Of a stretch of DNA of 34,083 nt, positions 1 to 34,083 are shown one piece after another; positions within the stretch are counted from its first letter, which is position 1; every line of letters begins with the position of its first letter. Position numbers and translations under genes: made by a program. The DNA is from a virus. The notes under the pieces are model-generated. The model made no database searches. It was not told the origin of the DNA and saw only the letters and a list, made by a program, of their open reading frames with translations. Where the stretch lies: IMG/VR virus record IMGVR_UViG_3300020438_000133, positions 1 through 34,083 of that record; one strand, given 5' to 3'.

Positions 1-176
1 AGCCCGCCATAAGGAAGAGAATTCCAAACTGTGCTCCCATCCCCAACCTTAAAAGAACCAGCAGCTACCCCTGAACTTGCGTCAGTTTGTAACGCAAACT
101 CTCCTGAAGCTAAAACAGGATTAGCAGAATTCCATTCAGCATAAGTCCCACGACGAAATTGAATTTGCAAAGCCAT
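1..176 (-). CDS. Tail-fibre protein, N-terminal fragment
   Basis: Only the first 58 codons are inside the window; the gene runs off the left edge. The protein begins MALQIQFRRGTYAEW and continues with VLASGEFALQTD and KVGDGSTVWNSLPYGG. This is the repeated tail-fibre N-terminal pattern (xxQFRRGTxAxW...P.LaxGExgxETDT..xKiGDG...W..LPY) of many phage fibres and receptor-binding proteins, where it attaches the fibre to the tail. Its ATG comes directly after the stop of the collagen-like fibre gene, so both are probably made from one late mRNA. Receptor specificity cannot be judged without the C-terminus. Confidence 0.75.
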   Translation of the reverse strand, partial: MALQIQFRRGTYAEWNSANPVLASGEFALQTDASSGVAAGSFKVGDGSTVWNSLPYGG

Positions 177-881
177 TTAAGTAACTCCCCCAGCATCAAT
201 AGGGAAGATGCCCCCATAAGTCGAATTTGGTGCCCCACCATTCAAGAGACCATTAGACGTTCCCTGCGGACCAGGATTGCCATCTGAACCTGGAGACCCA
301 GTAGGCCCTGGAGGTCCACCAGACGGCCCAACAGGCCCGACCGGTCCTGGCGCACCAGTATTCCCAATGCTGCCTTGCGGTCCTTGATTTCCTTGCGGCC
401 CCATAGCACCTTGAATACCTTGAATGCCCTGTATCCCTTGCGGACCTTGCGGACCAATCAGATCGAAACCAACTGGCCAAGCCCCCGAAGCTTTCGGACC
501 AAAAAAGTATTTAGTCGTCAAATTCACAAAAAAATCGCCGTTAGTTCCGCTACCAGCAGCAGGGTCCGAAGCGCCCGAAAGAATAGTATTTCCCTGAACC
601 CCCTGAGGGCCAGGCGCACCATTCGGTCCTGCCGCCCCCTGAGCACCAGGACCGCCCGCAGCTCCAGCTCCAGCTAACTCCTGCCAGTAAGCAGTATTAG
701 CTGGCGTCTGCCCAGTGTTGCTCTGTCGAGCAACCCAAGAAGCCGAATTATATGAGACCACATCACCAGTAGCGTAAGCAGTACCCGACGACCAAACCCC
801 CTCATATGTTAAGCCACCAGCGAAACTAATTAAACGAGTTCCACCACCCAGCTCATTGACATACGTTGTTCCAGTCGGCAT
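177..881 (-). CDS. Collagen-like tail fibre with carbohydrate-binding module
   Basis: The 234-residue protein is built in blocks. Residues 25-69 form a CBM5/12-like chitin-binding fold (YEGVW..GTAY..GDVVSYN.ASW.A...N.GQTP....YWQELA). A collagen Gly-X-Y run covers about 71-98. A short non-collagen spacer at 99-142 (ILSGASDP...GDFFVN.TT..F.GPK) follows, then a second Gly-X-Y run at 143-208. The tail [19 protein letters not shown] is common at the ends of phage fibres. Collagen repeats should give a trimeric rod, and the CBM could touch cell-surface glycan; both are family knowledge, not shown here. Its ATG overlaps the stop of the upstream S74 gene by one base (TAATG), which suggests coupled translation. 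It is the second of three fibre genes in a row. Confidence 0.85.
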
Positions 882-1999
882 TATTCGACCTTCCCTAAAC
901 GTTCATCCAAATCTTGAACCGCTTTCACAAGCAGAGACAACATGCTCTTATCTCGATAAACAATCGGGTCCCCATGCTCATCGTAAAGAGTCGCATCAGG
1001 AGCAGCCTCATGAACTTCTTCAGCTATAAAGCCAAGCTCAGGAACCTGCGTCTCATAATCAACACCAGAATTAGTTGTAACTTCTTCATTCCAATTAAAA
1101 CGTCTTGGTCGTAAAGCTTTCAGCTTCGACCAAGCAGAAGACGCCTCAAGATCCTCAACATCTTCTTTGAAACGAATAGAAGACGATTGAATTCCTAGCT
1201 GATGCAAACCAGTGGTAGTGATCACCGCGTTAGTTCCAATAAGACTTGGCCAACCCTGCTGAGCGTGCATCGAAAGCACACCAGCAGACTGAGCAATAAT
1301 CAGATGAGGAGTATCGTTATGAACAAATCTGAAACCAGGACCGATGCCAGTGGTACCAATATAGATGGCGTCATTCCACTCTAAATAATCCTCATTCGTT
1401 GTGTAATCGTTGCCCATATAGATTTTGGCCGAATCAAGCCGAGATTCAACTCGCAACGAACCAGAAATATCTGCGTTCCCACGAACATTCAAAGACTGCG
1501 TATTTATGCGAGTTCCCGAACCCAGCTCATACTGCCCAGCACCAGTGCCTTCAGTACGCCAAGTATTCGTATCGTCGTCGTAGGCAGTCCACCCAATAAT
1601 GTCCCCATCCACATAGATCGACCCTGAATTGACAATCCTATATTCGGCCCGAGCACTTCGATCTGAGCCAGCTACGCCGCCATGACTGTTCGTATTGTAA
1701 ACGCTTCTTTGGCTAGGAGCAGGAGGGAAAGTGCTCGGTGTGGCCGTCTTAAACCCAACTTTTTCGTGTGCTGAAGTTTTGTCAACAAACAAAACATCGG
1801 TACTTACAGTAAAGTTACCGCCAACATTCAAAGCACCAGTAACAGTGCCTCCAGCGAGCTGCAAAACACCTGGATAAGTTGCTTCCTGACCCGCGACACC
1901 CTCCAACCAGCTCTTCGTGTAGCTCCAATTCTGATTAAATTCATTAGCAATAATTGCGTCGCCCGCTGTAACGCTATTTGGATTTGCAAAAGTAACCAT
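881..1999 (-). CDS. Tail fibre/spike with C-terminal S74 intramolecular chaperone
   Basis: This 372-residue fibre ends in a peptidase S74 (endosialidase-type) chaperone domain from about residue 271. The autocleavage motif is SSIRFK, with Ser273 and Lys278 in the expected S-x4-K spacing. Downstream are the conserved LRPRRFNW (297-304) and LGFIAEEV (322-329) elements and a short C-terminal heptad helix. In this family the domain trimerises the fibre and then cuts itself off, leaving the mature fibre at about residue 272. The N-terminal half ([14 protein letters not shown]...) is Gly/Ser/Thr-rich and looks like a beta-structured shaft. It sits directly after the stabilisation-protein gene, as expected for a tail appendage, and is coupled to the collagen-like fibre gene. 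Confidence 0.87.
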
Positions 2000-2002
2000 T
2001 TG

Positions 2003-3601
2003 TTATCTCAGTCTCCTCGGCAAATAAGTAAACGCCATAGCATTTATCTCCCATGCGTCATTGCTAGTTGGGCCTTCAATCTCTATAGAGATAGCTTTTG
2101 CTGTCCCAAGTGTCGGCAAACGCTGAATTTGAGTCACGTTTTGGGCCGCTTCAGCAGCCCACAACGAAGTATTCCAAATCCCTGTCCCACCAACAGGAAC
2201 AACATTAGGAGGCGTGCCTGTTTGGCCAGAAGCCCAAGTCGCCGAAGTTTCAGTCGTCACAACACCAAACGGCATCTGCTTTGTCCAGTTCGCCCGATCA
2301 TAATCTGTATAAAGATTCGCCGTTAAAGCAACAGTGCTATCCGAACTCGTAATCATTCTCGGTTTGCCCCAACGTTTACGAACAATCGGGTTTTTCCCTG
2401 TCAACCAAGTGGACGAGTACGAAGAAGCAATATGAGTTGCCGCCGCTGGATCATATAAATCCGATTCCCGATCTTGCTCAAGCAAAACCACTCGGCCAGT
2501 GTTAGCTGTAGCTTCGGTTGCACCCATCAAAGTATGCAAAGCATTAGGTGGCATAAACGTCAACAAGACGCTCACATCAATATCGGTCATCGTCCAAGCG
2601 CCACCCTGCCCCAACGATGGATCATAAATTAATGTACGGCGACTAGGAGTACCCGCAGAATCAGACCAATCGACCGAAACATAAAGACGGTTGTTGAACC
2701 ATGCCAGTTGAGGAGGCGTCAAGAATTGAAGCCGACCATCATCAATAGCTGGCTGCAACTTCTCGAAAATCCAAATGAACTGCGAACCATCATAAAGCCA
2801 CACGCCTTGACGGTCATGCCAAAAGTACACTCCATAAGGGGTAGAAGTTGGAGAAGATTTCGATACTGAACCAGCATCTTGAGTTAACGAAACGAGTTGG
2901 AACGACTCAGTTCCAAAACCATATAGCGCATGAACAGAGTTCGTTTTAAAAATCAGAAGCCGATCACCAAAAGGAACCAAAGCAGATATTTCATCGCCTC
3001 GCTCCCCAACATTGACATCGACATAATCGGTCGAAGTCCACTTTTCAGGCTCATTCGCGTTACTCCAACGTACTCGGTTCCTTAAATAGCTTCCCCCCTC
3101 ATACGTCAACCCCGCCCAAGCAAAATTTGCGTGAAAAGTTGAGTACTGACAAATAGGAAAATTCCCAGCAGACCCATCCATATTCTGAGAAAGATTCGTT
3201 CCTGTTGTCCCATCATAAGAAAACGAAGAAGCGGTACCCGAAACGCCATAAAACTTGTTGTTCATCGTCATGCCATACAGCCGGTCATTGTTACCAACCG
3301 AAACACCAGCAATCTGAGCAAAATCTGTGGTTTGCGACTGCACAACAGTCGTCCCATGACTAGCAATAACTCTCGTCGGGTTACTATCAGGCGTGAACGA
3401 ACAAAGCCCTGTAACGTTTTGGATCAAAGCAGTCGTATTGCGATGCTTGACACCTCGACGCATCTTAATGCCGCCTCTAGGATCAACATCAACATTAAGC
3501 ATCGAAGGCGATTCATTATCGGCAAGATTGAACTGATCAGAACGCAAGTTCAAACCACCAGAAAAATCTTGCAATGTTTGTAGCTGAAAATCTCTAGGCA
3601 T
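2003..3601 (-). CDS. Packaged-DNA stabilisation/tail hub protein
   Basis: A 532-residue, beta-rich protein. The N-terminus carries DFSGGLNLRSDQFNLADNE, followed by NVDVDPRGGIKMRRG. This 'GGL..R.....L.D.E...L.NV..D..G....R.G' signature marks P22 gp10-like stabilisation and tail-hub proteins that plug the portal after packaging. Repeated W- and G-rich strands through the middle (GVYFWHDRQGVWLYDGS, ALVPFGDRLLIFKTNSVHALYG) suggest a beta-propeller-like body. It lies between the head-tail adaptor and the S74 fibre, the usual order in short-tailed phages. The start is supported by a GGGAG six bases upstream of the ATG. I am confident of a portal-proximal tail role and less sure of the exact P22 equivalent. 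Confidence 0.75.
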   Translation of the reverse strand: MPRDFQLQTLQDFSGGLNLRSDQFNLADNESPSMLNVDVDPRGGIKMRRGVKHRNTTALIQNVTGLCSFTPDSNPTRVIASHGTTVVQSQTTDFAQIAGVSVGNNDRLYGMTMNNKFYGVSGTASSFSYDGTTGTNLSQNMDGSAGNFPICQYSTFHANFAWAGLTYEGGSYLRNRVRWSNANEPEKWTSTDYVDVNVGERGDEISALVPFGDRLLIFKTNSVHALYGFGTESFQLVSLTQDAGSVSKSSPTSTPYGVYFWHDRQGVWLYDGSQFIWIFEKLQPAIDDGRLQFLTPPQLAWFNNRLYVSVDWSDSAGTPSRRTLIYDPSLGQGGAWTMTDIDVSVLLTFMPPNALHTLMGATEATANTGRVVLLEQDRESDLYDPAAATHIASSYSSTWLTGKNPIVRKRWGKPRMITSSDSTVALTANLYTDYDRANWTKQMPFGVVTTETSATWASGQTGTPPNVVPVGGTGIWNTSLWAAEAAQNVTQIQRLPTLGTAKAISIEIEGPTSNDAWEINAMAFTYLPRRLR

Positions 3602-3604
3602 CAG

Positions 3605-4300
3605 CTACTCCCACGCATACCGAAGTCGATTCGGCATCCACATGTTGTTGTTCAAACGATTCTGATTCAAAGTCAACGGTTGCGGAGCTGGCGTATCAAG
3701 ATGACGAGCACGCAAGGTATCAAGCTCAGCATTGAAAATGCTAAAGTACTGAGCTGCCATAGTCGGGTCTTCTTGCTGCTCATACGCCCTCGCAATACCA
3801 TAAGTGGCTATAACAATGTGGAACGGCTCAGGAAAATCTGAAGGCGAAACATTGTCGCCAGTCCCAGCCCCAAACGCCGTAGGGTTTTTGAAACCCCGAA
3901 CATAAATCTTTTCCGCTGCGCTTGGAGTGGGATAAAGCCGAACCGTGTCGGCCCAAAAACTCCACCAAGCAGGCTCACCACTACTCGAAGTGTTCTGCGG
4001 CCACGCCGCATCACCCTCATCGCGGCCAATGTACTGCACTATTCGAGAAGAGCTGCGCAGCGCAGCAACTTCTCTCAACCCAAGAGTTTCATCAGCACCA
4101 ACAACAGCAAGCGTGTAATCCGATGTGCCACCAACAGTGTCGAAATCTATAGCAACCTCATACCAAGGCCATCTTTTTTCGCTATAAACAACTTGGTCAT
4201 AGCCTTCGCCAAGAAACCTATTCAAAACATCATTAGAAATATCGGAGCTATCAATCTCGACCACAGATCGGATGTATGCCCTCATCGAGGAAATGTCCAT
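3605..4300 (-). CDS. Head-to-tail adaptor (connector) protein
   Basis: 231 residues. The N-terminal helix (MRAYIRSVVEIDSSDISNDVLNRFLGEGYDQVVYSEKRWPW) matches the pattern of gp4/gp6-like adaptors, which form a ring under the portal: a short helix, an 'L..LN.G...V....RWPW' segment, then a beta-domain. Later segments (YTLAVVGADETLGLREVAAL, WWSFWADTVRLYPTPSAAEKIYVRG, FPEPFHIVIATYGIARAYEQQEDPTMAAQYF) fit the same fold and its C-terminal helix. The position between capsid and stabilisation genes supports the call. AGGAG lies six bases upstream of the ATG. The four-base gap to the next gene suggests coupling. Confidence 0.75.
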   Translation of the reverse strand: MDISSMRAYIRSVVEIDSSDISNDVLNRFLGEGYDQVVYSEKRWPWYEVAIDFDTVGGTSDYTLAVVGADETLGLREVAALRSSSRIVQYIGRDEGDAAWPQNTSSSGEPAWWSFWADTVRLYPTPSAAEKIYVRGFKNPTAFGAGTGDNVSPSDFPEPFHIVIATYGIARAYEQQEDPTMAAQYFSIFNAELDTLRARHLDTPAPQPLTLNQNRLNNNMWMPNRLRYAWE

Positions 4301-4308
4301 TGACGCTC

Positions 4309-4545
4309 CTAATCAGTGTGGAAAAAACACCTGTTCGTATCGCCCACAGGTGGGGCTTTACACGGCTCGCCAGCTTTAGTTTTGCTGGCACATTGACCAT
4401 CGGGAGTCCACGACCCCGAATAGTCAGGCAATGCCGTAACCGAATTTTCACCTACTATCCCATGCGGCCTTAAAGCCGTAGCAGAATCATTTAAGGGTTG
4501 CCCCGAAGGTTGCGCTCTGGGACTCCAGTTCTGGTGGGTTTCCAT
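4309..4545 (-). CDS. Small Cys/His (HGG-type) metal-binding protein
   Basis: 78 residues. The last 27 form a compact putative zinc site, C52ASKTKAGEPC62...RC73FFH76. This matches the 'CxAxTKxGxPCK.......RCxxH' pattern of small phage proteins often called HGG-motif or DUF5763-like; here the usual final HGG reads HTD. The first 50 residues are polar and probably disordered. Function in the family is unknown. The gene lies between capsid and adaptor genes, downstream of a transcription attenuator, so it should be made at lower level than capsid. AGGAG is seven bases upstream of the ATG. Confidence 0.7.
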   Translation of the reverse strand: METHQNWSPRAQPSGQPLNDSATALRPHGIVGENSVTALPDYSGSWTPDGQCASKTKAGEPCKAPPVGDTNRCFFHTD

Positions 4546-4554
4546 TCAGCTCCT

Positions 4555-4593
4555 AAAAAATGCAGGCGAGGGACGGCCCGAAAGCCGCCCCTC
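4555..4593 (-). terminator. Terminator/attenuator after the capsid gene
   Basis: On the minus strand a ten-pair stem (GAGGGGCGGC with GCCGTCCCTC, one G-U pair) closes a TTTCGG loop and is followed, after six bases, by TTTTTT. It starts shortly after the capsid stop codon and ends just before the ribosome site of the next gene. Partial termination here would give more capsid mRNA than adaptor or tail mRNA, a common arrangement in phages. Confidence 0.7.
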
Positions 4594-4608
4594 ACAATGC
4601 TTCCACTA

Positions 4609-5586
4609 TCAAGTAATGCCGAGCATTACTCCTTGTCGGTTTCTAGCGGTACATGTCAATTCGCCGTAGCAAAGTATCTGCGAGTACACACTGTCAAGAG
4701 TGTGAGGACGAACGAACGGTGTAGCTTTGAACCACGTATCTGAATGGGCTACGAGCTGAAGGTACTTGGTGTTCAGGAAGTACATTCTGTCGGTATGAAC
4801 AGGGTCAAAGTGATTTGTATCACTTAGCACACCATCAAATGTGACTGGGCAGCCCTTGAACATTAAGTTCTGGAATCCGCCGCTCGCCATATCGGTATCG
4901 GTGTACCGAACCTGGTTGGTCAGAAGACCTTCATAAGTCTCATAGTTTTTTTGAGAGGTAATGATTATGGTTGGCTGATCGTTACCGACCGAGCAATCAT
5001 TGTACATTGCGCTCATTTTTGCGAGAGTCAACGCACCGATGCTGGCGGTTTCTTGAGCTGCCCAGAATGCGTTACCTGTCACTGATGGATCAATGCCGCC
5101 AAGAGTGTTAGCGGTCAGTACTGAACCGTTAACGATCTTTTCCAGACCGAGCCAGTCTTTGCCACCATTGCCAGCGCCAGTTTTGTAAAGCATGGCATTC
5201 ATGTTGTCAGTTATGGTCTGTTGGGTCTGCCAAATTTTGCCTTCAAGAAGATCAATAATTTGTGCTTCACCATTATTTTTGCCCTCTTCAATACCAGAGA
5301 TCGTTACCGTCGCCGCATATTGTTTCCAAGCATACTCAGCAGCAGAAATGCCTGCTGATGGAGTCACATTGAGAGTATCAGTACCCGAATATGAGCCAGC
5401 AGAAGGGTTTCCTGCATACATGATCGGTGTAATAATTTTCGCTCCGCCACTTACGCGACGAATAGTTTGCCCATTCGTAAGCGCATAGAAAAGGGGACGA
5501 GCCTTGAAAATGTTGTCCTGTAATTTTGGGATATAGTTATTGAGCGTTGTGCTCAGAATCTGATCGAAGTTAGTATTGCCAGCCAT
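4609..5586 (-). CDS. Major capsid protein (HK97 fold)
   Basis: 325 residues with the general pattern of HK97-fold capsid proteins of phages that use a separate scaffold. An N-terminal helix (FDQILSTTLNNYIPKLQDNI) is followed by an E-loop-like region (GGAKIITPIMYAGNPSAGSYSG), then a central 'WKQYAATVTISGIEEGKNNGEAQIIDLLEGKI' spine-helix section. The A-domain reads TIIITSQKNYETYEGLL, FKGCPVTFDGVL and MYFLNTKYLQL. The C-terminal strands are YSQILCYGELTCTARNRQGVM. It lies directly after scaffold and before a terminator, which is typical of the most highly expressed late gene. A strong TTAGGAGGCC ribosome site precedes the ATG. No protease gene is visible, so the N-terminus is probably not removed. 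Confidence 0.9.
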   Translation of the reverse strand: MAGNTNFDQILSTTLNNYIPKLQDNIFKARPLFYALTNGQTIRRVSGGAKIITPIMYAGNPSAGSYSGTDTLNVTPSAGISAAEYAWKQYAATVTISGIEEGKNNGEAQIIDLLEGKIWQTQQTITDNMNAMLYKTGAGNGGKDWLGLEKIVNGSVLTANTLGGIDPSVTGNAFWAAQETASIGALTLAKMSAMYNDCSVGNDQPTIIITSQKNYETYEGLLTNQVRYTDTDMASGGFQNLMFKGCPVTFDGVLSDTNHFDPVHTDRMYFLNTKYLQLVAHSDTWFKATPFVRPHTLDSVYSQILCYGELTCTARNRQGVMLGIT

Positions 5587-5600
5587 TTACGGCCTCCTAA

Positions 5601-6362
5601 TTAGTTTGCGTGCTGTTTGAGTGCCATCGCAAAAGCTTCTCGAATACTCGAAGGAGTACCTTCTGAAGCAGGAACCGCTGAAGGTTGCTTTGAACCACCT
5701 GACTCAACCATCGACGCGTCTCGTTTTTTCTCAAAAACCTCAAGCTCAGATTTCAATTTCTGAGCCTCACCAGCAACATCTGAATAACGCATATGCGTCA
5801 ACGCTGCTTCAAGATTTCCGATTCCATGTTTGACGGCGTGGCTGAAAAGCTCAGACTTGTCAAAGTCCCCATATTGTCCCTGCAAAGAAACGACTTGCTT
5901 TTCAATAGCTTGCTGACGAGAATCACGATCCTGCTGCTCTAAACGAGCTTCAAGCTGCGCTATTCGCCTCGAAGTTGGATCCTCAGGATCGGCATCAATG
6001 TCATCTGAATAAAAATCTTCAGAAGAACTTTCTGCTGACCGTCTCGGGCTGCCCAAATCGACTTCGAATGTGCGAGCTAAACTTTGGATAGTAGCTGAGG
6101 GATCGTTTTCCAAAGCGGTAACAATCGACTCAGCTTGCGATAATCGTCTGCGTTCATCGGCTAACTCTTGCGTCTTTCTGGTGTAATCAGATTGACGCTG
6201 ATAGCCATCACGAAGCTCATCTAGGCTGACCTGCTGCTCAGATCCATCTACTTTGATGGAATAAAGATCACCAGGTTCCGAGGTCGCTTCCTCAACAGCC
6301 GCTTCAGGAGTATCCATAGCAATGGGTTCTTCTGCGACTTGTTCAATTTCTTCTTCAGGCAC
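5601..6362 (-). CDS. Capsid scaffolding protein
   Basis: 253 residues, very acidic and Glu/Gln-rich, as expected for a scaffold that guides capsid assembly and then leaves the head. A conserved block reads YSIKVDGSEQQVSLDELRDG, followed by YQRQSDYTRKTQELADERR. This 'KVDG.E..V.LDEL..GY....DYT.KTQ.L' signature is typical of phage scaffolds placed before capsid genes. Residues about 60-100 and 130-160 are predicted coiled coil. A basic C-terminal helix (SSIREAFAMALKQHAN) is the usual capsid-binding end. Translation starts at GTG with AGGAGGG four bases upstream. It sits between portal and capsid genes. Confidence 0.85.
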   Translation of the reverse strand: MPEEEIEQVAEEPIAMDTPEAAVEEATSEPGDLYSIKVDGSEQQVSLDELRDGYQRQSDYTRKTQELADERRRLSQAESIVTALENDPSATIQSLARTFEVDLGSPRRSAESSSEDFYSDDIDADPEDPTSRRIAQLEARLEQQDRDSRQQAIEKQVVSLQGQYGDFDKSELFSHAVKHGIGNLEAALTHMRYSDVAGEAQKLKSELEVFEKKRDASMVESGGSKQPSAVPASEGTPSSIREAFAMALKQHAN

Positions 6363-6425
6363 TAAGCCCTCCTATATAAGAGTCCAAAAAGGTTGCTCAC
6401 TAGGAAGATCAAGGTGTCCCACTAA

Positions 6426-8294
6426 TCAAGACGAAGGCAGAGTTACACCCATCTGGTTCTGCAACTGCGCCAACAAACCAGGAGGTACACCGCCCAAAGC
6501 TTGATTGGCCCCCGCCTGCGGCTCTAACCCTTCAGCGGCTGCGGGATCCATCGAAGGCATACCCTGTTCTGTGCCGCTGGCGTCGGGAGCAGGCGGAGGC
6601 TCCATCAAAAATTTCTCAGGATCAGTAATGTTGAAACCTGCCTGAAGAACGTAACGAGCAATCGCAGTAGGGTCAATAACCTGTCCGATCAAAGGCGCAA
6701 CAGCATTCAACAAAGAAATAGCTTGCTGACGGCGCATCGTGTCATTGAACGGCTGAGTCGAACCCGCCTCAACCGTAAAGTCGTACTCGCCAGTTATGTC
6801 TTCTCGGCTATAAGGGATCCAAAGATTCTCCCCATCAGGTTTAGTCATCCTGGCCATAGCTTCGCCAGTCATAAACTGCTGCATCAGTTGCACTACGCGA
6901 CGAGCAACATTAGAAATACCAATTTCAATAATCGCAAGTTTGTCCGCCGCACGCGCATTCTGCGCATCAGCAATGATGCTGGCCTCAGTCGCCGTACGTC
7001 GAGTCTCAGGAAGTGAGCCTCGACTATATTCAGAAACACCAGAAACCTGATTTATGTCAGAAGTAATAATATCCGAGTACGAATAAATCTCAGGAGAAAC
7101 AGGAACCTGCGGCATCGGAACGACAACATCTTGAAGAGCACGATTCTCATCGACAACAGGAATCATTCTCCCATCATCCTCAGACTCTAAAGCTTCCCGA
7201 CCAGCCTGATCAAAAGAACGCTCATGGTAAAGATACTTACGAGCGTAACGCTTCCTATCGTTCATTAGCTGAGTACGAGTCTTGTCTAGTTCCATCTGCA
7301 AAGGAGCAATAGCTTCCAAATCGCCGATTGGATAGAACTGGTCGCTCACATCATAATTTCGGAGCATAACAAACGGTGCTCTGCCATAAGGCATAGCTAC
7401 CGGCTCAACCAAATAGCCGTCACCATTCTCAGCGAAAACAGCCATAGTGTTCGACGCCAGATCGTACCATTCCCAAATAGTGCAGAGTTCCTCTTCACCC
7501 CTGTACTCATCGGCTTCTTGCCTTTGAGGAGGCCCATCGGAATACATGGCGCTAGAAGAATCAGAACCCACCGATTTACGAGCTGAAGGACGATAACGCT
7601 TATCGTCGTGAACATCTTTACAAGACCTAATGATTCTTTGCGCCACCCAAGAAGCGTCATCAAGACACGTCGCTTCAGGATCAACAAACATGTCGAAAGG
7701 TGAAACTCTCTCAACAAACGGCTGATCCTCAACAACACTCATTTCGGTGCGAGGTAACGCCGCTATAATGTCCTCATCAGAAGGCAAATCGCCTGCCAGC
7801 TCAGGGCTTTCCATAGCGAAAGCGTCAGCTTCCATCATCTGCCGCTCAGCCATATCGTTAAGCTGCTGCTCGTTCAGATCAGTTTCAGTTTCCTTAAACT
7901 TCCAACCAACCTTCACCCACCCATGACCAACAATCAAAAAATCTTTGACAGCACGGCGGAACGGTGAACGAAAATCGTGATGACGCCACAAATAGTTTAC
8001 AACAGCCTCAACATAGGCTGCGCGGTCTTCATTCTCTGGTTTATTAGCCCTAACGACAACCTTCGGATGGTTCACTGCAACAGATGGCGCTATAACGTTT
8101 ATTGTCGAAAAACTTAAATTAACTGCAATCAGATCTGTTCGGCCAACAGTGCTCGAAGGCCAATGCTTGCCCCGATACAGGTCAATCATTCGCCGCCAAG
8201 TCTGGTCATAGCCTTGGTCTGATCTCCAGCGACGCGCAGACTGAAGCTTTTGCCGGTTCTGCCCTAAACGATCTGCCCTGGAAATACGAGCCAT
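6426..8294 (-). CDS. Portal protein
   Basis: 622 residues, the right size for portals of short-tailed phages. The N-terminal region (QGYDQTWRRMIDLYRGKHW, then NLSFSTINVIAPSVAVNHPKVVV) and the following wing helices are typical. The central part has PFDMFVDPEATCLDDASWVAQR, VMLRNYDVSDQFYPIGDLEAIAPLQ and the stem-helix segment DKTRTQLMNDRKRYARKYLY. Downstream is the crown-region signature DINQVSGVSEYSRG...TRRTATEASIIADAQNARAADKL. Portals form the dodecameric DNA gate and packaging-motor dock. The C-terminal 90 residues are Pro/Ala/Gln-rich and probably disordered. It follows terminase and precedes scaffold, the standard order. Confidence 0.9.
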   Translation of the reverse strand: MARISRADRLGQNRQKLQSARRWRSDQGYDQTWRRMIDLYRGKHWPSSTVGRTDLIAVNLSFSTINVIAPSVAVNHPKVVVRANKPENEDRAAYVEAVVNYLWRHHDFRSPFRRAVKDFLIVGHGWVKVGWKFKETETDLNEQQLNDMAERQMMEADAFAMESPELAGDLPSDEDIIAALPRTEMSVVEDQPFVERVSPFDMFVDPEATCLDDASWVAQRIIRSCKDVHDDKRYRPSARKSVGSDSSSAMYSDGPPQRQEADEYRGEEELCTIWEWYDLASNTMAVFAENGDGYLVEPVAMPYGRAPFVMLRNYDVSDQFYPIGDLEAIAPLQMELDKTRTQLMNDRKRYARKYLYHERSFDQAGREALESEDDGRMIPVVDENRALQDVVVPMPQVPVSPEIYSYSDIITSDINQVSGVSEYSRGSLPETRRTATEASIIADAQNARAADKLAIIEIGISNVARRVVQLMQQFMTGEAMARMTKPDGENLWIPYSREDITGEYDFTVEAGSTQPFNDTMRRQQAISLLNAVAPLIGQVIDPTAIARYVLQAGFNITDPEKFLMEPPPAPDASGTEQGMPSMDPAAAEGLEPQAGANQALGGVPPGLLAQLQNQMGVTLPSS

Positions 8295-8298
8295 GAAT

Positions 8299-8571
8299 TC
8301 ACCAAGTAGCCTTCTCTGAAAGTTTTTCTATGTTTCGGCCACCAGCAGACGCCTCAGCGAAACTCTTCGCCTCACGTTCACGCTTCGAAAGTGTCTTCTC
8401 ATCGTCAGGAAGAATCGACCTCAAACCTTGACCGTTATTAACCGAAACAGACTTCAAACGTTTTCTACGTTCGAAAAGTTCTTGCAACTCCAAAAGAGGC
8501 ACCGCACCACGTCTTTCTAAGACGTAGGCGGTGAACTCTTCGAAAGTAACATCATCAGACATAACCGCCAC
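8299..8571 (-). CDS. Small hypothetical protein upstream of portal
   Basis: 90 residues with no family I recognise. The N-terminus is acidic (SDDVTFEEFTAYVLERRG) and predicted helical; the rest is basic and charged, with EKTLSKREREAKSFAEAS near the end. It may form a helical bundle. It lies between terminase and portal in the late operon with only four bases to portal. The first possible start is GTG overlapping the upstream stop (TAGTG), with an alternative ATG three codons later. Translation is therefore probably coupled to the gene before it. A packaging or head-assembly role is only guilt by location. Confidence 0.6.
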   Translation of the reverse strand: MAVMSDDVTFEEFTAYVLERRGAVPLLELQELFERRKRLKSVSVNNGQGLRSILPDDEKTLSKREREAKSFAEASAGGRNIEKLSEKATW

Positions 8572-8861
8572 TATGGGTTGTTACCTCTAAGATTCGGTTG
8601 AGGGTCAACATTAGGTTCAATAGCGCCAGTCTGCCCATACTGCTGACGAGGAGTTTGGCGAGCAGAAATCTCACCATACCCACCAGTCATGTTGCCATAC
8701 TTAGGCGAATCGTGACGAACAGTAGCTTTCTGCGAACCGCCTGGAGGACCATCCCCAGGGTTAGCAATAACAGAAGAACCCCGAACCATCACATCGTTCT
8801 TGCCCTGGTTTGCGCCATCAACAGACCTAGAAGCTGATGTGTGCGCTACGTTACGTGCCAT
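8571..8861 (-). CDS. Small Gly/Pro/Asn-rich disordered protein
   Basis: 96 residues from the ATG (MARNVAHTSASRS), which has GGAG six bases upstream. An in-frame TTG four codons earlier is overlapped by this ribosome site and is less likely. The composition (Gly, Pro, Asn, Gln, Ser and scattered Arg/Lys, with hardly any hydrophobic stretch) indicates a disordered protein. Such proteins often sit between terminase and portal genes in short-tailed phages, but I cannot name a family. Its stop overlaps the next gene's start by one base. Confidence 0.6.
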   Translation of the reverse strand: MARNVAHTSASRSVDGANQGKNDVMVRGSSVIANPGDGPPGGSQKATVRHDSPKYGNMTGGYGEISARQTPRQQYGQTGAIEPNVDPQPNLRGNNP

Positions 8862-8885
8862 ATTTTTCTCCAAAATAGAAGATCT

Positions 8886-9572
8886 CTAATAGGACCCTCC
8901 AGGTGTCCCACGAATCGTTTCATGACCAATAATCAGATCATCATTAACGTCAGGTTTCTTGTTAGCTAACGCCATCCACCAGTCAAACGTCCAATACGAA
9001 TCCTCTTTCACGACGTACTCGGGAGCATGAGCGAACTTGCGCATCTGATTAGCCAACGCCAAAGCCATAACCCTGTCGTCATAAGGAGAACCAGACATCG
9101 TTCCCCTCTCATTGCGCACAAAAGTCCGCAACTCCGCAATCGTATGCTTGTCGTAAATCAACAGCTCCTCATTACGCAAAGCCGAAGATAGTTCATCGAC
9201 CATGAGTGGTTTTGAGGTTCGGGTTGTCTTCCAACCGAACTCTTGAGACATCCGATTATTCACCTGATTCAAAGCACGGCGACGCCACAACCTCGGATAA
9301 CCCAAATGCCGCAACTCAGTAATCGTAGTCAACCCATGATTATTAGACTCGACGCAACATAAAGCATCGTTGTAACGCAAACCAACCGCATAAACCTCTT
9401 CAGCCAAAAGATCAGGTGCTATGTGGCCATGCCAAACCGCTACCTGCTCTCCAGAACCAACATCCAAAACCTGAATAACCGAATAGTCGCCATGAGCTAA
9501 CCCCTCCGCAGTATCAACTCCAGTCACATAGCTCTTACTTAAAGAAGGAGAAACAAATTCTGTATAAGTCAC
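8886..9572 (-). CDS. terL: Large terminase, nuclease half (split gene)
   Basis: 228 residues corresponding to the C-terminal RNase H-like nuclease of a large terminase, which cuts the DNA concatemer into genome lengths. The three metal-binding acidic motifs are visible: TGVD20TAEGLAHGD29YS, CCVE75SNNHG and SPYDD165/166RVMALALA. The ATPase half is encoded by the preceding gene, which ends in a GTGA overlap with this GTG start. A GGAG lies eight bases upstream of the GTG, so this half can be started independently. Joined end to end, the two products (536 residues) are the normal length and colinear with intact terminases. Either a true two-subunit enzyme or a -1 frame change at the junction is possible. 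Confidence 0.85.
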   Translation of the reverse strand: MTYTEFVSPSLSKSYVTGVDTAEGLAHGDYSVIQVLDVGSGEQVAVWHGHIAPDLLAEEVYAVGLRYNDALCCVESNNHGLTTITELRHLGYPRLWRRRALNQVNNRMSQEFGWKTTRTSKPLMVDELSSALRNEELLIYDKHTIAELRTFVRNERGTMSGSPYDDRVMALALANQMRKFAHAPEYVVKEDSYWTFDWWMALANKKPDVNDDLIIGHETIRGTPGGSY

Positions 9573-10495
9573 GTTCGCAGCTCCACAACTCGACCATTAC
9601 GTTTCAACCAGCCTTCAATACCCCGAGTACAACGACGCTCCAACTCATCCAACACATCTAAATCAAAAACAGGGTTACCTGACTTTATGAACGCCTCCTC
9701 GGGCGTCGTCGGATACTCCTGAGCGAGCTGCCAAGGCAGCATCGACTCAACCTTTTCCTGATACCAAGCATCGCCACGATCAGTAGCAGCAGACCAAGGG
9801 AAAAACATTGGACTAAACTTGTTAGCGCCAGTCGTCGCACCTACCCAAAGCTGATGATAGAAATCGCCTGAACCGTTGGCAGTGCTCAAACCTATAATTC
9901 GTCCACCAACATCGGCTACCGGCTCTATGGAACTCCAAGCTTGCTCAGCATTCGGCAAGAAAGCCCACTCATCGACCACAATCAAAGTAGCGGACTCGCC
10001 ACGAGCTGGGTCAGAAGCTGAAGGCATCGACGTTATCTGCGAACCATTAGCGAAAGCCATCCTTTGCTGGTGCTCAACCAAAGACTTCGGGCCACGATCC
10101 TTCATCCAGTTCGGCAAATTACTGTACCCATACTTAGTTTTACGCAACAACAAAACCGCTTCACGTTCTGTCCTAGATAAATCAATAATGTTCTGGTCAG
10201 GCTTAAAAAAAGCCAACCAGAACTGGTGCGCAGCAACCAAAGTAGACCACCCTATTTGGCGTGCTTTCAACGTTAACGAATATCGTTCAGTCGCCCACTC
10301 CATCAAAGCGTGGGACTGCGCTTCCCTAAGTTCAAACAGGATTCTTCCATGTCCAGGGTGCTGAATGTTCCAGTAATTCCGCATGAAATAAGCCTCAGAA
10401 GTGACGCATTTACGCCACTCAACCTCACGCTTCAACTCAGACAAACGAGACAAATTGTTCACCAACCGATACTGGCACTTTCCTAAAGCGCTCAC
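9569..10495 (-). CDS. terL: Large terminase, ATPase half (split gene)
   Basis: 308 residues that make up the packaging-motor ATPase domain. The deviant Walker A is KARQIGWST (77-85), as in many terminases where Trp replaces the usual Lys of GKST. Walker B is LIVVDEWAF (D175, catalytic E176). The coupling motif is LSTANGSG (203-210). The N-terminal C30...YFMRNYWNIQHPGHG pattern is usual upstream of Walker A. The protein stops after FDLDVLDELERRC...GWLKRNGRVVELRT, exactly at the linker to the nuclease, which is a separate overlapping gene. The first start (GTG) has no clear ribosome site. Its first 95 bases overlap the 5' end of the plus-strand hydroxylase gene, so the true start could be a GTG twelve codons on. 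Confidence 0.88.
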   Translation of the reverse strand: MSALGKCQYRLVNNLSRLSELKREVEWRKCVTSEAYFMRNYWNIQHPGHGRILFELREAQSHALMEWATERYSLTLKARQIGWSTLVAAHQFWLAFFKPDQNIIDLSRTEREAVLLLRKTKYGYSNLPNWMKDRGPKSLVEHQQRMAFANGSQITSMPSASDPARGESATLIVVDEWAFLPNAEQAWSSIEPVADVGGRIIGLSTANGSGDFYHQLWVGATTGANKFSPMFFPWSAATDRGDAWYQEKVESMLPWQLAQEYPTTPEEAFIKSGNPVFDLDVLDELERRCTRGIEGWLKRNGRVVELRT

Positions 10496-11069
10496 AGACT
10501 CAGAACTTAACTACCTACAACAGGTGGCCCACACCTCCATAAAAACCGGTTCCCCAGCAATCCACATGGGCGAAGACCCAGAAAAAAGGTCATCAACAAT
10601 CGGATGGAGTCACGACCCCCGAGCCTTACAAATATGCACATCGCTAATCTATGAAGCGAACCGAAACGCAGGCTGGTGGCTAGATCTACAAACACCAGAA
10701 GCAGTCCAAATGACAGAATACAAAGAAAACAATGCAGGCTACGACTGGCACATCGACAGCAAAGCCGACCAGTTCAGCAAACGACGCTGGGCAGAAACAG
10801 AACTCGACCCGATGCCACTCAACCAAACCCGAGACACAGCTCTGCTCGGGCAAGTTCGGAAACTTTCCCTCACACTAAACCTAAGCAACGAACAAGACTA
10901 CGAAGGCGGCGAACTTGAAATACAGCTCGACGAACAAAGACACATCTTCAAAGGAGCAGCAGGCTCCGCAACAGTATTCCCATCATGGACCTACCATCGT
11001 GTCGTCCCCATCACCGATGGGATACGACACAGCGCAGTACTATGGATGAACGGCCCGCCGCTACGCTAA
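10401..11069 (+). CDS. 2-oxoglutarate/Fe(II) hydroxylase (PKHD/prolyl-4-hydroxylase type)
   Basis: 222 residues from the first GTG; a TTG at codon 19 is an alternative. The double-stranded beta-helix motifs are complete. YDWH117ID119 gives the HxD iron ligands, H199 in TYHRVVP is the distal ligand, and R209, ten residues later, binds 2-oxoglutarate. KLSLTLNLS and YEGGELEIQL match the family's core strands, and RYWHFPKALTDSEL matches its N-terminus. The enzyme should hydroxylate a protein side chain using O2 and 2-oxoglutarate; the target is unknown. Such genes are common cargo in marine phages. It is the only plus-strand gene among the late genes, wedged between TerS and TerL. Its start overlaps terL head-to-head and its stop overlaps the next minus-strand gene by four bases. 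Confidence 0.87.
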   Translation: MTHLRHSTSRFNSDKRDKLFTNRYWHFPKALTDSELNYLQQVAHTSIKTGSPAIHMGEDPEKRSSTIGWSHDPRALQICTSLIYEANRNAGWWLDLQTPEAVQMTEYKENNAGYDWHIDSKADQFSKRRWAETELDPMPLNQTRDTALLGQVRKLSLTLNLSNEQDYEGGELEIQLDEQRHIFKGAAGSATVFPSWTYHRVVPITDGIRHSAVLWMNGPPLR

Positions 11070-11389
11070 CAGCCCGCCTCCCTCTTCAAATGCTCCCAAA
11101 CACCCCACTGCTCCTCACTCCACTTAGAATTAACAGTGTTCAAAAAACTTGAACAATCCTTATTCTCAATAGGCAACGAAACAGAAGCATCCCCAATCTG
11201 AATAGTGTTAGCCCCAGTCAATGGATGGAACTGCTGCTTCGGTTTCTCAACCTCCCCATCAGGCCACAACATCATCAAACCCGCGACCAAACCAGCCGCA
11301 GAAGCAGCTACAGCAGCCACAGCTTTCAAAATTCGTTTTAAGCTAGCTTCCCAAGCGTCAGCTCTATCCGCAACATCCTCGATCGACAT
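11066..11389 (-). CDS. Small membrane-anchored protein
   Basis: 107 residues. A short charged N-terminus (SIEDVADRADAWEASLKR) is followed by one membrane helix at about residues 20-42 (ILKAVAAVAASAAGLVAGLMML). A polar C-terminal domain of about 60 residues carries two Cys (KDCSSF and the final REAGC). The positive residues before the helix predict the N-terminus inside and the C-terminus outside the membrane. No family is recognised. It lies in the minus-strand packaging region and ends convergently, overlapping the hydroxylase stop by four bases. A role in lysis (spanin or antiholin) or virion entry is possible but unsupported. Confidence 0.6.
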   Translation of the reverse strand: MSIEDVADRADAWEASLKRILKAVAAVAASAAGLVAGLMMLWPDGEVEKPKQQFHPLTGANTIQIGDASVSLPIENKDCSSFLNTVNSKWSEEQWGVWEHLKREAGC

Positions 11390-11413
11390 AACTGACCCCC
11401 AAAAACAAAAAAC

Positions 11414-11524
11414 TCACTTCTTTTTTTTCTTCATCATCGGTTTGCCAGTCCTTTTCGCCTCCTTAGAAGCCGCCGCACGGCCCTTAGGGCTATAGGAATA
11501 AGACTTACCGCCAACTTTAGGCAC
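11414..11524 (-). CDS. Very small basic protein (36 aa)
   Basis: Read from GTG it begins MPKVGGKSYSYSPKGRAAA and ends in KPMMKKKKK. It resembles the tiny basic proteins (MPxVGGKxYPYTxxGxAAAxxAxK) found near terminase or portal genes in many phages, though no function is known for them. AAGGA lies eight bases before the GTG. An ATG three codons earlier lies directly on that AAGG and is less likely. It sits in the same minus-strand run as TerS, with 24 bases before the next gene. Nucleic acid or virion binding would suit its charge, but this is a guess. Confidence 0.6.
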   Translation of the reverse strand: MPKVGGKSYSYSPKGRAAASKEAKRTGKPMMKKKKK

Positions 11525-11554
11525 AATAACCATCCTTAAATAAAGAACTTTCAC

Positions 11555-11668
11555 TTACTGACACGACTCACACACCTCGTACTCGTCCAAACTGCACTCA
11601 ATCGGCTCATCATCCAAAAAAGGATCAAGACGTTCGCCCATAGCCTCAACAGGCAACTCGTCATCCAT
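11555..11668 (-). CDS. Very small acidic protein with C-terminal CxxC (37 aa)
   Basis: The reading frame starts MDDELPVEAMGERLDPF and ends EYEVCESCQ, with another Cys at position 25. Its ATG lies inside the last codons of terS (ATGGATGA), which suggests translational coupling to the terminase gene. The composition is strongly acidic. A C-terminal CESC pair could hold a metal or a disulfide. I do not recognise a family, and at this length the evidence is the overlap, the direction and the clean open frame. Confidence 0.4.
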   Translation of the reverse strand: MDDELPVEAMGERLDPFLDDEPIECSLDEYEVCESCQ

Positions 11669-12116
11669 CAGAACCGCCCCCCAAACCAGCCAACATCTCC
11701 TGCAACTCCAACGCCAAATCAGCATCACTCATCGAAGCAGCATCACCCTTATCAACAACAACCTTCTTCACAGGCGTATACGCAGAGATGTACTGCAAAT
11801 AAAGCGACGCAGCCTTAATATCGCCCTTAACCGCCTCCGAATAGACAGCATCAATAACACCCTGCACCCGCTCAATATGAACATTCATCTCAGCAGCGCG
11901 AGACTCCCACTCCTTACGAAAACGAGGATCCCTCTTCCACCGACGAACAGTATCCTCATGCGTACCATTCTCAGCAGCCCACTCCTTCTGAGTGCTCGGC
12001 ATCCTCTCAGGCCCCAACAACAACCACTCCAAAAACTGTCGCCAAATATCTGGCATAGTTTGCTTCCCAGTCACAGGGTCGGTTACCCAACCCTTCCCTC
12101 CACCGTTGTGCGGCAT
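11661..12116 (-). CDS. terS: Small terminase subunit (TerS)
   Basis: 151 residues. TQKEWAAENGTHEDTVRRWKRDPRFRKEW (about 42-70) is a helix-turn-helix of the kind that opens small terminases and binds the packaging start site. The segment after it (MNVHIERVQGVIDAVYSEAVKGDIKAASLYLQYISAYTPVKKVVV) matches the helical oligomerisation region and the 'GD..A..L.L........' signature of the phBC6A51-like family. The C-terminus (LALELQEMLAGLGGGSDG) is the usual tail that contacts TerL. AGGAG lies six bases before the ATG. TerS is the first gene of the minus-strand late run. The structured non-coding region just upstream is therefore a candidate for both its promoter and its packaging site. Confidence 0.85.
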   Translation of the reverse strand: MPHNGGGKGWVTDPVTGKQTMPDIWRQFLEWLLLGPERMPSTQKEWAAENGTHEDTVRRWKRDPRFRKEWESRAAEMNVHIERVQGVIDAVYSEAVKGDIKAASLYLQYISAYTPVKKVVVDKGDAASMSDADLALELQEMLAGLGGGSDG

Positions 12117-12687
12117 TCAGATCTCCTAGCTGTCCAGCTCTCATTCATTGTTGAGCGCCGTCCCATCGAAGTGGGACAGCAGCAGCGAACAAGAAAGAAG
12201 CGTAGATCGCGATCGCGAGGGCAACCACCCGAGTACATGCCCGAGCTAAACATCGGTGAGGAACCTTAAAGAGGTTCCGCACCAAAACAAACAATCACGC
12301 GCTACGAGAACCGCGATCTACCGTGACACATCGCTACAGATAGCCCTTTTCAAAATAGTACGCACTGTAAATGTATATCTACACCTACACCTACGAGTTG
12401 GCCCCCACCCCCCTTAGGGGGGGGCGTGTCCGCCGAGAAGCTAGCGTGACGCTAGTGACACGACTGGTCTGTAGATCTCTCGCAGGTCGTGAGCGCTGCG
12501 CTAAAACCCTTATGAAACAAGGGGTATCGGCCTACTAGCTGCGCTTGTAAGGCGTTAGCGCTGCGCTTGTCAGGTCTGGAGCGTTGCCGATAGTGGGAAG
12601 GTGGCAGGGATAAGCGCGGAAAGTGAGCGGGTAACGGTGAGCGGTAGCGAACTATTCAAAGAATTGTGAGACGTGTAGCGCTATGTC

Positions 12688-12716
12688 TTGAAACGTTGCG
12701 TGATTTCGGCTACGCT
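12688..12716 (+). promoter_or_regulatory. Candidate promoter for the first plus-strand cluster
   Basis: TTGAAA is followed by a 17-base spacer and TACGCT. The -35 box is good. The -10 box keeps only the first, second and last consensus bases. It lies 37 bases before the start of the first small plus-strand gene. No better candidate is visible nearby. Confidence 0.35.
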
Positions 12717-12728
12717 CTCCCCTAACTA

Positions 12729-12747
12729 ATCAATAGCCGTAGGAGGC
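12729..12747 (+). repeat. Leader repeat copy 1 (AGCCGTAGGAGGC)
   Basis: The 19-base sequence ATCAATAGCCGTAGGAGGC holds the ribosome site of the gene starting six bases later. The same 19 bases lead the gene at 14358, and the 13-base core AGCCGTAGGAGGC also leads the gene at 13412. Identity extends upstream of the Shine-Dalgarno core, so it is more than a shared ribosome site. Confidence 0.8.
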
Positions 12748-12752
12748 TTAAT

Positions 12753-12980
12753 ATGTGGATGGATAATACCGAAGAGGGAAGAGAAGAACTAGCGCTAGAT
12801 ATGTGCGATTGGTTCCTAGGCAAGATGTACCAAACGTTTAGGGAGCTAGAGATATCTAGTACTCACCAGAAAGAAATGATTCGTTTAGTAGAGAAGCGAC
12901 TAGATACCGAAGTGTTTCTAATTGCTGCGCATGAAAAAGGTTTAAGTGTTGAGGCAGTAAAGGCCGCGGTGGGATCATGA
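12753..12980 (+). CDS. Hypothetical acidic helical protein
   Basis: 75 residues, predicted almost entirely alpha-helical and acidic (MWMDNTEEGREELALDMCDW at the start, HQKEMIRLVEKRLDTEVFLIA in the middle, LSVEAVKAAVG at the end). No known family is recognised. The ribosome site is the repeated AGCCGTAGGAGGC leader. It is the first of three overlapping small genes: the next begins at an ATGA overlap. Small, acidic, plus-strand genes near regulatory DNA in a phage are often early host-takeover factors, but nothing in the sequence proves this. Confidence 0.7.
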   Translation: MWMDNTEEGREELALDMCDWFLGKMYQTFRELEISSTHQKEMIRLVEKRLDTEVFLIAAHEKGLSVEAVKAAVGS

Positions 12981-13210
12981 AGCGCCATATATCTAGTGAT
13001 CACGATTTCTTGGCCGTGCCTTGTGACCAGTGCGCGGAGGTCTCACCTACTAATTGGGCGGGTTTCTGTCATCACTGCTACCACTTCGCAGGTTCTCCCT
13101 TTTGGACGCTTTCTAGCGCTGCGCAGCGTGGAGTCATTAAGCGAGTAAATCAGATTGAAGCGGAGCGGCTGCGCTCTCGTGTCGTTGCTATTGCTGGAGG
13201 TTCGAACTAA
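12977..13210 (+). CDS. Small zinc-ribbon-like protein
   Basis: 77 residues. The N-terminal half has two Cys pairs, C17DQC20 and C31HHC34, with further His residues around them (HHCYHF). This is a credible four-Cys zinc knuckle. The C-terminal half is a basic amphipathic helix (AAQRGVIKRVNQIEAERLRSRVVAIA). The layout would suit nucleic acid or RNA polymerase binding, which is inference only. It starts at an ATGA overlap with the gene before it and its stop overlaps the next start (TAATG), so all three small genes are translationally linked. Confidence 0.68.
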   Translation: MKRHISSDHDFLAVPCDQCAEVSPTNWAGFCHHCYHFAGSPFWTLSSAAQRGVIKRVNQIEAERLRSRVVAIAGGSN

Positions 13211-13317
13211 TGGCTAAGGCTAAGTGTGATGAGTGTTCCCGCGAGTTCGATTTGTTTGATGAAGAGGAGGCAGAAGAATTTTATTATGGGCACGACTGCG
13301 AACCAGAAGAGAGCTAG
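13210..13317 (+). CDS. Very small zinc-finger-like acidic protein (35 aa)
   Basis: The product begins MAKAKCDECSREF, is rich in Asp/Glu in the middle, and ends GHDCEPEES. C6, C9, H28 and C30 form a CxxC...HxC site able to hold zinc. Its ATG overlaps the upstream stop by one base (TAATG), with GGAGG about nine bases upstream. It is the last gene of the three-gene cluster and runs up to the tRNA-like sequence. No family is recognised. Confidence 0.6.
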   Translation: MAKAKCDECSREFDLFDEEEAEEFYYGHDCEPEES

Positions 13318-13377
13318 CTAGTTAGACGGTAGACGCGGTTTAAGGCCGCTCTAGGGGTTCAAGTCCTCTACTACTTC
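13303..13377 (+). tRNA. Degenerate tRNA-like sequence, resembles tRNA-Leu(UAA)
   Basis: A T-arm is clear: AGGGG-TTCAAGT-CCTCT at 13353-13369. Upstream, GCGG-TTTAAGG-CCGC (13335-13349) can form an anticodon arm with anticodon TAA. GGTAGACGC before it is the usual D-loop end of leucine tRNAs. The following ACTACTT would be the 3' acceptor strand. The 5' acceptor strand pairs poorly, the long leucine variable arm is missing, and no CCA is encoded. I read it as a decayed or atypical phage tRNA. It overlaps the end of the preceding gene. Confidence 0.35.
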
Positions 13378-13386
13378 GACACATTA

Positions 13387-13404
13387 ATTAAAGCCGTAGG
13401 AGGC
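13387..13404 (+). repeat. Leader repeat copy 2 (AGCCGTAGGAGGC)
   Basis: The 13-base core is identical to copies 1 and 3 and is preceded by the related ATTAA. AGGAGG lies eight bases before the ATG of the next gene. Confidence 0.8.
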
Positions 13405-13411
13405 GTAAGAA

Positions 13412-13888
13412 ATGGAAACAGAAACAACTAAAAGCGATAGCGAGAAAGTCGCTGAGAGCTATATAAAAGAGATTCAGCAGCTAGATCTAATAATGGATGG
13501 TATCGAATATTTCGGTATCGATGATGCGAACGTAGACGCATGGCTAACCGAAATCGGCGCTGATGATTTAGCGGAGCGCCTAGGAATAGCGGAGGATGAA
13601 GTAGGCCCTCACCACATCTTGGATTTATGGATTGAAAATCAGGTTTTAGAAATGAAATGGTTTACTAAGAATAGTTTCGACTCTGATCCAATGATTACTA
13701 GCGTTGAGTTATTGGTAGGTTTCGGCGGTCCTAATGTTTGGATCATTTTGGATGTTGTCACCGATTCGGCTTGGAATTGTGAAGTCAAGGTTAAGTGGTG
13801 GGGAGATGACGTTACGAGACTTATCAAATCTGATGTCTTGCACCGACACGTAAAAGATTTAGTGGAGAGCGGTATCTATTGCGCTTAA
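13412..13888 (+). CDS. Hypothetical phage protein (GGPNVW)
   Basis: 158 residues, acidic. A helical N-terminal half (ESYIKEIQQLDLIMDGIEYFGIDD...LTEIGADDLAERLGI) is followed by a beta-rich C-terminal half with MITSVELLVGFGGPNVWIIL and CEVKVKWWGDDV. The 'ITSVELLVGFGGPN.W' segment resembles a conserved stretch in uncharacterised phage and plasmid proteins. I cannot assign a named family. It has its own leader repeat and is followed at once by a strong terminator, so it is a single-gene unit or the end of the first cluster. Codon use is AT-leaning, like its plus-strand neighbours. Confidence 0.72.
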   Translation: METETTKSDSEKVAESYIKEIQQLDLIMDGIEYFGIDDANVDAWLTEIGADDLAERLGIAEDEVGPHHILDLWIENQVLEMKWFTKNSFDSDPMITSVELLVGFGGPNVWIILDVVTDSAWNCEVKVKWWGDDVTRLIKSDVLHRHVKDLVESGIYCA

Positions 13889-13912
13889 TCGTTAGCTAAT
13901 AATTATTTGAGA

Positions 13913-13945
13913 TGGCGCCCGCTTTGGGCGTCATTTCTGCTTTTT
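13913..13945 (+). terminator. Intrinsic terminator
   Basis: TGGCGCCC pairs with GGGCGTCA (eight pairs, one G-U) around the loop GCTTT and is followed by TTTCTGCTTTTT. It lies 25 bases after the stop of the preceding gene. Confidence 0.8.
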
Positions 13946-14048
13946 GCTCTAGAGCCGTTGCACAGCATCCTACCGGCTTTTAGGTCTTCCGATTAGCTCC
14001 AATTAGCTGCGCAGCTGCACGCGTCAATTTGACACGGTAGCGATTGTA

Positions 14049-14122
14049 AGCCGATTTAAGGCGTTTATATTAGGTCTAGGCTATGGGTATAGCGTGCGCA
14101 TCTCAGGCCTTAAAAATCGGCT
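14049..14122. repeat. Imperfect inverted repeat, 14/16-base arms
   Basis: The left arm AGCCGATTTAAGGC is matched by the right arm GCCTTAAAAATCGGCT, whose reverse complement differs only by two extra T. The 44-base loop and the flank also carry ATATTAGG twice. It could fold in RNA or serve as a protein site. Confidence 0.6.
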
Positions 14123-14215
14123 CAAATATTAGGCGCGCCCAAAAAATCAGCAAAAAACTTGGATGCGAGTACGTGACGCCAACACTCACGTAGAGCTGAG
14201 TCGATGTTCGATCAG

Positions 14216-14270
14216 CAACTACGTTGGGAAGGCCCAATATGTTGGGAAGTTTCTGCAACTACGTTGGGAT
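14216..14270. repeat. Three iteron-like repeats (CAACTACGTTGGGA)
   Basis: GCAACTACGTTGGGA occurs at 14215-14229 and again, identical, at 14255-14269. A diverged copy, CAATATGTTGGGAAG, lies between them. The common GTTGGGA cores start at 14223, 14241 and 14263, about two helix turns apart. Such spacing suits a cooperative DNA-binding protein. Confidence 0.6.
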
Positions 14271-14291
14271 TGCCGAAACAAGAAATATCGA

Positions 14292-14326
14292 GATGTCGCA
14301 TGATGTCTCGTTAAATTGTGTATAGT
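14292..14326 (+). promoter_or_regulatory. Candidate promoter with GATGTC direct repeats
   Basis: TATAGT at 14321-14326 is a good -10 box 32 bases before the next start codon. No -35 match exists. Instead GATGTC-GCAT-GATGTC covers the place where it should be. The same half-site appears in the control regions near 15992 and 20520, which suggests a shared regulator. Confidence 0.45.
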
Positions 14327-14332
14327 AAGTTT

Positions 14333-14351
14333 ATCAATAGCCGTAGGAGGC
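14333..14351 (+). repeat. Leader repeat copy 3 (AGCCGTAGGAGGC)
   Basis: ATCAATAGCCGTAGGAGGC is identical over 19 bases to copy 1 and over 13 to copy 2. Seven bases separate AGGAGG plus C from the ATG. Confidence 0.8.
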
Positions 14352-14357
14352 AACTAA

Positions 14358-14804
14358 ATGAGAGAGCAATATGAAGGTTTAAGCGTTCTAGATGAGGATC
14401 CATTTAAGCACTACCTATATGAGATAGTAATGAATGGTGGTTCTGATGAGTTTATGGGCGATTACGATATGGGTACGTTGGAACGAATAGGCAGGCACGT
14501 ACTCGAATGCACGTCATCAGGGTTTATTCACCACTATAAAATGCATGGACATCAGCATCAGTACAACTTCGATCTATGGGTCGAAGAAACGTATGGAGAG
14601 AAACAGGCATTTCGGTTGAGGGAAATGAGTGGTTGTGACTGGCAGGAACAATTTTTCGTCATGAATGATGACGAAAAAGTTGATGCCGCGCTTTTAAGAA
14701 AAAATGAGTCGATGCCTGACGTTCACATGATGGCTCAGTGGACGGCTAAAGCCTGGAATTTTTATTCTGCTGATGATGGATCTCTAGTTATCGAAGGAGT
14801 GTAA
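14358..14804 (+). CDS. Hypothetical acidic protein
   Basis: 148 residues, acidic, rich in aromatic residues and His (FIHHYKMHGHQHQYNFDLWVEETYG, CDWQEQFFVMNDDEK, WTAKAWNFYSADDGSLVIEGV). No motif or family is recognised. The ribosome site is the third leader repeat, and a TATAGT promoter lies just upstream, so this is the first gene of a three-gene unit. The stop overlaps the next start by one base (TAATG). The mix of predicted helices and strands suggests a folded alpha/beta domain. An early regulatory or host-interaction role is inferred from location only. Confidence 0.7.
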   Translation: MREQYEGLSVLDEDPFKHYLYEIVMNGGSDEFMGDYDMGTLERIGRHVLECTSSGFIHHYKMHGHQHQYNFDLWVEETYGEKQAFRLREMSGCDWQEQFFVMNDDEKVDAALLRKNESMPDVHMMAQWTAKAWNFYSADDGSLVIEGV

Positions 14805-15121
14805 TGAAAGTTCATAAGGGTGAACAGAAACAAACAGTTATTGCCATGTATAAATCTGGGTACGAGATAGCGAAGATCACTGAGTTCGTGGATGTTGATC
14901 GATCTTCGATTTATCGGTGGTTAGATAATGCTGGAGTGCCGAGAGATCGAAGGAAAGTTGATAAGCGTATGCCGAGTAGAGCACAGATATTGCGTGAGAA
15001 TAAGGCGCTTAAAAAGCAGAACAAGATTCTGTTGGAGCAAGTTGACTTGAAGTTGATTAGCTCTAGAGAGTTGGCACTTGAAGTGTTACAGTCAGTGGAT
15101 CAGGCCAAGGAGGCATCATGA
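14804..15121 (+). CDS. HTH DNA-binding protein with coiled coil
   Basis: 105 residues. Residues 8-43 (QTVIAMYKSGYEIAKITEFVDVDRSSIYRWL) form a resolvase/transposase-type helix-turn-helix. The pattern 'Y..G.....I.......RSS.YRWL' is close to the Hin/IS-type HTH. Residues 58-84 (SRAQILRENKALKKQNKILLEQVD) form a leucine-zipper-like coiled coil, implying a dimer. No catalytic domain follows, so it is more likely a regulator than a recombinase. The gene at 20017 has the same layout. It lies in the middle of a three-gene unit and could act on the iterons just upstream. Confidence 0.72.
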   Translation: MKVHKGEQKQTVIAMYKSGYEIAKITEFVDVDRSSIYRWLDNAGVPRDRRKVDKRMPSRAQILRENKALKKQNKILLEQVDLKLISSRELALEVLQSVDQAKEAS

Positions 15122-15297
15122 GCGTTTATAAGAAATACACTTTGCTCATCCATGAAAATGGTGAAGACATGATGAACGCACCGACAATGCAAAACATTCT
15201 GAATGATTATTTCCAGAACAACGAAGAAGATTGTTATGCGAATACCTGGGTTCTTGAAGCTAAGTCCGAAGAAGTTGATGGGCCATCTCTCGATTGA
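15118..15297 (+). CDS. Small hypothetical protein (59 aa)
   Basis: The frame begins MSVYKKYTLLIHENGED and ends EAKSEEVDGPSLD. It starts at an ATGA overlap with the HTH gene and has AAGGAGG six bases before its ATG, a strong ribosome site. The short, acidic, possibly beta-alpha product has no family I recognise. It is the last gene of the cluster and is followed within ten bases by two stacked terminators. Confidence 0.68.
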   Translation: MSVYKKYTLLIHENGEDMMNAPTMQNILNDYFQNNEEDCYANTWVLEAKSEEVDGPSLD

Positions 15298-15305
15298 CCC
15301 GATAT

Positions 15306-15340
15306 CGTAGGAGACGCAAAATAACCTCCTACGGCTTTTT
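15306..15340 (+). terminator. Terminator 1, with an arm complementary to the leader repeats
   Basis: CGTAGGAG pairs with CTCCTACG around a 12-base loop and is followed by GCTTTTT. The right arm with its flank, CCTCCTACGGCT (15325-15336), is the exact reverse complement of AGCCGTAGGAGG, the core of the three leader repeats. Confidence 0.65.
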
Positions 15341-15348
15341 GCACTGGA

Positions 15349-15383
15349 CCTCATCTCTTCGGAGATGGGGTTCTTTCATTTTT
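15349..15383 (+). terminator. Terminator 2, UUCG tetraloop
   Basis: CCTCATCTC pairs with GAGATGGGG (nine pairs, one G-U) closed by TTCG and followed by TTCTTTCATTTTT. It backs up terminator 1 and separates the small-gene cluster from the next gene. Confidence 0.82.
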
Positions 15384-15405
15384 GGGACAACGTTCTTAAA
15401 GCATT

Positions 15406-15678
15406 ATGAGACGCTCCAATACTGGCGCTGCTGGATGGGCCGCAACGGTCGCTGTAGTAGTCGGCTATGACTTGTGGGCCGTGCTTAGCGAACATCAAAC
15501 TATGAGTGCCTACTTCGCTAGGCAAATAGCTGATCCGCGAAGGAGGACACTGTTGGGACTCGTGTGGTCGCTGCTCACTTGGCATCTATTCGGTGGGCGA
15601 CCTGATCCATTGAAGATCAGCTCGAATCTCAGCTCACAACACTACGCGACAGGCCCAAAGTCTCCATCCAAACTCTGA
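15406..15678 (+). CDS. Small two-helix membrane protein
   Basis: 90 residues. Helix 1 is about 9-27 (AGWAATVAVVVGYDLWAVL) and helix 2 about 47-63 (RTLLGLVWSLLTWHLFG), with a short loop carrying QTMSAYFARQ. The 'YDLWA....QT.S..F......R......W....HLFG..P' layout resembles a family of small membrane proteins common in actinobacteriophages, of unknown function. The ribosome site is weak. The end of the gene runs convergently into the lysozyme-like gene by 45 bases. Superinfection exclusion or lysis control would be plausible, but nothing here shows either. Confidence 0.62.
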   Translation: MRRSNTGAAGWAATVAVVVGYDLWAVLSEHQTMSAYFARQIADPRRRTLLGLVWSLLTWHLFGGRPDPLKISSNLSSQHYATGPKSPSKL

Positions 15679-16002
15679 CCAGAGCGAGTACGCCCAAGAA
15701 GTATTTACATTCAGGTCGAATCGGTTAGCCCAACGTTCTTCGCCCATAGCTTCACGTTGCCAATATTCATTTAATTGAAAGATACCGTTGTCGAATCCAT
15801 TGAATGCGAACTGGTTGAATTGCGATTCGCACTCAACAATTCTTAAGGCGTTCGAGCACTCGTCCGAGAAGTAATTACAGACCACCGCGCTGATATGTGT
15901 TTCCGCTGGAGGTTCAGCTTGAACTCCAGCGAAGTCGATTAAGGCCCAAAGCAGCATTCCCAACATAATGAGATCATACCTTGATATGTAGCGTGACATC
16001 AC
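15634..16002 (-). CDS. Secreted lysozyme-like (transglycosylase-type) protein
   Basis: 122 residues from a GTG; the next codon is ATG and may be the true start. Residues about 9-29 (YDLIMLGMLLWALIDFAGVQA) are a signal peptide or anchor with a possible cut after VQA. The domain that follows has ALRIVECES59QF, NGIFQLNEYW and LWSEFGWRLWACRV. This matches the small actinobacterial and actinophage lysozyme/SLT-like fold, in which the Glu of the CES motif cuts peptidoglycan. The three Cys fit disulfides outside the cell. It is separate from the amidase cassette and lies alone on the minus strand, so it could act at infection, in lysogeny or at lysis. Confidence 0.7.
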   Translation of the reverse strand: MMSRYISRYDLIMLGMLLWALIDFAGVQAEPPAETHISAVVCNYFSDECSNALRIVECESQFNQFAFNGFDNGIFQLNEYWQREAMGEERWANRFDLNVNTSWAYSLWSEFGWRLWACRVVL

Positions 16003-16010
16003 GATATAGT
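15981..16010 (+). promoter_or_regulatory. Promoter with palindrome in the spacer
   Basis: TTGATA, an 18-base spacer and TATAGT form a near-consensus promoter. The spacer holds the perfect inverted repeat CGTGA-CA-TCACG (15992-16003). It shares GATGTCACGCT, on the other strand, with the operator at 20520. It also covers the start codon of the divergent lysozyme-like gene, so a bound repressor could silence both directions. Confidence 0.55.
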
Positions 16011-16032
16011 TTTGTTCAGGGAAAGGGAACGC

Positions 16033-16278
16033 ATGAACTCACTACATGGAACTCAACAACGTTGGGAAGAAGATTGTCGCTGCAACTTGTGCGTGTCAGC
16101 TCACAGATCCTTTATGAACTCGCAACGACGTAAAGGCATCTACCGAGTCAGTCAGCATGCGAGAAATTCATCGGAGTCCACCCAACCCAAAAGAGAACGG
16201 TTCCAAAAAGATTTGGAACTGAGAAACAACCCCGACTGTTTAACTCGCGGGGAAATCATGAGAGCTAGGGGATATTGA
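16033..16278 (+). CDS. Small zinc-binding protein with HGT...CRC..C motif
   Basis: 81 residues from the ATG with AAAGGG five bases upstream; an in-frame TTG seven codons earlier overlaps the promoter and is unlikely. HGTQQRWEEDCRCNLCVSAHRSFMNSQRRK matches the 'HGT...Y..GCRC..C..A......RR' signature of small proteins found very often in actinobacteria and their phages, probably metal- and nucleic-acid-binding. The C-terminus is basic and polar and ends TRGEIMRARGY. It is the first gene of a plus-strand run and overlaps the next start by one base (TGATG). Confidence 0.68.
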   Translation: MNSLHGTQQRWEEDCRCNLCVSAHRSFMNSQRRKGIYRVSQHARNSSESTQPKRERFQKDLELRNNPDCLTRGEIMRARGY

Positions 16279-16622
16279 TGGAACTTTTAGTCGCTCTATA
16301 TTTTTGGATGATCGTCATTGGTGGTCCGATAGCAATCGCCCAATTCTTTGCGCAAAGATATTGGAAAAGAGTTGCCACCCGAGAACTACAGAAAAGCAAC
16401 CTCTATCGTCAAGCCGAGCACGCTGCTGCTCAACGACTAAACAACATTTCTTTATGCGGAGTGTGCTCAACCCCTTTCACCTCACAAGAAGAAGCTGAAC
16501 AGCATCTAACTTACTCAGGGAAAAAAGTTCATTCTCACTGCTGCGACCCGAAAACATGTCGCGCAGTCATGGACGAGTTGCGACCTGGCGGGACCTTTCC
16601 CGCCCGCTGGGTTGCAGCATGA
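16278..16622 (+). CDS. Membrane-anchored Cys/His-rich protein
   Basis: 114 residues from the ATG overlapping the upstream stop. Residues 2-26 (ELLVALYFWMIVIGGPIAIAQFFAQ) are one membrane helix, followed by a basic stretch (RYWKRVATRELQKSN) that should keep the rest inside the cell. The soluble part has LCGVCSTPF, then H...KVHSHCCDPKTC, which could bind one or two zinc ions. No family is recognised. A membrane-tethered zinc domain could be a signalling or exclusion factor, but this is inference. The next gene begins at an ATGA overlap. Confidence 0.62.
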   Translation: MELLVALYFWMIVIGGPIAIAQFFAQRYWKRVATRELQKSNLYRQAEHAAAQRLNNISLCGVCSTPFTSQEEAEQHLTYSGKKVHSHCCDPKTCRAVMDELRPGGTFPARWVAA

Positions 16623-16864
16623 TCTCAAAAGAAGTCGCAGTGAAGCTAGGCGACCTAGCTATACAGCAGGCTCAAGCGTTCGCCCATTTGACTGAGCTAG
16701 CCGAAGAGGCAGCATTGATCTGGGCAGATCTCAGCAGAGGATCAGATCCTTATCATCCGCTGCCCGACAACGTAGTGCGGCTACCGCTACGCGACACAAG
16801 TTTCGAGTTACATCCATCGAACTTCGAATGGAACTCAGAACCTCCTCCTGGTCCTCAGACCTAA
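16619..16864 (+). CDS. Hypothetical protein
   Basis: 81 residues starting MISKEVAVKLGDLAIQQAQ at an ATGA overlap with the preceding gene. An upstream in-frame ATG would lie deep inside that gene and is rejected. The N-terminal two thirds are helical and acidic (FAHLTELAEEAALIWADLSRG); the C-terminal third is extended and Pro-rich (HPLPDNVVRLPLRD, EPPPGPQT). No family is recognised. It lies in the run leading to the ParB-like gene, after which a 32-base gap follows. Confidence 0.55.
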   Translation: MISKEVAVKLGDLAIQQAQAFAHLTELAEEAALIWADLSRGSDPYHPLPDNVVRLPLRDTSFELHPSNFEWNSEPPPGPQT

Positions 16865-16896
16865 GGAACAAACAAAATAAACAAACAAAGGGAAAC

Positions 16897-17766
16897 ATGA
16901 TAGTTCAAGAAAATAATATTATTTCATACGAGACCACCGACATAACTCCCGAAGTTGCTTCGCAATGGCTCATGAAAAACATTGACAACAGGAAGCCATC
17001 TAAAGCGAAAATTAGGAAACTAGCTATCGACCTGAAAGAACAGAACTGGGTCGCTAACGCTGACGCAGTGAGATTCAACAGGAATGACGTTTTGATCGAT
17101 GGTCAACATCGCCTAATGGCAGTCGTTGAAAGTGGCGTCACAATCAAAAACGCTTTAGTGGCCCGAGGGCTTTCAGAAAAAGCTTACATAACCATCGACG
17201 ATGGAATCCCACGCCAAATGCATCAGTTCCTAGCGCACGCAAACTTGGGTACCGAACGTCGCCAAAAAGTTTTAGCTTACCTGATAGCCAACATGTGCTC
17301 CATAGAAAAAGAAGGATCACTCGCTGGCATAAAACATCACAAGCAGATCACCAAAAGCCAAATGAACAAATGGATCAAACTGCATGAAACTGAAGCAGTC
17401 GATGCCGTAATCAAAAGCTACATCGCTCAAGACGCGATACCTTTCGGCAGCCCATCGACAGGAACGAAATCATGGGCAGTAGCGATCTATCTGAGCACAC
17501 AACTGCATGGCGACCACACAGTGGACGATTTTTTGACTGGGTTAATTAACGGCAACGAAAATCCAGAAGATCCAAGAAACGTTTTGCGTCACTGGATGAT
17601 TAAACAAAACTCTGATCATGACAAGAACAAACAAAGGTCTTTGAGAAAGAACCTGACTGCGTTCAACAAATGTTTCAACGCCTATGTGTTGAAACAAGAC
17701 ATGAAGCGAATCAGATTGTCAAGAAACGAAGCCCTTCCTGAGCTGGTTGTACTCGAAGCAAGTTAG
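16897..17766 (+). CDS. ParB/sulfiredoxin-like phage protein
   Basis: 289 residues from the ATG with AAAGGG upstream; in-frame starts before it overlap the previous gene. ITPEVASQWLMKNIDNRKPSKAKIRKLAIDLKEQNW, then VLIDGQHRLMAVVESG and ALVARGLSEKAYITIDDGIPRQ, are diagnostic for the phage ParB-like family. The GQHR box at 69-72 corresponds to the nucleotide-binding GxxRR box of ParB. Members may bind or cut DNA or use CTP. True plasmid partition seems unlikely, because no ParA and no parS-like site are seen. The C-terminal 150 residues are helical and basic. The gene lies just before attP, so lysogeny control or DNA modification are both possible roles. Confidence 0.72.
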   Translation: MIVQENNIISYETTDITPEVASQWLMKNIDNRKPSKAKIRKLAIDLKEQNWVANADAVRFNRNDVLIDGQHRLMAVVESGVTIKNALVARGLSEKAYITIDDGIPRQMHQFLAHANLGTERRQKVLAYLIANMCSIEKEGSLAGIKHHKQITKSQMNKWIKLHETEAVDAVIKSYIAQDAIPFGSPSTGTKSWAVAIYLSTQLHGDHTVDDFLTGLINGNENPEDPRNVLRHWMIKQNSDHDKNKQRSLRKNLTAFNKCFNAYVLKQDMKRIRLSRNEALPELVVLEAS

Positions 17767-17872
17767 GCGGCGAGAGCCGCCGAACGAGCCGACTCATCCC
17801 AATGATTGATCGCACAACTATTTCTGTGCTAAATTTATTATCACATTAAATTTCGATCTAGGGATGAGTCGG
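17766..17872 (+). repeat. Hairpin and 12-base inverted repeat next to attP
   Basis: GGCGGC-GAGA-GCCGCC (17766-17781) follows the ParB-like stop directly. CCGACTCATCCC (17789-17800) is then repeated inverted, perfectly, as GGGATGAGTCGG (17861-17872) across an AT-rich 60-base interval. Neither is followed by a T run, so these are more likely integrase or structural sites than terminators. Confidence 0.6.
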
Positions 17873-17875
17873 TGA

Positions 17876-17908
17876 GAGGTCAGGGGTTCAATTCCCCTTA
17901 GCTCCACA
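17876..17908 (+). other. attP core: 3' end of a tRNA gene, probably tRNA-Ala
   Basis: The sequence reads as the right half of a tRNA: variable loop AGGTC, T-arm AGGGG-TTCAATT-CCCCT (17882-17898), acceptor strand TAGCTCC and discriminator A (17906). T at position 70 and A73 fit alanine tRNA, whose G3-U70 pair gives identity. No 5' half is present. A lone tRNA 3' end 52 bases before an integrase gene is the classic phage attachment core, which restores the host tRNA on insertion. TTTGA occurs three times just downstream (17913-17933) and could be arm-type integrase sites. Confidence 0.82.
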
Positions 17909-17959
17909 TTGCTTTGACTTTGATCGTTTTTGATGTTTTTTCAGTAAATCATCGGGAAA

Positions 17960-18979
17960 GTGAGAAAAGTTATGATCACGAAAAAGGCGTCTTTTGGCGA
18001 CTTATTTGGCGAGTACATGGATGAGAGCAGGGTCGCTAGGCAGCGTGCTAGGACGTCGCTTACGGCTTATCGGACTGTGCTGTTGCAATGGGATAGGTGG
18101 TGTTCGGAGAATGGGGTTGATCCTTTATTTCCTGACAGGTTGGAGCCGTACAATTTTTTTCAACGTGGGAGGCATCGAAGGAGTGGCAGGAACTCTCCTC
18201 CTTCGGATTCGACTCAGCGGAGAGAGTTTTATGCTTTGAAATCGTTCTTTCAATGGATGGACGATTTTAAGGATTTGGGTAAGAATCCTTTGAGAGGCGC
18301 TCAGCCGGTTCCGACGAAACTTTCGAAACCGAAGCCGGTTCCTTTAGAGATCTTTTATAAGCATGCTTTAGATACTGATCTGGGTGATCCTTTAAGGATC
18401 TGTTTGGGACTGGGCTGGTGGATGGGTTTGCGTCGAGCTGAGATGGCAGGGTTACGTTGTGACGCTTTAAGCGTTGATGACATGGGTGAGCCGACGATGA
18501 CTTTTGAGCGTAAGCGAACGCGAGCTGGCATTAATATTCGGGAGCATCAATATCAGGTTCCTGCGAGGAAGCTCGCGAGGGATCATGATGGTAAGGGGTT
18601 TCAGGCTACCGAGTTTTTGGATTGGTGGATTGAAGCGATTGAGCGTCATTGCGAAAAGAATAAGCGGAGTTCCTCAGTTTCTTTTGTTCCGAATTTGGGT
18701 GCGAACTCATTAAGGGATGAAGGTCCGACTCCCCGACAGGTTTCTTATCTGTTTGGGAACGCTTATGAATATCGAACGCCGTTACCTTTTACTCCTCATC
18801 AGTTGCGTCATAGTTTTGCAACTAATTTGGCTCGACTTTTGGCAGCGGATGCTTATGAAGATTCGGAGCTTATGTGGCTGATGGGTCACCTGAATTACAC
18901 GACTACAACAAAATATTATGATGCGGGTGAGGCATTGGCTCAAAAAAACGCCGCATCACGAAGTCAGGATGTGGCATGA
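17960..18979 (+). CDS. int: Tyrosine-family integrase
   Basis: 339 residues from GTG; an ATG five codons on is an alternative. The N-terminal SAM-like core-binding domain spans about 10-110 (YMDESRVARQRARTSLTAYRTVLLQWDRWC). The catalytic domain shows R158 in GLRRAEMAGL, H280-Q-L-R283 in TPHQLRHSFATNL, H310 in LMGHLNYTTT and the Y319/Y320 nucleophile in KYYD. This is the full R-H-R-H-Y set. It should join attP to a host tRNA gene and, with an excision factor, reverse this. No separate excisionase is recognised; the small downstream HTH proteins are candidates. GC-skewed T-rich codon use begins here and continues in the repressor unit. The stop overlaps the next gene (ATGATG). Confidence 0.93.
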   Translation: MRKVMITKKASFGDLFGEYMDESRVARQRARTSLTAYRTVLLQWDRWCSENGVDPLFPDRLEPYNFFQRGRHRRSGRNSPPSDSTQRREFYALKSFFQWMDDFKDLGKNPLRGAQPVPTKLSKPKPVPLEIFYKHALDTDLGDPLRICLGLGWWMGLRRAEMAGLRCDALSVDDMGEPTMTFERKRTRAGINIREHQYQVPARKLARDHDGKGFQATEFLDWWIEAIERHCEKNKRSSSVSFVPNLGANSLRDEGPTPRQVSYLFGNAYEYRTPLPFTPHQLRHSFATNLARLLAADAYEDSELMWLMGHLNYTTTTKYYDAGEALAQKNAASRSQDVA

Positions 18980-19434
18980 TGTCGGCAGACAGTAATGAAA
19001 ACGATTTTTACTACTGCTACAACTTTGATGGCGAAAGGGAAGATATGGGAAGCTCTGAAGCGAAAGAGGGGGTGACTCATCAAATTGGAAAGCTGTTGAA
19101 ACAACGGCGAATCAACGATAACCAAACTGTTTGGGAGGCAGCTCATGCTTTGAATATGGATTGGAATACGTATAGCCGATATGAGCGAGGGGGTTATATC
19201 CCGACTGTCAACATAAAAAAGTTCGCAGATTGTTTGGGATGCCCTCCAGCCGCTTTGACTGGCTCAATACCATTAGCGGACTCTGATAGAGATTTGATGG
19301 CCGCAAGGTTAGATCAGGAAGTCAAGCGAAATCGGATGATACAAAAAGACGCTCAAGCGTTTATTGTTCGCTGGAATAAAATCATTTCAGATGAGTTGGA
19401 ACAGAGCGAGAGGTCTAACAATGCAGAGTCTTGA
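18976..19434 (+). CDS. XRE-family repressor-like protein
   Basis: 152 residues. Residues about 35-97 are an HTH_XRE domain: THQIGKLLKQRRINDNQTVWEAAHALNMDWNTYSRYERGGYIP...FADCLGCPPAALTG. A 30-residue acidic arm with several Tyr precedes it and a basic helix follows. There is no peptidase S24 domain, so induction would not be by LexA-type self-cleavage. It is translationally linked to the integrase (overlapping ATG/stop), and its own stop overlaps the next gene by 14 bases. It is the best candidate for the lysogeny repressor acting on the palindrome at 20520. Confidence 0.78.
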   Translation: MMSADSNENDFYYCYNFDGEREDMGSSEAKEGVTHQIGKLLKQRRINDNQTVWEAAHALNMDWNTYSRYERGGYIPTVNIKKFADCLGCPPAALTGSIPLADSDRDLMAARLDQEVKRNRMIQKDAQAFIVRWNKIISDELEQSERSNNAES

Positions 19435-20020
19435 ACTTCTAGAGAGCACTCTTCAGGGAATGGAGAGAACTCACTATGTTATGATGCAGGAAATTGAGCA
19501 GATGTTCGCGACTTTGTTTGAGGTAGGAGCGATGGATGTCGTTTTTCTATTTGAGCACTCTGACAGAATTTTCGCTACCAATAAACAATTAGATCCTGAG
19601 AACCATCGGAAGCTTGTTTTGGGGGATCTATATGTTAATGATTATCCGAACAGTCGTTTTATGGATGTGGTTGGCGAGCCGAGACTGGCTCGGGATGTGC
19701 AAGCCAAAACGTTGGTTTATTCAAATGAGTCATTTTTTCGAGGCGCATTAATATATCGGTATGCTCCGAATAAGCTGATGTGCATGGGAGCCAATTTGGA
19801 TCCTGGGCGTTGGGAAGTGATAGCTGAGCGATGCAGCCGAGTTAACGCTGCCGCAGCAAAAGAAGAATTAAAAGATGAACCGCTAAAACATATGAGTAGC
19901 ATCCTGAGCTTATGTGTGTCAGTGCTAGCGCGACAAGGGCTGCTGGATTTTGATGATTCTAAAGCTATTGTCGCCGAGCTGGGCGACTCCATGACAGAAG
20001 AATGGGATGATGAATTATGA
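19421..20020 (+). CDS. Hypothetical protein of the immunity operon
   Basis: 199 residues from an ATG with GAGAGG upstream, overlapping the end of the repressor gene by 14 bases. A long helical N-terminus (ESTLQGMERTHYVMMQEIEQMFATLFEVGAMDVVF) leads into a mixed alpha/beta domain (LFEHSDRIFATNKQ, FFRGALIYRYAPNKLMCMGANLD) and a helical C-terminus. No family is recognised. The segment between could be a small ligand-sensing domain, as partners of repressors often are, but no defining motif is seen. It ends at an ATGA overlap with a coiled-coil HTH gene, so three regulatory-type genes are made together. Confidence 0.6.
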   Translation: MQSLELLESTLQGMERTHYVMMQEIEQMFATLFEVGAMDVVFLFEHSDRIFATNKQLDPENHRKLVLGDLYVNDYPNSRFMDVVGEPRLARDVQAKTLVYSNESFFRGALIYRYAPNKLMCMGANLDPGRWEVIAERCSRVNAAAAKEELKDEPLKHMSSILSLCVSVLARQGLLDFDDSKAIVAELGDSMTEEWDDEL

Positions 20021-20427
20021 AAATATTGACTTCATTACAAATTAGAAAGTTGTCTCAAAAAGAATTAGTTGCTTACGCTATTGAACTTTATAACAATGAT
20101 GTTCCTGTCGCCGATGTCGTGGAGGCAACCGGCGTGACGAGGACAAGGCTTTATAATAATTTGGCTAAGCAGGGGTTAGCTCCTAATAGGCAGCTATCTA
20201 GTGTTCGGGTTGAGTCTGAAGCTGCTGAAAAGCAGCATAAAGAAACAGTGGATTCTCTTAGAGAAGAAATTGGGGTTCTGAAATATCTTCTCCGAGAGAA
20301 AGAGTCGGAGGTCGAAGATCTATGGGCGACTGTTTCTGAGCTGAAAAAAAGAGTGGCAGGGAAAGCTAAAACAACATCCATCGAAGCGGGAACAATTAAG
20401 GTAGCTAAACGAAAAAAAATACAATAA
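20017..20427 (+). CDS. HTH protein with long coiled coil
   Basis: 136 residues. Residues 26-53 (NNDVPVADVVEATGVTRTRLYNNL) are a helix-turn-helix, and about 65-113 (ETVDSLREEIGVLKYLLREKESEVEDLWATVSELKKRV) are a long coiled coil, followed by a basic tail. It has the same architecture as the gene at 14804, although the sequences differ. It starts at an ATGA overlap and is the last gene of the integrase-repressor unit, ending 24 bases before a strong terminator. It may bind DNA as a dimer. A role in excision or in switching between lysogeny and lytic growth is a guess from position. Confidence 0.68.
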   Translation: MKILTSLQIRKLSQKELVAYAIELYNNDVPVADVVEATGVTRTRLYNNLAKQGLAPNRQLSSVRVESEAAEKQHKETVDSLREEIGVLKYLLREKESEVEDLWATVSELKKRVAGKAKTTSIEAGTIKVAKRKKIQ

Positions 20428-20451
20428 ACAATTAGCGCTTTCTCTTTAAGG

Positions 20452-20491
20452 AGCCTCCTCCCGAACATCGGGCGGGGGCTTCTTCTTTTTT
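20452..20491 (+). terminator. Strong intrinsic terminator of the immunity unit
   Basis: AGCCTCCTCCCGA pairs with TCGGGCGGGGGCT (twelve of thirteen pairs, one G-U) around ACA and is followed by TCTTCTTTTTT. It cleanly separates the integrase-repressor unit from the replication operon. Confidence 0.9.
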
Positions 20492-20506
20492 GTTCGAGTA
20501 CATCTT

Positions 20507-20548
20507 CGTGACATATGCTTGACATCGTGCGATGTCACGCTGTACCCT
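20507..20548 (+). promoter_or_regulatory. Early promoter with palindromic operator
   Basis: TTGACA (20519-20524), 18 bases and TACCCT form a promoter. Its spacer and -35 box overlap the perfect palindrome TGACATCG-TG-CGATGTCA (20520-20537). A further half-site CGTGACAT (20507-20514) pairs with ATGTCACG inside the element. This is the usual form of a phage repressor operator, placed to silence the replication operon. The XRE protein encoded 1.5 kb upstream is the natural candidate to bind it. Confidence 0.65.
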
Positions 20549-20583
20549 TTTTCATAATGATCGCGCGTGATCGTGATCAAATA

Positions 20584-20602
20584 ATGAGCCTTTGAGGCTC
20601 AT
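20584..20602 (+). repeat. Hairpin ATGAGCC-TTTGA-GGCTCAT
   Basis: Seven perfect pairs close a five-base loop in the untranslated leader of the replication operon. Only AAAAAG follows, so it is not a normal terminator. It could be an RNA control or stability element. Confidence 0.5.
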
Positions 20603-20610
20603 AAAAAGAT

Positions 20611-20630
20611 TAGATCGCGATCGCGATCTA
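20611..20630. repeat. Perfect 20-base GATC-rich palindrome
   Basis: TAGATCGCGATCGCGATCTA is fully self-complementary and holds three GATC sites. Its first 16 bases recur at 12203-12218 in the other large control region, and CGCGATCTA occurs again at 12312. It lies 23 bases before the first gene of the replication operon. Confidence 0.7.
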
Positions 20631-20652
20631 CGCAGCTAGGGAAAGAGCAGCA

Positions 20653-20808
20653 ATGGAACATTCAGTCAAGCGAAAGACGAAAGAGCATCAGATAAAAGTT
20701 TCTTTCGAGGAGTTATGCGAACTGGCTGAATGCAAAACGGTTCCGAAAAGCATGGCGGTAGTTCCAAGAGAAGGTTTCCTTTTCGTTTCGTGGACTGAAG
20801 AGATTTAA
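20653..20808 (+). CDS. Small hypothetical protein (51 aa)
   Basis: The frame starts MEHSVKRKTKEHQIKV and ends FLFVSWTEEI. It lies between the GATC palindrome and the nuclease gene, with AGGGAAAGAGC upstream and a one-base gap to the next ATG. The short basic N-terminus and beta-like remainder suggest a small folded domain. It is in the right place for the first gene of an early operon, where excisionase, Cro or nuclease-inhibitor genes are often found, but no such motif is visible. Confidence 0.6.
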   Translation: MEHSVKRKTKEHQIKVSFEELCELAECKTVPKSMAVVPREGFLFVSWTEEI

Positions 20809-20809
20809 G

Positions 20810-21673
20810 ATGTACTCGCCCATAGCGTTGAAGCACGTCCATAAATTTCGGCAGTCGTTTCTGAATCAGTTTTGGAAATGCCCAGAGTCCGCTCGGCGAA
20901 CGAACTTGGGAATGGGTATCGAAACGAACAGCTCCGATCTGATCAGAGGAAACGCTGTTCATAATGCCATCGAATCGTTCGGCCAAATTTGGTCGGACAA
21001 CGATCAGCAGCCTGGTCTGTCTGATCTTTTGAATTGGGGTGTTGAAGAGTTTGAGATTCTTTCTTCTGAAAAACATATTCATTGGCGTCAAAGTCCGCAA
21101 GAAACTTTCGATGCGATTGAAGCGAATCTAGATATTTGGTACGCGAACATTTTGCCGCTACTCCGAGCACCTATAGCTGTTGAGCAAAAATTTGAGGAAA
21201 TGTTTTATGAGGACGGTACAAGAAAGATTTATTTAACAGGAACCCCTGACTGGGTGCAGGTAAACGATGAAGGGTTAGTCGAGATTATTGATTGGAAGAA
21301 CCCTAAGACTTGCCCAACGAATGGGCCGCTCTGGATCGAAGATCGAAGCAACATTCAGGCAATGGTTTATAACTGGGCGCTTAAAGCCCAGTCATTTACT
21401 TTGGTTTATCTATCGGCCCCGAAAACTAACATAAGAAGAATTCCTAATAGGCCAGAGAATCATCAAGCGCTTTTAGAGATGTGTGTCTCTATAGCGGTTT
21501 CGCTGGAAGCGAACCTGACTTCTCTTCCGCAGCGTTGGGACTCATGGTATTGCGATCCGAATTGGTGCCCCCATTGGACCGAGTGCCGTGGGGTCGCTCT
21601 TGGAGCCGAACCTTTTTGGAAGTCAGAAACAGATCTCGCCAAACGGCAGAAACTAACAATGGAGAAATTATGA
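20810..21673 (+). CDS. PD-(D/E)XK nuclease, RecB/Cas4-like
   Basis: 287 residues. The family signatures are in order: CPES near the N-terminus (C24), IRGNAVHNAIE (H51), AVEQKFEE (E125), LTGTPD147WV, EIID161WKN (D-x-K) and QAMVYNWAL (Q183). Three Cys near the end (WYC248DPNWC253PHWTEC259) plus C24 match the four-Cys iron-sulfur cluster of Cas4/AddB-type exonucleases. It probably resects or processes DNA ends in phage recombination or replication. No CRISPR array or other Cas gene is seen, so an adaptation role is not suggested. It starts directly after the preceding stop and ends at an ATGA overlap. Confidence 0.85.
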   Translation: MYSPIALKHVHKFRQSFLNQFWKCPESARRTNLGMGIETNSSDLIRGNAVHNAIESFGQIWSDNDQQPGLSDLLNWGVEEFEILSSEKHIHWRQSPQETFDAIEANLDIWYANILPLLRAPIAVEQKFEEMFYEDGTRKIYLTGTPDWVQVNDEGLVEIIDWKNPKTCPTNGPLWIEDRSNIQAMVYNWALKAQSFTLVYLSAPKTNIRRIPNRPENHQALLEMCVSIAVSLEANLTSLPQRWDSWYCDPNWCPHWTECRGVALGAEPFWKSETDLAKRQKLTMEKL

Positions 21674-22197
21674 ATGACTATAACCCAGCGATTGGGTTGA
21701 TTCAGACCGCTGCGCAAGTCGCAGGGCGACTTCAGCAGAACACTGGAGATAATGAGGCTTGGGCGGCAAGCTTCGAAACTGTTTACTCAACTCTTTCGCA
21801 GGAGGTAGGCGCTGATGCGCCAGCCAAAAGCGCTCAACCTGCTCCGCAAACATTTCGGGCAAGTACAAGTGCGCCAGCTCCATCAGCCGCCCCAGTAGCA
21901 GCTACCGGTAAACCGAAACGGCCAGACAAGCAAGCTGTTGCCAACTTCATGTGGCAGAACCCTCATCTAACATTCGATAATGTTGATGATTCTAATTCTT
22001 CTTCGAATGGCGGAAATTGGGCAGACTTCAAACTGGGTGATAAAGCGCCAGCTCCTTATGGTAAATGTGGTCTTTGGAAAGACTCAATTCCGAGCAGTGT
22101 AACTAATGCTGATGGCAGCGTCGAAGACTTTGGTAGCGGGCAGAATGTGCTGCTTGCTTTGAGAGCGAAAATAGCTCAGGCCCGAGTCGCTGCGTAA
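21670..22197 (+). CDS. Hypothetical replication-operon protein, SSB candidate
   Basis: 175 residues from an ATG with GGAG five bases upstream. A helical N-terminus (GLIQTAAQVAGRLQQNTGDNEAWAASFETVYSTLS) is followed by a long Ala/Pro/Ser linker at about 50-80. The C-terminal domain contains KPKRPDKQAVANFMWQ and NWADFKLGDKAPAPYGKCGLW. Its place between a RecB-type nuclease and a helicase is where single-strand binding or annealing proteins often sit, but no OB-fold or Erf/RecT motif can be claimed. It is linked to both neighbours by overlapping start/stop codons (ATGA and TAATG). Confidence 0.6.
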   Translation: MNDYNPAIGLIQTAAQVAGRLQQNTGDNEAWAASFETVYSTLSQEVGADAPAKSAQPAPQTFRASTSAPAPSAAPVAATGKPKRPDKQAVANFMWQNPHLTFDNVDDSNSSSNGGNWADFKLGDKAPAPYGKCGLWKDSIPSSVTNADGSVEDFGSGQNVLLALRAKIAQARVAA

Positions 22198-23231
22198 TGG
22201 CTCTTGGAGGGCCAGTCGTCGCGTTTTCTGATGAAGAGATTTTAGATCGGATCAGCAAAGCCGCTGCCCCGACTCTAAACATCTCGCCTCCTATGGTTCA
22301 GAAAAGCGGGTTCCAGGCCGCCGAGTCGGCTGACCCTCCAGAAAGTCTCGCTCCGCCAACAAGCGAAGCAATCCAACGATGGGTTGACTACGCGTCGAAC
22401 CCAGAACAACGATGGCAAACAGGTTTCAGAGGAATCGACATCCTTACCCGAGGTCTCGGCAGAGGCGAACTGATGCAAGTCGTCGGTAAATCCCATAGCG
22501 GCAAATCTCAATGGCTTTATAATTGCATCGTAAGAAGCCTCCTGAATGATGAGCATTTCCGAGGAGTTATCTACTCGCCCGATGAACCGACTGAGCTAGT
22601 AGTAGCGAAACTATATTCGATCATGTTTGGGGTAAATGGCGCTGATGTTGAGAAGCAGCTCCGCCAAGGTGACAAAACCCTTATCGGTCATTTGCAAGAT
22701 CTTGGTAAGCCAGGGAATTTCTTCGACAAGATACGAATCTACGACGGTGCTCCAACATTCAACCTTATGCATGATGTACTCGCCGAAGCTCAAGATGGGT
22801 GGGGTGAAGAAGCAACGCTTCTCATGGTTGACTATCTAGAACTATTGAGAGGGAACGGTCGAAGGTCCAGCTCCGAAGTGGGGAACGTTCAAGCACTCGC
22901 TCAAGGGCTAAAACAATTCGCAAAGGACGTAAGGCTGCCAGTAGCTTTTGTTCATCAAGCTGGTCGCGGTTCAGGAGACCGAGGGAAATCCGCAGGCATC
23001 AGCGCAGGTAAATATGGTGGCGAAGCCGAATCAATGTTCATTTATGAAGTGTGGCGGGAGCGAGAAAACACTTCCCACATTGGTGAAATGAAACGACTTC
23101 ATGAAAATAGTATTTCGGTAGGTCTCTGGAAAAACAAGAGACCGCCAGGTCGATTAGACCAATTCACTTTTTATTTAGATCCTGATACTGGACATATCGA
23201 CGAGATGACTGAAGATCGGCTGGTTAGCTAA
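22197..23231 (+). CDS. DnaB-like replicative helicase (RecA fold)
   Basis: 344 residues. After a 60-residue disordered N-terminus, a DnaB/RadA-type ATPase begins: TGFRGIDILTRGLGRGELMQVVGKSHSGKS104 (Walker A 97-104), IYSPDE130 (catalytic Glu), LLMVD212YLELL (Walker B) and PVAFVHQAGRGSG (H3, sensor Gln). The normal DnaB N-terminal primase-binding domain is missing, as in short phage helicases. It should be a hexameric motor at the fork. Gene order nuclease, SSB-like, helicase, primase, resolvase makes a full replication/recombination cassette. The start overlaps the upstream stop by one base. Confidence 0.85.
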   Translation: MALGGPVVAFSDEEILDRISKAAAPTLNISPPMVQKSGFQAAESADPPESLAPPTSEAIQRWVDYASNPEQRWQTGFRGIDILTRGLGRGELMQVVGKSHSGKSQWLYNCIVRSLLNDEHFRGVIYSPDEPTELVVAKLYSIMFGVNGADVEKQLRQGDKTLIGHLQDLGKPGNFFDKIRIYDGAPTFNLMHDVLAEAQDGWGEEATLLMVDYLELLRGNGRRSSSEVGNVQALAQGLKQFAKDVRLPVAFVHQAGRGSGDRGKSAGISAGKYGGEAESMFIYEVWRERENTSHIGEMKRLHENSISVGLWKNKRPPGRLDQFTFYLDPDTGHIDEMTEDRLVS

Positions 23232-24181
23232 TGAGTCGAGCGTTAGCTGAAAGTTTCGCTCGGCTTCATCAAGGTGGTGCGGTCGCCGATGGGATAGAGT
23301 TCCGCCCGAGGAAAGATGCTAACGATAAACCGACCGGCTATTTCGGTGAAGCATATCTCGTTTCGGTTGAGGAGCATTTGTTTGCGGATGAGCCGTTGGG
23401 TGTGTATCCGCTGATTCCTGGCGAGCCGCCGACAGTGAACTTCGGAGTTGTTGATTGGGATGCTCCCCGAGACCCTGAGCCGCTGATTCAAGCGGCGAAC
23501 GTCACTAAAGTATTCGATGCTTTCAATGTTGTAGCGTTCACAGAGTTATCGAGAAGTAAGGGCGTTCATCTTTGGATTTATGCGGCTGAGCCGATTGAAG
23601 CGAAACTGATGCGAGACGCAATGATGGCAGCATGTCTGCTCGTTGAAGCACCAGTCAAAGAGGTGTATCCAAAACAGATTTCGTTAACTAACAAAAACTT
23701 TGGCAACGGTATCAGATTGCCTTACCCCGCAGTGTCTAACCCTGGACGCCAAGTGATGCGCTTAAACTCTTGGACTTTAACGCTCGAAGAGTTCTGCAAG
23801 TACGCCGAACAAAGCTTGGTTACCCGAGAGCAGCTAGAACGAATCGCTGCTCATCTCCCTAAGCCGCAAGCGCCTCCAAGTCCGATGCCTCTCCGCAGGC
23901 GACGATCTGATGCAGATAAATATCCGCCAGATCTGCAAGACCAAATTAACAATGGGCCGACAGGCACAGACCGAAGCGATTCTTTATTTACGCTCGCTTG
24001 CCGATTGATGCAATGCGGCGAAAGTAAAGAACGCTCTGTCGCTCTGCTATCCGAATGGGATGACCGATGGGTTCGTAAATTCTCGGACCGGCAAGACAAA
24101 ACGCAACGCTACGAAGAGATGTGCGAGTCCGCTGTAGCGGCTGTCTCGGTGAACCAGCAATCTTTTAAGGAGTCTAAATGA
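23231..24181 (+). CDS. Archaeo-eukaryotic-type primase (AEP)
   Basis: 316 residues. The three AEP motifs are visible: FGVVD75WD77 (metal-binding D-x-D), ELSRSKGVH113LWIY (the SxGxHxW box) and KEVYPKQ followed by FGNGIRLPY (the FPKQ...GN.I.LP signature of TOTE-type primases). The C-terminal 100 residues (LFTLACRLMQCGESKERSVALLSEWDDRW) look like a primase C-terminal helical bundle. It would make primers, and perhaps extend them, since no DNA polymerase gene is seen in the window. It overlaps the helicase stop by one base and the RusA start by four, so helicase and primase are made together. Confidence 0.82.
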   Translation: MSRALAESFARLHQGGAVADGIEFRPRKDANDKPTGYFGEAYLVSVEEHLFADEPLGVYPLIPGEPPTVNFGVVDWDAPRDPEPLIQAANVTKVFDAFNVVAFTELSRSKGVHLWIYAAEPIEAKLMRDAMMAACLLVEAPVKEVYPKQISLTNKNFGNGIRLPYPAVSNPGRQVMRLNSWTLTLEEFCKYAEQSLVTREQLERIAAHLPKPQAPPSPMPLRRRRSDADKYPPDLQDQINNGPTGTDRSDSLFTLACRLMQCGESKERSVALLSEWDDRWVRKFSDRQDKTQRYEEMCESAVAAVSVNQQSFKESK

Positions 24182-24561
24182 GTCACCCCGAAGAAGGATA
24201 CTTTGTTCACGTAGATGAGAGGCCGGTCCCGAAGGAACGGCCACGAGTCACCAAAAACGGTCACGCTTTCACACCAAAGAAAACATTGGACTACGAACGT
24301 AAATGGCGTGACGCTTGGGAAGCAGCAGAGCACCCAACGTTCGATCAACCAGTCGGAATTGAAATCATTTTATCGAGAACATCCGCAACAGCTCGCGTCT
24401 ATGAGCTGGGCGAGTGCTCAAAGAATTGGGGCGGCGACATCGACAACATTTTGAAATGTGTTTTGGATGGGCTGCAACAAGGCAAAACAACATCGGGCGG
24501 GAAAACTGGAGCGTTCGTCAACGACTCTCAGGTACGGCAGGTTGACATTATAAAACTTTGA
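24178..24561 (+). CDS. rusA: RusA-type Holliday junction resolvase
   Basis: 127 residues, the normal RusA length. VPKERPRVTKNGHAFTP is the N-terminal signature. GGD87ID89NILKCVLDGL and AFVND116SQV give the three catalytic Asp of the family (equivalent to D70, D72 and D91 of E. coli RusA). The enzyme, a dimer, cuts four-way junctions so that branched replication products can be packaged. It follows the primase by an ATGA overlap and leads into a second nuclease-like gene by a TTGA overlap. Confidence 0.9.
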   Translation: MSHPEEGYFVHVDERPVPKERPRVTKNGHAFTPKKTLDYERKWRDAWEAAEHPTFDQPVGIEIILSRTSATARVYELGECSKNWGGDIDNILKCVLDGLQQGKTTSGGKTGAFVNDSQVRQVDIIKL

Positions 24562-25031
24562 AACAAACAAATCATTCCCACAATTTGCGAGACCGCTATT
24601 CAGGAACGTGGGGTCATCAAGCTGAAGATGAATTCATGTCGCGTTATCCAAAAGCGTTAAGATATGGACTTGATAGACCCGAGCTGAACTGGGGAGTCCA
24701 AAGACTCTCCTTGTTCGAAAGATACACCCCAGATTTCATAATGTCATCGCCAGCTCTCGTCGAAGTTCAAGGGTTCGGGAAAAATGGTTTACGAATCAAA
24801 CTCGAAAAACTTCGAGCATTAGACCGATGGCACGAAATAGCTTCCCCAGTCTGGTTCTGGCTCTACAGCTCAGCTAGGAATGACGAGCTATGGATGCCCC
24901 TCGATGCGGCATGGGAACTAATCGACCGGCAGCTCGTCGCACACGAAAACTATTCAGACACAACCAGGGGAAAAGCCGTCATCAGAATACGGCCTTCTGA
25001 TCTGCCCTGGGGCAAATATGATGCGCCCTAG
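24558..25031 (+). CDS. Nuclease-like protein (possible PD-(D/E)XK fold)
   Basis: 157 residues from a TTG overlapping the RusA stop; an ATG at codon 27 is an alternative, and neither has a strong ribosome site. RYTPD59FIMSSPALVE69VQGFGKNGLRIKLEKLRAL shows a PD...E-x-Q pattern with a following Lys, in a 'TPDF...LVEVQG......K' context typical of Holliday-resolvase and VSR/MmcB-like nucleases. The usual E-x-K is E-x-Q here, which some family members tolerate. Being next to RusA, it could handle a different branched or nicked substrate. Confidence 0.6.
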   Translation: MKQTNHSHNLRDRYSGTWGHQAEDEFMSRYPKALRYGLDRPELNWGVQRLSLFERYTPDFIMSSPALVEVQGFGKNGLRIKLEKLRALDRWHEIASPVWFWLYSSARNDELWMPLDAAWELIDRQLVAHENYSDTTRGKAVIRIRPSDLPWGKYDAP

Positions 25032-25413
25032 AGGCAGAGAATATGAAGACTCTAAAAGAAAAACGTTCCCTCGAAACCCTTTGGAAGACTGGTGGCAAGT
25101 CAGCCGAGAACCATTCACTGATGATACTGAAAGGGCTTATTATGTTTCTTCAAAGGCAGTTAACTTCGTTCATGCCCCCGAACAAACAGAGCTTGAAAAC
25201 GTTGTAGCAGATGTACTCGAATCCTTAGCTCTTGATGAAATTGATGTCGCAGTTTTCGAAACAGTTTTCTTAGCATCCTGCTCCCTTCGCTTAGCTCAAA
25301 AACTCACTGGCATCCCAAAAACCACTATCGCTCGAAGACGCGACCGCCTTCAAGAAGTCCTTTATGAAGCTCTCTTAAATAATGAGATTGTCGCTAGTCG
25401 CTTATCGAACTAG
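25018..25413 (+). CDS. Sigma region 4-like HTH protein
   Basis: 131 residues. Residues about 72-120 (LDEIDVAVFETVFLASCSLRLAQKLTGIPKTTIARRRDRLQEVLYEAL) have the helix pattern and 'L......R.A..LTGIP..T.ARR..R....L' spacing of a sigma-70 region 4 or RinA/ArpU-type late regulator. The N-terminal 60 residues have no clear fold. It overlaps the preceding gene by 14 bases and is the last gene of the early operon, where phages often place the activator of late transcription. That makes it the best candidate for turning on the minus-strand late genes. Its stop overlaps a convergent gene by four bases. Confidence 0.7.
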   Translation: MMRPRGREYEDSKRKTFPRNPLEDWWQVSREPFTDDTERAYYVSSKAVNFVHAPEQTELENVVADVLESLALDEIDVAVFETVFLASCSLRLAQKLTGIPKTTIARRRDRLQEVLYEALLNNEIVASRLSN

Positions 25414-25739
25414 CTAAAATCTTCTTCGCAAGCTCCATCAATAAACTGAAAGAAAGTCGAAAGCCAGTTCGCTACTGAAGCACCAGCTCTCATGTTACCT
25501 TCTTGAGCTTCAAGCCAAGCAGTCATCAAATCAGCCAGCTCCTCTTCAGAGAAAACTAGCAAAATTCCGAAGTAGTCGTCTTCATCTTCACTTCGACTTT
25601 GAATCCATTTCGCATGCGTGCCATCAAGCAAATCAAATAAATGAAAAGTTGACCTAAAGTTTTTTTCTATCTCAGCACCCAGCTCATGTCCGACCTCGGA
25701 ATGCCAGGCAAGCCACGCATCTTCGAGGTCTTCTTCCAT
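25410..25739 (-). CDS. Hypothetical acidic protein of the lysis cassette
   Basis: 109 residues, strongly acidic and aromatic (MEEDLEDAWLAWHSEVGHELG, RSEDEDDYFGILLVFSEEELADLMTAWLEAQEGN, NWLSTFFQFIDGACEEDF). No membrane helix and no known family. Its ATG overlaps the holin stop (TAATG), with GGAAAG upstream, so it is translated with the holin. It could control holin timing, but there is no direct evidence. It is the last gene of the minus-strand lysis unit and converges on the early operon with a four-base overlap. Confidence 0.62.
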   Translation of the reverse strand: MEEDLEDAWLAWHSEVGHELGAEIEKNFRSTFHLFDLLDGTHAKWIQSRSEDEDDYFGILLVFSEEELADLMTAWLEAQEGNMRAGASVANWLSTFFQFIDGACEEDFS

Positions 25740-25921
25740 TAGCTTTCCAGTCGTTTCTTAGCAATAGTTTTGAGACCTGATAAGGCCGCTGCTCCGCCAG
25801 CAACTAGAGCTGCTCGAAGAGTCCCCATGTCGCCTAAAGCAAAGATTGCTAAAAAGCTTTGGATAGCGGTCCAACCAATTCGCTCTAATGAATCTTTAAT
25901 GTCAGTTCCTGAAGTGCTCAT
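25739..25921 (-). CDS. Holin (r1t-like)
   Basis: 60 residues. DIKDSLERIGWTAIQSFLAIFAL, then TLRAALVAGGAAALSGLKTIAKKRLES, fits r1t-type holins: a short polar start, two hydrophobic helices (about 15-29 and 34-52) and a basic C-terminal tail. The LKTIAKKRL ending is especially typical. Holins open the inner membrane on schedule so that the amidase can reach the cell wall. It is 152 bases from the amidase stop, with one small gene between, and is translationally coupled to the acidic protein that follows. Confidence 0.8.
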   Translation of the reverse strand: MSTSGTDIKDSLERIGWTAIQSFLAIFALGDMGTLRAALVAGGAAALSGLKTIAKKRLES

Positions 25922-25928
25922 TTTTTAT

Positions 25929-26081
25929 TTACCTTCCGAATGGTCTTGCATCGTTACGAGCGTTCCCATAGTTCATTGTTCGAAGATCAGCAGCAACGTC
26001 TTTAGGATCGGCAGGACGAGCATCTTTAGGCTCCTCCACCACGGTTATGACTGGTTCTTCTATTTCACTTTGTTCAGGCAT
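25929..26081 (-). CDS. Small hypothetical protein (50 aa)
   Basis: The frame starts MPEQSEIEEPVITVVEEPK at an ATG inside the last codons of the amidase gene (8-base overlap), and seven bases separate its end from the holin start. It is acidic, Pro-rich and probably disordered, ending NYGNARNDARPFGR. A longer in-frame start inside the amidase gene is less likely. No family is recognised. The tight spacing argues that it is translated as part of the lysis unit. Confidence 0.5.
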   Translation of the reverse strand: MPEQSEIEEPVITVVEEPKDARPADPKDVAADLRTMNYGNARNDARPFGR

Positions 26082-26862
26082 CGAAAAGGGCTTTCCATGT
26101 CTTGGATCCGCAGATCCCATCGGCTTTCAAATATGGCAGGGACTTCTGAAATGCACGGCAAGCTTTGGCGCTTTTGGGACCCCAAATACCATCGGCTGGA
26201 CCACAATCAAAACCACGCTCATTCAGTCTCTGTTGGCAAACTCGCACGGCCTCGCCACGACTCCGCCTTTTACGGCTTAAAGGCATCCGAGCGACAGCTT
26301 CAGCGAGCCTTCTCATCTCTTTAGATTTATCGAGAGCTAATGGCGTAGCGCCTTCAAGAGGCATTCCGCTAACAACCCATGTTGCGAGTACGTTGCCAGG
26401 GCAAGAAGTCTTACCTAAAGCCCTATGAGGTTTTACCCAAAGCTTCGAGTTGTATTTTTTCTGAATATAATCAACAAGTTCTTTAATCGACTTAAGAGCT
26501 GCTTCTGGAACTGGCAGATCGCCATCACCGGTATAGCAAATAGCTTCACTAACAGCGTTGTAGCCTTTGGTAGCGCCGCTCTGGGAGCCTTCCAGACGGC
26601 CCTCATAAACTTTGCCTTCTTCATCGACAAGGTAGCTATATGCGATAGCTATGTAGCCAGGTTTCGAAAGATGGTATCTTTCGAACGCTTTAACAGCGTC
26701 TAGCCCTTTAGGCCCATTCTTAACTCCTGAATGATGGATTGCGACGCCTCGAACCCGAGAGGGTTTCAAGGCTTTGAATGGTTTTCGGGCGAGCTGAGCG
26801 CCCCACTGAGTTCGAGAAATTATCTGCACTAATAACTGTTTGCGGTGTCCCGAACGTGACAT
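26074..26862 (-). CDS. Endolysin: N-acetylmuramoyl-L-alanine amidase with PG-binding domain
   Basis: 262 residues. The N-terminal PGRP/Amidase_2 domain (about 13-165) begins ISRTQWGAQ and shows AIHHSG (H43 zinc ligand), AIAYSYLVDEEGKVYEGR, and KPH146RALGKTSC154PG (the other zinc ligands). It cuts the bond between the glycan and the stem peptide. Residues 201-260 are a peptidoglycan-binding domain type 1: AVRVCQQRLNERGFDCGPADGIWGPKSAKACRAFQ. There is no signal peptide, so the holin must release it. The annotated ATG has no good ribosome site; a GTG at codon 12 (VQIISRTQWG) is an alternative. Confidence 0.9.
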   Translation of the reverse strand: MSRSGHRKQLLVQIISRTQWGAQLARKPFKALKPSRVRGVAIHHSGVKNGPKGLDAVKAFERYHLSKPGYIAIAYSYLVDEEGKVYEGRLEGSQSGATKGYNAVSEAICYTGDGDLPVPEAALKSIKELVDYIQKKYNSKLWVKPHRALGKTSCPGNVLATWVVSGMPLEGATPLALDKSKEMRRLAEAVARMPLSRKRRSRGEAVRVCQQRLNERGFDCGPADGIWGPKSAKACRAFQKSLPYLKADGICGSKTWKALFDA

Positions 26863-26915
26863 TGCACGATATCCTGGATTTGGGCATCAGCCTACAACGT
26901 TTATATGGGAATTAG

Positions 26916-26949
26916 CTCGCAGAAAAGTTCTGCGAGTTTATTCTTTTTT
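26916..26949 (+). terminator. Plus-strand terminator beyond the lysis cassette
   Basis: CTCGCAGAA pairs perfectly with TTCTGCGAG (nine pairs) around AAG and is followed by TTTATTCTTTTTT. The T tail exists only on the plus strand, although both neighbouring genes are on the minus strand. It would stop transcripts coming from the plus-strand early operon, whose last gene ends 1.5 kb upstream with no terminator of its own that I can see. Confidence 0.75.
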
Positions 26950-29900
26950 ACCGCGAAGTATTAGCTAAATCCATACCATCGCGCTGAGTAGCTGCTCGTT
27001 TCCGATCCATATCCAGGCGAGCACTTCTTGCAGTCTGCGGAGTGTTGATCCTCAGCGGAATTCCGAAAAAGAACGATAACGCAGATTGTAAATGGCGTTC
27101 CCCTTCGAACTTATCTTCAGTCGGGAGAAGCCTTCGTGCTCGACCATAGAACGGCATAAATTGCTCCAACATATACACATTCGACTGGCGCATCTTGCCG
27201 TTCTTCATCAAACCCAAAGCTCTAAGCCCATGACTAAGCCCAGGGACCTTATCGACATACAGCGGCGTCTTCCCCCACCGATCACTAATCGGTAAACCCT
27301 TAAAGAACTGTTTGCCAGTCATCAGCTCCAAAGGAGCCTTAACAATCGGCGTAACCTGAGTCATGCCGAACTCGCCAGCGACCTTAAACAAGTTTGACTC
27401 TTCGCTTTGCAATCTAAATAGATCAGTGAACGGCAAATCAGGCGTGAAATAGGTTTGATTGCCGCCCATAGCGAACGGCAAACGAATTCCGAAAGGAGCC
27501 ATATAGTAAGCAGGAACAAAGAATTCGCTATCACTATTCCTCTCAATATTTCGTTTAGCCGAGTACAACGCATTGTACTTACCTGGGTTTCTCCAAAGCT
27601 GAGACGCCTGATACGGCATGTTTTTGCGAGTCCACGTATAGAAAGGAACAATTTGTTTTATAGCTCGTTCATATTTCGTGAGTTCGCCGTAATCGAACTG
27701 GCTATCAGCGATCAGCTCTAATGCATCATCAACAGACCCGCCAGTAGAAAGAGCGTGCAAACCAGTACCGATCCTGATTGCATCTTCCATCCGATTATTA
27801 ACATCTTGGATTGTACTCGAAACAACGTTGTCGGCTTTAAGAGGACTCAGCTCTATCCGCTTAACACGTCCCTTAGTCGCAAAGTTTTTGAGAACAACCG
27901 AAGTTCTCGAAAACGTTCCCATAACATTCGAATCTAAAGCAGATGCACCCTGACCAGATTTGAGCACACCAACATCAATGAGCTGGCGAATAGCTTTCCA
28001 CTCAGCATTACCAGGGTTACGCGCAATCATGATATCTACGCCTTCAGAAACCCGACCTTCTCCAGCTCGTAACGCTTGCCCCAAAAGACGATGCGTTCTC
28101 ATAACCATCGTAGGAGGCACACCCTCAACGAACATCGACATCATCGCGCCTTGAACGTTTCGGCTAACCCAACCAAGAGAAGTTAACTGAGCACTCTTAA
28201 TGTAATTATAAACTTTGTTATATTGCTTTCCGAAAGCCCCTAATCGGATCGTGTCGCCAGCTCGCTGATAACCATCAAGCAAAGAAACAATGTCGGTTCT
28301 CGACATCTGATTAGAATCAGCAAGAATCGTCCAGGGACCCCAATGCCCCATGTCCTCCTGCATAATGTTTTGCAAATCTTTCAAAGGCTGCCCACTAGTC
28401 GGCAAAGGGCTAGCCATGCTCTGATTTTTGTACCGTTTCAACAACTCATCAAGTTGAGCCATCGCATCATTAAGACCGTCAGCGACACCCAAACCGGCGT
28501 CGTCTCGCAAACCACCTGCTCTACCCAACCTGGAATTAAGAGTTCTTATTATCTGATCAAACTCTTTAAGGATGGGCTGCAACGTCTCTAAATCAGCAGC
28601 CTGAGCAGCAGCCTCAGCGGCAGCCACCCGCCCCATCTGCTCTTCCCTTTGAGCACCTTTAACGTCACCTTTGCGAAGCGCCTCATCTTTTTGGGCTATC
28701 CGAACTTGCAACGCTTCCGAAAGCTCAACGACTCGATCATTCGCTTTGGCATAATGCTCAACAGCAATGTTTCGCTGATTCAACAAATAACTGTTTACCC
28801 TCGCCAAACCTTCTTCTTCTGAAATTAAAACTTCAGGCCCAACAAAATCATCTAAAAAGTTTTGATTAAGAGTACCATCAGCCGCTGGCACAGTCCGAGC
28901 CGCGCTACCTAACCCAGGGAGACCCTCTAAAGGCAAAGGATCCCCAACCCGAACGGCCTGATACAGCTCGTCAATATAATTATTTTGACGAGCGATACTT
29001 TCCAAAATTTGTGCTCGCCGAGTTTCTAAAGGAACAGTCCGAGTTGCCGAGGAAAGCCGATACTCATGACCCCCAACCGCTTGATCAGCATCAATAAACT
29101 TTCTGATTTCTTTATTAAACCATTCGATACGTTTCGACGCAGAACGATAAGTATTTTGAACACTGGCCCTGCCCTTCACGGTCTGCAAAGCACCATGAGA
29201 AGCCATCTTCAAATCCTCAAGCAAAATTGACTCAGGCGACTTGTTGCCATAAGCAACCGCCTGCTTCTCAATGGATTCAATAGCGTCAGCTAAGAAAGCC
29301 ATCTGATCTTCCATCTCTTCGCGCAACGCAGTGTACATCGCCGTATCAAGAGGCTCATCAGTCCAATATTTCTCAGCGTACTTCCGACCCTCAATAGGCT
29401 GATTCTCAGGAAGTCGAACCGCTTCCAAATCGCGCATCTTCCGAACAATGTTCACATAGGCATCAATTTGAGCGCTCGCCTGATCAAGCTGATGTAACCG
29501 AGCCGCAAGATCCGAATACTCCTGAACAAGCTCAACGTACTCGCGTCCAGCCATCGACCCATTATCAGTTCGAGTACGAGCCAGCTCATCCATCCGAGCT
29601 TGAACAACCTCAACGCGAGCTGTAATCACCTCGACTTCAGCAAACGCATCGTTCTGCTTAATGAATGCCTCTTCAAGCTGCAACGCATTATCTAAAATTT
29701 CTTCGCCTCCGACATTATCGGGGCGAACATTACCCATAGTCCGACCATTAGCGGCCTTACGATAATGACCCATCCGAACGCGAGCTGCCTCCGCAGCTTT
29801 CTTCTGCGCTTGCTTAGCTCTCGCTTTAGCCTTAGCTAAACTCCCAGCAGCCTCCTCACCTTTTTTATAAAGCTTCGCAGCCTCATCAATCAAAGGAGCC

Positions 29901-31924
29901 ATGTCATCAACAAGAATTCCGAATGATTCAAAAATCTCTTCAATCAGACGCATCCTAAAATCGGAACCGACAACGTTGCCATATGCAGCCCAAACACCCG
30001 CATAATCAGTGTCATAAATTTTTGGGAGCCCCATAGCTTCAGCAGCTTCATTAACTTGCCGAGCTACACTCTTACCGGCAACGCGAGGATCAATCACTTC
30101 ATCCAAAATTTGGATCTTCTCAACTTTTTTGCCTGTCGCTGACCATCGCAAAGATTTCGGGTTTGTCCCTGGAGGAGCCACCCAACCTTCAGGCACCTTG
30201 ACTTCGACAACTCCGCCAGGAACAATCTTTCGATCTTTCAAATTCGCAGCGTTTCGTCTCTGAGCAAGATTGCTCTGAGACGCAGCCCCTAAATCTTTCC
30301 AAGATTCAACTGGAACCTCATCAGCTCCATCAACCATCATCGCCCGACCCTCAGGCGTCAAATGTCTCGGGACATAGCCGCCTTCAGTGGCAGCAACCGT
30401 CTTTACCGCCACCTCAAAATCGCCGCCACGATGACCCATCTGCGCAGCCAAACTCTCACGACTAGTCCGAACCGCTGCTTGATGAATAATCTCTAACTGC
30501 TCCAAAGGCACACCATAGAAAGACTCTGGCAAAACCCCAGGCCGAAGAGCACCTTCAAACAAAAGATCATCAAACGAATCAAACGAACCCAACTCATACA
30601 GATCATCAGGAGTAAGATTATTTCTCCGACCCAAATTAACTGCATCAATAACATTCGTCTCAATGTCCGCATTAAATTTGCGGCCACGCCAATTAGCGCC
30701 ACGAGTCCTACGATGAATATCTTTCGCAACGATACGAACCGCTGGATCAGGATGATTCAAAAACCCATCAGCGAACTTCGCCGAATTGAAAATAATACCA
30801 GGGCCAACATCCCGCAAAATTTGGCCGCCGCGAGTTCCCATCACCGCGTTCCAACCTCGTATAGGCGAATCCATTATCTGAAGCGAAGCGCCAATCGATC
30901 TAAGCCCCTTCGGTAACATCAGCTCAACAGGCTGCTTCCCCGCAGCTTTACCCAAAAGGTCAACTGGGTTAGAAGGAAACTTGTTACCTCTATTCGCAAT
31001 AATGGCAGCCGAAAGTTTCCCAATATCTTCAGCAGAATCTGATAAACCAGCCTGCGCCTTATAATAAACCGGCACTTGCTTAGCTCGACGAGTCGCAACA
31101 ATATTCCTAATCCCAGGGATCTGATCAGCTCTAGAGAAACGACCAAACACGCCAGTGCCAGGCAACCTCGCCCGAAGGCCAGGATTCAAACCCATCTCTT
31201 CAATTAATTGTTTCCCTGCCGTTCCCTGGGTGCGCAGAAAGCGCACCCCAGCAGACAAACTCTTACCATCACTCATCGCAATAGCAGCATCTTTAGCTAA
31301 CTTAGCTCGGGCAACATCTCCAGCTTTATCAGCCACTCCCGCAACCTTCAACAAATCCGCAGCGACACTCGTAGCGCCCTTCAAAGAAGCAAGCTTGCCA
31401 ATACCACCAAGAATGTTAAGAGGATCAAAAATAACATCAGCAGAAAAATCTGCAATCGTTTCCAAACCCAACATGTCAAACGCCGCAGGAACAGCCGACA
31501 AACCAAACGTGAAAGGTGCCATGTACTTGTAAATGTTTTTATGTTTCGCCCGAACATCACCCCAGTTGATGGGATCCGAGTACGCCTGTCGCCACCAATC
31601 AGAAAAAGAAGCATCCTGACCCGAAACAAGATCCGCAATTTCCATGCCAGTAGACGCAGCAAAACCCAAAGGAATCGACAAAGCTTGAAACATCTTCGCA
31701 GCGAAACCTTTGGACTCTGGCTCGTTACTTTGCCAACCCCCTTCAGGGACTTTAATAGCTGGCGTTTGAGGAATGCTTTCGCTCAACTTCGCCATCCGCT
31801 CACTAAAATCAGCAGACCGATCAGGACTCTTCAAAGAGTTCAATAAATCGTCTTTAGTTGAAGGTTTGGAAGGAGCTTTCCCAGTTATAGAGCTAAGAAG
31901 ATCCGCCCTAGTTGTTGGCGTCAT
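26948..31924 (-). CDS. Giant internal virion/DNA-ejection protein (1658 aa)
   Basis: The largest gene of the window. Its N-terminus repeats 'T..DLL.S..' (TRADLLSSITGKAPSKPSTKDDLLNSLKSP). Hydrophobic, Gly/Ala-rich segments follow at about 75-100 and 133-180 (YMAPFTFGLSAVPAAFDMLGLETIADF, DPLNILGGIGKLA), able to insert in membranes. The middle, about 690-1200, is long Ala/Glu/Arg-rich coiled coil. The C-terminal part has IVPFYTWTRKNMPYQASQLWRNPGKY, a signature I associate with large phage virion or polyvalent proteins. This fits proteins packed in the head core and ejected first to build a channel across the envelope, as in T7 gp15/gp16. No enzyme motif is seen. GGAGGAGGGG precedes the ATG. Confidence 0.75.
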   Translation of the reverse strand: MTPTTRADLLSSITGKAPSKPSTKDDLLNSLKSPDRSADFSERMAKLSESIPQTPAIKVPEGGWQSNEPESKGFAAKMFQALSIPLGFAASTGMEIADLVSGQDASFSDWWRQAYSDPINWGDVRAKHKNIYKYMAPFTFGLSAVPAAFDMLGLETIADFSADVIFDPLNILGGIGKLASLKGATSVAADLLKVAGVADKAGDVARAKLAKDAAIAMSDGKSLSAGVRFLRTQGTAGKQLIEEMGLNPGLRARLPGTGVFGRFSRADQIPGIRNIVATRRAKQVPVYYKAQAGLSDSAEDIGKLSAAIIANRGNKFPSNPVDLLGKAAGKQPVELMLPKGLRSIGASLQIMDSPIRGWNAVMGTRGGQILRDVGPGIIFNSAKFADGFLNHPDPAVRIVAKDIHRRTRGANWRGRKFNADIETNVIDAVNLGRRNNLTPDDLYELGSFDSFDDLLFEGALRPGVLPESFYGVPLEQLEIIHQAAVRTSRESLAAQMGHRGGDFEVAVKTVAATEGGYVPRHLTPEGRAMMVDGADEVPVESWKDLGAASQSNLAQRRNAANLKDRKIVPGGVVEVKVPEGWVAPPGTNPKSLRWSATGKKVEKIQILDEVIDPRVAGKSVARQVNEAAEAMGLPKIYDTDYAGVWAAYGNVVGSDFRMRLIEEIFESFGILVDDMAPLIDEAAKLYKKGEEAAGSLAKAKARAKQAQKKAAEAARVRMGHYRKAANGRTMGNVRPDNVGGEEILDNALQLEEAFIKQNDAFAEVEVITARVEVVQARMDELARTRTDNGSMAGREYVELVQEYSDLAARLHQLDQASAQIDAYVNIVRKMRDLEAVRLPENQPIEGRKYAEKYWTDEPLDTAMYTALREEMEDQMAFLADAIESIEKQAVAYGNKSPESILLEDLKMASHGALQTVKGRASVQNTYRSASKRIEWFNKEIRKFIDADQAVGGHEYRLSSATRTVPLETRRAQILESIARQNNYIDELYQAVRVGDPLPLEGLPGLGSAARTVPAADGTLNQNFLDDFVGPEVLISEEEGLARVNSYLLNQRNIAVEHYAKANDRVVELSEALQVRIAQKDEALRKGDVKGAQREEQMGRVAAAEAAAQAADLETLQPILKEFDQIIRTLNSRLGRAGGLRDDAGLGVADGLNDAMAQLDELLKRYKNQSMASPLPTSGQPLKDLQNIMQEDMGHWGPWTILADSNQMSRTDIVSLLDGYQRAGDTIRLGAFGKQYNKVYNYIKSAQLTSLGWVSRNVQGAMMSMFVEGVPPTMVMRTHRLLGQALRAGEGRVSEGVDIMIARNPGNAEWKAIRQLIDVGVLKSGQGASALDSNVMGTFSRTSVVLKNFATKGRVKRIELSPLKADNVVSSTIQDVNNRMEDAIRIGTGLHALSTGGSVDDALELIADSQFDYGELTKYERAIKQIVPFYTWTRKNMPYQASQLWRNPGKYNALYSAKRNIERNSDSEFFVPAYYMAPFGIRLPFAMGGNQTYFTPDLPFTDLFRLQSEESNLFKVAGEFGMTQVTPIVKAPLELMTGKQFFKGLPISDRWGKTPLYVDKVPGLSHGLRALGLMKNGKMRQSNVYMLEQFMPFYGRARRLLPTEDKFEGERHLQSALSFFFGIPLRINTPQTARSARLDMDRKRAATQRDGMDLANTSR

Positions 31925-33266
31925 TTAGCGCCCCTCCTCCAAAAGATTCCAAAGCGCCTTCAACCCCAAACCCTAATGGAGCTTTAATACCTCGACTCCA
32001 TAAAAACTCGGTGACCTTTTCCAGCGAAACTCCAGATGCCATCATCGAATTAAGCAGAGCTTGATCCTCCGATGGCAACATCGCCTTGTACATCTCTAAA
32101 TCTCGTTTTTGTTTTTCGTTTAGAGCATCCAGCTCTTCTGCCGTGGTGGCCAGATCATATTCGTTTAACTCTTCGAACTGATCCATAGAGAAATTGGCAA
32201 ACCTCTCAGGGTTCTCATAGCCAAGCCGCTTCGCCAACTCAATGTTAGCCATTTGGCTTCTAAGCAAATCATCGGCAGCTCCTGAAGCAGCAGCCTTAGC
32301 TGACGCCGCAGCCGCAGCCGCTTTAGCACGCTGCACATTAGCGTTACTTATCCCTTTTTCTTTTTCTTCAGCAGCCGACTGAATAGCAAATTTTGCCATA
32401 TTCATTGCGTTTCTATCGGCCTCATAGAATCCGCTTCGCAAATCCATACCACGGTCAATAGCAAGATTATCGTCCATCATTGCAAATCTTTGCCCAAGAG
32501 TTTCCGCAGCATCAGCCCCTTGATTTATCAGCGAAGTATTCTCAACCCCAACCCCACCCAAATAAGGATCAGCGTTAATTCCTGCAATCTCTAAATTCCT
32601 GGCGAAAGCTTGCTGCTTCGCCTCAAGATCAGTCAACCGATCATTACTTATACCAAAAAGAGCTTTCAAATCTTCATCTTGTCGCTGCATCCTTGAATCC
32701 TCTAAAGAATTCAAAAAATCTATTGCAGCGGCCTGCTCCGCAGTTAGCTGCGCCGAAGTTTCATCAGCCCAAGTATTCCAAAAGTTTTCCTGCTGATTAA
32801 ACTCCCTAGCAGCGTTCGCTTCTATAATATCGGCCATAGTTATGCCAGTCTGACCCTCCACAACAGGCTCGCCAGTTTGGCGAGGATCAAAAGATCCTTG
32901 CTGCATCGCAGCAACAGCATCAGCTAAATCAAGCTCATTAAACCCACCTATTTGGTAAGGGGTTTGCTGCTGCACTAATGGAGTTCGCTGCGAATTTGGC
33001 GGACCTTGCATCCCCACATTCAGCCTGTTCGGAGCGTAATTGTTACCAATCATAGGGCGCGAAGCCTCTGCTCCTCTGAGCAGATTCAAATCAGCGCCTC
33101 TAGAACGATTCGCCGCAAGAGTTTTTTTCTTGTCAAGTCTCCCTTGAGGACCTGAAAAAAGATCACTTAAACCGCCCAGTGTTCTACGCCACCCAGAACT
33201 TGCAGGCTGCTTATCAGTAGCAGCCATATACTCTCTTTGAAGTTGCTCTAGAGATTTACCGGCCAT
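31908..33266 (-). CDS. Internal virion-type helical protein
   Basis: 452 residues, Gln/Ala/Glu-rich and mostly helical. The start is MAGKSLEQLQREYMAATDK. Low-complexity Gln-rich sequence lies about 90-130 (LVQQQTPYQIGGFNELDLADAVAAMQQGSFDP), and an Ala-rich helix about 310-340 (NVQRAKAAAAAASAKAAASGAADDLL). The layout resembles the smaller ejection proteins that partner a giant virion protein in short-tailed phages. Its stop lies 17 bases inside the 1658-residue gene and its start overlaps the upstream stop by one base (TGATG), so three virion genes are coupled. No named family can be claimed. Confidence 0.65.
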   Translation of the reverse strand: MAGKSLEQLQREYMAATDKQPASSGWRRTLGGLSDLFSGPQGRLDKKKTLAANRSRGADLNLLRGAEASRPMIGNNYAPNRLNVGMQGPPNSQRTPLVQQQTPYQIGGFNELDLADAVAAMQQGSFDPRQTGEPVVEGQTGITMADIIEANAAREFNQQENFWNTWADETSAQLTAEQAAAIDFLNSLEDSRMQRQDEDLKALFGISNDRLTDLEAKQQAFARNLEIAGINADPYLGGVGVENTSLINQGADAAETLGQRFAMMDDNLAIDRGMDLRSGFYEADRNAMNMAKFAIQSAAEEKEKGISNANVQRAKAAAAAASAKAAASGAADDLLRSQMANIELAKRLGYENPERFANFSMDQFEELNEYDLATTAEELDALNEKQKRDLEMYKAMLPSEDQALLNSMMASGVSLEKVTEFLWSRGIKAPLGFGVEGALESFGGGALNDANN

Positions 33267-33790
33267 CAGCTCAACGCCCCTTTAATATCCAATGCCATCT
33301 GCTGGCGACGAGTAGCCTGGCTATCCAAACCATCAAAAGCTTCCTGGTCATAAGTACGACCAAACTCTTGCAAATTAAAATTAGTTCCAGTCAACAAATC
33401 TTGCAGAGCCATCTCCAAACGGCCAACAGCTCTCAACTCATCCCCATAAGTCCGACCAAGATCCCGATCAAACACACCCGAATCAAGCAACCCCCGCTTA
33501 TTCATCTGCTCAGGAAGCAACGCTCTCTTAGCGTCATAAGACCGAGCCAAATCGGAACTCTGCATCCCATGATTCCGACGATAAATCGCATCATTATAAT
33601 CTCCCTGCGCAGCAGACCGAACATACTTCTGAGTCGGAGCGCCCATAAACCCGCCATAAGTAGGGCGACTAGCGCCAGGAGAGTTCGCAGCCGCATTTGC
33701 CCCCAGCGTCGCTGCGGCCAAATTCGCATAAGAATTTTCGGTAACCTTCGGAATCTTTGTCGGTTTATTTGACCAATAATTCAATGCCAT
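33266..33790 (-). CDS. Internal virion-type protein
   Basis: 174 residues. After a short start (MALNYWSNKPTKIPKVTENSYANLAAATLGANAAANSPG) there is a helical region with an 'S.DLARSYDAKRALLPEQMNKRGLLDSG' segment, followed by 'LGRTYGDELRAVGRLEMALQDLL' and an Arg/Gln-rich end. The 'RGLLDSGV..R.......' pattern recurs in small head-core and tail-needle-associated proteins of short-tailed phages. I can only say it is probably structural. It is coupled to the next gene by a TGATG overlap and is preceded by AGGAG on the minus strand. Confidence 0.62.
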   Translation of the reverse strand: MALNYWSNKPTKIPKVTENSYANLAAATLGANAAANSPGASRPTYGGFMGAPTQKYVRSAAQGDYNDAIYRRNHGMQSSDLARSYDAKRALLPEQMNKRGLLDSGVFDRDLGRTYGDELRAVGRLEMALQDLLTGTNFNLQEFGRTYDQEAFDGLDSQATRRQQMALDIKGALS

Positions 33791-33806
33791 TTGAACTCCT
33801 CTATAT

Positions 33807-33956
33807 CTACTCTTCGCTAGTCCCGCAGCAGCAGTCGCAAGTACAATTCGCCTCTTGTAATTTTTTGATCTGTACTCGCATCAACGCCATTTCCCACTCC
33901 ATCTGACCCCGCTCAGACAAAGCTTCGATAACATCTTCTAAAGGAATATCGGTCAT
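33807..33956 (-). CDS. Small Cys-rich protein (49 aa)
   Basis: The frame begins MTDIPLEDVIEALSERGQ, continues as one amphipathic helix (MEWEMALMRVQIKKLQEA) and ends NCTCDCCCGTSEE, with five Cys in seven residues. Its ATG overlaps the stop of the upstream gene (ATGA), and 16 bases separate its stop from the next start, so it is embedded in the virion-gene operon. The Cys cluster could hold a metal or be a disulfide knot. No family is recognised. Confidence 0.6.
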   Translation of the reverse strand: MTDIPLEDVIEALSERGQMEWEMALMRVQIKKLQEANCTCDCCCGTSEE

Positions 33957-34083
33957 TCAGCAAGCGCTTCCATAGGACGCAACTCTTGATCGGCAGGAAC
34001 AATCAGTTCAACCTCTTCTTCAGTTAGCCCCATGCCTAAAAACTTTTCGCGTGTTGCAGCTAACTTGGCGTTAGCGGCAACTG
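33953..34083 (-). CDS. Hypothetical protein, C-terminal fragment
   Basis: Only the last 42 codons are inside the window; the gene enters from the right edge. The visible end is ANAKLAATREKFLGMGLT, then EEEVELIVPADQELRPMEALAE, a charged helical C-terminus without a recognisable motif. It overlaps the next gene by ATGA, so the minus-strand virion operon begins further right, outside the window. Confidence 0.5.
   Translation of the reverse strand, partial: VAANAKLAATREKFLGMGLTEEEVELIVPADQELRPMEALAE

What the first reader, a model, noticed from the sequence alone, without database searches (positions are those of the whole stretch)
12729..15340. Repeated 13-base leader on three transcripts and an exactly complementary terminator arm
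AGCCGTAGGAGGC, covering the ribosome site, precedes the genes at 12753, 13412 and 14358 (19 identical bases for the first and third). The 3' arm of the terminator ending this gene region, CCTCCTACGGCT (15325-15336), is the perfect 12-base complement of AGCCGTAGGAGG. The released 3' end of that RNA could pair with the leaders and block translation in trans. It goes beyond the general anti-Shine-Dalgarno match, because ACGGCT is included. This would be a self-contained feedback RNA circuit.
Basis: partly seen in the sequence, partly recalled or inferred. Interest (0 to 1): 0.62.

Follow-up and report, generated by a model that had tools for sequence, protein, structure and literature searches.

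The report
Phage start-site repeats and antisense hairpin
A marine temperate phage marks the starts of three small early genes with the same 13-base ribosome-binding sequence and also carries a hairpin that could pair with it; the start-site repeat resembles an unexplained one known from mycobacterial phages, but use of the hairpin to switch those genes off is unproven.

Summary
In detail: AGCCGTAGGAGGC occurs three times, 5-7 bases before ATG, and its reverse complement lies at 15325-15336 (14 bp perfect with the middle leader). Neither is chance. The leaders behave like the Start-Associated Sequences (SAS) of Cluster K mycobacteriophages and Cluster EF Microbacterium phages: repeated ribosome-binding sites, conserved beyond the SD core, with inverted ends that can close a mini-hairpin around it. 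Sequence and copy number differ, so this is SAS-like, not a member.

The hairpin holding the complementary arm is conserved in two relatives (L016, L018), but it is probably not the main terminator: a UUCG-loop hairpin (15346-15373) follows it in all three. In L016 the leader differs and its complement to the arm shrinks to 7 bp plus a bulged 5 bp (shuffle p about 0.09), so the covariation test is inconclusive. Pairing is thermodynamically allowed but must open a -12 kcal/mol hairpin.

An independent parallel turned up. Cluster K1 phages keep an anti-SAS sequence in the loop of a conserved hairpin, in the gap where published RNA-seq places the start of late transcription in Adephagia. TM4, Pixie and the EF phage have SAS without it. 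A leader/anti-leader circuit is a live but unproven hypothesis (about 0.25).

The parts
12729..12747 (+). leader 1: ATCAATAGCCGTAGGAGGC, ending 5 nt before ATG 12753; can close AGCC-GUAGGA-GGCU
12753..12980 (+). ORF, 75 aa, no family match (PHROGs, Pfam, NCBIfam)
13390..13404 (+). leader 2: AAAGCCGTAGGAGGC, ending 7 nt before ATG 13412; 14 bp perfect complement to the arm at 15325-15338
13412..13888 (+). ORF, 158 aa, no family match
13909..13937 (+). terminator-like hairpin with U-rich tail after the 13412 gene
14333..14351 (+). leader 3: ATCAATAGCCGTAGGAGGC, ending 6 nt before ATG 14358
14358..15297 (+). operon of three ORFs: 14358 (148 aa, no match), 14804 (105 aa, resolvase/transposase-type HTH), 15118 (59 aa; by eye resembles the product of L016:535-714)
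15305..15334 (+). hairpin 1: (U)CGUAGGAG - 12 nt loop - CUCCUACG(G), -12.2 kcal/mol; conserved in L016 and L018
15325..15338 (+). anti-leader arm CCTCCTACGGCTTT
15346..15373 (+). hairpin 2: 12 bp, UUCG loop, T-rich tail; the likely main intrinsic terminator, present with a different stem sequence in L016 and L018
15406..15678 (+). downstream anchor gene (DUF7427, PF24202) used to locate the homologous hairpin in relatives

Best explanation
The 13-base leader is a shared, extended translation-start signal on the first genes of three early operons. Its SD (AGGAGG) can pair with 16S rRNA, and its ends (GCC...GGC) can close a 3-4 bp mini-hairpin with GUAGGA in the loop, the same design as the Start-Associated Sequences of actinobacteriophages (shown: sequence, place, repetition and predicted fold; inferred: that it tunes or coordinates translation). 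Hairpin 1 is a conserved 3'-UTR stem-loop in front of the likely true UUCG terminator; its main role is probably at the 3' end (backing up termination or protecting the end; inferred). Its arm is complementary to the leaders largely because its 5' arm is itself a leader-like sequence (TCGTAGGAG), so much of the complementarity may be a by-product. Pairing with the leaders is possible but not needed to explain the anatomy.
For: Leader position, spacing and repetition. A generic search for repeated AGGA-containing 12-mers before start codons recovers exactly the known SAS in Cluster K and EF controls, and in the window returns only this leader. SAS description and unknown function: PMC3203893, PMC7302621. 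The mini-hairpin fold occurs in all three leader families and, very weakly, in L016. L016 also has a leader-type sequence before the first gene of its corresponding operon. Hairpin 1 and hairpin 2 are both kept in L016 and L018, while the U-run after hairpin 1 is absent there (GATTTGC), so the strong terminator is hairpin 2. The 5' arm of hairpin 1 shares CGTAGGAG with the leaders.
Against: Complementarity extends 4-6 bases past what hairpin formation needs, more than shuffled flanks give (p 0.005-0.010), which a pure by-product does not predict. Only three copies, far fewer than in SAS phages. The distant relative MW202803 has no such repeat. No expression data.
Confidence: 0.55

Rival explanations
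1. Antisense feedback. The 3' end of the leader-3 operon mRNA, or a processed piece of it, carries the arm CCUCCUACGGCUUU. Its unpaired tail GGCUUU acts as a toehold on AAAGCC or AUAGCC of the leaders, strand exchange opens hairpin 1, and the duplex hides the SD of up to three early genes.
For: 12-14 bp perfect complement; duplex -25 to -27 kcal/mol against -12.2 for the hairpin; net gain -7 to -11 kcal/mol, better than 93-99.8% of random 41-mers; flank shuffles p 0.005-0.010. In L016 the own leader pairs better with the own arm (-18.4) than the window leaders do (-12.4 to -13.3). Independent anti-SAS loop conserved in Cluster K phages.
Against: L016 complement not clearly better than shuffles (p 0.08-0.10), with a single leader in a single relative; the window arm pairs with the L016 leader just as well (-25.2), so the pairing is not lineage-specific. 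The arm is sequestered. The downstream terminator makes a 3' end at 15340 doubtful. One control start site (33790) scores as well in cofold.
Confidence: 0.25
2. Leader and hairpin are two kinds of binding site for one RNA-binding protein: the leader mini-hairpin (SD in a hexaloop) is the regulated site and hairpin 1 an anchor or decoy.
For: Mini-hairpins in three unrelated leader families and, weakly, in L016 (AAUC-GUAGGA-GGUU); hairpin 1 conserved in L016 and L018, including loop GCAAAA and upstream CGATA, which complementarity to leaders does not explain.
Against: No candidate protein identified; a shifted loop and an unknown host make a CsrA-type site only a guess; the L016 mini-hairpin is very weak (-0.2 kcal/mol).
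Confidence: 0.13
3. Nothing regulatory: a strong repeated RBS and a leader-derived inverted duplication in a 3' UTR, kept by descent or by chance.
For: Strong RBSs such as TAGGAGG are also found before other genes of this phage and of its relatives; complementarity shrinks in L016.
Against: Leaders are identical beyond the SD; the hairpin is kept across at least two diverged lineages while most operon genes around it differ.
Confidence: 0.07

Closest known systems
Start-Associated Sequences (SAS) of Cluster K mycobacteriophages (Pope et al. 2011, PMC3203893)
   Same: 13 bp repeat at the RBS, a few bases before ATG; contains AGGAG; conserved beyond the SD; inverted ends (GGG..CCC, as the authors noted); non-structural genes after intergenic gaps; in K1 phages one copy in the opposite orientation with no gene start
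   Different: Sequence AGCCGTAGGAGGC instead of GGGATAGGAGCCC; 3 copies instead of 11-19; no ESAS-type 17 bp inverted repeat found; the anti-copy lies in a stem arm at an operon end, not in the loop of a hairpin near the late transcription start
SAS of Cluster EF Microbacterium phages (AnnaSerena; PMC7302621)
   Same: 13 bp repeated RBS GGGAAAGGACCCC with 3 bp inverted ends around the SD core
   Different: About ten copies, linked ESAS, and no anti-SAS with up to 2 mismatches in the 49.7 kb examined
3'-UTR-derived or phage-encoded base-pairing sRNAs that block an SD
   Same: A short complementary stretch near a transcript 3' end that could mask start sites in trans
   Different: No sRNA shown; arm paired in a hairpin; a stronger terminator lies downstream; targets are in the same phage

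Membership tests
SAS (Cluster K) | 13 bp repeat within about 3-7 bp of the start codon | tested here: met
   13-mer x3, 5, 7 and 6 nt before ATG
SAS (Cluster K) | contains AGGAG and is conserved beyond the SD | tested here: met
   AGCCGTAGGAGGC identical in all three copies
SAS (Cluster K) | inverted outer bases (GGG..CCC type) | tested here: met
   GCC..GGC; folds as a 3-4 bp mini-hairpin
SAS (Cluster K) | consensus GGGATAGGAGCCC with at most 2 deviations | tested here: not met
   Even in the best register (TAGGAG aligned) GCCGTAGGAGGC departs from the consensus at 4 positions (direct comparison of sequences)
SAS (Cluster K) | 11-19 copies per genome | tested here: not met
   3 copies in the 34 kb record, which may be incomplete
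SAS (Cluster K) | ESAS 17 bp inverted repeat upstream of about half of the copies | tested here: not met
   Repeat search shows only the 13-19 nt leader shared between copies
Trans-acting antisense sRNA | stable RNA carrying the complementary stretch | not testable with these tools
   No RNA data
Trans-acting antisense sRNA | complementarity to targets beyond chance | tested here: met
Trans-acting antisense sRNA | covariation of arm and leaders in relatives | tested here: inconclusive
   Single relative with a leader (L016), p about 0.09
Intrinsic terminator (hairpin 1) | GC-rich stem directly followed by a U-run | tested here: inconclusive
   Window: 8-9 bp stem then CTTTTT; relatives: GATTTGC, no U-run
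Any Rfam family | match to a covariance model | tested here: not met
   Only an sR17 hit at E 1.1, below the gathering score, elsewhere in the region

The most novel reading that the evidence does not exclude
Phages with start-associated leaders carry a matching anti-leader RNA that shuts off the leader-tagged early genes: in this marine phage in a hairpin at the end of one tagged operon, and in Cluster K mycobacteriophages in the loop of a conserved hairpin in the gap where late transcription starts. This would be a recurring translational off-switch and would give SAS a function.
Probability: 0.2. Interest if true: 0.78.

Novelty: new variant of a known kind. Interest (0 to 1): 0.47.

Why it matters
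SAS have been called function-unknown since 2011. Finding an unrelated SAS-like system with the same mini-hairpin design, plus conserved sequences complementary to the leaders in two unrelated phage groups, turns that open question into a concrete test that can be run in M. smegmatis with existing phages.

Tried and rejected
Relatives of the leader-gene proteins 14358 and 13412 in viral contigs: none. Leader 16-mer scan: nine scattered hits; one (L005) clearly precedes an ATG, and none of the nine has a second close copy at another gene start, so taken as chance. Hairpin pattern scans: only L016 and L018 are true homologues, the rest coding or unrelated. Prophage relatives in genome contigs by helicase or DUF7427: none. 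Loop-tail pseudoknot (GCAAAA with TTTTGC): conserved complement, but the 2-3 nt linker seems too short to span a 7-8 bp stem, so not adopted (reasoned, not modelled). tRNA near 13310-13380: not found. DarthP as a covariation test for Cluster K: its SAS is unchanged while its loop differs, so it does not support co-evolution.

Full report
What the window is. It is a 34 kb viral record of a temperate phage: portal, terminase, integrase, repressor-like, helicase and primase genes. Late genes run on the minus strand (from 12116 leftwards, and 33790 to 26948); early genes run on the plus strand from 12753. The nearest named record is an uncultured podovirus, MW202803 (portal 44% identical; helicase 28%). 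Only five related viral contigs were found (L014-L018), and no prophage. The host is unknown. My recollection that DUF7427 is common in actinobacteriophages points to Actinomycetota, but this was not tested; 'marine' rests on my reading of the relatives' sample numbers and was not tested either.

AGCCGTAGGAGGC stands at 12735, 13392 and 14339, each 5-7 bases before an ATG, and its 12-base reverse complement at 15325-15336. With leader 2 the complement is 14 bases without mismatch. Chance is excluded for both.

What the leader is. It sits where a ribosome-binding site sits and contains AGGAGG, but the identity runs past the SD on both sides. This is the description of the Start-Associated Sequences of Cluster K mycobacteriophages (GGGATAGGAGCCC) and Cluster EF Microbacterium phages (GGGAAAGGACCCC), whose function is unknown. 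A generic script that looks for AGGA-containing 12-mers repeated before start codons finds those two known families in control genomes and, in the window, only this leader. All three families have inverted ends and can fold as a 3-4 bp mini-hairpin with the SD core in a 6-7 base loop; Pope et al. had noted the symmetry for Cluster K. The related contig L016 has AATCGTAGGAGGTT before the first gene of its corresponding operon, which can still close AAUC-GUAGGA-GGUU, though very weakly (-0.2 kcal/mol). Copy number, consensus and the missing ESAS keep it out of the SAS family proper.

What the hairpin is. Hairpin 1 (15305-15334) is followed by a stronger hairpin with a UUCG loop and T-rich tail (15346-15373). 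In L016 and L018 both hairpins stand at the same place, just upstream of the DUF7427 gene, although most operon genes before them differ. The stem of hairpin 2 changed in sequence but not in shape. The outer pair of hairpin 1 is C-G in the window and U-A in the relatives. The U-run that makes hairpin 1 look like a terminator in the window is missing in the relatives. So hairpin 1 is a conserved element of its own, and the released 3' end is more likely behind hairpin 2, near 15380.

Could arm and leader pair? Duplexes are worth -25 to -27 kcal/mol, the hairpin -12.2. Counting the folds given up, the gain is 7-11 kcal/mol, better than 93-99.8% of random pieces of the genome, although one of eight control start sites does as well. 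With the SD core held fixed and the flanks shuffled, the three leaders score at p 0.005-0.010; they are near-copies, so this is one test, not three. The unpaired GGCUUU tail could serve as a toehold on AAAGCC. In L016 the own leader and arm give 7 pairs, a bulge and 5 pairs (-18.4), against -12.4 to -13.3 for window leaders on that arm, but shuffles reach this in 8-10%, and the window arm pairs with the L016 leader as well as with its own.

An independent parallel. Pope et al. [quoted passage not shown] In the genomes I fetched, that anti-SAS (CCTCCTATCCC) is identical in Anaya, Tiri, Angelica, Murucutumbu, LaterM, Ageofdapage, Urkel and Biglebops, and present in Adephagia. It lies in the loop of a hairpin whose stem keeps pairing through several one-sided changes and one two-sided change. 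The expected chance number is 0.0125 per genome. In Adephagia it lies at about 58684, between gp92 and gp93, the gap in which published RNA-seq places the start of late transcription (PMC11373665). An anti-SAS loop in the late leader could shut off SAS-tagged early genes; this is inference, since the exact start was not given. Against generality: DarthP has a changed loop with unchanged SAS, Pixie and TM4 have SAS without an anti-SAS in the regions searched, and AnnaSerena has none.

Verdict. The leaders are a small SAS-like set, new in this phage group. The hairpin is real and conserved, but its role is probably at the 3' end; the antisense circuit is possible (about 0.25) and has a better testing ground in Cluster K phages.

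Noticed in passing
L120:9870-9882 (Anaya record about 59870), L123-L129, L132; L146:2185 (Adephagia about 58684): Conserved anti-SAS sequence in the loop of a conserved hairpin in the intergenic region where Adephagia late transcription is reported to start; candidate regulator of SAS genes in K1 mycobacteriophages.
   Followed up: partly
window 14216-14231, 14256-14271, 16054-16069: Repeats CAACTACGTTGGGA / CAACAACGTTGGGA (short inverted repeat CAAC-N3-GTTG), two of them 90-140 bp upstream of the leader-3 operon and one near 16054; possible operator sites.
   Followed up: partly
window about 12198-12330 and other places; L015:12-45, L016:5211-5242, L017:1-29, L018:4201-4232: Short palindromic repeats (GATCGCGATCGC in the window, L017 and L018; GCGTACGC in L015 and L016); in the relatives they stand directly before a GTAGGAG sequence.
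   Followed up: no
window 26948-31924: A 1658-aa minus-strand ORF in the late region without any PHROGs match.
   Followed up: no
L138:808-858, L140, L143: Unrelated viral contigs with a hairpin GTAGGAGGGGGCTTGCCCCCCTCCTAC followed by a second hairpin (GAGGTCGC..GCGACCTC).
   Followed up: no
window 15316-15321 and 15337-15342: Hairpin-1 loop GCAAAA is complementary to the tail TTTTGC; kept in L016 and L018 (GCAAA/TTTGC), though the linker seems too short for a simple pseudoknot.
   Followed up: partly
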